Assembly: GCA_947646735.1 (NCBI GenBank)
Contig: CANTFK010000765.1
Location: forward strand, 1-64,000
Reading direction: 5' to 3'
Length of the DNA: 64,000 bases
Source: Peronospora farinosa
Taxonomy: Eukaryota > Oomycota > Peronosporomycetes > Peronosporales > Peronosporaceae
Position 1 is the stretch's first letter, and each line of letters starts with the position of its first letter. Below, piece after piece: positions 1 to 64,000 of this stretch. The translations under genes were made by a program, and so were the position numbers. The notes below the pieces were generated by a model. That model was not told the origin of the DNA, ran no database searches, and saw only the letters and a list, made by a program, of their open reading frames with translations.

Positions 1-310
1 GCTAAGGACCCGTTACCGTCTTACACTAAAGGGCGTTGAGGAAGCGCTCTTAATTAACTCGTAAATATAACTCTGTTTTATTTTTGTTTTAGTTTTAATT
101 CGCAGTAAGTGCGAATATGTCCCCTAGCTCATGGGAACCACTCAATATGGAAGTCAATTTATTATTGGCTAATTATTGGGTCTGGCACCCCAATAATAAA
201 CCAATAACAAAATGACGCGCAGTATCCGCTAATCGGATACTGCCCTATGCCTACTTATGTAATTATGTATTAATCCTATAACTACTTATGTAATAGGTAG
301 ACCCATTACA
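1..310 (+). mobile_element. LTR 3' portion (edge of window)
   Basis: The stretch ends at 310 with CCCATTACA, which is the inverse of TGTAATGGG, the apparent LTR start at 63667 near the other edge. A gag-like coding remnant follows on the same strand, as expected after a 5' LTR. It contains short inverted repeats: AGTATCCG/CGGATACT at 221-241 and a TTATTGGG/CCCAATAA pair near 172-198. The start lies outside the window. LTR identity is inferred from the terminus and the downstream gag. Confidence 0.45.
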
Positions 311-369
311 TTAGTGGGTGAGATTCCCCCCAAGGAGGTAACCCCTCATGTGGGCACAGAAGCTGTTCC

Positions 370-2474
370 TTGTCTAGGCTCTTCAGCAGATCCCACGATG
401 AATCATCACCGAGCTCCCAGTACGACTCGGCCACTTCGTCTATGGTCTCGGCCCTAATGGATACCTTGGATCGGACCACCGGTGCAGCGTTGCTCGAAGC
501 ACGAATTCGCGAAGCTGGCCATATGGACACAGCAACCCCATGGGTCCAGCGCCAAGCACAGGAGGAGACGGAAGCCTGTATCCAAGGTCGCTGGGGACAA
601 AAAAGTATCAGGAAAAAATGACTGAGTCAGTTTCCCCTAGCGCGCTTCAGTCGTACTTTGATAAGGCGAAGACCAAGTTCCTTGAAGAGCAAGTCTCCAC
701 AAAATTTGCAGGGGACAGGGGACACACCACGAAGGGTCAAGGACCAGTTTACTCCAGGTCCTCCCAGCGAATTGAGCGCCTAGGACCACTAGGCGATATC
801 CCTGATGTGGACATGGAGTCTGTAGGACCAACCCATGATGAATACGACCCAGATGATTTGACGTTCCCGATGACTTCAGCGCGAGCGACTGTGGTCGCGG
901 CTACGGCAGGAGGACCTCCTACTGTTGTCCCACACATTAGAGTATCGGCCTCGTCGGATCTGAAGGAATTAGCGGAAGGGAACACGATAGAGATCGTGCC
1001 AGAAGCTGGAGCACTAAGGTAAAGATGGCTTTCCTCCGAGACCAGGCACCAGACAGCGAGAAGTGTCTCATTTTTGGGTCCCTTCTCACAGGTTCAGCTC
1101 AGAATTGGTATCTACAAGTGGGTAGAACGGTACGCGTTGATTGGATACTGCTTCTGCGAGAGTTCCAAGCACAATTTTGCGGCTTGGGGGTGTCGGTGGC
1201 CCGACAATATTATCACGCCAGAAAGAGAACCGATGAGTCACCCTTGGAATATCTGTACCGGCTGAATGTGGCGGGGCTCAGGGCCAAACTAGATAATAAG
1301 GGTGGACCCCCCAGTGTAAAGCGTGAACATGTGGACCATTACGTGGAATCCTTGGATGATCGAGAATTAGCGGATCAGCTCACCTTGCTCAGACTTTCTA
1401 AAGCAGATGACCTGGAGGAAGTCCTGCTGGCTCGACAGAGAGCGAAGACGCGTCAAGGAATGTTTTTTCGGTTCCAGCAAGTTTCGCCAGAAGGCTCCAA
1501 CCCCTCCAGACCACACCAAGAGTCAGCTGAGAAGATCCGTCCAAGTCATCCGAGCCACTTCTGAAAGTGAAAATGAACAAGGATCCAGCTCCAGTGGGTC
1601 TGAGGGAGAAGGTGACCTCAGAAGAATTTATGCGGCGGCGAGTAAGCCTTACACTGGTAGGGCGAGGAACGCAGATGACCCCCGGGACCATCAGGACCCA
1701 GACCCAGACAGAGGTCGACGCATGGCAGTGGGACATGGATCCCAAGGTCACCCGTGACAAAGTGTACCCATTGTGGATCTAAGAAGCATGTGGATCTGGA
1801 CTGTTGGAAGCGACTCGTTTGCGAGTGCTGTGGAAGGAAGGGTCACCCAGCCGACCGCTGCCTGTTTGTGTGTCGCGGTTGTGGCAAGGTTCATGATGTC
1901 GGCAAGTGCCCGATGGAAGAGTTCTACAATCTGATTCGCCAGTGGTACAACCCGAACAACCACGCGGGGCAGCTGCCCGAGGCGGCGGAGAAGATGTTAA
2001 ATTAGAACGCTCGCCAGGTTTGAATCTGGTACGAGCCGAGCGTTCTAATTGTTGCATTTATGCATTTGTGGAGAAACACCCCGTGGAAAACTTCGTTAAG
2101 GAGAAAGAATTGGTTGGAAATACATCGGACTTTTGTATTAATTCTGTTGCTGCTGTGGCCAATGCATGTATACCTGATGATTATTCCCGAGAAGAGACTA
2201 TGATGACATTGGATTTATTGCCGGAAGAATTAAGTGGATACTGTAAACACCATGCCCCATAAAGTGGTTTAAGCAAGCCGAGGCCTCTGGGAAAGTCAAC
2301 AATACTCGCGCTAATCCACTGTTTAGTTCTGGTGCCGAGATATCTATTTTAGATATCGACTTTGCTCGTAAGGCAGGCTGCCAGATTAACACAAGCGAAA
2401 AACAAGAGTGCGTGGGCATTGGAGAAGCAAATTACACCACGGAAGGGCGAACGAAGATCAAGATAACGCTGAAT
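370..2474 (+). pseudogene. Ty3/Gypsy gag-protease remnant, frameshifted
   Basis: This is a retrotransposon gag followed by the start of an aspartic protease, spread over several frames. An N-terminal gag-like piece lies at 540-1022 and a retrotransposon-gag core (AQNWY motif) at 1025-1564. A cysteine/histidine-rich zinc-knuckle cluster lies at 1754-2005. A protease-like segment lies at about 2030-2470. In the protease the usual D(S/T)GA active-site motif reads SSGA at about 2323-2334, so the catalytic Asp is lost. The coding trace stops abruptly at the start of LTR A (2475), and no RT or integrase follows on this strand. Frame changes near 1020, 1565-1750 and 2262 make it a dead copy. Confidence 0.75.
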
Positions 2475-3560
2475 TGTGGTGAAGTCGATCGAAGGATTTT
2501 TGAATAACGGTGGGAAAATGATTGGAGTGTGGACCACATACATGGAATGGATCGATATTATGGGATTATACTTGGTTACATTATAGGCGCGATCAAGTTT
2601 ATTTGATCGATCAATTGATCGCATATGATCATTACAGCCCAAGTGAAGATTACGACTACATGTCGACCTTTTATGCTCGATCATGATTGATCGGGATCGT
2701 GATTGAAGCAATTGGCATGGATATAATTTCGATCAGATCAGCATGTTTATATTTGCGATTACGATCGACAAATACGATCACGATCGACAAGGGCGATCAC
2801 GATCGACGAATACGATCACGATCGACAAGGGCGATTACGATCGACAAATGCGATCAGGATCGACATCGTAATCAAGAGTGAAATCACCGCTAAATTAGAG
2901 TGGGCCACATATCGAGATCTGATTTTTTCGGAAGGACGACGCAGCACAGAAGGCCCTGGTATACAGATAGGCAGTATCGTAGGTTTTAGTATTTGATTGG
3001 TTAACTATAAACAGAGTTTCTTTTACTTCTAAGCACGCACGGAGACTTCTCTTCTGGGTGGGATATTTTTGGCCCCCCGACAATCAAGAGCTTCTGCCAC
3101 CAGTACCTACAAGTAATATCCCTGAATTGTTTGGCCAGGGATTACAAGATCTCTCACGAACAAACTTCGCCTGCGATTGGACGCAGTATCACGTAAAGGA
3201 CAAGGCACAAGATCGCGAGACGGCTCAAGTGGTCAGAAGGTCAAGTGTATCAAGTATCTACATTTTTGGACAAGGCGATCTCAAGAGAGATCAGGGCGAC
3301 TAATACAGAGTGCCCCAAGTAACCCTCGATCTCGTGAAGATTTCCGCGCGATCGAACCCCCGAACAATCCCAACCACGGTCAAGTTCAGCATCAGCTCAA
3401 GTCCACGGAGAAGAGTGCTACCCGCCCTACCGACGGGTACACAAGGTGAGGAAGGAATTACTTTACACGGAAATGGAGTGCCCCCTCCGATAGTCGGTCG
3501 TTTGGGCGCCAGTGGGAGTCAGGTTCACATCATAAATTTTGTGAACCCCGCTCCACCACA
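2475..3560 (+). mobile_element. LTR A (Gypsy family with internal minisatellite)
   Basis: It starts TGTGGTGAAG and ends CTCCACCACA, giving a perfect 7-bp terminal inverted repeat (TGTGGTG/CACCACA). It shares several blocks with LTR C and inverted LTR B: a GGATAT-TTTTGGCCCCC block at about 3060, a GACGGGTACACAAGGTGAG block at about 3433, and the GAACCCCGCTCCACCACA end. A GATC-rich region with a 19-bp tandem repeat sits about 690 bp before its 3' end. No internal pol follows directly, so it may be a solo or recombined LTR. I see no matching 5-bp duplication at its edges. Confidence 0.6.
2756..2868 (+). repeat. 19-bp GATC-rich minisatellite in LTR A
   Basis: About six tandem copies of a 19-bp unit of the form CGATCACGATCGACAAGGG or CGATCACGATCGACGAATA. 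Each unit contains the palindrome CGATCG. The stretch upstream from 2585 is also dense in GATC. Confidence 0.85.
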
Positions 3561-3719
3561 AGTGAGGGAGTGAGTGAGAAAGGAAGGTATATCTTAGTAC
3601 GCGTTCGACCCAGTATATCCTGTCGACAGGTAAAAGAGTTACCGTGGCGACTTTTACTTTAAGAACTAGGTAAAACTAGTCCTCGGACAGCCGAGCGCCG
3701 TCGCGCAGAGTCTTGTCTC

Positions 3720-3915
3720 AAGATGATCAGGTTCCGTGGCGTCATCGCGGGTCCCTGAGGTTCGTAGTGTTCGGATTGAGCGACCTCCAGCTAGTGGTTG
3801 CCATCATGGTAAAGAAATGCCGAAGCCTCCTTGACAACACCTTCCTCCGTGGCAGCGTGCACTTGAATAAAGAGTCCGGTGTCCAAAGCGATATTCGCCA
3901 GTCGATCCGCCATTA
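3720..3915 (-). pseudogene. RNase H C-terminal fragment of a retroelement
   Basis: The minus strand, starting where LTR B ends, encodes an ADRLAN-type RNase H C-terminal helix followed by a stretch ending HDGNHW. This resembles the tail of the extra RNase H in oomycete and plant Gypsy elements. It is short, has no other domain, and is cut at LTR B. The assignment rests mainly on the ADRLAN motif. It is probably the target into which the LTR B element inserted. Confidence 0.45.
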
Positions 3916-4912
3916 TGTGGTGGAGTGGATTCTCAAACAACGTAAGAGAACCACAAACACACACAGCTACGGACTGCCGACTTACGGAGGGGGTACCCCG
4001 ATACCGTGTCGCGTCAACCTTGGGTCTCACCTTGTGTACCCGTCGGCTTGGCTGGTCTTAATCCTCGTTAGACGCAGAAGACTTATAGACTTGGTTCTTA
4101 TATGGAGGGACTTGGGGGCCCAGGAGTGGATATACTTCACTCGGGCCCGGGGTTTCTTGGGCTCAATCGACTGTGTCGAGAGCAATGCACCTGGTACTAT
4201 GTACCCCTTTCGGTGTATAACTGTGTCTTGGTCCTTGGACCTCTCTCTCTTGTCCCCCGTAGGGAAACCGCTTCCTGTAGCGGGTGTTGGGTGTTTTGAC
4301 AATTACTTGACACTATCCTGAGTTCAACTTGCGTAGCTTGAGCCGTCTAACACCTGCTGACGTTTGGGGGTCAAAGGATATTCCGCCCGGAGAGGTGGAG
4401 CGACGTGGAAGCTAAGAGGAGTCGCTTGGAGCTGCCACGTGTAAAGCAAATTCGAGTGTGTTTATTTATCTTATTCTCTTTATGCTTTTCTTGCCTAACC
4501 CTAACCCTTTGATCTAGATAGTGCCACGTGTCGACTCTTAGAGGAAGAACTGGCTCCCTGGTACCTGTACTTTCTATAATCTTCGAGATTCCGTGTACCA
4601 TTTCTGCACCCTCGGGCATTGGGCCCTAGTACCCTGGGCCCTGGGCCCCGGTACCCCCGTACCCTAGTACCCTGGTACCTGGGCTCCGTTACCCTGGTAT
4701 TCTGTGCCTCGTTACCCTGGTACCCTGGTACCCGGGCCCTGGAACCTGTACCCTGTACCCTGTACCCTGGTACCCTGGACCCTGTACCCTGGTACCCTGG
4801 TACCCGGTACCCTGGGCCCCGGTACCCTGGTCCCCTCACAATACTTCGCAATCTCTTTTGTGCTGCCGCACTCTCGAATATAATAACTTGACCCATTTGT
4901 AAATGTATAACA
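3916..4912 (-). mobile_element. LTR B, 3' LTR of the minus-strand chromodomain element
   Basis: Read on the minus strand, it ends CCACTCCACCACA at 3916. It carries the same GACGGGTACACAAGGTGAG and CCCGCTA-GGAAGCGG blocks as LTRs A and C. It lies directly downstream of the chromodomain end of pol, with a purine-rich stretch just before it, as a 3' LTR should. Its 5' boundary (about 4912, TGTTATAC) is approximate because the terminal TGTGGTG seen in A and C is not present there. A GGTACCC-rich tandem array sits 702 bp before its 3' end. Confidence 0.55.
4618..4838 (-). repeat. GGTACCCTGG-type simple minisatellite in LTR B
   Basis: A 220-bp array of 7-9 bp units (TACCCTG, TACCCTGG, TACCCTGGG) with many GGTACC palindromes. 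It occupies the place within LTR B that the 19-bp array holds in LTR A and the 20-bp array holds in LTR C. Confidence 0.85.
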
Positions 4913-4965
4913 AATACCGCCTCCTTCTTGCATCATCTTGGACTTTCCAAGATGAACTCTCCCCA

Positions 4966-7650
4966 CTACTCCCCATGACTCTGCATTGCCTCGAATCGGT
5001 TCCGAGTAGCCTGCCTGCGCTCATAGTCCCTAAGCAATCCTCCGCAGTTGAGATTCACCTCATCCACCCATGAAGGGTCAGGATACTCTTTCCATTGTAC
5101 CAGGTATTCACACTGGATCCGTCCGTACCGAGTTTTCCTTCCCATACGTTTGTCTGGAAATTTTTCCACTTCGTATTCGTCATCTTCCAATTCCGCGACC
5201 TAACCCTATCTTCTGGCAATAGATCTTCATCAAAATCCATCCGGTTCGCTTCGTCTACCACCAACACCGTATCTGGTCTATCCGGGTATTGCCGGACCAG
5301 CTTCAATTTTGAAACGTGTACCACTGAGTATATACGGTAGTCTGTTCCACTGATGTCTAAACGAACGGCATAGTCACCCACCAGTTCTCTCACTCGGAAC
5401 GGCCCGTGCTATAGATGTGCCAGCTTTCGAGCATACCCCTCCTTGACCCGGTCCAAGTATAACCAGACTTGGGACTCTACCTCAATATGACCATGAACCA
5501 CCTCCTCATTGTGGACCTGGGCTCTACTTTCCATCGTAGATCGTAATAATTCGTTGGCCTGCTCTCTCGCTCTGCGATACTGACGTTGCACGCTATATCG
5601 CCATCGACGGGGTTCACATTCACGCCGCTTTGTGCTGCCCAACGGTATGGTGGCTTCTAAATTAATTCGGGCGTCCTAGCCATGTGCCAAGAAGAATGGC
5701 ATTTCCTTTCGGATCCGATCCTGTGCCGTATTCAACGCGAAAGTGAGCCTTTCTGCATAGGCATCCCAGTCCTTCTGATCCACCTCTGACACATACATTT
5801 TGATGGACCGTGTAATGATCTGTACCATGTGCCATTGGCCTGTGGTCGATACGCCATAGTAGCCCGCTGTTTCTGCCCAATTATGCAGTTGAAAGCACGA
5901 AAGAAATCTGACATGAAACTGGGTTCTCTGTCGCGCCGGATCGCCTCACTGGCCCCAGACCGGCGAAACACGCACTCTTCGTATCCTTCTGCCACGGTTT
6001 GGGCCTACCTCGACGAGTTAGCCTTGGCAATTACATATCCCGTAAACAGGTCCACCCATATCAACATCTCTGTATTACCCATGAACGACTTGGCCAAAGA
6101 TGGGATATGGTCCATCGCGATAACTTGGAACGGGTAGGTAGCTTGAATGTTCCCTGGACTTCTCCCTCGTAAGGTGAGGCCACCTGTGCCAGTCTCACAG
6201 TCTACGCAAGTGCCAACATAGCGCTGAACACTCCGGAATAAGCCTTTTTAATAGAAATGTTTCCGGATCCGTTGGTATGTACGGCCAATTCCCTGGTGTC
6301 CCCCTTCTAGACTCGTATGGTAGTGGTGTAGAAAGTCTTGTTGTAGACTTTCAGGTATAACTAGCCGAATCAACCCATCACGGTCCTCGTCTACTGTTCC
6401 CTGGTAAGGGCAGTACAGAAGAAGATCGTCATCATCCAAAGCGTAGTTCATCTCAATCTTTCCACACGTAAATGCCACCTCTGCCGATAGACTACCCCAG
6501 TTGCCCCGTAGGTAAATCTTCAAATCACGTATCCACATCTCTTCATCTTGTGTTGCTGCAATTCGTTCGATCCTTATCCGTTGCACCACTTCCTCTTGCA
6601 AGACTTCCGTCGGTATTCTGGATAGGGCCCGGGATCTCGTAACAGCTGTAACTCGCAATGCATGGTTCTGGTCCTTGGGTATTAAAAGCTCAGGTAGACG
6701 GTTAATTGCTTCGAGGTCCTTGAACTCTTCTTCCGGCACTATATCGACACCCTGTTGCTGGTGCAAAGCCACGTTAGCAAGTCGGTCTGCACTTTGGTTC
6801 CATTCGCGCTTCATGTGTAGAAACTCGTGAACGGGCCAGGACCTGAGTTTTTCCAGGACCTTCGCCCGTCGTACTGTCAGGCACTGCGCCTTACACTCGA
6901 TTTCTCCTCGCATCTGTCGCACGACCAGGTTAGAATATCCACACACTACCAGACGTCTACGCTTCAGGTTCTCCAGTAGAAGAAAGCATAACAATAGGCC
7001 TTCATACTCTGCCTCATTTACTGTCGCTTCAGTCAAATATCGGGAAGCAGCGGCTACCACCGTCCATTTTGGGAGTTGCCACACGATAGCACTGCAGGCC
7101 CCTCCTCCACCCTTAACTCGTGCAGACCCATCAAAACTGACCACATAGAGGCTTTCCTCGGGCTCAACCGTAGGGGGAACCACCGTGATAGTTTGGCGGG
7201 GGTGTTTCCTAGGGGTAATTGAAGACAAGATAGAGTCCACGTTTTCGCGAGGAGTTATGTTGGCTGCCAATGCCCCCAGTATTTCATCCTCGCCCCGCTT
7301 ACACTTGACCACTTCTAACGTCCATTGATACAGGAGTGCATCCCAGTTTCCAAGGCGACCTTGTAGACCAGGTGACCGGACCAACCACGCCAGTGTTGAG
7401 TGTCGGGTCAAGACCTTGATAGGTCGGGTGACCAGTGACGTGTAGCAAAGGTCTAGTATTCGCAATAGCGCCAACACTTCCTTGTACACCAGCCCATAGT
7501 TGATCTCGTTTGGCTTCAAAGTCCGACTCGTGAAAGTGACCGGCATATGCACCCCCATACTCCTGCGCCAGGGATGCCGAGATGGCCCACTTACTGGCAT
7601 AAACGATGATGACCGGTTCTCAGCCAGAATCAAAAATGGCGGAGGATTGG
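4966..7650 (-). pseudogene. Ty3/Gypsy pol remnant: RNase H, second RNase H, integrase, chromodomain
   Basis: Minus strand, in order: a 461-aa open stretch (7633-6248) holding an RT-linked RNase H (about residues 30-110), then a second archaeal/plant-type RNase H (about 163-290), then an integrase zinc-binding start ending HQGIGRTY. Integrase core pieces follow (5995-5662; REPSFMSDFF and MAYRPQANGT), then the integrase C-terminus (HVSKLKLV, 5393-5200) and a chromodomain (LVQWKEYP, about 5110). In the second RNase H, DGS (168-170), Glu (about 207) and Asp (283) are present, but the third acidic position is Tyr (residue 233). RT, protease and gag are missing upstream, and several frame breaks follow 6248. 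An extra RNase H in Gypsy-type elements is known from oomycetes and plants. Confidence 0.8.
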
Positions 7651-7805
7651 GGCGGTGGCGATTTTATTTTTAAATATCGCAAAGGCCACCTGCACCCGAG
7701 TCCATCGGTATTCCTCCTGGTCACTCCTCTGGGTGTCCTCAGTCCCACTCACCCGGCGTCGTAACACGTAATAATCCACTTCTCTTAGCTCATACAATAT
7801 GGACG

Positions 7806-9145
7806 TGTGGTGAAGTGCTAATTTTGTGATATGGAGGTCCCGGACTCCAGTTGGATTCAGAGTATAGGCCGTGGGTCAGGGACAGGGAACCAGAGAGACA
7901 GGGGCCTCAAAGGGGAGCGACCGTTGGTGGAGGACAATCCGCAGGATCCGCCAAAGAAAAATCAGTACCAGGGTACCGGTTAACCGGTACCAAAGGGAGT
8001 TGATCATGGCCGCTCATTGATCGACCTGGCCCCTCGTTGGTAGACCCGGGTCCCTCATCGGTCGACCTGGGTCCCTCGTTGGTCGACCCGGTCCCTCATT
8101 AATAGACCTGGGTCCCTCATTGGTAGACCTGGTACCTCGTCGGTCGACCCAGTCCCTCGTTGGTCGACCCGGTCCCTCATCGGTCGACCCAGTCCCTCAT
8201 TGGTCGACCCGGTCCCTCATCGGTCGACCCGGTCCCTCATCGGTCGACCCAGTCCCTCATTGGTCGACCCGGTCCCTCATCGGTCGACCCGGTCCCTCAT
8301 CGGTCGACCCAGTCCCTCGTTGGTCGAACCGGTCCCTCATCGGTCGACCCGGTCCCTCGTTGGTTGACTTGGGTCCCTCATTGGTTGACCTGGGTCCCTC
8401 ATTGGTCGACCCGGTCCCTCGTCGGTCGACCTCGACCCCTCGGGGTTCAGCGACTCCGGACCAGTTAATACAAGGATCAGACCAGTCGACGCAAGGAATT
8501 AGAGCTTCAGGCAAGGATAGAGTAAAGGAGGTAAAAGGATAGGACCATATTAAATACTACTCAATTTGCGATCTACGTGGCACGACTCCGTCACCCAAGA
8601 AGGACTTGTTCTAAGTTACTCACTGTTCCGGGAAGGGATATATTTTGGCCCCCGTCGAAGACAGTTGCGTAGCGAAGTTCAAAAGCGAATAGAGCTCCAG
8701 GATATATTTGGCCTGTGAGCTCGTTCGAGTAGCAACACCCCCCAAGACCCGCTATCGGAAGCGGTCTCCCTCACCTCAAGGTCCGGGAGCAACGTAAAGG
8801 TCAGGTGGTTAATACCCCTGAAACAAGAAGGAAAAGGCCAGGGACGACAAGCGACCCTGAAGAATTTGGCTCTAGTCCACTCTCGACAAGGTCGATCGAG
8901 TGGCCACCTACCGGCCCACCGAGTGAAGCATATCCACTCGAGGCCCCCCCAGGTCTACCTCCCTCAAGGCAGAAATCTACATCCTCACCAAGTCTTCCGA
9001 AGAGTGCAACCCGCCAGCCGACGGGTACACAAGGTGAGAGAAGGTCCATACGCGGCATCGGGGTAACCCCTCCGACAGTCGGCAGTCCGGCACAGTGAGT
9101 GGTTTGGGGTCTCATCATACAATTTTGAGAACCCACTCCACCACA
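7806..9145 (+). mobile_element. LTR C (Gypsy family with 20-bp minisatellite)
   Basis: It starts TGTGGTGAAG at 7806 and ends CTCCACCACA at 9145, a perfect 7-bp inverted terminus. One base later comes TGGTGCGCGTGCCCGG (from 9147), which has the look and position of a tRNA primer-binding site. It shares terminal and internal blocks with LTRs A and B, including the TATTTTGGCCCCC block near 8640 and the GACGGGTACACAAGGTGAG block near 9020. Its minisatellite ends about 705 bp before the 3' terminus. It appears to be a 5' LTR whose element is cut at about 9398. Confidence 0.65.
8012..8440 (+). repeat. 20-bp GGTCGACCCGGTCCCTCATC minisatellite in LTR C
   Basis: About 21 tandem copies of a 20-bp unit centred on the palindrome GGTCGACC, with small variations (TC/CT swaps, occasional 21-22 bp units). 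Because 20 is not a multiple of three, it gives long artificial open frames on both strands. These are not genes. Confidence 0.92.
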
Positions 9146-9146
9146 A

Positions 9147-9398
9147 TGGTGCGCGTGCCCGGATCTTCGGAAGACGCGGGATTTCACCGCGAGTCCCAAG
9201 ATGATAAAGATGTTCATGTCAAGAAGGAGCACAAGACCGAAGAGTCACGGGAAGACCGATCGCCAGTGACTCAAGAAGAAACAAACAAAGGATCGAAGGA
9301 CCGACCGGGCCTTGGGAGGGGCCCGGTCAACATGGTCGAGGTTGAATTCATTGAAGAAAAACCTAAATATCCTCCCTATGTCCTCGTTGAGGACACCT
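9147..9398 (+). pseudogene. Primer-binding site and gag 5' stub after LTR C
   Basis: An open frame begins at an ATG overlapping the putative primer-binding site. It encodes a very charged, Lys/Glu/Asp-rich stretch to about 9398, where it meets the truncated 3' end of the minus-strand element at 9398-14,044. The open frame alone does not prove a gag, but its position after LTR and primer site supports it. Only the first 80 or so residues remain. Confidence 0.4.
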
Positions 9399-11066
9399 TG
9401 GGTCTTTAAACTCCTCACTGCCAAGAGCATGTAGCAACGCTATACAGTGATCATCTCTAGCATACGCCGTACGAATGAGATCTGTGATAGAAGACGACAA
9501 CGTCGTCACATGAGCAAGCTCATAATCAGGTCTGCGTGACAACGCATTAGCCAAAGCATTTTGCTTGCCCGGCTTATATTTCACCTCAAAATTATATTCG
9601 GCAAAGAATGACAGCCATCTGGCCATTCTCTGCGAGAGATGCGGCGACTGAGTCGCAGTGCGTAACGATGCATGATCGGTATAAATCACAAAAGGCTTTG
9701 AGCCCAGCAGATGAACTCTGAATTTGACCAGGGCATACTTCATCGCAAGTAGCTCTTTGTCATGAACTGGATAGTTCTTTTCTGCAGCTTTCAGCTGGCG
9801 AGATTCAAAATCGATTACACGCTCACGGCCTTTATCATCTGATTGTAACAGAGCACTGCCAATGGCAAAGTCCGATGCGTCACAGACGACGCTAAACGGT
9901 CGGTCAGGGTCTGGAAAGGCCAAAATAGGAGCATGTAGAAGGCTCGCCTTCACCGCTTGAAAAGCATCTTCGTGTTCGGCATGCCAACACCATTCCACAT
10001 CCTTTTTAAGGAGATTGGATAACGGCCGAGCCATATCAGCGTAATTCTCGCTATACTTGTGTAAGTAATTGGCAAGGCCAAGCCATTTACGCAAGTCCTT
10101 TTGAGACTGTGGAACAGGCCAATCTACTATGGCTTTGACTTTGGCGGGATCCGCTCGTAGGCCCCGCTTCCCAATGAAGCACCCTAATAAGGGAATCTCT
10201 TCGGCCCCGAAGATGCACTTAGATGCATTAGCATAGAATTTATTAGTGCGCATGCACTCGAGCACTGCTCGTAAATGAACAATATGGTTCTCAATATCTG
10301 ACCGCCCATGTTCAGCTCGGCTATGGACAAAAATGTCATCAAAGTACGTCTGTTCATAACTTCGATGGGGTCGAAACAATTGCGTCACCAACCGGTTAAA
10401 CGTAGCCGGAGCATTAGATAGCCCCTGGGGCATCACTAACCACTCCCAGAGCATACCGCTCGGAGTACTAACAACAGTAAGCGGAATATCGCTAGCTCGC
10501 ATGAGCAATTGGTAATAACCATCGACTAAGTCGAGAGCACTGTACATGGTACAACCGACCATATTGTTCTGAAGAACATCCTTTCTAGGTATCGGTGTCT
10601 GTGCAGGTATAGTGGCCGCATTGAGCTTATTATAAGCATGAACAATACGCCACTTACCCTTCGGCTTCTTAACACAGAAAGTGGGTGTCGAGTGCAGGGA
10701 TTTACTCTCACGCACCATGCCCGCCGCGTGCTTTGCACGAAAGAACTCGTCAATGAAGTCACACTGTTCTTTGGGTAAAGGCCACTGCCGTGTTACACAG
10801 TATTTGGTTCCGGGAACCAAGTCAATTTCATGACGTACGCCCCTATCAGGTGGTAGAACCGACGGTGGATCATGACACACCACGTCCTGGAATTTCTTTA
10901 CCAAAGGATAGTAGGGATCTGAAGGGTTTTTCAGAATAGATGCCCCACTACGTGCACTTAGTGCTGCTTTGGTATCTTCAAGGACTGTCTCATCGACAAG
11001 CGAGGATGAGTTTAACTCGAGGTTAGGTCGAATGACTACCATATCGGATAGAGCACCTGCCTTCAA
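9363..11066 (-). pseudogene. Gypsy reverse transcriptase-RNase H (truncated pol)
   Basis: The 567-residue open stretch holds a Ty3/Gypsy reverse transcriptase. Visible motifs are [12 protein letters not shown], the palm motif YFDD followed by IFVHS, the thumb region with [14 protein letters not shown], and an RNase H beginning [13 protein letters not shown] with a later YTDHASL. The catalytic YxDD motif is intact. The last dozen residues read into unrelated sequence, so the true end is about 9398 and the integrase is missing. Upstream, a TAG at 11070-11072 separates it from the linker in the same frame. Confidence 0.85.
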
Positions 11067-11069
11067 GGC

Positions 11070-11837
11070 CTAATGAAATTCATCCACAGACATTTCGTCT
11101 AGCTCTAAAAGAGCATTTAATGATGGGAGGTCCTCAAGGTCAACCTCACCATCTACATCACCTGTCACTCCGTTGACCAGGGTGTACAACTGGTCATTGA
11201 CATTACTATGCGATAAAACAGACGCTTTGCGTCTCGCAGCCGCCATCTGGCAACGCTGCCGTCTCATTGACGAGACCGTACTCTTCAAAGTACTTGGGAT
11301 ATTATCATCCCCAAGGTCAACAGACCCCTTGTCGTTTACTTGCCCTATGCGAGGGCCGATGTCATTACCGACACCCAGTGGGTCACTAGTACCAGTGACT
11401 TCACTAACAAGGTCATCGACCTTCACTTGCTCTATACGAGAGCCGATGTCATTATCGACATCCAGTGAATCGCATTTACAGCCAATATCACTAACAAGGT
11501 CATCGACCTTCACTTGCTCTATACGAGAGCCGATGTCATTACTGACATCCAGTAAATCGCATTTACAGCCAATATTACTAACAAGGTCATCGACCTTAAC
11601 TTGCTCTATACGAGAGCCGATGTCATTACCGACATCCAGTGTCTCAATATTACTTTGAGTATCACCGGTACGTGCCGTTCCACTAAGTGTCATTGAGCTC
11701 TGCTCGACACTATTATTGTTAACATCGGAGTTTATCAACTCAGACACTCCAATGTCCAGCACACTAACTGAATCAGTTAATGGCTCGCGCCAATAGCACT
11801 TTTGTTTTCTAGCGAAGGTGGGTTCATGACTCTCCAA
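11070..11837 (-). pseudogene. Protease-RT linker with 29-aa tandem repeats
   Basis: An acidic open stretch between protease and RT of the same element, in the same frame as both. It carries four tandem copies of a 29-residue unit built on [17 protein letters not shown] (87-bp DNA repeat, roughly 11,330-11,650). The fourth copy is diverged. No known domain is recognised. It is probably a flexible spacer of the polyprotein that has expanded by slippage or unequal exchange. Confidence 0.6.
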
Positions 11838-11882
11838 AGCTTCGCTAGGAACATTGCGCGTTGCGCCTAAAGTTTTGGATCT

Positions 11883-12238
11883 TCAATAGATCCACGGCTT
11901 ATGGCGTTCCAGCCAGGCCATACCGAGAATGAGATCATATCTCGAGTCCAAATCTAGGACAAGACAGCGTTCAACGCTATTGAAGTCTAAGAACTTCACA
12001 CCTAAGTTCAACGGAACTTTAGGAACGGTGACACGTACACCGGTCGCGAGACACCGTCTTACGGTTATACTGTCACCCTCTTGCGCTTCTAGCGCCTCAG
12101 CATACAGCTGACTCCCTTCAAGGGAGCGACGTCGTACATAATTCCCTGACGCCCCTGAGTCAATTAAAATTGACCATGGTTTCTCAAACCTTAACGGTTG
12201 CCGACACAACCAACAAGCCTGGCTTGTAATTTTGTTCT
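11883..12238 (-). pseudogene. Gypsy retropepsin-like aspartic protease
   Basis: The retropepsin active-site motif ILIDSGAS is present near the start, followed downstream by the second conserved ILGMAWL (ILG-type) motif. Size and order between gag and RT fit the protease of a Ty3/Gypsy polyprotein. A TGA at 11883-11885 ends the open stretch just after the ILGMAWLERH region. The following codons continue in frame to the linker, so this stop looks like a point mutation rather than a natural end. A frameshift lies just upstream at about 12220. Confidence 0.7.
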
Positions 12239-12338
12239 ATGGGAGCATCCACAGAACCACCTGGGGATAAGCCCTGTTTACCTTTACCTCCTAAAGATCC
12301 AACAGAACTTAGTTCTTTCCCAGTAGGGCGCCCCGCGC

Positions 12339-13346
12339 CTACTGGGAGTTGACGTTTTCCCCTGCGGTGCTCGCCTTTTGGCTAGGAGCAGGGTTTCGGC
12401 TTTGCCGATTTGAACGTTGCTTTCGCAACGGACAGCTAGGGCGGAGATGCCTAGTGCTTCCGCACATGTAACATCTACGGATGCTACCTTGCTGCTCAGC
12501 AGCTTGAAGCTCAGCTTCTTCAGCATGGCTGAGATCCATGGGTTCCGCCCTATTAGAGGTATTTGATTGATACCAGGGCAGACCATATCGAGCAGATTTA
12601 AAATTAAATTCAGCGTTAAACGCTACGCTTACTGCCTCCTCAAAAGTTGAAGGCTGGACACGGAAAACTTCCGTCCTGGCGACCCCAGTGCGAAGTCCTT
12701 CCATAAAAATGGTTACTCGGACTTCCTCTGCCAGTGGGTCCTGCTGCATAGCAGCAATGAGAGTTCTCAACTCTTGGACATAGTCCGACAATTCTTTCTT
12801 ACCCTGTCGGGTAGCTAGGAAGCGTGAGCGCACACGATAAGCCTGATTAGGCGGTGCAAACACACAAGTTAATTGCTTTTTAAGCATTTCCCATGTGGGA
12901 AATGCAGCATTTACAGAGACATCGCTCGTTAGAGCCCACTCTCTAGCTCTTCCACCGAGCTTAGAAATGGCCAAGCCAACTCGTTGCTTATCGGATACAA
13001 GCATGGCGGCATCCATTGCCATTTCAACTTCTCGGATCCAGAGGAGAAGGTTCTCTCCCTCCTTCCCCTCGAAGGTCTTTACATTTAAAACAAGTGGACG
13101 AGCCTTTGGCTCTGCATCGGGCACAGGTACCGGAATGTACTGTGTAGGCGCAGCTGACGCTGCCTGGTCATGGACCTGCCCAAGTAGCGTTGCCTCATAA
13201 TGCATAAAGGCCTCAAGGCGAGCATTAAGGACCTCCAGGCCTTGGGCCAAAAGGGCCTCGATTTGATCAGGCCCGACGAACGCAGATAGTTTATCTAAGG
13301 CGAGTCGTTGCGCCTCAGAGAGGTGATTTTGATTCTCCATTCTCAC
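12339..13346 (-). CDS. Gypsy gag polyprotein with one zinc knuckle
   Basis: A 335-residue gag. Its retrotransposon-gag core spans roughly residues 100-235 ([13 protein letters not shown] through a TFEEAVSVA stretch). A CCHC zinc knuckle, [14 protein letters not shown], lies near residues 290-305 and is followed by a basic Gln/Arg-rich tail. It starts at an ATG about 45 nt downstream of the putative primer-binding site at 13391-13398. It belongs to the element with 5' LTR 13401-14044 and should package element RNA. It ends at TAG 12339-12341, after which protease coding resumes in another frame, so the end is probably a mutation. Confidence 0.8.
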
Positions 13347-13400
13347 AGAGGGTCAGTCTTTAGAGACTCAGGTGTAGGATTGACTACTAGTGCTACCAAG

Positions 13401-14044
13401 TGTAGCGGAGCTGCACAGCTCTTGAGCCAGAGGAAGACTTTTAATCTGGAAGCCTCTTAGTTCTAGATAACTAAATAGAGTGAAGGCTAAAAGCCACTTA
13501 GTTCTGAGGAACTAATTAAACGACTTAAAGTCACCCTGTTCTAAGGAACTAGGAAAGAGACTTTTAGTCAATCAAGCAATATGCTTAAGGTTCAGAGAAC
13601 CAACGCACAGAGTGCAAGAACAATCTAGAAGCTTAAGGGTTCAGAGAACCAACGCACGAAGTGCACAAGAGAGCAAGTCAGAACGACTTGCGATCTTAAA
13701 CTCAAAAGAAGAACTGATTATATTTATGCTTTAAGATTTTATGAATAGTCCTACTCTAAGTACACTACACTAGATTAATTACTATTATAGTAATTATTAT
13801 ATGCAGACTTTGCTATTGGACGACGTATCGTCTAAACATCTGTGTATGATGTACTTAATACAGCGTTAGTGATTTATCGAATCCCAATCGATAAGATACG
13901 GTATTACCGAATACCGTATCTTTAACGCTCATACTTAATACCTCTCTAAAGAGAAGTATCAATAATGCATTATATGCAATAGCAAGGGGACTTCAACTGT
14001 AAACTCTCGGAAAGACGCTACAACCGTCGTGTAACCCCGTTACA
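13401..14044 (-). mobile_element. 5' LTR of the minus-strand Gypsy element
   Basis: On the minus strand it starts TGTAACGGGGTTACAC (14044) and ends GCTACA (13401), nearly inverted termini. Two bases later comes TGGTAGCA (13398-13391), placed as a primer-binding site. The LTR is full of short perfect hairpins: a 13-bp stem with ACCG loop at 13893-13922, repeated AGTTCT-NNN-GAACT type pairs at about 13450-13560, and two GGTTCAGAGAACC palindromes near 13590 and 13640. No partner LTR is present. Confidence 0.7.
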
Positions 14045-14577
14045 GTGAGGCCTTGCAGCCTCAAACACTGTTGCCTAGCTTTGTAGCAGCGGATGGTGCA
14101 GAAGAACCGAGGAGCGGCAGATTTGCATTCGTAATTTGCATCTCGCAAGATGTTTTCTTGCAGCTATTGAATTTACAATTTTCCCATGGTGGCACGTTCC
14201 CGATGCTTGGGTCAGCGAGCTGCTGTTTCTTACCAACACGCCAGCCGAAACACGTATAATACGAGGCAAAGAACGTAATCGTCTACTTATTCTATGCTAA
14301 GTCTATTTTCGTAATTTGAAAGCATTTGATTCTTACGCCAAGCAATTCAGTGAACCAACCGTCAAAGACCCACTTGTGTAACAATAATATGAAGCTGTCG
14401 TAGACGTTCAGCCCGAAAATTGCAAGCTGGTTCCACTGATTGGTTGTCTCGCTGCCATGCGGCCTCTGGCGTGCGGGTGATAAGGCACGCAAGATACTGA
14501 CTACTGCTGGTAAATATTGCATATTTTTACTAGGTACAATCTACTGAAGCAAGTAAATCGGGATATCCATTGTATAG

Positions 14578-14622
14578 CTTGACAGGGACATTCCCTGCTA
14601 CACAATGGATGTCCCTGTCAAG
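14578..14622. repeat. Perfect 14-bp inverted repeat (hairpin)
   Basis: CTTGACAGGGACAT at 14578-14591 is the exact inverse of 14609-14622. Pairing extends imperfectly on both sides to about 20 bp. An overlapping CCATTGT/ACAATGG pair (14567-14573 with 14602-14608) could form an alternative fold. Confidence 0.8.
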
Positions 14623-14853
14623 TTGTAGTCTTCAATCGTCTGTAGTCAAAGAAAGACTCACTTTTTTGTCGGCTGTCTGACACCTTTCACCGCATGAAAA
14701 GATCACTTGGTTTCTATATACTTACTGCCTGATACTTCCCACAGATGTTCTATCTCAAAAAAGCCGCATTTAGCTACGAAACGTCGGGGGTGGACTTTAG
14801 AATTCAGTACGACAATATCAGGGGGTTGGGCAGTGTCTGAATCTCTGACGTAT

Positions 14854-14867
14854 TCATTCTGCTATTC
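14854..14867 (+). promoter_or_regulatory. Initiator-like core promoter of the first TIR gene
   Basis: TCATTCTGCTATTC resembles the oomycete initiator plus flanking element (consensus TCATTYYNCAWTTT). It lies about 135 bp upstream of the ATG at 14990, a plausible leader length. The match is partial. Confidence 0.35.
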
Positions 14868-14989
14868 TTGTCACTTGTAAACGCTATTACGCGGCTCACG
14901 TGACACAATAAATTCGATTAGGCTCATCACATACTTGTAAAACACTCGTCAAATCTAGAGAGACCAAGTGACAAAAGAGTTTACTTGCA

Positions 14990-17900
14990 ATGTACAAAGG
15001 AATGTCCACACCTCAGAGTGACAAAATGATGACATTGCGTCCTCGAATGTCCGACGTGGAGGTCAAAATGATATCTCATGGAAGTCGTCGATCTTCCATG
15101 TTTATCGATGGACAGGGCATATCACGAGAAGACGATCAGGAAGAGACTCAACGCATCCCCATGATCCCACTTATGGGTCAAGGATCAGCTAAACCAAGCT
15201 TTGTCTCAGGTCTCAGTATGGGTTCACACATGTCTTTTAATCAAGTGCGTGGTACATCTAACGCGGAACAATTGCGTAGACGTCTTCCTACTACCCTGTC
15301 TAGCAAGAAAAAGTCTTTCTACAGTGTCCACACCAATGTCGCCTTGCGAGGTGAGATGCCTCGTGTGCCTCGTCATTGGCTCAATGCACGCTTTCGACAC
15401 AACACTTTCTTTGCTCGACGTTTGTTACACTCAGGACTACCCTTAGCTTGCGTCCTGGCTGCTGGATTGGGGTTCTACTATTTTTACAAACCTCACTGGA
15501 TCATGCTAAACTCCACGTCTGCACCGGATCACTACGGTTTTCTACTCCACTCACCCAGATTAGTCTACACTTTTCGAGCTTCGAGCTGTGAAAACGTCGT
15601 GGGGTTCTCGGCATTAATTTACCACACTCTTCCGGCGGTGCTTTTGCTGTGTTTGCCAGGTTCGGGTTGGCGTTTGTTTGAACCTTTCAAGCGAGATGAA
15701 CCTACAGCCACAGTCCTTGATGCTTCAGGAACGCAAACGGACAAGACGGATATTGAATGGGGAAATGGAGGAATGGACCTGGATGAAGTCAAAGGTGATG
15801 ATATCAACCTTACCAAGATTAAGCGGCGGCTGGTGTTTCAGTTCTGCGAGTTGGTTGCGGTGCTGTTGCTACTTTTTCAAGCAGTCGTGTTGATGTTTTT
15901 CCTCTACATGTTCTTTAAAGGCGGTGTCTTTACATGCAATGTGCACGCAGTGCAGTTATTTGGACTTGTCAGTATTGTGTGCTTTGTATGGATTTTCACG
16001 GAACTCCAGTACTTTGCACGCTTTCGTGAACACATTAAAATGCTTCTGGGAGCATTTCAAGAAAGTGACCAGACAGGTGACGTTCGCAATCATGTCATGG
16101 ATCCGGGTGTTGATCAGCTTATGAACCAGTCTGACAAAGCTTTAGCGGTTGTGCGAAAACGACTGTACAAGGCAACTCGTCAGGGTGATCTGCGTGAAAT
16201 GCAAGACATCTTGGACTACGCGGAAGCGGCAGGTTTGACCAGCGATAAGCAAGGATTTCCACGCAAGAGCTATGCTGCAGCTTCTCTTTTCTTTGGTTTC
16301 TTCGCGCAGTCTCGAAAGAACCCGGTGCATGTAGCAGCTTACCATGGTAATATTCGCGCTTTGGAGCTGCTGGAGGCTCGGGGGTTTGACGTCACAGCAA
16401 TGGATAAGTTTAACCGTGTACGGTTCTCAACTGGAGACCTCTTCTGGTACTTTGCTCGTTTCTTCGTGGCGCGCCCTGGAGTAGACGGAGGAGGCTGTGA
16501 TGAAGAATCGGCTGCATCGATATTTCGGACAACACTAGTAACTCCGCTGCATTGTGCCGTGTCCACAGGTCAGTTAGAGACCGTACGATGGCTACTTTCG
16601 CGTGGAGTGTCACCTCGTACTCTAGCACAATCTTCGTACCGTTCGGATCGGGTACCACCGCTTTTCTTGGCAGAGCACCCTGATATTGTCCACGAACTGC
16701 TTGTACATGGTGCTGACCTTTTGGCTGTTCCAGATCCAGGATATATGAACACGTTGACGGCGTTGCAACTCGCTTACCTGCGAGGCAATTATGCCGTAGC
16801 ACAAGAACTGGAAGAATGGGGTGGCGATGTGGCGCTCACTCCGTTTCACTCGGCTGCTGGTCGGAACGATGTAATGGCTGTGCGGAAGTTCTTGCGAAAA
16901 AAGACGGATGTAGATTGTCTAGGTGAAATGGGCTATATAGGGCTCAATCGACGAACTCCGTTGCACTGGGCAGCCATAAGTGGTGCGCTGGAGGTGGTGG
17001 ATCTGCTTCTAGAAGCTGGTGCTGACCCGAATTTTCAGGATGCTCGTGGACGTTCACCGCTGCATTGGGCGGCACGACTTAACAAAACCGATGTGGTGCG
17101 CTCACTACTTGAAGGTGGTGCTGACCCTAAAATGGTAGACATTGACTTCATGACTCCGTTAATGTGTGCTGCGAGTCGTCTTGATGCGACGCGTGAGCTG
17201 TTTGGCATTCTTACGTCTGCAGGTGCCAATATTAATTATCAGCAGCCCACCACAGGTGACACAGCACTACATATTGCTGTGCGAGAGGATAACGAGCACT
17301 CGGCGCTCGCGATTTTGGCCAACGGTGGCAACCTTATGAAGATGAACATTGAGGGTTTACGGCCGTTAGACTGTACTACGTCAACGCGATTGCTATTTGA
17401 AATCAAGCGAGCTGCCGGACAGCGAGATGTGATGATTAGCTACACGCACTCGCACGCTGAATTTGCTAAGAAAATTCGCAAAGCTCTTGAAGACGCAAAT
17501 GTGACGACATGGCTGGACTTGATGGATCCAAGTGGCATCGGCGGTGGGTCTGTCTGGCGTGAGGAGATTGCACGGGGAATTACGAATGCTGCTGTGGTGC
17601 TATGTCTTCTTACTGAGGATTACGCGCAGTCAGAATGGTGCTTGAAAGAATTGGCATTGGCGAAGCAAGTTGGCACTCCAATTTTGGCAGTGTCAAGTGA
17701 AGGTGTGAGCATTGGCGAGGATTTACAGGTGTATTTGTACACTCGGCAGCTGATTCCGTTCGAACCTGCCATCACCCAAACCAGACGTAATAGCACGAAT
17801 GTACGGCAGATTGAGTATGACTACGACGAAGCTAAGTTCAAGACGCAGTTTCGGTTGCTGCTTGATGGAGTGCGTGATGAAATTGAAAAGAATCGCGACG

Positions 17901-18736
17901 CTGTTCAGCAGAAAAATATTGCGAGCAATCGTCGCGACAATGGACTCGAGCAGATTTCAAGTGGAACCATGTTAGCGACCTCGGGGGGTGGTTTTTCTCG
18001 ACTCTTTGAGCGATGGGATCCCGAAGCGAGTGGCGCACAGAAGCAATTTGTCTTTATCTCGCATGGAGACAAGCACGCAGGTTTTGTGCAGCAGCTGTAC
18101 TGTGAACTTACAGACGCTGGTGTCACGTGCTATGGTGACCGTAACGTGGAAGGTCAAGGCTTTGAGGACCGTATCCACGCTACTCGAGAAGCCATTCTAC
18201 AATGTACTTGCTTCCTGGTCATTTTATCAAAGCAGACAATGGACAGCGAGTTGGTACGGGATCAATTGGCGTTTGCAGAGGACAAGGGGCGATCTATTTT
18301 TCCTATTGCATTGAATGATCTAGATCCTGGTCTCGACAAGCGCTACTCACTTGCTCGTAATGAGATATTCCACTTTATGGGCAACGGAATGAGCTTTAAA
18401 CCCAGTGCTGATCGTCTGATTCAACGATTACGTCGTCACTATGTGCCTCGTGACGAGACTCTCGGGACGATCTTGAACAAGAGTACGCGAATTGCCAGTG
18501 CCAATACTTCCTTCGTCTCGTTTGGCTTTCGGGCGACAGATTTTGATGGGGAAACTACGGATGAGACGCTTATCAAGGAAGGAGCTGTACTACGTGAAAG
18601 TGACACTTTTTCTAGATTTAGCAGACATGATGCAAGCATAGAGATCGAGTCTAGCGCTGTCACGCGTAATTTCGAGTCGATTTCAGGCATTGATGATGTC
18701 CAATTGGACCTTTCTAGCACGCATGTTCGAATGTAA
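14990..18736 (+). CDS. Membrane protein with ankyrin repeats and two TIR domains (paralogue 1)
   Basis: A single-exon 1248-aa protein. A basic, Ser-rich N-terminus is followed by four predicted membrane segments (about residues 148-166, 203-223, 282-309, 321-340). Roughly nine ankyrin repeats follow (about 405-805; TPLHCAV, TPLHWAA, SPLHWAA, TALHIAV). TIR 1 spans about 812-930 and a second TIR-like domain about 1018-1150, then a Ser/Thr-rich tail. TIR 1 begins VMISYTHSH and has SEWCLKEL, with E887 in the place of the catalytic Glu of NADase TIRs such as SARM1. TIR 2 begins FVFISHGDKH but reads SELVRDQLAFA at the same place, so the Glu is replaced by Gln. A 1576-aa paralogue lies at 52371-47641. 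A membrane-bound signalling or NAD-consuming role is inference; the domain calls are strong. Confidence 0.9.
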   Translation: MYKGMSTPQSDKMMTLRPRMSDVEVKMISHGSRRSSMFIDGQGISREDDQEETQRIPMIPLMGQGSAKPSFVSGLSMGSHMSFNQVRGTSNAEQLRRRLPTTLSSKKKSFYSVHTNVALRGEMPRVPRHWLNARFRHNTFFARRLLHSGLPLACVLAAGLGFYYFYKPHWIMLNSTSAPDHYGFLLHSPRLVYTFRASSCENVVGFSALIYHTLPAVLLLCLPGSGWRLFEPFKRDEPTATVLDASGTQTDKTDIEWGNGGMDLDEVKGDDINLTKIKRRLVFQFCELVAVLLLLFQAVVLMFFLYMFFKGGVFTCNVHAVQLFGLVSIVCFVWIFTELQYFARFREHIKMLLGAFQESDQTGDVRNHVMDPGVDQLMNQSDKALAVVRKRLYKATRQGDLREMQDILDYAEAAGLTSDKQGFPRKSYAAASLFFGFFAQSRKNPVHVAAYHGNIRALELLEARGFDVTAMDKFNRVRFSTGDLFWYFARFFVARPGVDGGGCDEESAASIFRTTLVTPLHCAVSTGQLETVRWLLSRGVSPRTLAQSSYRSDRVPPLFLAEHPDIVHELLVHGADLLAVPDPGYMNTLTALQLAYLRGNYAVAQELEEWGGDVALTPFHSAAGRNDVMAVRKFLRKKTDVDCLGEMGYIGLNRRTPLHWAAISGALEVVDLLLEAGADPNFQDARGRSPLHWAARLNKTDVVRSLLEGGADPKMVDIDFMTPLMCAASRLDATRELFGILTSAGANINYQQPTTGDTALHIAVREDNEHSALAILANGGNLMKMNIEGLRPLDCTTSTRLLFEIKRAAGQRDVMISYTHSHAEFAKKIRKALEDANVTTWLDLMDPSGIGGGSVWREEIARGITNAAVVLCLLTEDYAQSEWCLKELALAKQVGTPILAVSSEGVSIGEDLQVYLYTRQLIPFEPAITQTRRNSTNVRQIEYDYDEAKFKTQFRLLLDGVRDEIEKNRDAVQQKNIASNRRDNGLEQISSGTMLATSGGGFSRLFERWDPEASGAQKQFVFISHGDKHAGFVQQLYCELTDAGVTCYGDRNVEGQGFEDRIHATREAILQCTCFLVILSKQTMDSELVRDQLAFAEDKGRSIFPIALNDLDPGLDKRYSLARNEIFHFMGNGMSFKPSADRLIQRLRRHYVPRDETLGTILNKSTRIASANTSFVSFGFRATDFDGETTDETLIKEGAVLRESDTFSRFSRHDASIEIESSAVTRNFESISGIDDVQLDLSSTHVRM

Positions 18737-19002
18737 GTGACGTCGAATTACACGAAGAATGGACGAAGATATACTACAAGGTAGAATGTTACTTCAGCGT
18801 GCTGTGACGGTTCCAGTACGGTAGTTACGCGGTTAAGTATTGCCTTAAGTTCATATTTCATGTGTAACTTTATATTGTTTACTTTGTGTGGTATTGTAAC
18901 GACATAGTATTGGAAATATTTGGCTAACTCATCGTCAAAAAACGCGCTTTTATTTTATCCTGTAATAAATAGTAGTATAATATTTACATTGCACATGCTG
19001 CT

Positions 19003-19518
19003 CTATAGTTCAAGTTGAAAAATGAGTTCGTTTGTATCGTCGTCATTGTCGTCGTCGTCGTCATCAAACTCTTGTTGTGCCCATGCAGTGAACAACGAGG
19101 AAGAGGATGTCGATGTGTCCGACAAGTCCAATGCGTCATCCTGTAGAAAACCACACGAGTATTTTTGCTCCGGGCTGTAGTACATGTTCTCCTTGCTCGC
19201 CTGATAGTACTCTCCTTCCTCGTCACTCTCATCGTCGCTCTCGTCATCCGAGGCGTCAGCCACGAGCTCGTCGAGGCCACGACGAATAGCCGTAAGGAAG
19301 TCCACGTGCTCATCTAGCTGGCTCTGCCCCATCTGATAGGCCACCGAATCGTGTGTCATCGCGTCGTCCCCGTCACATTCAGGACGCAGTCGCAGCGCGA
19401 CGTCAATGTCAGTGCAGCTGCCGACAATGGCAATTGGGTCTGCGAGAACAGAGGGCTGAAGTTTTTGGGCCTGACGGAGGAAGGCGCCTGCAGGTTGTAG
19501 TGGAAGCACGTCGCACAT
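19003..19518 (-). CDS. Small acidic protein of unknown function
   Basis: A 171-aa protein read convergently towards the TIR gene. I do not recognise a family. The first half is mixed. The second half is very acidic, with two Asp/Glu/Ser clusters (about residues 88-100 and an Asp run at about 152-163), predicted to be disordered. It begins MCDVLPLQP at a clear ATG. Repetitive GAY/CGT codons behind the Asp run could exaggerate the open frame, so a real gene is likely but not certain. The acidic tail could be a nuclear or chaperone-type interaction region; this is speculation. Confidence 0.5.
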   Translation of the reverse strand: MCDVLPLQPAGAFLRQAQKLQPSVLADPIAIVGSCTDIDVALRLRPECDGDDAMTHDSVAYQMGQSQLDEHVDFLTAIRRGLDELVADASDDESDDESDEEGEYYQASKENMYYSPEQKYSCGFLQDDALDLSDTSTSSSSLFTAWAQQEFDDDDDDNDDDTNELIFQLEL

Positions 19519-21334
19519 TCGTTGGTCTTTGTGCCTTTTTTTTGTTGACTAGCGTAGTAAACAGCAATTTGGGAAATGAATTTTCACCTGCAAGTCGGTC
19601 GACCAGTGCCGCGTCTATTGAGTTGGCGGGATAAGGTGTATATTGTCGTACTTAGTGGAATACTCCGAATCTCAAACTTTGCACCGGAAAATAATGTGAA
19701 AATTAAGATTCAAATCAAATTCTTTCGTTAAGTATTGGTTTGTCGTATTTAATAGTGTTGACAGACCTGGTACTTGTGGCCAATGATACCCGCTATATTA
19801 TATTGAAAAAAAAGCGGCAACTTGAACATGACGTCGCTTGCATATAAAGAGGTTGGATCGACTGCTTTTATCTATGAACCATGTTCAACCAGCTGTATCG
19901 TCTCAACGGGAATGGAAATCGCTGTGGCGTACCACGCGCTATAGCCACTGCGACAGCACGTGGCGGTAGGTATAGCCTGTATTGCCTACGCTTTTACTAA
20001 AAATTGCCCCGTAAAAACGCATTTCTGCTGGTCGTCGGATGATCTTCGTCATTGGATCCGAAACACACTAAAGCATCAGCAAATCCCTCACCTGCAAATG
20101 TGAAGTTTGTGCAACTTCAAGCGTGCTCAGTGAGCTTCAAGCTTGATGTTAAGAATCAACTTGTCGTTTTGGTTTGGGAATCAAATCGACCGAATGGGTA
20201 GTTTAGCTGCACGATGTCTTGATTATTATAGTCCATTAGATTTGTAATTCGCTAGTGACTTAGCTATCGATACTACGATCTGAAAGGTACTCAATATGTC
20301 ACTTACACGCGCTGTACCAGCTTGCCGAGACTTCTTACTAATCTCTGGTTGGGCGTACTTTTTGATAAGTTTCGTGCAGTTTCGATCTACAAAACATGCC
20401 GGAACGAGTCCATCGCTTCGGAAAAATTCGATTATGGCGGCAGGTCGTGGTAGTACCTACGAATAGAAGGGCGGACCGCGAGCATAAGTTATCACGCTTG
20501 TAGCGTAGAAGAGTATTGAGAAAACATTCACTCGACGCTGCACGATGAGTCGCACGCATCAGTAAAACAAGATACTTATACGGACGCTGATAAGAAGGCT
20601 GCTGAATAACGAAAAAGCAGTCTCTAATAGAAAGGCGTAGCAGCACAAAATCCACACTAGATAGGAATGCCTTCTACACTGCGCGTGCTATGCTTAACGT
20701 CGTTAGTTGGTATGAGGGGGGCGCGTTGGCCTTTCTTAAATAAGTGGGCAGCCGGGAATGTTAGCAAGCAAGTAACTGAACATCGAGATGATACTTGACT
20801 TTTTTGTGGAAAAGGCAACATCCCACGTAGTGTGAGCTTGTAATTCACCTTACACAAATGAAGTGCTATAACAATGTATCGTATTGCTGGACGTGCAGTA
20901 CGGAAGTCACATCACGTTTGCACTGGTCTCATATTCTGAACCATGTATAAATAAAGCCCCCAAATGTATACTCTTCGAAATCCAGATACGTTTCGTTCTC
21001 TCTATGGCTGGTGTAACGGTTGGCGATCGTGCCACACTACGTCATAAGTACTGTCTCGACAACAACGCTCTCTCCATCGTCTGCTCCGTTTTAGGCATTC
21101 ATTCGCTAAAAGCGATAGTCAAACCATCTTTATGTGGCGGTCAAGGCTTGCTTCGGGTTCAAAATTTTTTTCCTATATGCTCTCATGTTTAGTCAAAGTC
21201 ATACCATAATTGCATCGTGCAATATGTGAGGAATACTTATTCGTGAGCTGTCGACGGATAGTGCATCGGATGGCAAGATGACGCAATAGTTGATATGAAT
21301 AGCATTCTTCTAGGCATGTATAATGCAGCTAGAT
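19519..21334. other. Intergenic; one possible tiny ORF
   Basis: No convincing gene over 1.8 kb. A TATAAA-containing stretch at about 19845 precedes an ATG at 19881 that opens a 39-codon frame (MFNQLYRLNGNG...). A GTAGGT donor-like site lies inside it at about 19970, so it could be a first exon, but I find no convincing continuation. Confidence 0.3.
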
Positions 21335-21353
21335 CAAAGCTTTATGTGATGCA
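21335..21353 (+). repeat. Left target-site duplication of the LINE
   Basis: CAAAGCTTTATGTGATGCA, identical over 19 bp to 30757-30775, brackets the non-LTR element exactly. Confidence 0.9.
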
Positions 21354-21439
21354 CTCCCCAATTTGCGGCGCAGTGATCAAATCTGGTCACGTTGGAGTAT
21401 AAAAGGAACGGTCTTCACTGGCTTACAAGAGAGAGCGTA

Positions 21440-23604
21440 ATGAGGCCGCCTCACCTACCTCCTCCGGGAGGGGGGAATGAAAAGGCCGAGTCGACAACGA
21501 CGACAGGGAACGGCCCAGCCAACGGACAGGACGTCATCGACGACATACTGGACGACAGCTCAAACCGAGGCGCAGTTCTGGCGGCAGTGGCTATTCGGAA
21601 TGACAACGGCGCCAAGGGTGCCGTGGAACCTGGTGGATCCATCTTCTCCGGCCAGGCTGTATCTCCGGCATCGGAGGTTACGGGCCATGGTGACAGTGAA
21701 TCTACCACGCCTCATCATCCGGTAGAGCCGAGCAGCAGACATGCGCAACAGAAACAGGCAGTGACAGTGAAGGGTCCACCCGATACAAGGGAGGCTTCAT
21801 CGACAATAAGGGGGGCAGAGGATCCAAATGACAGAGCTGGAGGATCTGTTGCCGCAACCCAGCCAGCACAAACCGGCAAATCACCAGGAGCGCAGGCGCC
21901 AATTCCGCTACACGCAACGTCGGCGGAAATGTTTACGGCTCTAGTGGAAGACATGATCGACTCACCCAATGTGGGACAGGTCGACGCATGGTGCACGACA
22001 GTGCGACAGTTGTTTGCGGACATATACAAGACAGTCCCGTGTAAAGCGGAAGCACTGCCTACTGAAAGGAAACGCTTTCCTACCCTGAGCGTAGCGGAGA
22101 CGGCAAGTCTGCTGGGCCTGTTTGAGCAAGTCTTTGTTAAGGGCAAGGGGAGCTTTGTGGAGTGGAAAATCATGGCAATGGCCATCACGCATGAATTATT
22201 GACTACAAAGTGGGCGTTTAAGGAGATTATCCGCCGTCTAGCCAGCAAGCATAAATGGGCTCATGCCCCCGTTCTGAACCAGTGGACTCAGGTAGTCCAA
22301 CATGGAGAGTCATTACCACGTCGGCAACCGGAGCGCGCCAGTTCTCAGACCTTTGATGATTTCATGTTTAATCCCGAGAAGTTCACATGCGCAGAAATTG
22401 AACGATTCAAAGCGATGTGTGCAGCGCCCGCAGCCCCGGCAGGACATCATCAAGTACGGGCAGGTACTGATGATGAATGGGCGATAATCGTCGGGTTGGT
22501 TGAAGGCACGGTGGCATGTCGTCGTATGCCTGCCTTTATCAAACAAGTTCTTAAGAGTGAGGAACGGCTACGTCTGTACAGCACGATCCAGGCTCAAGTG
22601 GAAGGTGAACTAGTTTTACGGTTGGATAAATCCCGAGCGGTTAAAGCGAACAGGCAGACTACAAAAGCAATTACGGAGGCAATATTGGAGTCGGCGGAAC
22701 TTGCACGGATCAATCTTCATGCGCTACATCGCATGTTAAGTCAAACGAAGACGATAAGCTACGACCAAGTCACGAAATCGATTCACTTTTATTTCTTTAC
22801 TAGGGAGACGGCAGAACACCACAAAGAGGTGCGAGTACCGTATTACGGTAGCTCGTCAATGCCCACAGGCCAGAGAAGGGGTCGGTTTGGCTTCGGCAGA
22901 AAGGTCTCAATGGGACACCTACCGGGCGACGGGTGGAATACACGGTGCAGTTGCACAACCTTACCCGATTTAATGATATTGGGCGAATTGCGGCCTATTT
23001 AAAGGCAAAGATTCCAACGGAGTTTGACATGGAAGATATGGATACGCATACCCCGGATTCTCGGACGTCTACAATTTGGAGAGTCACCTTCAAACTGGCA
23101 GGATGCCCGACATTTTTAAATGGGGTGGTTCGGGTACTTTGGTTTGGCACAACCATCATCGTTAAACATCCAAACGTTGGCCACCGCATACAATGCCTGC
23201 AGTGCGGAAACCTGGGGCACACCCTAGCGCGATGTCGGTTCACCGACGATCAGTTGCAGGGACCTGGTGGTATTGTGGTGACCGAAGCGGATGTTCTTGA
23301 TCTCGCCGACTTAGCCAAACCGTTTTCGAGTATAGCAGAAATTAAGGCTATGGCGGTTCAACGGCTGAAGCTCCAAAAGGAAGCGGAAGGGGCGGCCCAA
23401 GCAGCTGTAACACCGACTCGGGCCGTCGACGTCACTGAGACTTCTCCAGGGCACACTCTACCAGTGGTTCATGGGACGAGCAGCGCTCCTCAGGAAGAAC
23501 AAGGAGCTAAGTATGTCCACCTGCAACCGGAACCATCCCCCCCCGCGCAGCAACCGTGGCTCACGAAGGCAGACAAAGGGGGCGATCACAATCACAGTGG
23601 GTAA
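21440..23604 (+). pseudogene. LINE ORF1 (gag-like, zinc knuckle), one frameshift
   Basis: The nucleic-acid-binding protein of the element. The frame opens at ATG 21440 (MRPPHLPPPGGGNE) and runs to about 22860-22935, then shifts to the frame that ends at 23604. The long N-terminal half is Pro/Gly/Thr-rich. The second half carries CLQCGNLGHTLARC, a CCHC zinc knuckle at about 23190-23240, preceded by a region resembling the RNA-binding part of LINE gag proteins. The TAA at 23602-23604 is only 5 nt before the ORF2 ATG, so ORF2 may be translated by reinitiation. Confidence 0.75.
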
Positions 23605-23609
23605 AGAAA

Positions 23610-26600
23610 ATGGTTGCAACTGCTGCCTCAGCATCAACGTCCGGAGTATATCAGGTGCTCATGGAGGACGACGACGAATCGGAAGGAAAAGTTGACACTA
23701 AGCGCAATAGCGTGGCGAAACCTTTGAAGTCACCTGTGGTCGATTTGACGACGGAATCTAATAAAGGACATGGCCACACCGAAAGGTCTCGTCTTTCATC
23801 CGACGACAAGCACCGAAAATCGGCAGCGACAATGCGCGGCCCAGCACCGGCTGCAACGGGACCCGTTATACTAACGCACAAGAAGAAAGAGAAAAAGACT
23901 TTTCAAAAGCTAGTCACCGGGGAGACGGTCACGAAATTTCCATCGCTGCCGATGGGCGCAAGATCGACAACTTCACCAGCAACATTGGCAGAGGTAGAAG
24001 TTCAGTTGGGAGTCCGTTCGGTCGTCACGCCGGCGACTGGAAATTGCATGGCTATGGCAATAGTACAGGCGGCAGCAGACGCAACTTTGGACGGACCAGG
24101 AAACACACTGGAGCTGCTAACTGCCAGCCTTAAACGAGGCATCAAATTTTCAGGGCTGTTAGATCTAGAAGGTCAACTCGCCCATGACCATCGAGTGCAG
24201 GCGCTTGCTAATGTTAAGCGAGGATGGACCTCCATGACGAGACAAGAGTCGGCCACACAAATGCGATGGTTCCTCGAGGATTTTGCTAACAGCTCTTCCA
24301 ACAGAGCAGTGGAAGTAAGTGACGACACTTGGGGGGGAAGTGACACGGTCGGCATGGCAGCTAATTTTTTGCAACGGAAAATTTATATACTGCAGCAATC
24401 AGATGGCCCGAAACAGGGGTGGCAGTGCAAAAAATTTATACCAACCACGATCACACGCAATCGACGAGTTTTAGAGACAGCTGCGGAATATACACTGTCA
24501 CTGATGGATTTAATAGACGAAGTCGTGGCAGCCAAGATCGAGAATCCCGGACAACCACCCCTGCTGCTGCATTTCTGGGGACGACATTACTCGGCGCTTC
24601 TCCATACTAGTCGCACCAGACAGCTCCCAGACTTTGCGGAGGAAGTGGAATGTAAGACTCCGGTTTCGACTGAGGACCTTCCTGCGGTAACGTACGCAAA
24701 CTCGAGTAAGCCACACCTAGCGCTGAGGACGGCACCGGTGGATGCTCCGATGGAAGATCCATGGGACCCAGATTCTTGGAATGGTACACCAGACGCGGCT
24801 TGGGCCGCGTTACAGGGATGCTCGGTGCACCCCGATTTACACCACGATCTCCACGTGATCTTTAGAATTGACGAGCCAACGCGGTCTCGGGACCTCATTA
24901 AAGGGGTAGTAACGGCAGCGATGACAATGGCACTGCCGGCTCAGCAACAGTTTGCAGCGGTATTAAGGGGGGCGGAAGGCGAGGAGGCCGAACTCGCTCT
25001 AACTCAGCGCATGCAGATTACGAAAGAAAGGTTGAGGCTTTGGCAATGCCAGCTTCAAGCGGCGGGCCACATGGCTTTTAACCTCGACCGTCGCTGTTTT
25101 CCTCCGGCCAGGGAAATCGCAGGTTTACTGACAAATGGCAACGGTCCTCATGATATGTCGAACACAAGCCGCACCTCAGTAGGGGAGTGTCAAGCTCTGG
25201 TACAGCACCAACCTACAGTGGGTCAAGATTTCAGTTCACTGGGCGTGCACGAGGTTTTACCAGCACTCACCACCACGCCTCCGGCGGGGGTACGAGACAC
25301 TTCAGATGGTGCTCGAAAAAGAGGCCATTTAGCCTCCCCAGACGAACGGATAGTAACTGGAACTGTGGTGCGACACCAGCACAATGATGCTATTTTAAAA
25401 AAAGGACGACACGACACAATTACGTCGCAGATCACAAATGTGGACGCCTCTGAGCGCATAGATAGAGATGATTGGGCAGCTACGTGGGAGACACTAGCTC
25501 AGGGGTGGTCACATCCCGCCCACATCCCTTTCCCGACAGCTCAAAGCTCTACGATAGAGTGGCAGAGGGTAGCCCGGCATGCATCGGACCTTTTACTGTG
25601 GCATGTCAAGCGTTTCGTCTTTCCAGGGGAGCTCTTGCAGATGTTGGACGTGTCCGTTTTTGAGCACTGGATGACAGACAGTCGACTTTCATGTTAAACG
25701 GATGGGCTTAAGACGTATCGGAAACAATTAAAGGACCAGCCTACACAAGCATGGATTGATCAATGGATCGCTAATACGCAGCACCGCAGTCATCATACCA
25801 AGCTGGCGCCGCTAGTTGACAACGCTGATGATTGGAAATTACTCCGTGCACATAACTACGCGGGGGACGATGTACTCAAATTATGCGATCCCCAGCGTAA
25901 AACCCGGCTCAGTCAGCACTTGTTGTGCGCGCTACTGTACGACACCGAAATAGCGGCGCTCGTCAAAGGCGCACCGACGGCTAAACGAGTGTCTGACAAA
26001 CTTCGATCCCATATTCAACTAATCATCACGAACGGACGATATAAGGAAGCGTATTACAGCCCGACGAAATCGGCTAATTGGGTTGCAATCGAGCGATTTT
26101 TCTGCTCGGGACTGACCCATACGGAGGAAGCTAGTCTTATTGAGTACTAAGGGCTCTCTACGGATACCCTGAAGACTACCTACTTCAAATCTGCGATCGC
26201 TAAAGCGGATGCCTATGGACGCCACGCAATACTTAACGATGCAAGCTTCTCAAAACACCCATCTCATCCAATAGCGGATCGTCGGCTTATAACCCAAAAT
26301 GTTCTCGGGTTTAAACAAGACACACGAAAACTCTGGATGGAGGCTTGGCGGAAAACTCCGATCCACCGACGTCCTATCGCGTGGTGCATTCAAGAAACCC
26401 ACGTCACGACCGCGGCGGAAGTTCCTGACTTACAAATGGAGTGGAAACGTCTATGGGGAAAACATGTGGACGTCACTCAGGCCCCAATGTCGTTCTGGAG
26501 CATAGGCGCATCCAAGGCTGCGGGTGTCGCTATTTTACTCACGCCCCAGGCTGCTTCTGATGCCACTGCGTGGAATGAACATCGCTGGAATCCGCGAGCC

Positions 26601-29600
26601 ATCGGAGTACAAATACAGGACATGACCATCCTCAATGTATACTCGCCTAACATTCGGGCTGAGCGCGAAGATTTCTTTACGGGCTTACTGGAATGGAATA
26701 TGCCTGTGGGCACCACTGTTCTACTAGGAGATTTTAATAGCGTGCAAAGTCCCCAATTAGATCGACTGGGGCAACGCTCGGCCAGCAGACCGGAAAGTCC
26801 AGCATTAGAAGGACTGCTGCAGGCGACGGGGCTCAGTGATGCCCGGCTTTTAAGAGATCATGCAGAGGACGATGAGTCTGCGGATACGACGGATCATTTT
26901 ACTTATTGGAACAACGAAAAGGCCAGCAGAATCGACCGGATTTACGTGCCCCATGACTGGGCGCCACAGGTCATCTGGGTATCCTCAACACCACCTCCCC
27001 TATACTCGGACCATCAGCAAGTGGAATTACATTTACGGAACGCGCAGTCTGCTTTGAAACCTCCTAGGCGACGTCAACCTGCGTATCCCATAAAAGCTCA
27101 TCAACCAGACCGCGTTCTGGCGGATTTGTTGCGCGAAATGGATAGTGCGGCGGTTGGACGCACGCCGTCAGTGCAGTCATGGGATGCGGATATTAATGAG
27201 TGCATTAATTGCATACGGGCTGTTACTCGACGAGAACAGCAGAGGCGTAAGCGATTTATTAGCAAAATTCGGCGGCGCAACAGACGACAATTTCTGATGC
27301 GTCGTCAGTGGATTTCTGCTAACATGGAAGAAATGCGAGAGGAGCATCTCCTCCGAATGGGCGAAAATTTGGAGCGTTCGGCGGAGCGGTTGAAATGGTC
27401 TTACAAGCGTGTCGCCAATTGGGAACGCAGCCAACTGGTAACATCGGTGCGAGCGCGACATGGGGAGGCTTTTGGGCGACACATGTCCATTGCGGATAAG
27501 TTTGCCTCTGAATGGGCACCAGTGCTCAGCTCCAGCCACCGTACCACAACTCTTGAAGAACTACCTGCAGCTCTAAAGAATTTGGTGACGATCCCGAAGG
27601 AGCAGCAATTAACGGATCACGACAATGAACGATTATTACAGCCGATTACAGAGACTGAGGTGCTTTCAGCCATTCGAGGATTGAGTCGGCACAAAGCGGC
27701 CGGCCAGGATGGTTTAAACAACGATTTCTATAAAGATACGTCAGCGCTGCTGGTACCAGCTCTAGTCAGCATCAGCAATGAAATCCTCAATGGGGCGGAT
27801 TTACCTCCCTCGTTTCTCGAGGCGCTAATAATCCCGCTGCGAAAAAAAGAGACTCGGACGACGCGATGGATTATCGTCCGATCTCCTTACTGCAAACCAG
27901 CTACAAGGTGTTTGCCAAGGTACTGGCAACGAGATTACAGCTATCGTTACCCCGGGCCATCAGCGACTCCCAACAAGGCTTTGTGCGCGGGCGCAAAATG
28001 TCCAAACCAGTTATGATGATGATGGCTCAACTGTCGACTGCAATGGAGCAAGAGGAGGTGCCGACAGCACTCAGTCGGTGTATTTTGCTGCTGGATTTCA
28101 AGAAGGCTTATGATACCGTGGACCGGGACTTTCTGTACGCGACTCTACGTCAGTTCAGCTTTGACGAGCGATTCATCGACCTCATTCGACGTATTCACAC
28201 CGGCACGACAGCCAGCTTCGTCGTAATGGTTGTTATTCCACACCTCTACAGGTTCGGTCAGGGATTCGGCAAGGATGCCCGTTAGCACCTCTTCTATTTT
28301 TGCTAGCAGTTGAGGTTCTCGGCCTAGCACTTCTGCAAGACCCCAACCTTAAAGGGCTACAAGTGCCCGGCCAGCCCGGGCAGACCCACCTTTACTCAGC
28401 ATTTGTGGATGAAAACACCCTATTTCTCGAGACAGCGGAGCAAATACCCCACGCGTTACATGTTGTGCGAGCATTTGGCGCTCTTGCTGGCCTACAGGTT
28501 CAACCTGCAAAGAGTCAGCTGATATTTCTGAATAGATCTGTCATGCTGGAGAGGTACGAGGGAATGACGGTCGTCCCCGCGGGCGCAACAACTCGATACT
28601 TGGGCTATGAGATTGGAACGGGGGAGTTAGTGAACAAGAACTGGGCCCAGCGGATCCGGAAAATTCAAAGGAGGCTTCTCACAACGACACGAGTAGCAAC
28701 GAGCGTGGAGAATCGTGTGTTAATCCTCAACTCCATCGTGCTTCCCTCATTATTATTTACCGCGATAGTTTTTGAATTACCTCGGTGGGCGGAAAAAGAA
28801 CTGCACAATCTATACAAGCAATTCCTGTGGGCGCACGCGACGACGACAGAAAGCAGTCGCCACAAGGTTAATCCTGGACTACTTGTGACGCCAAAACAAG
28901 CGGGAGGCATCGGACTAGCGGCTGTTTCGGTAGCGGTTAAAACTCAACGCACAAAGCACGCGTTTGCTTGGCTTACTCAGAAGCCGGATAAATACTATAC
29001 TGCATGGCGAATGTGGACTTTCCGGAACAATCAAGGACCGGCCGCGACAATAGTGACTCCGGCTCAGGCTAAACTACGGGCATCGTCTAACCGGGCAGGT
29101 TCGCCAGGCCATGAGCTGAGGCAGGAGCTGGGAGAACGGCTCTCCCCAACAACAGATCAACAGGACCAGGTGACCGCGTGGAGGCACGCCCACTCCTCGG
29201 CCTTACTTGACCGATCCATTAGCTGGTGGGAGGGGGACGAATTGGTACTGTCGTTCATTGACCCTTTCCCCATACGGCTGCTGGGGTATGATGATATGCC
29301 GGAGGAAATTCAGCGATTCTGGGCCACTTTTAACTGGAGTGCGAACCCATGGATTCGGGACCAGGGAGGCAACATGCTGGCCAGGACTACTTATAACAGG
29401 ATCGAGGACTGCACCCTCGAACAACTACACATCCGGCGTACGGGGCCAGCGGAATTCGTTTTACGAATACCAATCCCTCAGGACCAACCCGGCCCTCATT
29501 CCAACGCAAAACTCCGTCGGTGGGCAACAGCCATCTTGCTTTCATCCCCGGACTTACCTATCGGGTCAGAGTTGCACGCGGCACCGCCACTACGCCTACG

Positions 29601-30741
29601 ACAGGCACCACCATGTCTCCGCAGTTTTCGCTGGAAGCTTCTCGGAGCAGGCCTTATCGAAGGTCACTCGACGGATATCAAGCACGGCCAAACTCGGCCT
29701 GTCACTCTGCACCAAGCTGATGATGGGTTACACTGGTTTTGTCACGGCTTCCTGCCGGAGCTCACTGTCGGTTCGCCATCGGAACGCCAGGCGGTCTGTC
29801 GTGAGATTAGAACTTGGGGTCTGGTATTCGAAGCGCACCCGCAGCTGCATCGGTTTCCTTGGTCTGTGCCGACCACAACGTCTAATCACTTCGTTACAAA
29901 GGCCTTAGGCAAGCAAGCTTTCCGGTTCCATAAAAAGGTTCTCGCTCGCCAACTTTCCGTTCTCATTGATCGACTGTCCAAATCTGCAACGACGGATGAA
30001 TGGCAATGCGCAGCGCTCCGGCAAACGCCGAGGCAAGTGTGGGATCATAGTAATGGACTCACACCGTATCAAGTCTGGACAGGGTACAGGGTGGCGACCA
30101 GACAATTAAATCTGTATCACGCTACGAGGTACGAAAATAATAGTTGCAGAAAGGCACCGGCCTGCAGCGGCAGTGAGGAGACCATTGGTCATCTGTTTTG
30201 GGACTGTGCCTGCGCTGCAGCGCTATGGGGCAAACTTATTGGTCACTGGACTGGGCAACAAGTTACCCGCCAAGCGACCAAACACTTTGTGGTGGCCTGT
30301 GCAAGCCGAAGGGTTCACAGCATACCCGAGCACCGTATGCAAAGTCTAGCGGACCGATTTCAGGATGACACGGATGCAGCCGAACGTGTCTGGACGCGAA
30401 TTTGGCACGTCTTGGCAACGATATGTCACACACGGCTATGGGTCGACAGAAATGCCGCTGTCTACAAGGCAGTCCCGCTCCACCTTCCCAGCAGCATAGC
30501 CAGTTTTTGGGCTTCGTGCCTTTGTCAGCTCCGAGCGATCGCGAAGAGAGAGCATCAAAAAGTTGCGTCCGCCACAACGGGTGCTTTGCTATATGCATGC
30601 ATCGAGTTGCTCGAGCGCGAACCTAGAGGGCCACCGCTTTCAACGGTGACCAGCCATGATTTACAGTCGGGCCAACCGGCGTTGACATCCTGGCTCAGGA
30701 CTTTCCAGAGATCTTGCACATCGTTAACACCATGTAAATAG
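23610..30741 (+). pseudogene. LINE ORF2: OTU protease, AP endonuclease, reverse transcriptase
   Basis: About 2,370 codons. The OTU-type cysteine protease spans about residues 137-335: Cys146 in TGNCMAMA, a central WGGSDTVGMAAN, and His326 in WGRHYSAL. The AP endonuclease lies at about 26,340-27,040: QETH, VYSPN, LLGDFN, SRIDRIYV, YSDHQ. The RT lies at about 27,650-28,650: KAAGQDG, YRPISLL, LLLDFKKAYDTVD, GIRQGCPLAPLLF. A zf-RVT-like GHLFWDC motif lies near 30,190. In-frame TAA codons at 25695 and 26148, frameshifts near 27,855 (beside an A7 run) and 28,225, and a palm motif reading FVDE instead of an x-x-DD form mark it as dead. No RNase H is visible. Confidence 0.85.
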
Positions 30742-30756
30742 ACGATCTGAACAACC

Positions 30757-30775
30757 CAAAGCTTTATGTGATGCA
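30757..30775 (+). repeat. Right target-site duplication of the LINE
   Basis: Exact second copy of the 19-bp sequence at 21335-21353, immediately after the element end GAACAACC. Confidence 0.9.
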
Positions 30776-31127
30776 TACAATTCACAAGTCAAAAAAGCCA
30801 CACACCTGGAGACGTTTTGGTTAAAAGAGATCTCAACATGAATCTCAAAATAGCATCCGTTTCATTTCCTTACAGTATCAGCTACTAATAGCTGCTATTC
30901 CATCGTCAGTTTCACATGATACACCCTCTTTTCTAGTTTAATTTCACGTTGCGACTGGCTTTCGTTACATATAAAAACTGTAAAAGGAGGGTCCTTGTCC
31001 TACAAATACCAAGTCAGACACACACTTCCTCTACCGCTTCTTCACCTTCACCTGATCCAGTTAATAGACAAAAAAGTTTAACTCAGTGTTTCATTACCAA
31101 GTAGTTTATAATTCCAAACGCTGAGAA

Positions 31128-32360
31128 ATGGAGCTATTGCATAATCTACCAGCATTAGTCGTGCAACTCAAGGCTCTGCGTGATGATATGGAGCACAAGT
31201 CAAAACTCTATGACTCAATTTTAAATTCGACCGACACCTTGAGATCGACTGTACCAATGTCGTTGGATTCGAGTCAGAATGGTATGCGTGGTAGCATTTT
31301 TACACCTTGTTCCAATTCAATGCTCGATCCACGAGCTAGTCAGATGACACTTGAAGATTTATCATCTTTCAATACAGCACTAGATGATACGCGCTACGCG
31401 AATACAATGGTCAGTCGTCAATCTTCCATGAGGAGACGACAGAAACAACAAGGCTTTCGACGGTTGACAAGTTTACCACAAACCCGTTCCGCATGCTCGA
31501 TGAACAACATGTCCATGGGACGAATGGGACCCGAGAAATTCACGGTAATGTGGGTCAGTGGTGAGTGTGGCATCTCACTTCGCAATTTTTCTAGAAATGA
31601 CAATAAAGTAGGGGCACAGATTGCAGTTTTGCAACATGCAGACGGAGTTACAACGGGCATTAGCAATTGTAGATTGGGGGATCAATTGGTGTCGATCAAT
31701 GATGAACGAGTGGATGCACTGAGATTCAGTGAGATTGTCGAGAAACTTAAATTGGCTCAATGCCCCATTTCATTGGGCTTTTGCACAAATGCTAATGTGC
31801 AGACATCACCGAGAGCTGCATCGTCGCCATTGAATAACTTTCGAAACTCAACGGGGATGTCAAAGTCGGGTACTTTTTTTTCAAGTGGAGGGTCTGTAGG
31901 ATCGAAGAAAATGATGGACAAATTGACAGTAGACCGACATTCGATGAGTGAAGACGGTTATACTAATGCAAACAAGTTGTTTGGTCATGATGAGAGCAGC
32001 GACATGGTGCACGAGACCATTGACCATCCTGGTTACGAAGACTTGACAAGTAAATTGCGATCGAGTAGTGGTGCAGCGACAATGACCTTGGATCGTAGCA
32101 CGATAACGTCAGTGCAGTCGTCGTCAAGTACGCTGTCGGGTGAACTTGACATCTGGTTCCGAGAGCAGGAAGAGATGCATAGCGCCATTATTGTACTGCT
32201 CACGGAGACTGTCATGCGCTGCGAGAAACTACAACAGGAGAACATTGACCAGCTTCAGAACCTCATGCAGCTTTCGGCAAGCAGTCCGCAGCTCAGTGAC
32301 AATAGCAGCACGATCTCTTATTATGCAGGTGGTGAGAGAGTCAGCAATGTGGAAAACTAA
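31128..32360 (+). CDS. PDZ-domain protein
   Basis: A 410-aa single-exon protein. The N-terminus (about 1-35) is helical and charged. A Ser/Met/Arg-rich linker follows. One PDZ domain spans about residues 137-219, with a GISL carboxylate-binding loop after SGEC and a later GDQLVSINDERV strand-turn typical of the fold. The C-terminal region has a probable coiled coil (about 345-390). PDZ domains bind the C-termini of partner proteins, often at membranes, so a scaffold role is likely; the partner is unknown. It starts at the first ATG after a pyrimidine-rich leader. The neighbouring downstream gene encodes a membrane protein on the same strand. Confidence 0.75.
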   Translation: MELLHNLPALVVQLKALRDDMEHKSKLYDSILNSTDTLRSTVPMSLDSSQNGMRGSIFTPCSNSMLDPRASQMTLEDLSSFNTALDDTRYANTMVSRQSSMRRRQKQQGFRRLTSLPQTRSACSMNNMSMGRMGPEKFTVMWVSGECGISLRNFSRNDNKVGAQIAVLQHADGVTTGISNCRLGDQLVSINDERVDALRFSEIVEKLKLAQCPISLGFCTNANVQTSPRAASSPLNNFRNSTGMSKSGTFFSSGGSVGSKKMMDKLTVDRHSMSEDGYTNANKLFGHDESSDMVHETIDHPGYEDLTSKLRSSSGAATMTLDRSTITSVQSSSSTLSGELDIWFREQEEMHSAIIVLLTETVMRCEKLQQENIDQLQNLMQLSASSPQLSDNSSTISYYAGGERVSNVEN

Positions 32361-33341
32361 CTCGATATGCTAGGCGTTGATTCTATCGTGTTGCCAGTTT
32401 CAAGGCGTAGAACAAGCAAGTCACCTTAGAGGTATCAGATTTTAGAGGCGATGATACTTCAACGCAGGTCAAGTAGCGGGTTGCGCTCGATTCCGTCGTC
32501 TTGTGGGTAGAAAGAGTTTTGCGAGGGACAAGTTATCGACGCAGCGAGTGCAGTATTACTGTAATCACTCCAAGACTCGTGTGCGAGCTTTTACCAAGAA
32601 GTGATAGCAATTCTCTAGTTAGTTAAACGAAGAACATTCTTGTTTTGAATGACGAGTCTGATCATTGCTACGCCACACTTGTTCAAACCCTTAAGGCTTC
32701 CAATGCAAATGATGACGCTGCTCACTACAATCGACGTGACAACAACCCCATTGCACCTACACCAGTTGCTTCAGCACCTACAGTTCTGCATGCTCTCTAC
32801 TAGCATTCCTTACTGCCTCATACATAACAGATGGTGTAAGCGCTCTGTGCGACTTCAGGAATGACACGACTTGCATGGTGCATGTCTTGTGTGTACATAG
32901 CTCGACGTAACGAGTAAAACCTGTACGACTCCATACAGTTTACCAGCTTAAGATGCTCTAAGCCTTCATGTGTCCAATCTCAATTTTATCTTGATCAACA
33001 GAGACCAGTGCCAACAATGCAGCCATTGGTCGATCGCGAGATGCGGAGACCTTACGGTGCACGTTTTGACGACCTCATACCACCTTGGGCAAGTCAGCCG
33101 ATTCAAGAAAAAACTTTCGTTTGTACGTTCCATTCTTCATTCCCCATTTCCTCATTGCAACGTGAATATCGATCGATATTTGAGCGTGTACTTGGCGTTG
33201 TTGTTGCGATCTCGGATTCTGTACAGTACGGCACAGAAAAACATACAGGACATTATCACTTGGTGCTTTATCCGACAGCTTCCATCCGAGTTGTATTACC
33301 ACAGGCTTAGATAGGACGCACACACAGGTCTCATCGGAGCA
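32361..33341. other. Intergenic spacer, possibly holding an upstream exon of the next gene
   Basis: No clear gene. The only hint of coding is immediately before 33342, where the frame of the membrane protein stays open upstream for ten codons (back to TAG 33310-33312) past two possible acceptor AGs. A small first exon with a signal peptide may lie in this interval, but I could not identify it. Confidence 0.3.
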
Positions 33342-34766
33342 ATGACAGATTGTTCGGACGTGAAAGTATGTTTGGCTGAGGGGGGTTCCACTCAATGCAT
33401 TATGCTTCCGGGTAATGCAAATGACTGTCCTCCCTGTATGTACGCTATCACGGGTGGTGGCTACTCGTGCTACACTCGAAAGAATGAAGAATGCCCTTTT
33501 GCGCCGATTTTTGCTTTATGTGAAAAATCGACTTCGACATCACCTTCTGAAAGCAGCAACAGCAAGGATAATACACCAAAGTCAACCACGAAACCCACGG
33601 AGGCACCTGCTGCACCAGGTCCAGAGACTCCGACATCCGAGACATCGACATCCGAGGAATCGACATCCAATACCAAGACACCCGAGACCACTGACCCCAC
33701 TACGGATAAAGATACCTCTAACGACAGCAAGTCATTTGCGTCTGGGACTCCATCCTCGAATGATGCAGCGACACCAAACGGTTTGGATACGACCAAATCC
33801 TCCGAAATACCATTTAGTAATACGTCCGACGCAACTATATTGAGCAATACCACGGCTGCCTCCAGTCCGTCGCATACGATCAGCTTGGCTTTAGTTGGTG
33901 GTGCAGCGGTGCTAGTGGTGCTAGTGATCGTGTTTATCGCTCGCCGATTGGCGAAGAAGAAAAATGAAAAGGTCAAGAAGCTGGATCGTACAGTGTCGAT
34001 GCGGGACAGCCAGCAGTCCGACGGTACACTTAGCTCAGGAGCCTCTAGCGCGAACATGTACTCGACGTACCACTACAAGATTGAAGGTGACAACGGTAAT
34101 GGCATCTCGATGTTGACTGACTCACAGGGTAATAGCACATACGGCCCTAATTACGCTGACCAAACGACCCACAGCGGGCCATCTTCAAGACCAATGACTG
34201 ACTTCTCTAATTATGGTCAACCTCAATTATCCAAGAACTCGCGCTTTTACAGCGTGAACACCGGGATGGGCGTAAATGGTTCACAACACTACGCAAACAA
34301 TGAAATGCCTACTCCATTAACTCAGGCAGGTAGTCATTTCGTGAACGTGACGACATCTTCGTTGGACAGCAATAGGTCGCGCTCAGGAGAACATCCATTG
34401 ACAGTGAGTCAGCTCATGTCTACAGCTGCAGTTGGCGAACCAGATAAGGAAGTATATGAAAGTCGACAACAAGCTGGGTCTCTAGTATACGGGCACGTAC
34501 CACCTAGAGCGTTCGATTCTGCTATTTCTCAGAGCAATATACAGTTCGGCGTGTCGACAACTAGCAGCATCAGAAGCGACTACGATATCGTTGACCCCGT
34601 TACAATGCGTGAGGTTGAGGTACGCGGCAGCGAGATGGTAGCACAAGCGAATTGCTATCCTAAATTCTCATTCGAGTCGGAGGTTGACATTTACGACGGA
34701 GAGTCATCCGAAGAGGAGAGCAGCGACGATGGACAACCGCGACATGTGGTAGAGCATACGATTTGA
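33342..34766 (+). CDS. Single-pass membrane protein with Cys-rich head and mucin-like stalk
   Basis: A 474-aa protein, family not recognised. Residues 1-60 have eight cysteines (4, 10, 19, 29, 32, 43, 51, 60) and look like a small secreted disulfide domain. Residues 62-178 are a Ser/Thr/Pro-rich, mucin-like stalk. One membrane helix lies at about 180-200, followed by the stop-transfer RRLAKKK. The 270-aa tail is Ser/Gly-rich and ends in an acidic EESSDDGQ region. The layout suits a cell-surface sensor or wall-associated protein. No signal peptide is encoded from this ATG. Upstream codons read GLIGA just before Met1, and an in-frame TAG lies 10 codons up, so a spliced first exon is likely. Confidence 0.7.
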   Translation: MTDCSDVKVCLAEGGSTQCIMLPGNANDCPPCMYAITGGGYSCYTRKNEECPFAPIFALCEKSTSTSPSESSNSKDNTPKSTTKPTEAPAAPGPETPTSETSTSEESTSNTKTPETTDPTTDKDTSNDSKSFASGTPSSNDAATPNGLDTTKSSEIPFSNTSDATILSNTTAASSPSHTISLALVGGAAVLVVLVIVFIARRLAKKKNEKVKKLDRTVSMRDSQQSDGTLSSGASSANMYSTYHYKIEGDNGNGISMLTDSQGNSTYGPNYADQTTHSGPSSRPMTDFSNYGQPQLSKNSRFYSVNTGMGVNGSQHYANNEMPTPLTQAGSHFVNVTTSSLDSNRSRSGEHPLTVSQLMSTAAVGEPDKEVYESRQQAGSLVYGHVPPRAFDSAISQSNIQFGVSTTSSIRSDYDIVDPVTMREVEVRGSEMVAQANCYPKFSFESEVDIYDGESSEEESSDDGQPRHVVEHTI

Positions 34767-35229
34767 GGTGTTAAATGAGCCGGGGACGTCAAATCCGATG
34801 TGCATTTGCTTCAAGTTTTGCAGTGCCGTCCGTCCTCGACTTGTCTGCGTTTGCATCGCCACAACCTTGATGCAGCTCTGTGGTTGCGGCAATATGAGCA
34901 CACTTTCTAAAGAGATGACATATATTATGGCGATCGTGGCCAATGTATCGGAGTTTTGAGTAGGGTCGAATAAAATACGTATTGGTATTTCAAAGAGCGT
35001 CGTAGATCTGGATTTGATCTACAGATTCTTGCGATAGGTTGAGGCGATTTGGGAAGGAATCGCGGCCGACTTCGATTGCACTTTATAGAGCTGGAATATA
35101 CGCTGCACCCGTCCATCGATAGCGTGCCTATTCCCCCCTTTGTAGGTTCAGGCTCAAAGTCTAGCTGGGATACGAAACCATCGGTACTATTGCAGTAGAC
35201 TGAAATTTCTTTATAACGCATAATTCTCA

Positions 35230-36267
35230 TCACCAGCTTTCCGTTGGCATGGCGGATGAACTGATGTAGCTGTTGCCACCTACAAGTGACGAAATGGGTG
35301 GCAGCACACCTCTTGGCTCTGGTCGTAATGGAGGCAAGTGAATGGTCGGTGCCAAACCATTATTGCTAACATCGGGCGGACAGAAGTTCGTAGTAGGATA
35401 AAGTTCTCGATGAGATTGCTTCAGCGTTGACGGAAAACAGAGGTCTTGATACTGAGGTGTGTAGCTCAATTCGATGGGTGGAAGCCACGTTGGCGATGTC
35501 TGCAAAGGCAGAGCCCCTGATGAAGCACCATAGCATGGAGACTCCAATAATAACGGACCCCTGGGCGATGCCACGCGGGTCATCAAAGTAGGTGCTATCT
35601 CGTGCGCATTGACTGCGCCCTGCAACAGCGACACATTGGTCGGTCTCTTAGCGTTCGGCTCGCGTTGGTCCTCCTCTGTCGCGAGAAGCGGGTTATTCGT
35701 CGTCGGGTATTCCAACAACGCTGCGAGTTTGTTTTTCTGCTTCACCAACTGCTCCGCATACGACTCGAGTCGAGCACCATCGAAGTAGCCGATAGCATGT
35801 TCCATAGAAGCAATACTTTTACGCAAGCCCGTGATCTGGCGGTGTGGCCAGCGGGCGATGCCATGCCGTCGACAGATCTTTTTCAGCAAAGTCACACAAA
35901 TGCCAAATCTTGCAGCGACCTTGGCCAGTGGCTCTTCAAAATGCGGACGCAACATGTCTAGCGTGATGCTACTTGACGCCGTCATGTTGGGACGCGGCAA
36001 ACTTGACTTGAACCATGATGTTGACATCGGCGACCCAGGCTCCAACAGTTTACGACGCTTGATCGGTGAACGAGTGGTGGTGCTGGAGAGATGGCGTTTG
36101 TGTCCCATTGGCGGCAAGAGCATTGGTGCGGCGGTTGAGTTACAAGTTGAGACGACGGTCTCTCTTAAACGATCAAAGCCATCCATAGTCAGTAGATCAA
36201 TTGCTGTTGAGTAAGTCAAACAAGAGGTGACTGAGCAACGCCACACCGGCTGCGTCAGATTGGGCAT
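35230..36267 (-). CDS. RWP-RK domain transcription factor (copy 1)
   Basis: A 345-aa protein. The RWP-RK DNA-binding domain spans about residues 101-150. It includes GICVTLLKKICRRHGI followed by RWPHRQ, where the last residue of the RWPxRK signature is Gln. A helical segment (about 150-190) and a long Pro/Ser-rich C-terminus follow. A basic patch, KRRK (70-73), could be a nuclear signal. RWP-RK proteins bind DNA and are common in plants, algae and oomycetes. A related gene lies 1.5 kb away on the same strand. Met28 is an alternative start. The convergent membrane-protein gene ends about 460 bp away. Confidence 0.85.
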   Translation of the reverse strand: MPNLTQPVWRCSVTSCLTYSTAIDLLTMDGFDRLRETVVSTCNSTAAPMLLPPMGHKRHLSSTTTRSPIKRRKLLEPGSPMSTSWFKSSLPRPNMTASSSITLDMLRPHFEEPLAKVAARFGICVTLLKKICRRHGIARWPHRQITGLRKSIASMEHAIGYFDGARLESYAEQLVKQKNKLAALLEYPTTNNPLLATEEDQREPNAKRPTNVSLLQGAVNAHEIAPTLMTRVASPRGPLLLESPCYGASSGALPLQTSPTWLPPIELSYTPQYQDLCFPSTLKQSHRELYPTTNFCPPDVSNNGLAPTIHLPPLRPEPRGVLPPISSLVGGNSYISSSAMPTESW

Positions 36268-37802
36268 CCACGAGCCCGCTTCTGTGGAAGTGACTGGAGG
36301 CGCTAGATTTGAAGCGGAAACTTGTTGAGTCCGGTCTTGCTAGGACCAACGGGATAATTTTCTGTCGCGATGAGTCGTGTATCATAGTGTCTGTCAGCTC
36401 GTTCTACGCAATCGTCGAGCCCGACAGAGTCAGAGGCTGTCGGCCGCTTGATGATTGCGTCAGGATGTTCCTTATCTTAAAAGCTCTTCAAAGAGTGCAA
36501 GAAGGATAGGGATCAAGCAGTGGCTTGCTTCCTCGTGCTTCAATGACCCGATCTCGACTAGAATACATCGAGAATTGTCTCTCGCAACTCACGACATCAG
36601 TTTGGTTGGACGACCGGCGGATGGCAGTGTTAAATGAAAACGATTAGCCGACCTGCAGCCAAGGCACCGGAATGGCCATCCATGAGGATATCTCACCCTC
36701 TGTGTACACCTGTTACGGTGTGTATGTAAAGCGGATGCCATCATGACCCATGAACAGTTTATGGCATCGCAGTCAACTCCGTGTAGGTGCCTGCAGCACA
36801 GTGCTTTGTCCAGGGTCTGCAAGTCTCCGGACCTTTTCATTGCAGACAGGCAAACATTACGGGCACGTCTACTCCTAATGTCACTTAGCTGCTGTCTCGT
36901 TTTTTAGCTGCAAGCAGTACTTGGGCTTCAACCTTGACAATGCACCCTGATGTGCAAAACTGTCTACTACCGCTGAGGCTTGCAGCAAGTGCATAGAGCT
37001 ACGCGGCGGACGCAGACCAGAAAGGCTTTCGTTGGGGTTACGCGGAGGAACCCTTGAGGATTGGTGATGACATCCATCCCGTCATTGTAAGCACCTTCGA
37101 TAATCAACCCACGAGATAGGATACTTGCTGTGTTGCGAACCACGACGAACGAGAGGCATCTAGCCTGTAAAAAAGGAGCAATTGTATGTGTCTTAAGCGC
37201 CAGCACATTGCTGCTTCCTCTTTCAAGTCACTAGCCTTTATCGTTGGGGGGTTTCGCGGACAAGTGTCTAGAATTTGCTGACAGAGCTTATTCTTCATGA
37301 CAAACTTTTGTACATGTTGCGACGACGTCATGTGTTATAACGTCATTGACAGATCCTCGATTGAGTGTGTCAACTGTCTTCCTCCCAATTCCCGATGTGC
37401 TTCTTCTTGCAATGCGATAGTAAATAATCTTCTTGGCCGGCTTTCGATCTCCTCGATATGTAATCATGAGGCATCATCGTTGGTCGGAGGAAAGTATCGC
37501 CATTGCGGTTGTTGACGTTCATCCCTTTCATAGTACCGATCATCAGGTGCAGTTGTACTCGCACGCTGCGTTGATGCTACACGACTCGGGCTGTCATAGT
37601 TTTGGTGCTGTAGTATCGACGCAATAGACGGAAGTGCTCGGTGATGAGTAGCAGCGATTAAGAACCCTGGTGCATTTTCTGGCAGTAGCTCACGCGAACG
37701 AAAGTCCTTTTCACCCCACGTGTTACCGTTAGCGGTTAGAGGTCGGATTGTCAATTCGTGAACGATCTGGGTGCGAGGCGGCTCAAGACTTAGTCTAGTT
37801 GA
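36268..37802. other. Intergenic between the two RWP-RK genes
   Basis: About 1.5 kb with short open frames only. I see no domain, repeat or RNA gene. It must contain the promoter of copy 1 and the 3' end of copy 2. Confidence 0.5.
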
Positions 37803-38846
37803 TCATGCAGGGACTACCTGCGCTTCTTTTTCCTCGTCTTCGTTGCTTGTTTCGATTGTCTTCTTCACGAGCTGCTCTGCAACAGCCGCCTCTGCGTCTA
37901 ATTTCTGGAAGAGCTCTTCCGTGGGCTCGCTTCCTGTGCGTGGATATGCCTGTAGCTTGTACTCGAGTTGTAACAATTGAGCTGCGTAAGCGCGTCTTTG
38001 GTCTCCATCGAGGTAGTTCACTTGCTTGGTCATGGATGCAATGCTCTTGCGGAGTCCGCAGATCTTCCGATACGGCCAGTTGTTGATACCATTCCGTCGA
38101 CATATCTTTTTCAGTAGAGTCGTGCACACACAGAAGCTATCGGCTGCTTCATGCAATGGCCTCTCAAAATGTAGTTCCAACATGTCGAAGGTTATGTTTT
38201 GCGCGGCGTTCGAGATCGGACAATTAGGTGGCGTCACTGCCAATCCGACAGAGCCCCTTGGTCGTTGAATTTCTGCTACTTTTGACATTCGGTGTCGTCC
38301 ACCAGCCATAGATGTAGACCATCTCGTCGTCGTTTTAGTCCGTCGAGCTGACACCCGCACAGTGACAGCCTGTGTGTAGTGCTCGCTTTCTTGTCGCAAT
38401 TTCTCTCGAGATGTTTCTGCTTCTACAGCACAATTGGAAAACACAGCAGACCCCTCTGGGTCTCCTCGGCCTTGTAAAGTGGCTGGTTGCATTGTTGTAG
38501 ACTTTGCCTCACGGTCGATCATATCATCTAAAGCACAATGCTTATCGATGTGTCGTCGAGTATCGGGACTGAAGCGAGGTGAACTTGTTTCCGGAGAGTT
38601 TGCTCCAGCGGGTGGCCGCGTGATCGTAGCATGGATGTGTCCAATGATTACTATCGAAAGCGGCCCACATGAGGCGTGGTGGTGCACAGACGGATCCAAT
38701 ACAGCGCAATGTAAGCTAGCTTGAGTAGATGATCTACGGTCGAAGTCTGTCGAAGTGTGGGTTCCAAAATTGTTCATGACCGAATTGCTAGGTCTTTGAC
38801 CACACCGTTCAGGATTATCTTCTTTCGATGCGTCTAGGGACTTCAT
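37803..38846 (-). CDS. RWP-RK domain transcription factor (copy 2)
   Basis: A 347-aa protein. The RWP-RK domain sits at about residues 218-268, with CVCTTLLKKICRRNGI followed by NWPYRK, where the first Arg of the signature is Asn. After it come a helical Gln/Leu-rich region and an acidic C-terminus (DEEKEA). The N-terminal 200 residues are His/Ser/Arg-rich, unlike copy 1, so similarity is confined to the DNA-binding domain and the helix after it (GLRKSIASM in both). Same strand as copy 1, so they are probably old tandem duplicates with divergent DNA contact residues. Confidence 0.85.
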   Translation of the reverse strand: MKSLDASKEDNPERCGQRPSNSVMNNFGTHTSTDFDRRSSTQASLHCAVLDPSVHHHASCGPLSIVIIGHIHATITRPPAGANSPETSSPRFSPDTRRHIDKHCALDDMIDREAKSTTMQPATLQGRGDPEGSAVFSNCAVEAETSREKLRQESEHYTQAVTVRVSARRTKTTTRWSTSMAGGRHRMSKVAEIQRPRGSVGLAVTPPNCPISNAAQNITFDMLELHFERPLHEAADSFCVCTTLLKKICRRNGINNWPYRKICGLRKSIASMTKQVNYLDGDQRRAYAAQLLQLEYKLQAYPRTGSEPTEELFQKLDAEAAVAEQLVKKTIETSNEDEEKEAQVVPA

Positions 38847-40647
38847 GTGACAGTTATACCAGAGCTCAATGTCTTCTTATTGATGGCGTCGCTAACCTCG
38901 TTGACTAGCAGAAACGATTCGACGTATCAGTTGATAGCTTGGAGGAATGGTCCAATGGTCTGACGACGTCTACGATTGTCCAGCTTGCGTTGATCCAAGA
39001 TCGATGTATCAAGATAGGAATAATGTCGGCACTGTATTCCTTCCCTCGCAAGTGGGATCAATTGCCGGCGTATTACTATCTTATGTCTTCCCCGTTTGCT
39101 TCTTTCCGGTTGTATTCCACACCGATGTCGCATTTTGAACGACCCTGGATCTGAGAATACGTCTTGTACAATGAAATGAGCTTTTGGTTTTCTTGGGCGC
39201 TTGACCGCTTGACCGCTTCGTGTGAAAAAGAGGGAATGCAAATTGCACCGGAGAGCGCAAAAGGCAGGCGGTTTCGTCTTCAGCACGAGTTCGTCTTCAG
39301 CACGAGTTCGTCAGACAGCTCGCAACTGAGAAAGGAAGAGACAACGTTCACATCTTGTAGGGGCCGACTTTCTTCGAGATTCTTCTTTGTTTGGGGTTGA
39401 CGATCGATATACGAAAGCAATCATGCAATGTTAATAGTTGCAGCAGCTTCCAATCGACACCGTCACACGACAAGATATTACAAGTGACGGATCTTGTTCC
39501 TTTGACTTGCTGTCGGATGCAACGAGAGTATTGTCAAACAGAACTTGATGATGCTTAAGTTGATTGAGTTCCTCAAGTGGGTCTCAAAGTCTTTACAAAA
39601 AGTCACCATCGGCATGCTCCAAGGCAATCAGAACACCTTTGTTTTGCTGCACCGCCGACATTGGGCAGTCGAATGCACACTAGAATCTATAGGTAGCAGA
39701 CTTCAATGCAGTCTCGTAAAGCCTTGCACTCGAGATAGAGTGTTAAGTGGACATGAACAAGTAAACTTGTGTTTTTGTCGTCTGCAAAGTCCTTACACCG
39801 AGGAAGTATCAGTGTACGTCGAAGTGTATGCATAGACATTTTTATAGAGCAATGAAGGATACAAAGAGCATCCCTGGTTTGACGTAACGCGGTGTCTACA
39901 CAGACGTCATTAGATAGATGCAACTCTCTGCGCTTGGCATAACGTTTCTTTGCAGCTTGGTAATAAAGCTTGGTCAGCAGAAGCGGTCGTTGAAAGCCAC
40001 TATTTAACCCGTCCATGCATGACATTCTTACGGACCAGGCATGGTTGGCGTCGAAGGTGAGGAGTGCGAGATCAGTATGCCATAAATTGAATGCCGCTTC
40101 TGCGAGTTTCCGCTTGGTTGATGCAGGCTCTTCATAATCGCGTCCCGCCGTCTTTTACGTAGCATGTCGTCGACGGCAAGACAAAAGAACATAGTTTCGT
40201 TTCGAATGCATGTGCATCATTAACTGCATGTGCCCTTTACTCGATTTGCATTGAGTTCGCGGCGCGGGATGGGGCCGGTGACATCCAGTTGGAAAACGAA
40301 GTCGTGTCATTTGTTACATGGCTCGGTAGTAGAAATGCAGCGAGCTGTTTTGGCATTTGCTGAGGCTCTGCTCAACGCCGAACATTTCTAGGCGAGGGAG
40401 AAGCTTAAATGATGGCGTAAAGCTTGTTTGAGAATTAATGGAGGGATGACAAGTGACAGGAGAAGTCTAGAAACCTCATACAAGTATATCTGGTCTCTGT
40501 TTGGACAAGGTCTGTCAGTGCTACGCAGTAAGGAAATCAAAACTCCGTACATCCTGTCAAATGCCTTTTCCTTGATGGTGCCACTGCGATGCTAGGACAG
40601 TAGGAGGACAACTTCAACAGGAATGAATGATGACCACTACCTTAGCT
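38847..40647. other. Intergenic, no recognisable gene
   Basis: Only short overlapping open frames. A small direct duplication (TTCAGCACGAGTTCGTC twice) occurs at about 39280-39315. Nothing else is supported. Confidence 0.45.
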
Positions 40648-41130
40648 TCAGGGTGCATCCACGTGGCGCCACTCGATGCCGAAAAACGCAGACGCGTCGA
40701 AGTCTGGGTCTTCCACGTTCACGTTGTCCAGCCTCCCCATGATGCAGCGGTACTTGAGTGCTTTACGCGCTACCTGCGCGTTAATGGATTTCGCACCAGG
40801 GTCGTCCTGGACGACGTTAAGTAGTTGTTGCACATTCCCACACACTCGAGCCTTGGCGTCTTCGTCCTCGTAAATAAACCGAACTCGGGTAGGCGAGGCT
40901 GCTGACGCGCATGATCTGGTCGTGCGATGGCGTTGGGTGATGTCACAGTCATCATTGAACTCGCCGTGAGCAGCAACTCCGTCCCAGGACATCCGTCGAC
41001 GACGAAAGTCTTTCTGAGAGCACGTCACACTGAGATTGCAACGAGCTTTGATGGTGGGTTGGCTACCGCTTGTCCAGCGATATGTAACGGGGTGCACGAC
41101 GGCCGTCTCAATGGAAACCGGGTTCTGCAT
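40648..41130 (-). CDS. Hypothetical protein, 160 aa
   Basis: I do not recognise a family. The N-terminal half is Ser/Thr/Arg-rich. The second half (about residues 78-160) has a more regular composition, with VRFIYEDEDAKARV and QQLLNVVQDDPGAK segments and an acidic C-terminus that looks foldable. It is isolated, with no gene within 1.3 kb on either side. The overlapping open frame on the other strand is shorter and less protein-like. It could be a small lineage-specific gene or a fragment. Confidence 0.35.
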   Translation of the reverse strand: MQNPVSIETAVVHPVTYRWTSGSQPTIKARCNLSVTCSQKDFRRRRMSWDGVAAHGEFNDDCDITQRHRTTRSCASAASPTRVRFIYEDEDAKARVCGNVQQLLNVVQDDPGAKSINAQVARKALKYRCIMGRLDNVNVEDPDFDASAFFGIEWRHVDAP

Positions 41131-42451
41131 GTTTTGGTGTCTGGTGTTCCGCTTGTAAGAGGCAATGGCTGGAAAAAGAGTGAATGGGCCCAGTCGGCGC
41201 TAATTTGCTTCGAGGTGTATGTGCGTCGGCCACACTGAGAAGCGTCGCGAGTACAGAGTAAAAGGGCGTGCGTTACTCGATCGAGAATTTCTTGAACAGA
41301 GCTCGAGTCTACGATGCCTACTTGTGATGGTAAGTGGTCCAGAAACTTGTACAGAGATAAACTTCAAGCGTTGCAAATTTGGCGGAAGTTATGCCTGACA
41401 ACTTCGTCCTGAAGTCTTCCACTGTGCGAAACTCAGATCTTCAGCATGCGACAGAAGGGAAGGAGCGTTACCATGAACGAGAGCGACCACTAGCTAGTTA
41501 GCAGACTGAATGCTAAGAACAATGTACTAGCAAGCCATAGCCAGAGTCTTTGTCAGTTGCTCGGACTCACAATTGGCGCGTAAGTATATGCACATGCGAC
41601 GTTTAGTGTGATAGCCCGATTGATGTCCATCACCCATCGAACAGCTTTTGCATTGGTTTAGCATGAGAAAGAAGCTCACGTCAATTGCGGTCAATGACGC
41701 CTAGACGCATGCTCTGCCTCGTAACGCTTATTTGCGTCATTCAACGCGACATTTTGATCTCGATTACAAAGATCGAGTGAGTAAGGGTGCTCGCCAGCGA
41801 GGGCGTTTCTCGCGCACTTCAAGCACTGTCATTGCAATTGAAGTTGCATCCGACGGAATGTCAAGCATGAATGCGATTCCGTGGTATCGCGGAACTTTTC
41901 GTGACCAGCACACTGACCCCTTTTGAATTGCAGAAAAGTGTCCAGTAACATTTCCATCGCAACAACACACTTGTACGGTGTTAAACGTCGATCGGAGGTA
42001 CTATTCAACCTGCCATTCTACGTGTCAAGATCCAACGTTTGGCTTTTGCTGAGATAAGTTTGACTTTTTGATATGGAGCACTACCCTTGAAACGATACTT
42101 AGACCCCTTGCTTTCTCAACCTTACACAAGACATGTAGAATGAACATGTTGAGAACTCTAATGCACGTAGCTTCATTGCTTGTTATTCACCATTCATACT
42201 CTCTTACTTTTGTAATTAGTGCTCCGTCCCAAGTCCTTGTTTCTTATCTTGGTTGCTTCAAAAAAATAAAATATCACCGTCGTCTACTGCTGCGTCTTCC
42301 CTTGGCAAAGAGAATCTTGATAGACTGCAAGTTACCCACTGTTCCATCACTTTTTCACCTTGGTCCATGTAAACGTCTTTAAACTGCTTTCCTCCGCCAA
42401 TTCTGCGTCCCTCCTCTTTCAAAACCTGTTTTGTGCCTGACAATTTTTCAA
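41131..42451. other. Intergenic, no recognisable gene
   Basis: About 1.3 kb with only short open frames. No repeats or RNA genes seen. Confidence 0.45.
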
Positions 42452-43276
42452 TCAAATCCATTCGCTTTTGGGCATATTTGCGCTTCCTTTCTTCACTCCA
42501 AGAAGTAGTGGCTTTGGCGACGGTTCATGATCCGGTTGACGTCGACGTCGTTCCGGATGCAACGCATAGTCCATTGCAGTAATGGCTTCAGCATAGAGTT
42601 GACTAGCTTGACTCATACGTCGATTTACTTCGTCTGCATAGTCATGTCTGTGGGCTTCATGAGCTATAAGTTCATCTTTTCGTTCCTGTTGTTCTTCTAC
42701 AACACTTTGACGATGTGACGAGGTACTGGATCTCCTAGATGACGAGCTTTGAGATGTTGCAGGGTTACTGCTTAGACTCCCCCTTCGAATATCTTCCGGG
42801 TCATCAACCACATGAAATCCTTGGTCCTCATCTTCAAAAAAAGATATAATCTCTTCATCATCATCATCATCTTCTTCTTCATCATCTTCTTCTTCTTCTA
42901 TTAATTCTCCATTCATTCTCTTTTGAACAAGCTGCAACGTTTCAGCAGACTGTCGCTTCATTTCCTGCAGCTGTTGACGTAAAAAACTCTTTTGTCTCAT
43001 GGGTTTTGGACGTCCTAATTCTTCCCGTCGTGCTGCATTGGCTTGTTGCTGGTTTGTTACGGCACTAAGTGTTCCCACAGGACGTCGTCGAATGTTCTGT
43101 GCCGTCTCTTCGTCATGTTCCCGGAGTAATTTATTCTTGTGCTTGCCACTGCTGATACTACTCACGAATTTATTGACAAACCATGAGCCAAAATTACTAT
43201 TAGTCGGTTGTTGTTGACGTCCCATACGTTTTCGCCACGTACTGGGGGCAGTAGTCGATGGAATTGAGCTGCTCAT
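42452..43276 (-). CDS. Hypothetical charged coiled-coil protein, 274 aa
   Basis: The frame is open further upstream, but the first ATG is at 43276 (MSSSIPSTTAPS). A basic Ser-rich N-terminus is followed by helical Gln/Arg/Lys stretches, a strongly acidic run of Glu/Asp (about residues 145-165), a Ser-rich stretch and a final helical part with RRRRQ. Coiled-coil or disordered structure is likely. No catalytic domain is visible. It could be an RNA- or cytoskeleton-associated factor, but nothing in the sequence settles this. Confidence 0.6.
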   Translation of the reverse strand: MSSSIPSTTAPSTWRKRMGRQQQPTNSNFGSWFVNKFVSSISSGKHKNKLLREHDEETAQNIRRRPVGTLSAVTNQQQANAARREELGRPKPMRQKSFLRQQLQEMKRQSAETLQLVQKRMNGELIEEEEDDEEEDDDDDEEIISFFEDEDQGFHVVDDPEDIRRGSLSSNPATSQSSSSRRSSTSSHRQSVVEEQQERKDELIAHEAHRHDYADEVNRRMSQASQLYAEAITAMDYALHPERRRRQPDHEPSPKPLLLGVKKGSANMPKSEWI

Positions 43277-43992
43277 GACGAGTTTAGTGTTACTTAAGAA
43301 AGCCCAAACCACAATAAGTGTCTTCCGATTGTGGCGTGATTCCGTCTGTGCCAAAGTCTTTGACCAAAAGGCAAAGTCGTTTTTTTGTCATAGCGAGATT
43401 AGGGTATATCGTGCGGAAGTCATGCAAAAAAAGAATCTTCAAAAACGCCAAAGAAAATCCCATTCGTCAAGTCACTATTTCGGTTGATTATGCCAAGAAA
43501 ATGGGCACTTTCGTGTCCAGTTTGTTTAACTGGGAGCGAGAGACGTACAGTATAGAGAATGCGCAGTCTCTGTTTCCATTGTCCGGCAACTTGCCGAGTG
43601 AAGGGAAGTTTAAGAGAGAAAAAAACCCTTTTTAAAGGATGCGCGGAAAGTGCGCGCAAAGATCCACGAGGACGGAGGTCGTCGTGACAATCAACATGTA
43701 CAATCGTTAAGATCAGAAGGGGTGGTACTTATTGTCGTGTTGTCATACGAGGCCCATCCAATCGTCTTTGATAAAGCGCAGCCGCAATGATCTTCACGTT
43801 GAACTTATAACGCTAAACCTTCACGGGCGATAATACGGACAGTTGCAAAATGGCTACACGGTTCCGCATTCTCCCAGCTGAGATCGTAGTTGTAATGGAT
43901 ACCTTTTAAGCTTTAGTTTTTTGCTGTCCGAGCTTTCATGATGAGTAGAATCTGTGGGGACTTGAGAGTAATAAAATGCCGTCGAGATACGC

Positions 43993-44805
43993 TCAGTCGT
44001 GTCTGCGGCGGATCTCGAACAGTCCAAATTCCCGGCCCCAGTATTCCTTTGGTAGTTTAAAATTCGGAATCTTGTAGTACTCAAAACCATCTCGTTCCAA
44101 TTGATGGAAGAACGTAAACTCCGTATCAGCACGGTTTAAACCCAAAAGAATCAGCGTCTGCGGTGTTGCCAAGCGGTTTATCGTGTGGAGCAACGGGTCA
44201 TAGAGTTCCGGTTGGTATGCCACGTCAGTACCTAGGATGACATCGACCTGTGTAGCTTTGTGCTTATCCGTGCCATCATTCGTCGCAGCAACCAACTCCA
44301 TCAGACTCATCTCCTGCTCCAATGATCCCCAGCTTAACTCCAAGACGTGCACCTGTACACCAGACCGCACTGCCTTAGCATTGCGCTTCACATTACGATA
44401 TAACCCACGGATGTGCGTCTGTAGATCTGTTAGACACACATGTGCCGGTTTAAAACAGGCAGCAATCATAAGTCCGACGTAACCTGTTCCACTGCCTAGT
44501 TCCACTATACAGGCACCATCAAAGATTGACCGGTAATACTCTCGTTGCAGCTCCAAATGTGCTGCCAATAGCTCGCCACTGGTCCAAACGTAACCGCCAA
44601 TACCTGGTGCCCAGTCGCATTCAAACTCAAGTAAAGTCTCACTTTGCACATCGTCGTCGACTTGCACCCGCAATGGGACGATCGTTATTGTCTCATCCTC
44701 TTCCTCTTGTTGCTGGTTTTCGTTGTTATTGCACGAGATGTCTCGAAAACTGACCTGTTCCTGATCCCTAACTACTGGCACTGATAGAATTTGTAGCTCA
44801 TGCAT
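43993..44805 (-). CDS. METTL21-type lysine methyltransferase
   Basis: A 270-aa seven-beta-strand SAM-dependent methyltransferase. The family-16 (METTL21/VCPKMT/EEF2KMT) pattern is clear: an upstream GGYVWTSGELLA segment, motif I VELGSGTGYVGL (residues 101-112), LTDLQ (125-129) after strand 2, and the DxxY motif DVAY (194-197) typical of protein-lysine methyltransferases of this family. It ends FGLFEIRRR. The substrate cannot be told from sequence; relatives modify chaperones or elongation factors. It has an acidic Glu-rich N-terminal extension. It is divergent from MON1 copy 1, 660 bp away. Confidence 0.82.
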   Translation of the reverse strand: MHELQILSVPVVRDQEQVSFRDISCNNNENQQQEEEDETITIVPLRVQVDDDVQSETLLEFECDWAPGIGGYVWTSGELLAAHLELQREYYRSIFDGACIVELGSGTGYVGLMIAACFKPAHVCLTDLQTHIRGLYRNVKRNAKAVRSGVQVHVLELSWGSLEQEMSLMELVAATNDGTDKHKATQVDVILGTDVAYQPELYDPLLHTINRLATPQTLILLGLNRADTEFTFFHQLERDGFEYYKIPNFKLPKEYWGREFGLFEIRRRHD

Positions 44806-45463
44806 TTCACGTAATGGGGTAAATGGAATATATGGCCCTTGGTATATTCAGCCCTGATCAAATATTCGGACCTTAACTTCCCATTGGACTGGTTGGTCTC
44901 CATTAATTCTTATTTTATAGAGTGAAAGGTCATTTTCTTGGATGGAATATGCTCTTACAGAGGTAAGGAATGAAGTAATTTGTCAATAGAAAGTCTAAAA
45001 TTGGAATTTCTAGCGCAAAAATTGTCTAGATAGTCGCGTAAAAAATGTTAATGGTGACATTTCACAACCACCACCACCGATACATTGCCACAAGATACTA
45101 AAATAATCGTCGTAATGCTACGATTGTTACAATATATCGTAAGCGCCAAGCTCTTTCATAATCGGCAGCAACATTTGCCCTTGACCATCAAGCGCATTAG
45201 ACGTAGACGTACATGGAACACAATCAGGACGTTCATTTAAGAGAACTAGTACTCGATGCACGCTAAAAATCCTTTGTAAGCTTCAGTTTGTTTGTTACAC
45301 ACACACACACACTTGGTCTCCTTACAGCCATTGCATAGTTTGTATCATTACATGGAAGTGATCGCTCCATTAAAAGATCTTTTACCTGTAAAAAGCCGTG
45401 CTTTGAAAGTCCTTTTGTCCCCTGGGAAGCGACTTTCAACTGATACCACCATGCAAGTCCCAC
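44806..45463. other. Shared upstream region of the methyltransferase and MON1 copy 1
   Basis: 660 bp between two divergently transcribed genes. A short CA dinucleotide run lies at about 45297-45311. Otherwise only AT-rich spacer is seen; I could not pick out confident promoter elements. Confidence 0.4.
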
Positions 45464-47096
45464 ATGAAGCGACTCGTCTCATCACTTGATCCCACAATCT
45501 TTTTATCGAAGGTTCTGTCCATGCTGGAGTTGGACATCATCGTCTGTTCCACGTCGGGCAAGCCTGTCTTTCGCCATAAATTGTCCACCTCAACGACAAC
45601 CTGTTCATCGGTAGAGGACGATGCGTCCACCAGTTCGTTTACCAGCTCGCTTCAAGGTCTCTTGTCGTTTGTGGTCTGCACGCAACAAGAAGAACTGCTG
45701 GAGCTTCATACTGCTGGCTGTCGTTGCGTCTTCCGCAGTGTCGACAACCTCACGTTTGCTGCTATTGAACGGGATGTCGACAAAGACAATAGTGTCCACC
45801 ACAGGAGGACATCGAGTTACGCGTTGGAATGTCTGCAGCATCTGCTGCGCTTGCTGCAGAGCCAGATCTTGTTGGTGCTGAGCGACCGAGGACTCGACGT
45901 ACTAAAGAGACAACCAGGATACGATCTGCGTGAACTTCTCAATGGAACGGACAGAGTCACGAGGTCGTTGACAGAGCTCTGGGCAGTGTCACCTACGCTG
46001 AGATTCAAGGACTGTGGGGTGCCTTTCCTTCGACTGAAACCGGAGCGACGACGTGAAGTCACGAGAGCTTTGGAATATGAGGCGACCAGCGAGAACCCAA
46101 CGTCGACAATGATATGCGGCCTATTGTTGGCAAAGGAGCAGGTGGTGGCTATTGCACAGCCAAACAAGAAGCAATTCAACATGTTGGTTGATGGTAAGGA
46201 GACGACTATGAATGAGAGGAGAGAGAGAGTGCTTTACTAAGACGGAATCGTGTGGTATGTAGACCTGATACTGCTGATCAATTTCGTGTATCACACGCCG
46301 TCACTAGTAAAGTCCGAGACGTGGACACCAATTTGCTTGTCAAGCTTTGATGCCCGGTGAGTAAAGGATCAATTCTGCGAGTACTAGATAGTTTTCGTTT
46401 GTGTCCTGACAGTGAGTTTGAATCGTTGTGCTTGCTTTGGGTAGAGGATTTCTGTACGCGTATGTGGTCTTCTTGACGAATGACGTGTGTTTGCTGCTAC
46501 TGAGCAGCCAGCAATCTCCAGAGCAATTCCTTCACTTCCAAGCAAAGAAAGAGTTTGTGGCGCAGCGTCTTCAGGAGATTGGTGCTATGGATGATATTGA
46601 GGTTTCACTGAAGAACCGTTCCGAGTGGCAACCTCATAGCGATCTGCCACTGCTGCAGCATTTCATCTACAAAAACGAACTCACAGGTGAGTGCGCTGAA
46701 CCCGAGTTGACATTCCCATTCGACAATGAGGATTTTGGCACTCGTTTGGAGCTGATGAACCAGTACGCTACGGTACACCATTTGATGTTCCCGACGCCGG
46801 CAGATCATCAAGCTCGTGAGAGCCAAGTGTTGGGCAAGCGGTTATCATCATTGCAAGAAGCCACTGCGGCACGTATGGTGTACGAGCGCAGCAAAATGGG
46901 TCTCTTTGTAGGCATGTGCAGTGCTGACTATCGGTTGTTCGTGTGGTTCGACTCACTCGTGACCATCTGTGACGCTCGTGAACAAATACAAGTGCTGCTT
47001 GATCGACTTCGCCACGATGAAAAGCTCATGTCCATCGCTCTCTTCCTTTCCAGCAGCGGGTTTCCGTCCACCAGCTTGCTCGGGATGTGGCCTTGA
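45464..47096 (+). CDS. MON1: Vacuolar fusion protein MON1 homologue, copy 1
   Basis: Three exons: 45464-46193, 46263-46356, 46445-47096 (491 aa). The introns, 69 and 88 bp, have GTAAGG...TAG and GTGAGT...TAG ends and keep frame. MON1 with CCZ1 is the exchange factor that activates Rab7 on late endosomes and vacuoles. Family hallmarks are the N-terminal longin domain (DIIVCSTSGKPVFRHK, about residues 25-40), the middle ETWTPICL, then FLYAYVVFL, DLPLLQHFIYK and the C-terminal domain. The length is near that of animal homologues. A nearly identical second copy lies inverted at 62223-60591. Differences seen are residues 3-4 (KR here, TQ there), one Lys/Glu and one Leu/Pro. Confidence 0.9.
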
Positions 47097-47140
47097 GCTA
47101 TTGCAAGCCAGCAATGAAAAATCCTAGGCACTGTTTGTCT

Positions 47141-47640
47141 GGGCTTCATATTCTTGCGGTATCTGCAATCACGGTTCTTACTTACAGTTATTGCCTTCTA
47201 ATGCAAAGTAACGTTTGTAAATGTTCATGCAAGTCGATTGTCTGGTAGTGACGGCTGCCAAACAACCAAATATTTCAGCCAGGATTGCTACATTCACAAT
47301 GACATCGTAAGAGTTCTCGGACTAGCACGGATTCATTCAAGGCTCATACCTTCCAAGCGAACAGGCCACACATTAGCTCGGAGCTAGTTGATTACTGGAA
47401 TTCTCAAGGTCAAGTAGACTTCAAGAGCCAACCATCCTTTTTTATCGGGCGCATGCACAAACTTGGACGCTTTTGACAACAGACTGGGAGTATCGATTGT
47501 CACTGGGGAGCAAAAACGAATGCCGGCGGTGGGAAGCACTTTACTCTTGAGTCACCCAAATAGAAAGAGAGCACTTCAACATGAAGGAATACGTCTCTGG
47601 CACAATCTTGATCCCCGATCAAAGCGCTTTCGATGTTTAG
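47141..47640. other. Intergenic between MON1 copy 1 and the TIR gene (convergent 3' ends)
   Basis: About 500 bp. The first 45 bp after the MON1 stop are still about 80% similar to the matching flank of copy 2, then similarity is lost. No gene seen. Confidence 0.45.
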
Positions 47641-50600
47641 TTATCGCTTTGGCTTTTTGTCGCCCAGCATTGCATCAACGCTGATGGTGGTGCCGTCGAT
47701 TGATTCAGTGAGTTCCAGTATGCTAATGGACGCGGTGGATCCTCGTTGGCGCTTATCGAAACTGCCGTCACTTGAAAGAGCACCCAATGCAGGGTGCCGT
47801 TGCATTGTTCTTGTCACAGAAGGAACTTCCTCTTGCACTGCATGCACCTCTCCATTTTCCTCCACTTCTAACTCCTGGTCCGAATCAAAGTCGTCATCCT
47901 GAATTCCAGTGTAACACAAGCTTTCGTCCTCTTCCTCAAGATCATCCGTGATTCGACTCACGAGTGTCGTGAAGTTTCCAATCATGGATTGGGACAGACT
48001 TATACCCGATGTCAAACTGCGTGTCGTACCAGTTGATTCAGCAAATGTCTGTGAGAGTCGCGTAGAAGGCAAGCCGAAGTTGGACGTGTCACTCCGTGAA
48101 CTCGCGAAAAAATGACTGTGTGAGTTTGGACGACGTCTGCGAATGCTAGCATCGTTACTATGGCTCTGCAAGGGCGAATTGTAGGATCCACCAGTCGACA
48201 AGAAGCTGTCGCACAGATCCGAAAACCCTCCTCGAAGTTGCGCATCGTTTCCATTAGCGTGCCCGTCACTGCCAACGCCCGAAAGTTGACCACTCGAAAT
48301 AAAACTAGAAAACTGTCCACCAGCGTTAGAGCTCGACACTTGACCGGCAGAGTTGAAACTGGTAATTGGACCCTGAATACTTATGCCATATACCTCTTCT
48401 CGCAGCGCGTCTAGCAAGTGTCGTAGCGATTGACGAAAGCCCATCATGTCGCCTTTCGTAAAAAAGTGGAAAAAATCGCTGCGTGAAAGGCTGTACTTGA
48501 TATCGAGGGCGAAGTCCATGCGGTTCACTACCACAGGCAATATTATCTTTCCTTTGTCCTCTGCGAACGCAAGCTGATCCTTTACTAGTTCGCTTGCCAA
48601 CGTCTTCTCAGACATGAGAACAACAAAGGCCGAGCACTTGAGAATGGCTTCCTTTGCTTCAAATATGCGCATCGACATATCCTCGTTTCTTGACAACATC
48701 AAACGCTTTGGTTGGGACTTTTCTACTTCCTCTTCCTTGTCCTCCGCAATAATTGGCGACAATTTTGCCATGTGCTTGCGGTCTACATAGCACCTAAGAC
48801 CCCCCTCCCGGCACATTTCAACGCACAGCTTGCGCACAAATCGCTGGTGGTAGTCTCCATGACTGATGAACACAAATTGTTCGCCGCTGGCTGTAGCAGT
48901 TTTGAGCTCTTGCAGATCTTCCACAATACTGTCGTTGGGGTTTGGTTCATCGATATCATTTGAGTCTCGTTCAGAGATGACATTCTTGCGTCCCCTGCGT
49001 GTGGGCTTGTCTTTGCTGGCTGCTTGGTGAAAGTAATATCCACCGGTGTCGAGAATAATGCTGTCCGAGACGCCGCAGTCGTCAGCAAAGCTGCTTGAGC
49101 TGCTGGAGCTGCTAGTACCGCTTAAGACGCTCAGATTTGTGCCGTTGTAGTCGTAGTTATTGTTAAACCGCATGCCCCGTTGGTTGGCCGGAAACACACC
49201 GTTGGAACCAATGGACCGAGACGATCCCTGCGGACCACGGCGACGGCTGCCGATTGCCATGGGCATCGTCGAATCATCACCAACGTCGTGAATCACTGAA
49301 CCGCCCGAGTCACTGGCGTAGTAATTGGGTGTATCAAATGCAGACAATGCCAGTGCACGCTCATCAAACTTCATAGAATCCATACCGTACGCGCTAGTAG
49401 AGCTCATACCAGAGGTCATGTGATTAAGGCGGCGGCCACGCACACCGCCACTTCCATGGTTTAATCCTGCCATTGGATTCGTCTCCGCACGACGAATGTT
49501 GCGCTTGATATTGTCCTCCTTCCGCTTCTCAATCTCGTCACGCATACCATCCAGCAACATACGCAATTGATTCTTGTATGCTTCTTCATCGTATTCGTAT
49601 CGGGTTTTCTTCTCATTTACCTTCTCGACACTCACAATAGCACTTTCAAACGGCACGAGCTGTCGCGTGTACAGATACACCTGAAGCTCCTCAGAAATCT
49701 TTGCATGTTCTGTGGAGATGGCCATAATGGGCGTGCCTACTTGTTTGGCTAATGCCAATTCCTTCAAACACCACTCAGACTGCGCATAGTCCTCCGTTAG
49801 GATACAAAGTACAACCGCAGCATTGTTAATACCACGTGCAATTTCCTCTCGCCAGACTGATCCACCACCTATTCCACTAGGATCCATGAGATCAAGCCAC
49901 ACGGTAATGTTTGCATCCTCCAGTGACTTGCGGAGCTTCAGAGCGAACTCCATGTGCGAGTGTGTGTAACTAATCATCACATCACGAGTACCTGCTGCCC
50001 GCTTGATCTCGAACTGCAGTCTCGTGGACGTGGTACAATCGATAGGTCGGAATCCGTCGTAGTTCGTGCGCATGATGTCACCTCCCATACTCAACAATGC
50101 CAACGCTGTCTGTTGATCGTCCAGTTTAACAGCCAAGTGCAATGCCGTATCACCTGTCGAACGAAGCTGTCGGTTGATATCACCGCCACTAGCAACTAAT
50201 GCCTTGAACATATCCGCAGTTGTCCCACCAGCACAAGCTGCACAAATGATGGGCGTCATGTCACCATTATCTACAATTGTCGGGTCGGCACCTTGTGCCA
50301 AAAGCACGCGCACAATATCCACACGATTCACTCGAGCAGCCCAGTGTAGCGCTGTTCGTCCATGTGCATCCTGGAAATTGGCATTGGCCTTAGCAGCGAG
50401 CAGAATCTCGACAGCTCCTACTGCACCGTTCACTGCCGCCCAATGTAGCGGTGTACGCTTGTTGAGTCCGACGTAGCCCAATTCACCCAACACGTCTGGA
50501 TTTACCTTCTTACGCAAAAAACTTCGGATCGTTGCAACATCATCCATAGCAGCGGCAGCGTGCAGCGGTGTCAGTGCCACATCACCACCCCAGTCCTCCA

Positions 50601-52371
50601 ATACTTGCGCAACGGCATAGTTACCTCGCAAATAGGCGAGTTGTAAGACTGTAATAGTGTTCATGTGACCAGGATCAGGGATCGCGAGATGATTCGCGCC
50701 AGCTCGTAGTAGTACGTGCACAATTTCGGGGTGATCAGCCAAGAATATAGGTGGTAATCGGCCTTCACAGCGGTAGGATGACTTGGAACAAAGGTTGACG
50801 TCCGCTCCGTGAGCAACAAGCCAGCGTACAGCGGCCAGACGACCTGTACTCACAGCACAATGCAGCGGTGTAACCAGCGTCGTTTTAAACACGGAGCTGT
50901 AAGCCTCATCAGCTGAGACTACAGGTTTCGGGATGAAATAGCTCGCGAGATACCAGAACAGGTCGCCAGTACTGAACCTCACACGTGAGACTTTGTCAAA
51001 AGAATTGACCTTAAAATGTGCCTTGTACAGCAGGTCCATGGCTGCGATATTTCCTTGGTATGCAGCAACATGCATGGGATTCTTCTTGGCAAGTCCAAAG
51101 ATGCCAAACACCATGGCCGGGTCTGGGTACAGTTCTCGCGCAAAGCTCTCACCCAGATGTAGCTTTGCGATACGAATAGAGCGACGAATAAGTCGGAGAT
51201 CACCAAGTTGAGCTCCTCGAAAAAGTCTCTTTCGAACGTCTTTAACAACTGCAGATTTGGCCGGAGTCGGAAACGTTGTCTCGGCTCCATTGCCGTTCTT
51301 TTGTTGCTGACGATTTTTGTGCTTCATCTTGGAACGCAACATGTGCGCCTTCACGTCACCTGTCTGATCGCTCTCTTTGAACGCACCCAACTGCATCTTT
51401 AAATGTTCCCTGAATCTCGCAAAGGCGCGCATGAGGGCAAAGAGCAGCCAGAACATGATAATAGCACACCCGCAAAAGACATACGCCGCGATATTCGAGT
51501 CACAGTATACAAAAATTTTCCCGCTCGCAACGTAGTAGACGAGAAAGCCGAGAACCAGCGCCTCATACAGGAAGATTCCAACGCCCACGAGTTCACAAAT
51601 CTGTAGACAAATTGTCCGCTTGACTTTCTGTAGTCTCCCACCTCGATCAATCCGCTGTTCTCTTCGAAAAGGTTCAAAAACTCGAAAACCTGAAGCTGGC
51701 AGTCCCAATATAAACACTGCTGGGAACAAATGATACACCAACGCTGCCAACGCCAACGACGTGGAGCAACTATGCTCGTCACTATACACCAAGACCTTAA
51801 GTGGCGACCCGACATATAATTTACCATGTTGAATATCATCTGCCTCTGCTTTATAAAAGTAAAAAAAGCCAAGCGCGACGAGATCTCCAAGCACAATAAT
51901 CTGCGAAAGTCTCAGCAGCTTTCTTGAAAAGTACGAATTGCTCTGGAATTGACCATTGAGGTATCTCATGGGCAATTTCGGCACTTCGGAGCCACTTTTG
52001 TCAATTGCACTCATGTGCAATGTATGTTCCGTGACGCCAGCTTTACTGTCCTGCTCCGACTCCTTTAGAATTTGTTCTTTTTGTGCTCCTAGTTCATGAT
52101 CCTCAGCATCTTCAAGTGTCCTGGTCCTTGATTTTTCAACTTCCATTGGATCGAAAGTAGTAGCAGCTCTATTATTTTGACGATCATGTTGTTGAAAGTT
52201 TTGATGTTGTGATGCCCCCGATTCAGCAGTATCACTATTAAAAGTGTCTTGTCTTGTCACGATCTTGGTCAGAGCATCCACGGGTGTCTTGAATTTTGTA
52301 TATTGCGTCTGTATTGTACGTCTTTCGTGACAATTGGCTTCCTCTTGGTCTTGATCCGTCGTCTTGTTCAT
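47641..52371 (-). CDS. Membrane protein with ankyrin repeats and two TIR domains (paralogue 2)
   Basis: A single-exon 1576-aa protein, collinear with the protein at 14990-18736. It has an acidic Gln/Glu/Asp-rich N-terminus, four membrane segments (about 157-174, 203-224, 256-284, 295-317), ankyrin repeats (about 400-790), TIR 1 (about 797-915) and TIR 2 (about 1165-1305). A 270-aa Ser/Asp/Glu-rich C-terminal extension has no counterpart in paralogue 1. TIR 1 has SEWCLKEL with E871 in the catalytic position. TIR 2 reads SELVKDQLAFA (Gln in that position) and carries an insertion of about 25 residues. The linker between the TIRs is longer (about 250 residues) and low-complexity. The strongest conservation is in the ankyrin block and TIR 1. 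Function is not known; it lies inside the segment bounded by the two MON1 copies. Confidence 0.9.
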   Translation of the reverse strand: MNKTTDQDQEEANCHERRTIQTQYTKFKTPVDALTKIVTRQDTFNSDTAESGASQHQNFQQHDRQNNRAATTFDPMEVEKSRTRTLEDAEDHELGAQKEQILKESEQDSKAGVTEHTLHMSAIDKSGSEVPKLPMRYLNGQFQSNSYFSRKLLRLSQIIVLGDLVALGFFYFYKAEADDIQHGKLYVGSPLKVLVYSDEHSCSTSLALAALVYHLFPAVFILGLPASGFRVFEPFRREQRIDRGGRLQKVKRTICLQICELVGVGIFLYEALVLGFLVYYVASGKIFVYCDSNIAAYVFCGCAIIMFWLLFALMRAFARFREHLKMQLGAFKESDQTGDVKAHMLRSKMKHKNRQQQKNGNGAETTFPTPAKSAVVKDVRKRLFRGAQLGDLRLIRRSIRIAKLHLGESFARELYPDPAMVFGIFGLAKKNPMHVAAYQGNIAAMDLLYKAHFKVNSFDKVSRVRFSTGDLFWYLASYFIPKPVVSADEAYSSVFKTTLVTPLHCAVSTGRLAAVRWLVAHGADVNLCSKSSYRCEGRLPPIFLADHPEIVHVLLRAGANHLAIPDPGHMNTITVLQLAYLRGNYAVAQVLEDWGGDVALTPLHAAAAMDDVATIRSFLRKKVNPDVLGELGYVGLNKRTPLHWAAVNGAVGAVEILLAAKANANFQDAHGRTALHWAARVNRVDIVRVLLAQGADPTIVDNGDMTPIICAACAGGTTADMFKALVASGGDINRQLRSTGDTALHLAVKLDDQQTALALLSMGGDIMRTNYDGFRPIDCTTSTRLQFEIKRAAGTRDVMISYTHSHMEFALKLRKSLEDANITVWLDLMDPSGIGGGSVWREEIARGINNAAVVLCILTEDYAQSEWCLKELALAKQVGTPIMAISTEHAKISEELQVYLYTRQLVPFESAIVSVEKVNEKKTRYEYDEEAYKNQLRMLLDGMRDEIEKRKEDNIKRNIRRAETNPMAGLNHGSGGVRGRRLNHMTSGMSSTSAYGMDSMKFDERALALSAFDTPNYYASDSGGSVIHDVGDDSTMPMAIGSRRRGPQGSSRSIGSNGVFPANQRGMRFNNNYDYNGTNLSVLSGTSSSSSSSSFADDCGVSDSIILDTGGYYFHQAASKDKPTRRGRKNVISERDSNDIDEPNPNDSIVEDLQELKTATASGEQFVFISHGDYHQRFVRKLCVEMCREGGLRCYVDRKHMAKLSPIIAEDKEEEVEKSQPKRLMLSRNEDMSMRIFEAKEAILKCSAFVVLMSEKTLASELVKDQLAFAEDKGKIILPVVVNRMDFALDIKYSLSRSDFFHFFTKGDMMGFRQSLRHLLDALREEVYGISIQGPITSFNSAGQVSSSNAGGQFSSFISSGQLSGVGSDGHANGNDAQLRGGFSDLCDSFLSTGGSYNSPLQSHSNDASIRRRRPNSHSHFFASSRSDTSNFGLPSTRLSQTFAESTGTTRSLTSGISLSQSMIGNFTTLVSRITDDLEEEDESLCYTGIQDDDFDSDQELEVEENGEVHAVQEEVPSVTRTMQRHPALGALSSDGSFDKRQRGSTASISILELTESIDGTTISVDAMLGDKKPKR

Positions 52372-52763
52372 AATTTACACTGAAAGTTCCAAGAAATTGA
52401 ATTTTTTTTTGAAAGACCTCTTAATGACCTTCCTTCCTTCTGTCCGAGTTAAGTGTGACTCGTTTGCAAGAAGTCGTCTCGTTTATGAATGAGACGACGT
52501 CGACCGTATCAACAGCTGCTCTGGACATAAACAGGTGATTTGGCTGACTAGATTATTGGCTGATACTGAATTTCATAGGACTTTATAGTAGATGGACGTT
52601 TGCGAGACGGATACAATAATTGTGTCGACGTGTCGCATGGGAAGTTATTGCTGACAAAAAAAAACCATGGGGTGGTTGCCAGATGGAGACATTAAATGAC
52701 TGGTCTCGATGGGTCGTCATGTGAGACGCGTAAAGATGGACATCAAGAAACGTACAAGACGTG

Positions 52764-53284
52764 ATGACGACCGAGTTTTTTCTGCCGTTTTTTTCGATTG
52801 CGTCACGTACGGACGATTTCCCGCTCTTGGACGGGAATGCACAGTTTCAAAACGATGTACATGCAGCACTGTCGATTCCTTTTTCTTTTGAAAAAAGACA
52901 AGTGACGTACTGCGAAATGATGGCGTCCGAGGTGATTGGAGTTGAGAAGCGGTGGAATGAATGCAACACTTACATGTGGCTGGGCTTTACTTGCAGTCGA
53001 GAGGATGGAAGTTGGTATTATCGTTTGAGAAGGAACGTCACCTGTTACGAGAAAAAGAGTTAGTTCGCGATGAACTTTTGTCCGACCTTGTTGTTTGTGT
53101 GACCTGGAAACTTGCGATGAAAGGAGGGCACAGGAACGATGATTGCAACTATCGATTTGGAGGCATCGGATTACGATATGATATGGTTGGTGCGGCGTTA
53201 TCAATTATTGCACCGCCTTATGGCCCACTTCGTCGACTTGACTCATTTGGTCCTTGGCTGCAATCAGAGCTGGAAACTGGATAA
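52764..53284 (+). CDS. Candidate small spliced gene, unknown function
   Basis: ATG 52764 opens a frame (MTTEFFLPFFS). Skipping a 65-bp GTGATT...TTGCAG intron (52932-52996) continues it in phase, giving ESRGWKLVLSFEKERHLLREKEL, a convincing helical, charged stretch. The unspliced frame stops earlier at 53063 and reads less well. The 3' end is uncertain: the frame runs to 53284, overlapping the end of the glycosyltransferase gene on the other strand, but a protein-like stretch in another frame (53139-53342) suggests a further intron or a frameshift. It is divergent from paralogue 2 of the TIR gene. No family recognised. Confidence 0.35.
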
Positions 53285-55219
53285 CACGACCGATACAAAA
53301 GTGCGCAGGATAATGGTGGCACCACAGAGAATAGCACCGTAGATCAGGTATACATCCACGAGGTACGTCTTGTATAGCGGTTGCAAGTTGCGCCTTGGAA
53401 GCAGGTGACGAGATCCTAACTCGGCAACGGTTAACAGCTCGTCCACGGCGCGTTCCACCCCTCCGCCAGTCTTCACAAGCTCTCCAAGGTACTTGGCGTT
53501 GCGTTTAAAGTGCTCTCGCTCGTCAAACAGCATTTTATCTACTTCCAGACGCAAGCGATCTTTGGAGAATGATTTTCCATCCAGACGACAACCTGCACCC
53601 GCTCGCACAACAGCGTTCACGCCTTCAGTTTGCTCAGCTGAGTGAGGGAGACCCAAGATGGGTACGCCAACGACGAGAGCCGCTTGTATGCTCTGAAAAT
53701 CTCCTGCAGTGATCAACAACTCTATCTCAAGTGCAAGTGCGAGCACTGTTGCATCGTCCAACGCTTCACCAAGAAAAAATACCGAGTCTCGAGGACGTGA
53801 GCGCAGATCGAACGCTGCTTGCTCTTTCAGTGTGATCTTCCACAATAGTCTGAGATTCACGGTCTCAAGTGCGTTCATCTGCATGCATTCCAGACACCAG
53901 CACAGTACAGTCAGCAACTGTAGTACGAATCTATGAATGATCCATCGAAAACTGCACAAGACCTACGATAGTCACGATAAAGTCTGGGGCCATGGGTACA
54001 TCAGTTTGAAAACTGATAAAGACCAACGGTCTTTCCTGGTGCTCAGGAGCCTTCAACCACGTCGTCAGCGCCGCTGGAAATCTGCTACGTTCAGCAGAAC
54101 AACTCTCAGCTTCTTTGCGTTCAAGCTGCAGCTTTTGCGACTGCAAGAGGCCTACCATTCGGAACTGAGGCGTCATAGGACGCGCTTCATCCAAACCGAA
54201 AACCGAGTTCACTAACACAAGCGAATGGCCGTGCATCTGATAATTACTATCAATGGCTTCAAGTCCGTGTTCTTGCCGCACGGCATTAATCTCCTTATAC
54301 ACATGTACTAGTCCCAGTCGAAAGCGTAGTCGATAGTAGATATTTAAACACCGTTCTAGCACGCTCGTAGTCTATTCCAAAAAAACGTCACATCAGGGTC
54401 AAAAGTTAGTACATCATTAATCCTCACCATCCATCAACAATGTTATCAACTTCTTACGTGCATAGTAAAGTTAGAAAAAGGTGCAGGGATGTATACAGGA
54501 GGCGAGTCAATGTCAACTAGCAAGTGAGGGTTATTCACTACATAGGGTAATTGCAGTCGATGGCAGACATCAAAGCCTGCAAAAGTATATCGATCAACAA
54601 CCACAAGATCCGGTCGGTCAGCTGTTAATTCTTGGAGCAATGCTTGAAACATTGGCCGTTGAAATGATGCATAATATTGCAACGTATTGGCATAACTCGT
54701 ATAAACTCCAAGCTGGTCTAATTCCTTTGGGTCCCGTGCCATTCCTCGGCTTTTACCCTCGATACTTCCTAAAGAGATAAACTCAAGACCTTCAAGGTCA
54801 TGAACCCATTGCCTGCAATTCTCTGGAAGTGCAAAACCTACACGAACACCACGAAATAGCAGTGTCTCGGCCAGATGTTTCAGGGGCAGCATCTTGTCAA
54901 ATACCGGGATGCTCACTAAGACAATGTACAGATCACTTGAAGTTGCCACTGCATTGTCAGTTTTGCTCTTGGGTCCAATAACTGTCGTAGTAGCAGCATC
55001 AGCTTTGAGACGCCCCAGACAGAACATAAGGCCCAATGTTAAGAAAAGCCACACGTTTGCTCGCCATTGACGCTGTAGACGCACATGAAGACTTGCATGG
55101 GTATCAGTGAGTAAAAAACATGATGGAGACGAGTTTAAAAGCTCTACGCGATGAATGTAAGTGGGTTGTACGGCTACAGAGCGCAGTTCCGAGACACCAA
55201 GCAGCTTTGTCTCGGTCAT
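53264..55219 (-). CDS. UDP-glycosyltransferase-like membrane protein
   Basis: Three exons on the minus strand: 55219-54458, 54371-53967, 53878-53264 (593 aa). Both introns (86 and 88 bp, GTAAGA...TAG and GTAGGT...CAG) are in phase 0, and the first has a GTACTAAC branch site. The GT-B fold of the UGT family shows as an N-terminal half (IVLVSIPVFDKMLPLKHLAETLLFRG-type start), an RPLVFISFQTDV segment, and a C-terminal donor-site region (LPHSAEQTEGVNAVVRAGAG) corresponding to the UGT signature. A hydrophobic segment at about residues 55-72 and a C-terminal one (VYLIYGAILCGATIILRT) suggest membrane anchoring. It would transfer a sugar from a UDP-sugar to a lipid or small molecule; the substrate is unknown. 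Confidence 0.8.
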
Positions 55220-55531
55220 AGCTCACAAATTGGGCACTTTTTTGGGTACTTTTTTCAAAAATGGGACGACTTTTTATTTTGACGTGTTGAGGCTCGTAAA
55301 ACGAGGGAAAGGACGAGTGTTATATAACAGGTCTCACAATAGAATGTAACGATAGAATGTCACGATACAAAAAGTTTTTTAGTCAATTTGTTTACTAAGT
55401 TGTTGATCAATGTCATCGTCATCATCATAGTAGTACTGTAAAATGCCAGCGATTGATAATTCTTCGGCTCCTGTCACTTTCTTCGGCGTTTTTTGTTGTT
55501 TTCCTTCTCGTTCCTTTAAACGTCACTGTGT

Positions 55532-57832
55532 TCAAGCTAAATAGTTGTACATCCGTCGGTCCGTCGTGCTGCGCTGAAGGTATTCACGCTCAATGAGGCT
55601 TTCGATGCGCAGCTTGATAAGCTGCGGAGACGGCGTAAAACGACCTGACATCTGTCGAGTGACTTCGGCAATAAGCTGGTTGTGCTGCATCTGCTTGCGT
55701 GTCTTCATGATACGCACGATTGCTGCTTCAACGAGATGCTTACGATCCTCAGCAACTGTAGGTGGTAGCGCATCGGCTGGATTGCTTGAGCTTAATGCCA
55801 CAGCAGGCAACAACGACGTCTCCTTTTGTGATACCAGCGGTATCCGTACGCGATGGAGTTTCGACTTGTAGCCGTTGTTCAGTGTAAACACGTCGGTTTC
55901 CTCATCGATCCGCTTTCCCTTTGAGCTCTTGATCAAAATCTTGTACTTCGGTGTACAGAGAGAAATCAAATGCCGCTTGAGATCCTTCACATCAATACGC
56001 GTGCGCTCAACTAAGTCCTTGAAACGCCACTCCAAGCGCTGATTGAACAACATCAAAATGACCGCTTGGTACGTAGACACGTTCAGCTCGTGACGACGCT
56101 TCGTGTCCTCTACTCCCGCCGAAAATGAAGCGCGAACATCAACAGTTCCCATATTTACCATCCATGCCAATTTACGACCATTGTGTCGTGCATAGTAGAA
56201 AGATTCAAATGTCTGTGTAAGCTGGACAAGCTCCGACGGTAAAGCACACATAGGAGCCATCTCCGTGGGCCAAAAACCGCTAGTGAGTACGTGCATCGAT
56301 AACGGCATCGGTGTGACAGATGACATGTCAGTACCAAAACTGTTCCCTCTGGCGTCGTAGCCTGATTTCCGGTATAGTTCCATGAGGTCTTTCGAAATAC
56401 TCATATCCTTGAACATGCCCTCCAGTTTGGACGTAAACTGGTAGCCACACTCGGCCTTGAGCTTGGAGATCACGAGCTTCTCTGCCTCGTCCGAAGTACC
56501 ACGACTATTAAGGAGACGCTTGGCGAGCAAGACCTTGTAAAACTCTTCGAAAACATCCTTATCCTGTAGATACCGGAACAATGCAATCACTTGAGTTACA
56601 CGACCATCCATCTCTTCTTCAAACCTGCTTTTAGAACGCAGCAATTCATCTAGATAGTGTGCGAGATATCCAGCACACACTGTGTTAGTGTTCATAAACG
56701 CTTCGAATCCCTGTTTAATGGATTTGTGGAATTGTGGGTCGTCAAAAAAACAAACCAACAAGAAACCCACAAACTTTTCGCGTAATCTCAAAAGCTTTTC
56801 CACAAATTGCGATGCGTCCAATGCTGTCTCTAAATTCGACTGTGTCTTCACTACCTCCTCGCCAGTAGTTTTAATATACTGCAAGACACAGTCACTGATC
56901 TCAGCTAGTGTGCTTGGTACTCGTCGAAAGAGTGAGTACATCCTGCGCAGCGCCTGTGTCTTTCCATCACGGAACAATGCAACACATCCAGAGTGTTCCA
57001 TCTCTACTAAAGCTTTCGCCTGGTTCTTAATCAACTGCGTCTCGACAATTGTCTTCAACTTGTGTTCAGTTGACGGATTCAAGTAATGCAACACCCGTGC
57101 GCCTTCTTCATTTAGACGTTGCTCTGCTTTCTCCAAATATTCGGAACACGTTGCAATATCCAGCATCGTCTGTGCTTCTGCTCGATAAAAGTCCAATGTC
57201 GTATCAAGAAATAACTTTTCAAACTCCTTCTCGTAAACTGCATTCGAGTGTACACCAAGATCAATGAGCATACGTAGTATACTTTTAATAAGGTCTCGAT
57301 CAATAAGTTCTCCCTGTCGTTCTGTCTCAATACTCAGCAATAACCTCGTACGTAGACGATCACGTATACTATCACAACGTACAACAACATCTCGAAAAAT
57401 ATGAAGACCCTTGTCATATACTGGCAGTTTTCGCTTCTGTGTAACGTACGTACGGTCCATATACATGAGGATATCGCGTACCATCGTCATGACAATTTGA
57501 TAATCCATCCATTGCTCATTAAGTGTTCCAAGTAATAATTCATCTGATACTGAAGCTATTTGGTGTGCGACACACTCCAGATGTTCCGTAATGACGTCAA
57601 CAACACCATTGTATAACACATCACCATGTTTATGTAACACGAGATTATAGGAGTTACGATAAAGCTCTTCAAATGATAATAAACTCGCATTATGAGAAAA
57701 GATTTCGTATATGGCTGTACGTAATAAGATCCAGATTTCTTGAGCACGGGTTGGATCCATGCCCATGTTTTGACGATAGGGTTTAATTACGAGCTTCTTC
57801 ATATTGAATACAGTATGGGGATTTTTATTCAT
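55532..57832 (-). CDS. CUL3: Cullin-3
   Basis: Single exon, 766 aa from the ATG at 57832. The frame is also open upstream but lacks an ATG. Met at 57802 (MKKLVIKPY) is an alternative start that fits the animal N-terminus better. The cullin repeat start FEELYRNSYNLVLHKHG is diagnostic of CUL3. The cullin homology region has LLAKRLLNSRGTSDEAEKLV. The winged-helix end has the neddylation site IVRIMK (about Lys710) and the terminal REYLQR...YNYLA. It scaffolds BTB-adaptor/RBX1 ubiquitin ligases in cytosol and nucleus. The length matches the family. A TSS-like motif lies only a few bases before the first ATG, which favours the later start. Confidence 0.95.
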   Translation of the reverse strand: MNKNPHTVFNMKKLVIKPYRQNMGMDPTRAQEIWILLRTAIYEIFSHNASLLSFEELYRNSYNLVLHKHGDVLYNGVVDVITEHLECVAHQIASVSDELLLGTLNEQWMDYQIVMTMVRDILMYMDRTYVTQKRKLPVYDKGLHIFRDVVVRCDSIRDRLRTRLLLSIETERQGELIDRDLIKSILRMLIDLGVHSNAVYEKEFEKLFLDTTLDFYRAEAQTMLDIATCSEYLEKAEQRLNEEGARVLHYLNPSTEHKLKTIVETQLIKNQAKALVEMEHSGCVALFRDGKTQALRRMYSLFRRVPSTLAEISDCVLQYIKTTGEEVVKTQSNLETALDASQFVEKLLRLREKFVGFLLVCFFDDPQFHKSIKQGFEAFMNTNTVCAGYLAHYLDELLRSKSRFEEEMDGRVTQVIALFRYLQDKDVFEEFYKVLLAKRLLNSRGTSDEAEKLVISKLKAECGYQFTSKLEGMFKDMSISKDLMELYRKSGYDARGNSFGTDMSSVTPMPLSMHVLTSGFWPTEMAPMCALPSELVQLTQTFESFYYARHNGRKLAWMVNMGTVDVRASFSAGVEDTKRRHELNVSTYQAVILMLFNQRLEWRFKDLVERTRIDVKDLKRHLISLCTPKYKILIKSSKGKRIDEETDVFTLNNGYKSKLHRVRIPLVSQKETSLLPAVALSSSNPADALPPTVAEDRKHLVEAAIVRIMKTRKQMQHNQLIAEVTRQMSGRFTPSPQLIKLRIESLIEREYLQRSTTDRRMYNYLA

Positions 57833-57834
57833 GG

Positions 57835-57850
57835 AATTGGGAATGGTACA
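57835..57850 (-). promoter_or_regulatory. Oomycete initiator-like motif of cullin-3
   Basis: On the minus strand, TACCATTCCCAATTCC matches the initiator core YCAYTYY (CCATTCC) followed by an AATT element, close to the oomycete consensus. It abuts the first ATG (57832), so transcripts starting here would most likely use the ATG at 57802. Confidence 0.4.
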
Positions 57851-58346
57851 TTGTACCAAATGCAAGTAAAACGCATTTTGATTGGTTGAAAAGATCAGTG
57901 AGTTGTTCCGACCTAAAACGTCAGTGCTCTTGGATTGACTAATGGATCACTAGTGCTGTGCTATGACAGCATTTCTAAGACATGATACACCAAGAATGGA
58001 AGCAGAGGCACTCGACTTGAAGTGCTGGATGCCATTTCTTGAGCGGATGTAGCAGTAACGCTCTCGACGCGGCGGTGTAGACACGATAGTCTACGTACTG
58101 AGTCCAGTGTCTCTATTGCTAGTGTAAAGGAGCCAAAAAGCAGCTTGCAATTTACCGGATCATTCTCGTGTCTTCATCATTCTGAGCACTGCTGAGGACG
58201 TTGACTGAGCCAAAAGGTTTTTCTGTAAAAGCAGTCAAAACAGCAAAAACTGATAGAGAGATTCACAAAGTGTGTCAACTTCGATATACTACGAGAAGCA
58301 GTACAACCCGAGATTACAAGCCGCATTGCCTACCTTGCTTGACTCT
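57851..58346. other. Intergenic between cullin-3 promoter and SMNDC1-like 3' end
   Basis: About 500 bp with an ATTGG/CCAAT motif near 57888. No gene seen. Confidence 0.45.
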
Positions 58347-59573
58347 CTACGCGTGCTTTGGTTTCTTGTTCCGTGCATCTAAGAAATTCGTCATGCCCTG
58401 GTCGCTCCCCACGACACCTACGCGGCCGTGCACCGTTTCGGGTGAAGCAAACATACTTGAGCCTCGTTTTGATAACACTCCGCTCACACCTTTCTTGATA
58501 CCTTTCTTCTTGGCCTTGTATTGAAAGGCCTTCCAGTCGTGTTGCTTAATATTGCGCTCATTGTCAATATTTTTGTGTCGATTCAAGCTCTTAATAGCAC
58601 GCATGCGTTTCCGTTTGCGATCCTTTTCAGCCTCTGTGTCCGAGGGCAAAATCTGCAGGTTTTCAGGAATTTTAATGGGTTTGTGAATCACCGCAGGTGC
58701 CACCTTTTGCTCTGTAGCAGCAGCAGCAGCAGCATGCGCAAAATCACCATCAACTGCGTCAGCAGAGTTCACCGGAGCAACACCAGCGTCTACCTCCATC
58801 TGCGGTAACTCCACCGCAGAGCTCAAATACTCGTACGGTACCTCTTCTGAGTTGCCATAGCCATCAAACAGCACCTGATACCCCAAGGCCGTGACCTTCG
58901 TGACTACACACGAGTACACGACCGCATCAGCATAGTACTTGGCTCGACACTTAAACCCTTCCGTGATCGCTTCCTTCTCTGGCAGCTGAGCAATTTGCTC
59001 TGCATCGACGTCAATAACTCGCAAAGCGACCTGCTGCAGCTCTGCAGTTGTACCAAAACCCAAGAACGTGACATTATAGTTCCCATCACTCATGATAGAA
59101 TCCACGTGCGCCGGATACCACACGCCTTGCTGCAGCGCTTCAACTGCTGAGCCTGGCACAAACTCAATCTCTACAAAATAGACAAAAATGCACATTTAGT
59201 CGCATTTTTTGTCTCAAGTAGCGACTTATGAGCTTCATACCAAGTGCTCGTGGGTCTGAAAGATGTTCCTGGGTCTTTTGTGACTCCAAAACGTCAGTGG
59301 ATGAAGCAGTATTTACCTTGTAATCAATCTTACAGCAAAAAATAGCAGCAAATGACAAGGAATTAGCACGAAAGTGAAGCAAAAATGGTTCACAATAGAC
59401 AGCAGATTTACCGTCTCTTTCGTAAGCTGAATAACTTCCACAAGATCCTTGGCAATACTCAAGTACTCTTCATTTGTCGTATCACTCTGTAGTAACTCAT
59501 GAATGTTCTGTAGCTGCTCTGTAAAGGCCACAAGTCGCGTCTCAAGCTCCTGGAGACTCGCCGTTGTCGACAT
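58347..59573 (-). CDS. SMNDC1: SMNDC1/SPF30-like Tudor-domain splicing factor
   Basis: Three exons on the minus strand: 59573-59412, 59328-59241, 59170-58347 (357 aa). The introns are GT-AG and in frame; the exon 2 acceptor could also be 12 bases further in. The N-terminus (ELETRLVAFTEQL...LVEVIQLTKE) matches the helical start of SPF30. A Tudor domain follows (VPGSAVEALQQGVWYPAHV...YNVTFLGFGTTAELQ), and a second Tudor-like unit (FKCRAKYYADAVVYSCVV...FDGYGNSEEVPY). The C-terminus is basic (DRKRKRMRAIKS) with the family's KSIF-like tail missing or diverged. SPF30 helps assemble the U4/U6.U5 tri-snRNP in the nucleus; Tudor domains read dimethyl-arginine. Confidence 0.85.
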
Positions 59574-59713
59574 GTTTCAATAATGACGTATTTTCATTGG
59601 AGAAAAAGGATTTTGACCAATCACAAAAGTTTTTCATACATGTATACTGTATACACCCACGACATTACCGTCCACTCTACCGGTACGAACCAATAACCTT
59701 ATAGCAAACAATA
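59574..59713. promoter_or_regulatory. Compact bidirectional promoter (SMNDC1-like / PSMG4-like)
   Basis: Only 140 bp separate two divergent ATGs. The interval has CCAAT-type boxes in both orientations (ATTGG at 59596, CCAAT at 59618 and about 59689) and an initiator-like CCACTCT at 59672-59678, about 36 nt before the PSMG4-like ATG. Shared control of both genes is likely. Confidence 0.45.
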
Positions 59714-60085
59714 ATGGAAGGGCTTCGTATCATGGACTTGTCCGGGACGCTAGTGGATCAGAGCTATTTAGTGCAATTGTGGCTCCTAAACAATTGTATC
59801 TTTGTATGGATGGGATCAGGAGCTGATAAACCTCGTCTTGGGTCTTTGTCAACGGCAATTGCCACTCGCTACAGCCCCATGCCACTCATCACGTCCATCG
59901 TGGGAGTGCCAGAGACGGAAGAGCAGCAAATTGCACAGAGATTAGCGCGACGTACAGGACGACAATGTTTTGTGTCATGTCAATTGCCTGATCATGTACC
60001 AGAACTCTTTGCTTATGTTGAGAAACAGATTACTGAACGGTTGACGGAAGAGGGGGGTCGTCAGGAACAAGTGAACGAAACGTAA
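59714..60085 (+). CDS. PSMG4: Proteasome assembly chaperone 4 (PSMG4/PAC4-like)
   Basis: A 123-aa single-exon protein, the same length as human PSMG4. It shows the family pattern: a small beta-sandwich with an IFVWMGSG strand, LSTAIATRY, TSIVG, then QRLARRTGRQCFVSCQLP near the C-terminus, which closely parallels the animal protein. PSMG4 pairs with PSMG3 to help build the 20S alpha ring in the cytosol. The gene is divergent from the SMNDC1-like gene across a 140-bp spacer. Similarity is recognised by eye in short motifs, so the assignment is good but not absolute. Confidence 0.8.
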   Translation: MEGLRIMDLSGTLVDQSYLVQLWLLNNCIFVWMGSGADKPRLGSLSTAIATRYSPMPLITSIVGVPETEEQQIAQRLARRTGRQCFVSCQLPDHVPELFAYVEKQITERLTEEGGRQEQVNET

Positions 60086-60554
60086 GGAAGACATGTTTCT
60101 TGTCAAGTAATGACCTTAAATGAGCAATGTCTTCAATGTCTTTTGGTAGTACGGGCTGCAAAATTGATTTCTTCTTATCGACAATGTTGCATAAGGATGA
60201 GTCTCTCGCGCTGGTATCTGAGCGTCCGCTTCAATTGGACTGCAGCTACTGGCAAGTAGCTTCACTTTTGCCTTCTTTGTCGTACCAAAACAATATCGGT
60301 CTACTGTCAGGAGACAGAGTCACAAGAAACCATTGGTGATATGTATCACAAGACAATAGATATCAATGATGGACTTGTAAACTTGTTGTCAGCTACGAAT
60401 GAAAGCTCATCTTGATCTTGTAGTGTTTGAGTCTGAAGAAGAAAACGACGAAAATATCTGCATGTTCACAGCACTCATCGAAGTTTCAACGACTTGTGAC
60501 GGAAACTAAGTAAGAAACGTGATTGCAGGTACCTTAGAACTGATAGCCGGACAG
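60086..60554. other. Intergenic between the PSMG4-like gene and MON1 copy 2
   Basis: About 470 bp, both genes ending here. No gene or repeat is supported. Confidence 0.4.
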
Positions 60555-60590
60555 TGCCTAGGATTTTTTTCATCGCTTGCTTAAAGTAGC

Positions 60591-62223
60591 TTAAGGCCAC
60601 ATCCCGAGCAAGCTGGTGGACGGAAACCCGCTGCTGGAAAGGAAGAGAGCGATGGACATGAGCTTTTCATCGTGGCGAAGTCGATCAAGCAGCACTTGTA
60701 TTTGTTCACGAGCGTCACAGATGGTCACGAGTGAGTCGAACCACACGAACAACCGATAGTCAGCACTGCACATGCCTACAAAGAGACCCATTTTGCTGCG
60801 CTCGTACACCATACGTGCCGCAGTGGCTTCTTGCAATGATGATAACCGCTTGCCCAATACTTGGCTCTCACGAGCTTGATGATCTGCCGGCGTCGGGAAC
60901 ATCAAATGGTGTACCGTAGCGTACTGGTTCATCAGCTCCAAACGAGTGCCAAAATCCTCATTGTCGAATGGGAATGTCAACTCGGGTTCAGCGCACTCAC
61001 CTGTGAGTTCGTTTTTGTAGATGAAATGCTGCAGCAGTGGCAGATCGCTATGAGGTTGCCACTCGGAACGGTTCTTCAGTGAAACCTCAATATCATCCAT
61101 AGCACCAATCTCCTGAAGACGCTGCGCCACAAACTCTTTCTTTGCTTGGAAGTGGGGGAATTGCTCTGGAGATTGCTGGCTGCTCAGTAGCAGCAAACAC
61201 ACGTCATTCGTCAAGAAGACCACATACGCGTACAGAAATCCTCTACCCAAAGCAAGCACAACGATTCAAACTCACTGTCAGGACACAAACGAAAACTATC
61301 TAGTACTCGCAGAATTGATCCTTTACTCACCGGGCATCAAAGCTTGACAAGCAAATTGGTGTCCACGTCTCGGACTTTACTAGTGACGGCGTGTGATACA
61401 CGAAATTGATCAGCAGTATCAGGTCTACATACCGCACGATTCCGTCTTAGTAAAGCACTCTCTCTCTCCTCTCATTCATAGTCGTCTCCTTACCATCAAC
61501 CAACATGTTGAATTGCTTCTTGTTTGGCTGTGCAATAGCCACCACCTGCTCCTTTGCCAACAATAGGCCGCATATCATTGTCGACGTTGGGTTCTCGCTG
61601 GTCGCCTCATATTCCAAAGCTCTCGTGACTTCACGTCGTCGCTCCGGTTTCAGTCGAAGGAAAGGCACCCCACAGTCCTTGAATCTCAGCGTAGGTGACA
61701 CTGCCCAGAGCTCTGTCAACGACCTCGTGACTCTGTCCGTTCCATTGAGAAGTTCACGCAGATCGTATCCTGGTTGTCTCTTTAGTACGTCGAGTCCTCG
61801 GTCGCTCAGCACCAACAAGATCTGGCTCTGCAGCAAGCGCAGCAGATGCTGCAGACATTCCAACGCGTAACTCGATGTCCTCCTGTGGTGGACACTATTG
61901 TCTTCGTCGACATCCCGTTCAATAGCAGCAAACGTGAGGTTGTCGACACTGCGGAAGACGCAACGACAGCCAGCAGTATGAAGCTCCAGCAGTTCTTCTT
62001 GTTGCGTGCAGACCACAAACGACAAGAGACCTTGAAGCGAGCTGGTAAACGAACTGGTGGACGCATCGTCCTCTACCGATGAACAGGTTGTCGTTGAGGT
62101 GGACAATTTATGGCGAAAGACAGGCTTGCCCGACGTGGAACAGACGATGATGTCCAACTCCAGCATGGACAGAACCTTCGATAAAAAGATTGTGGGATCA
62201 AGTGATGAGACGAGTTGCGTCAT
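60591..62223 (-). CDS. MON1: Vacuolar fusion protein MON1 homologue, copy 2 (inverted duplicate)
   Basis: Three exons on the minus strand: 62223-61494, 61424-61331, 61242-60591, with lengths 730, 94 and 652 nt, identical to copy 1. Intron 2 (88 bp) is identical by eye to that of copy 1 and intron 1 differs by one base. The 491-aa product differs from copy 1 at very few positions. All MON1 landmarks (longin start, ETWTPICL, FLYAYVVFL, LPLLQHFIYK) are intact, so it should be functional. The flanks differ: similarity is lost within about 25 bp upstream of the ATG and about 45 bp past the stop. It faces copy 1 across 13.5 kb. Confidence 0.9.
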
Positions 62224-62599
62224 GTGGGACTTGCACTGATTCTTGCTGGTGTTTTCAACTGGAAGTCACTCGAAAGCACAGCCGGAGGACAAAGGATCCT
62301 CATTGGTCACGAGGACAGCATGCTGGCCGATGACTAGTATCAGTCCTGGCATCAGCTCGCATTATTTTTTTCAGAAAGAGCGAACTGATGTCGGTAATGT
62401 CTTACTGAACCTGGGCATACACTTCTTGAAAAGGACGCAATTGATGTCGAAAGGTTGCGATCCTCGGAGAAGGCGAAGCGACTCTTGGAGACCCATCAGG
62501 AAGTGATCGATGGTAACGGACACAAGAGATAGCTAAGATCGTAAGTTACGATACATTTAGCATTTCATTTATCGTCGAATCATTAAGCCCTCGAAAGAC

Positions 62600-63292
62600 C
62601 CATTAGCAGCTCCACTTGTCACTCGCCCAGACGTGGTCGACGAAACGACAAGTAACAGCGCGGAGATCGCTCAAACGAGTAATTCCGAGGCCTCTGAGCA
62701 GGGCACGATTCTTCTAGATCGACTTGAGGGACTCAATGAAAATCTGATGCGCGATTGGGGCAGGAACGCACGGAGTGGGCCCAGCTGCCTCTCGCGGACC
62801 CGGATGCCGTATTGGGGAGCAATTCAAGCGCCTTTAGCCAGTTCTTGGCGATGGATATACAAACGCTTTTTGCGATGCCGCAGCGTAGCAAAAGCAATTT
62901 TTCCTACGATTCAGCCTACGGCGCAAGAAACATGCAGCCTAGGGCAGCACTTCTACCCGCCACATGACTTTGGGGTCAAGATGCCGACCGTCAAAGATAT
63001 GAAGCTACTTATTGAGCGCTTCACATCACTTTTGTACAAAATGTGTAGACGGGCACTTCAAAGAAGCTGCCACGTGCTACGAGTACACACCTTCGAGCAG
63101 CGTGAGGAAGCGGTTAGACCGTCTTACCTCCGCGGGCGGTTGTGGTGTTGTTCGGCGCTGAAGCGCTGTACCAACCGTTTCCGGTCGCCTTAAGCGAATT
63201 ACGCAACGAACTTCAAAACAAACACCTAACTGCGTCGCGAAAGCTGTTTCTAGTCTTCCTGCGCGCAAAGAGTGTGATGCAGTAAAATTCAA
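62600..63292 (+). pseudogene. Frameshifted coding remnant, unknown family
   Basis: Protein-like sequence runs on the plus strand but changes frame. A Ser/Glu-rich stretch ends LLDRLEGLNENLMRDWG (to about 62760). It continues one frame over as QERTEWAQLPLADPDAVLG and SSAFSQFLAMDIQTLFAM (to about 62967). A further stretch, VVVLFGAEALYQPF then ALSELRNELQNKHLTA, precedes a stop near 63285. The pieces read as one broken gene rather than spliced exons, since no good splice sites are seen at the joints. I do not recognise the family. It borders an LTR-rich zone. Confidence 0.35.
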
Positions 63293-63666
63293 GACTGACT
63301 TATATATAATAGAAAATAAGTAAATATAAATCTAACTACTGATTGGTTAAATGTAAAGATCAGATACGTGTCTCTTCAGAAGCGTATCCCCTACGTGCGA
63401 GCTTAAATATATATAAGCTCGCTGATGAAGTCCGTTCGTGACGTCATCATGACGCCTAGTCCCAACAAGGCGTCATCTTCGTTGAATGTGAACCTATCCA
63501 TGGATATCACATTCACGAGGGTGGGTCACATTGATGTGCCTCACCCAAGTGGGAGGTTTAAGATACCACGTACCTTTTTAGATCTCTTCGTTGAGTACCA
63601 TATACTTAATATACTCGTGTATTATTGGCTCGTTACAGAATGCAAGCGCACATGTGATGGTGGAGG

Positions 63667-64000
63667 TGTAATGGGCCACATTGCATATATAACATAAACA
63701 GAAATAAACAATTACATATGCTGGCAGGTGCTGTGCCCGAATGCGTGGCAATATATTATTGGGACCTAAAGACCCAATAAGGACCAATGTTATATAAACC
63801 TGGTTCCCGAAAGGCGGGAACACTGTCATATTACGACTAAAAAACTTTGTAGTTAGTACGAACTAAAACATTTATTAAAGTAAAATTTACTCAATACAGA
63901 GCTCCCTCCGTTAAGTTATGGTTACGGTGGACGACAATATCCATCACCTAACAGAAATTATAACATATCGGATTATAAGTATTGTACATAAGAGATCTTA
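63667..64000 (+). mobile_element. LTR 5' portion running off the window
   Basis: It starts TGTAATGGGCC right after a purine-rich GATGGTGGAGG, which resembles a polypurine tract. Its start is the inverse of the CCCATTACA that ends the LTR at 310. It contains hairpins TTATTGGG/CCCAATAA (about 63757-63781) and GTTCCCG/CGGGAAC (about 63802-63822). The 360 bp before it (from about 63300) hold more short inverted repeats, such as GCGAGCTT/AAGCTCGC at about 63396-63423, and are probably element interior. Confidence 0.4.

What the first reader, a model, noticed from the sequence alone, without database searches (positions are those of the whole stretch)
14990..18736. Oomycete TM-ankyrin-TIR-TIR architecture, paralogue 1
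One open frame joins four membrane helices, about nine ankyrin repeats and two consecutive TIR domains. I know of no described family with this order: animal and plant TIRs sit with LRR, NB-ARC, SAM or death domains, and SARM1 has ARM-SAM-TIR. TIR 1 keeps WCLKEL with Glu887, as in NAD-cleaving TIRs. Seen directly: domain order and motifs. Inference: a membrane-tethered sensor whose ankyrin block gates a TIR NADase, possibly in cell death or stress signalling of a pathogen.
Basis: partly seen in the sequence, partly recalled or inferred. Interest (0 to 1): 0.88.

Follow-up and report, generated by a model that had tools for sequence, protein, structure and literature searches.

The report
Oomycete membrane-ankyrin protein with paired TIRs
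Water moulds carry an old, barely described family of membrane proteins that end in two TIR domains, one with the residue thought to cleave NAD+ and one with it consistently replaced, which makes the family a testable candidate for an unknown signalling enzyme in these organisms.

Summary
Window 14990-18736 (+) is one 1248-aa open frame, from Peronospora effusa by protein match, with four membrane helices, about ten ankyrin repeats and two TIR domains. Relatives with this order occur from Albugo and Saprolegniales to Phytophthora, and the eight TIR_2 matches found in the 46.9-Mb assembly lie in five loci of this family. At the putative catalytic position TIR1 reads Glu in 187 of 202 proteins (4 Gln, 10 gaps, 1 no match), but TIR2 reads Gln in 176 of 202 (18 no match, 5 gaps, 2 Ser, 1 Thr). 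Best reading: a membrane protein with cytosolic ends whose ankyrin block and non-catalytic TIR2 regulate a TIR1 that cleaves NAD+. No activity is shown. PMC9153377 already mentions uncharacterized oomycete ankyrin repeat-TIR proteins in one sentence; nine searches of one library showed me no description of the membrane domain or of the catalytic/pseudo pair. The database names TRP channel and RxLR effector candidate are not supported.

The parts
14990..18736 (+). TM4-ankyrin-TIR1-TIR2 gene, single open frame, 1248 aa plus stop
   Evidence: P. effusa record P0001 of the same length, rounded 100% over aa 140-1130
14990..15373 (+). N-terminal tail (aa 1-128); no hydrophobic leader in the first 50 aa and no RxLR pattern in the first 145 aa
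15422..15478 (+). membrane helix 1 (aa 145-163; model helix 140-165)
15587..15589 (+). Cys200, presumed outer loop 1; Cys here and at Cys316 in 128 of 159 sequences
15596..15652 (+). membrane helix 2 (aa 203-221; model helices 199-225)
15851..15907 (+). membrane helix 3 (aa 288-306; model helix 281-310)
15935..15937 (+). Cys316, presumed outer loop 2
15941..15997 (+). membrane helix 4 (aa 318-336; model helix 319-352)
16322..17416 (+). ankyrin block, about ten helix pairs (aa 445-809), with an insert between the first and second pair
17423..17779 (+). TIR1 (aa 812-930), catalytic-type
17648..17650 (+). Glu887 codon, putative catalytic Glu of TIR1
17828..17950 (+). 41-residue helix between the TIRs (aa 947-987)
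18041..18343 (+). TIR2 (aa 1018-1118), lacks the Glu
18263..18265 (+). Gln1092 codon, aligned with the TIR1 Glu
47641..52371 (-). paralogue of the same family, 1576 aa

Best explanation
An oomycete membrane receptor-enzyme. Four membrane helices hold the protein with both ends in the cytosol; the ankyrin block binds a partner or a neighbouring subunit; TIR1 is an NAD+-cleaving (glycohydrolase or ADP-ribosyl cyclase type) enzyme switched on when TIR domains assemble; TIR2 is a TIR that has lost the catalytic Glu but kept other conserved residues on what should be the pocket side, and acts as a non-catalytic partner that positions, restrains or senses ligand for TIR1. Shown here: domain order, fold by profile and model, conservation, the Glu/Gln split, the charge pattern. 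Inferred: NAD+ cleavage, topology, assembly, gating and the role of TIR2.
For: TIR_2 over cut-off in both TIRs. The TIR1 profile matches solved TIRs: Cat1 7.7e-9, 7xoz (deposited as ADP-ribosyl cyclase) 3.8e-4, RPS4 and RPP1; in the two alignments printed, Cat1 and 7xoz, the TIR1 Glu lies on a Glu. Of 202 proteins the TIR1 position reads Glu in 187, gap in 10, no match in 1, Gln in 4; in all four the TIR1 profile rests on a stretch that the TIR2 profile also claims, so no TIR1 Glu was read there. TIR2: Gln in 176 of 202, 18 no match, 5 gaps, 2 Ser, 1 Thr. TIR2 is homologous to TIR1 (hhalign probability 97.5) and keeps HGDxH and DQLAFAED at 90% or more of the ungapped residues in a 159-sequence set. 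K+R per residue is 0.195, 0.188 and 0.127 on the presumed inner side against 0.09 and 0.074 outside.
Against: No activity, localisation or expression data. In the 30-member C100 clade no readable member has Trp at the WxxxE position, although Glu stays in 29 (1 gap), so some members may be inactive. In the 7-member C87 clade TIR2 has no readable residue in 4, Ser in 2 and Gln in 1. A few models have no readable TIR1; whether that is loss or a poor gene model is unknown. The stretch after helix 4 has as many acidic as basic residues (3.84 against 3.78). The site geometry was not measured, full-model pTM is 0.55 and pLDDT falls to 54-67 at about aa 840-859 of TIR1. Glu conservation could be structural.
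Confidence: 0.58

Rival explanations
1. Both TIRs are non-enzymatic assembly modules, as in MyD88 or Toll-like receptor tails; the protein signals by recruiting other proteins.
For: TIR2 lacks the Glu, and its profile also matches MyD88 chains weakly, E 0.027-0.04. TIR1 of the C100 clade has lost the Trp.
Against: Conservation of the TIR1 Glu (187 of 202) would not be needed for a pure scaffold. The eight TIR_2 and two TIR matches in the assembly all lie in this family, so no separate TIR adaptor was seen.
Confidence: 0.22
2. A TRP-type calcium channel, as several database names say.
For: Names 'transient receptor potential Ca2 channel' in the listings; ankyrin repeats and membrane helices together. 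PMC4820453 does report TRPML and PKD-type TRP members in oomycetes (passages).
Against: Four, not six, membrane segments; no ion-transport Pfam family among the nine hits; the ankyrins follow the membrane part; no significant Foldseek PDB match for the membrane model, best E 4.2. PMC4820453 reports TRPA, TRPC, TRPM and TRPN undetectable in oomycete genomes (passages).
Confidence: 0.06
3. A secreted effector that acts inside the plant, as one Hyaloperonospora record name suggests.
For: Record name only (P0009).
Against: No hydrophobic N-terminal leader in this protein or P0009 (highest 12-residue mean in about the first 50 aa 0.05 and -0.21) and no RxLR pattern in their first 145 and 160 residues; four internal membrane helices; relatives in Saprolegnia, Achlya and Pythium oligandrum.
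Confidence: 0.03
4. Assembly or gene-model fusion of unrelated genes.
For: Some relatives do look fused to other genes (P0069, P0133).
Against: The same order recurs in many species and at several loci of this assembly.
Confidence: 0.01

Closest known systems
Uncharacterized oomycete ankyrin repeat-TIR proteins (PMC9153377, section 6 read)
   Same: Oomycete, ankyrin repeats plus TIR.
   Different: The section gives no accession, membrane domain, second TIR or catalytic analysis, so identity with this family is likely but not proven.
SARM1 (ARM-SAM-TIR NADase; recalled)
   Same: Repeat domain N-terminal to a TIR with a catalytic-type Glu.
   Different: No ARM or SAM hit; four membrane helices; a second TIR without the Glu.
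Plant TIR NADases (RPS4, RPP1, 7xoz)
   Same: Profile match of TIR1 and the WCLxEL motif, seen in the 7xoz alignment.
   Different: No NB-ARC or LRR hit; membrane-bound; tandem TIR.
Cat1, CRISPR-associated TIR
   Same: Best solved-structure sequence match to both TIR profiles.
   Different: CRISPR-associated; the match covers the TIR only.
Toll-like receptors / MyD88
   Same: TIR domains presumed cytosolic, and TIR2 without the catalytic Glu.
   Different: Four helices, small outer loops, no LRR hit, and a TIR1 that looks enzymatic.

Membership tests
TIR domain superfamily | Profile match over the curated cut-off | tested here: met
   TIR_2 73.8 bits (TIR1) and 49.4 bits (TIR2), cut-off 28
TIR domain superfamily | Alternating beta/alpha fold | tested here: met
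   DSSP of the model from aa 814 and from aa 1020; block pLDDT 78-89 in TIR2, 54-87 in TIR1. No structural search was run on the TIRs alone
TIR NADase | Glu in the alpha-C helix | tested here: met
   TIR1 only: Glu887 on a Glu of Cat1 and 7xoz, family counts. In TIR2 it is Gln
TIR NADase | NAD+ cleavage | not testable with these tools
   Needs an enzyme assay
SARM1 | ARM and SAM domains | tested here: not met
   Not among the nine Pfam hits at E<=0.01
Toll-like receptor | LRR ectodomain and single membrane helix | tested here: not met
   No LRR hit, four hydrophobic segments
Plant TNL | NB-ARC and LRR | tested here: not met
   Not among the nine Pfam hits
TRP channel | Six membrane helices with an ion-transport domain | tested here: not met
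   Four segments, no such Pfam hit
TRP channel | Channel fold of the membrane part | tested here: inconclusive
RxLR effector | Signal peptide and RxLR motif | tested here: not met
   Hydropathy and pattern only; no signal-peptide predictor was run
CD38-type ADP-ribosyl cyclase | Pfam Rib_hydrolayse domain | tested here: not met
   Not among the nine Pfam hits of the protein
Oomycete ankyrin-TIR proteins of PMC9153377 | Same proteins | tested here: inconclusive
   No accession in the section read

The most novel reading that the evidence does not exclude
The family supplies a nucleotide second messenger that oomycetes seemed to lack. PMC4820453, section 5, asks how receptors raise Ca2+ without phospholipase C in oomycetes such as P. 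infestans, raises ADP-ribosyl cyclases as one alternative and reports no CD38 homologue. A membrane-bound TIR1 making cyclic ADP-ribose-type products, tuned by a pocket-keeping but dead TIR2, would fill that role, possibly upstream of the RyR-domain (PKDRR) channels, since RyR domains are found in this assembly too.
Probability: 0.13. Interest if true: 0.87.

Novelty: new variant of a known kind. Interest (0 to 1): 0.6.

Why it matters
If TIR1 is active, oomycetes have a receptor-like, membrane-bound TIR enzyme family unlike SARM1, Toll-like receptors or plant TNLs, and it holds the eight TIR_2 matches found in this assembly. The conserved active/dead TIR pair is a natural system for asking what a catalytically dead TIR does beside an active one. 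It also offers a concrete candidate for the open question of how oomycetes without phospholipase C mobilise Ca2+, and it corrects misleading database names.

Tried and rejected
TRP channel, secreted effector and gene fusion were considered and set aside for the reasons given under rivals.

Genome searches for CD38-type cyclase (PF02267), LSDAT_euk (PF18139) and PI-PLC-X (PF00388) gave no hit, but no control genome rang either, so they do not show absence. RyR domains rang at four places in two open frames.

Whether the architecture exists outside oomycetes could not be settled: the protein searches listed 120 of 708, 120 of 1045 and 120 of 1272 hits, and divergent unnamed proteins (P0161, P0162, P0163, P0209) carry no taxon. 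Literature: nine searches (listings, 20 of 24 papers shown and 12 of 16) showed no paper on membrane-ankyrin-TIR-TIR proteins; one sentence in PMC9153377 is the only mention I saw. Papers looked into: PMC9153377 (passages and section 6), PMC4820453 (passages and section 5), PMC7399828, PMC8195603, PMC9806590 and PMC2939053 (passages only). The library lacks most subscription papers and preprints.

Full report
What is there. Window 14990-18736 (+) holds one open frame of 1248 codons under the standard code. A Peronospora effusa record of the same length (P0001) matches at a rounded 100% over residues 140-1130, though not letter for letter over the whole frame, so the window comes from P. effusa or something very close. 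Pfam finds ankyrin repeats (Ank_2, 205.5 bits) and TIR_2 in two stretches (114.3 bits together), all over cut-off.

Anatomy. Hydrophobic segments lie at aa 145-163, 203-221, 288-306 and 318-336. Of 124 aligned sequences, 107 have at least 1000 residues; of these 82 show four such segments in the region, 20 three, 4 two and 1 none. An AlphaFold model from 77 sequences (mean pLDDT 77.4, pTM 0.55) gives four long helices, about ten ankyrin helix pairs (picked by eye), a TIR-type unit, a 41-residue helix and a second TIR-type unit. The membrane part alone models better (pLDDT 81.6, pTM 0.74) but has no significant Foldseek match in the PDB. Positive charge is denser before helix 1, between helices 2 and 3 and after helix 4 (0.195, 0.188, 0.127 K+R per residue) than in the other two loops (0.09, 0.074), which fits both ends in the cytosol, although the last stretch is balanced by acidic residues. 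Cys200 and Cys316, both in presumed outer loops, are both Cys in 128 of 159 sequences; a disulfide between them is a guess.

The two TIRs differ. A profile of TIR1 matches Cat1 (7.7e-9) and, among others, 7xoz (deposited as ADP-ribosyl cyclase), RPS4 and RPP1; in the printed alignments with Cat1 and 7xoz the TIR1 Glu falls on a Glu. The TIR2 profile matches the same kinds of chain more weakly, and MyD88 weaker still, and TIR2 is homologous to TIR1 (probability 97.5). Among 202 proteins (ten ankyrin-only rows left out of 212, near-duplicates kept) the TIR1 position reads Glu in 187, Gln in 4, gap in 10 and no match in 1. In the four Gln cases (P0019, P0051, P0063, P0135) the TIR1 profile rests on a stretch that the TIR2 profile also claims, so these models show no readable TIR1 Glu; one of the ten gap cases (P0046) has the Glu in a second matched piece. 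The TIR2 position reads Gln in 176, Ser in 2, Thr in 1, gap in 5 and no match in 18. In a 159-sequence set thinned at 97% identity (own copies kept), H1025, G1026, D1027, H1029, F1032, D1050, R1061 and the run D1091-D1098 of TIR2 are conserved at 90% or more of ungapped residues. In known TIRs the first loop and the alpha-C helix line the nucleotide site (recalled), so TIR2 looks like a dead enzyme that kept its pocket. Against a simple story, no readable member of the 30-member C100 clade has Trp at the WxxxE position of TIR1 (Glu in 29, 1 gap), and in the 7-member C87 clade the TIR2 residue is unreadable in 4, Ser in 2 and Gln in 1.

Family and distribution. TIR_2 rings at eight places in the 46.9-Mb assembly, in five loci of this family: two in this window and one each on C201, C100 and C87; the TIR family PF01582 rings at two places, both in the window. 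Such searches give lower bounds. A tree of 159 sequences puts the five in five clades with support 1.0 of 50, 23, 28, 30 and 7 sequences, with P0205 standing for C87 (405 of 407 residues identical to the middle open frame); 21 sequences lie outside these clades. The names that I read on TIR-bearing rows of the three listings are Peronospora, Phytophthora, Hyaloperonospora, Plasmopara, Bremia, Peronosclerospora, Nothophytophthora, Globisporangium, Pythium, Albugo, Achlya, Saprolegnia, Thraustotheca and Aphanomyces, all oomycetes to my knowledge (Thraustotheca checked). Locus tags and contig lengths in the listings suggest that the two window paralogues have stayed near each other in P. oligandrum, P. 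insidiosum, Bremia and Plasmopara (not examined further).

How it may work. NAD-cleaving TIRs act when TIRs assemble (recalled from work on SARM1, plants and bacteria). The simplest reading is a membrane-held, ankyrin-regulated TIR1 enzyme in the oomycete's own cytosol, with TIR2 as partner, brake or ligand sensor. Cleavage, gating and TIR2's role are inference. No evidence here concerns virulence or cell death. The names TRP channel and RxLR effector candidate are not supported.

Wider question. PMC4820453, section 5 (read), reports no PLC family members in P. infestans or other non-saprolegnid oomycetes (a PLC delta homologue is present in S. diclina), asks how receptors then raise Ca2+, offers channel activation by G-protein beta-gamma subunits or ADP-ribosyl cyclases as possibilities, and reports no CD38 homologue in P. 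infestans or S. diclina. This assembly gave no hit for PF02267 or PF00388, though no control genome rang, and four RyR-domain hits in two frames. A TIR cyclase would fit that gap; nothing here tests it.

Prior art. [quoted passage not shown] PMC9806590 (passages) has no occurrence of ankyrin or Phytophthora. The nine searches listed under Tried and rejected showed nothing further.

Verdict. Observation confirmed, interpretation partly supported; the strongest new point is the conserved catalytic/pseudo TIR pair on a membrane-ankyrin chassis.

Noticed in passing
window 9363-13340 (-): Ty3-type retroelement pieces (reverse transcriptase/RNase H and gag/capsid frames) lie just upstream of the gene.
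   Followed up: no
window 35230-36267 and 37803-38846 (-): Two RWP-RK domain genes lie between the two paralogues; a cullin (55532-57832, -) lies beyond the second.
   Followed up: no
window 18736-47641: A third, about 1600-aa paralogue class (P0183, P0185, P0196, P0197; WCMKEL in TIR1) shares contigs with the other two in P. oligandrum and Plasmopara by the listings, but its matches in this window fall on the two known paralogues and no copy of its own was seen in the assembly.
   Followed up: partly
L021 (G000 C201:140145-140609): A match to the ankyrin part of the family in a frame with one stop; perhaps a remnant.
   Followed up: no
L011 444-4228: The C87 member is spread over three open frames; a P. 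effusa record (P0205, 1195 aa) matches its middle frame at 405 of 407 residues, so introns are likely.
   Followed up: partly
P0133, P0134, P0069: Relatives whose models continue into Fumble and Uma2 domains or a transposase-like part, probably fused gene models (P0134 from its listing only).
   Followed up: no
P0051: A Phytophthora cactorum model with two TIR2-type stretches and no readable TIR1.
   Followed up: no
window 47641-52371 (-): By eye, the stretch between TIR1 and TIR2 in the second window paralogue is much longer and rich in Ser, Gly and Asn.
   Followed up: no
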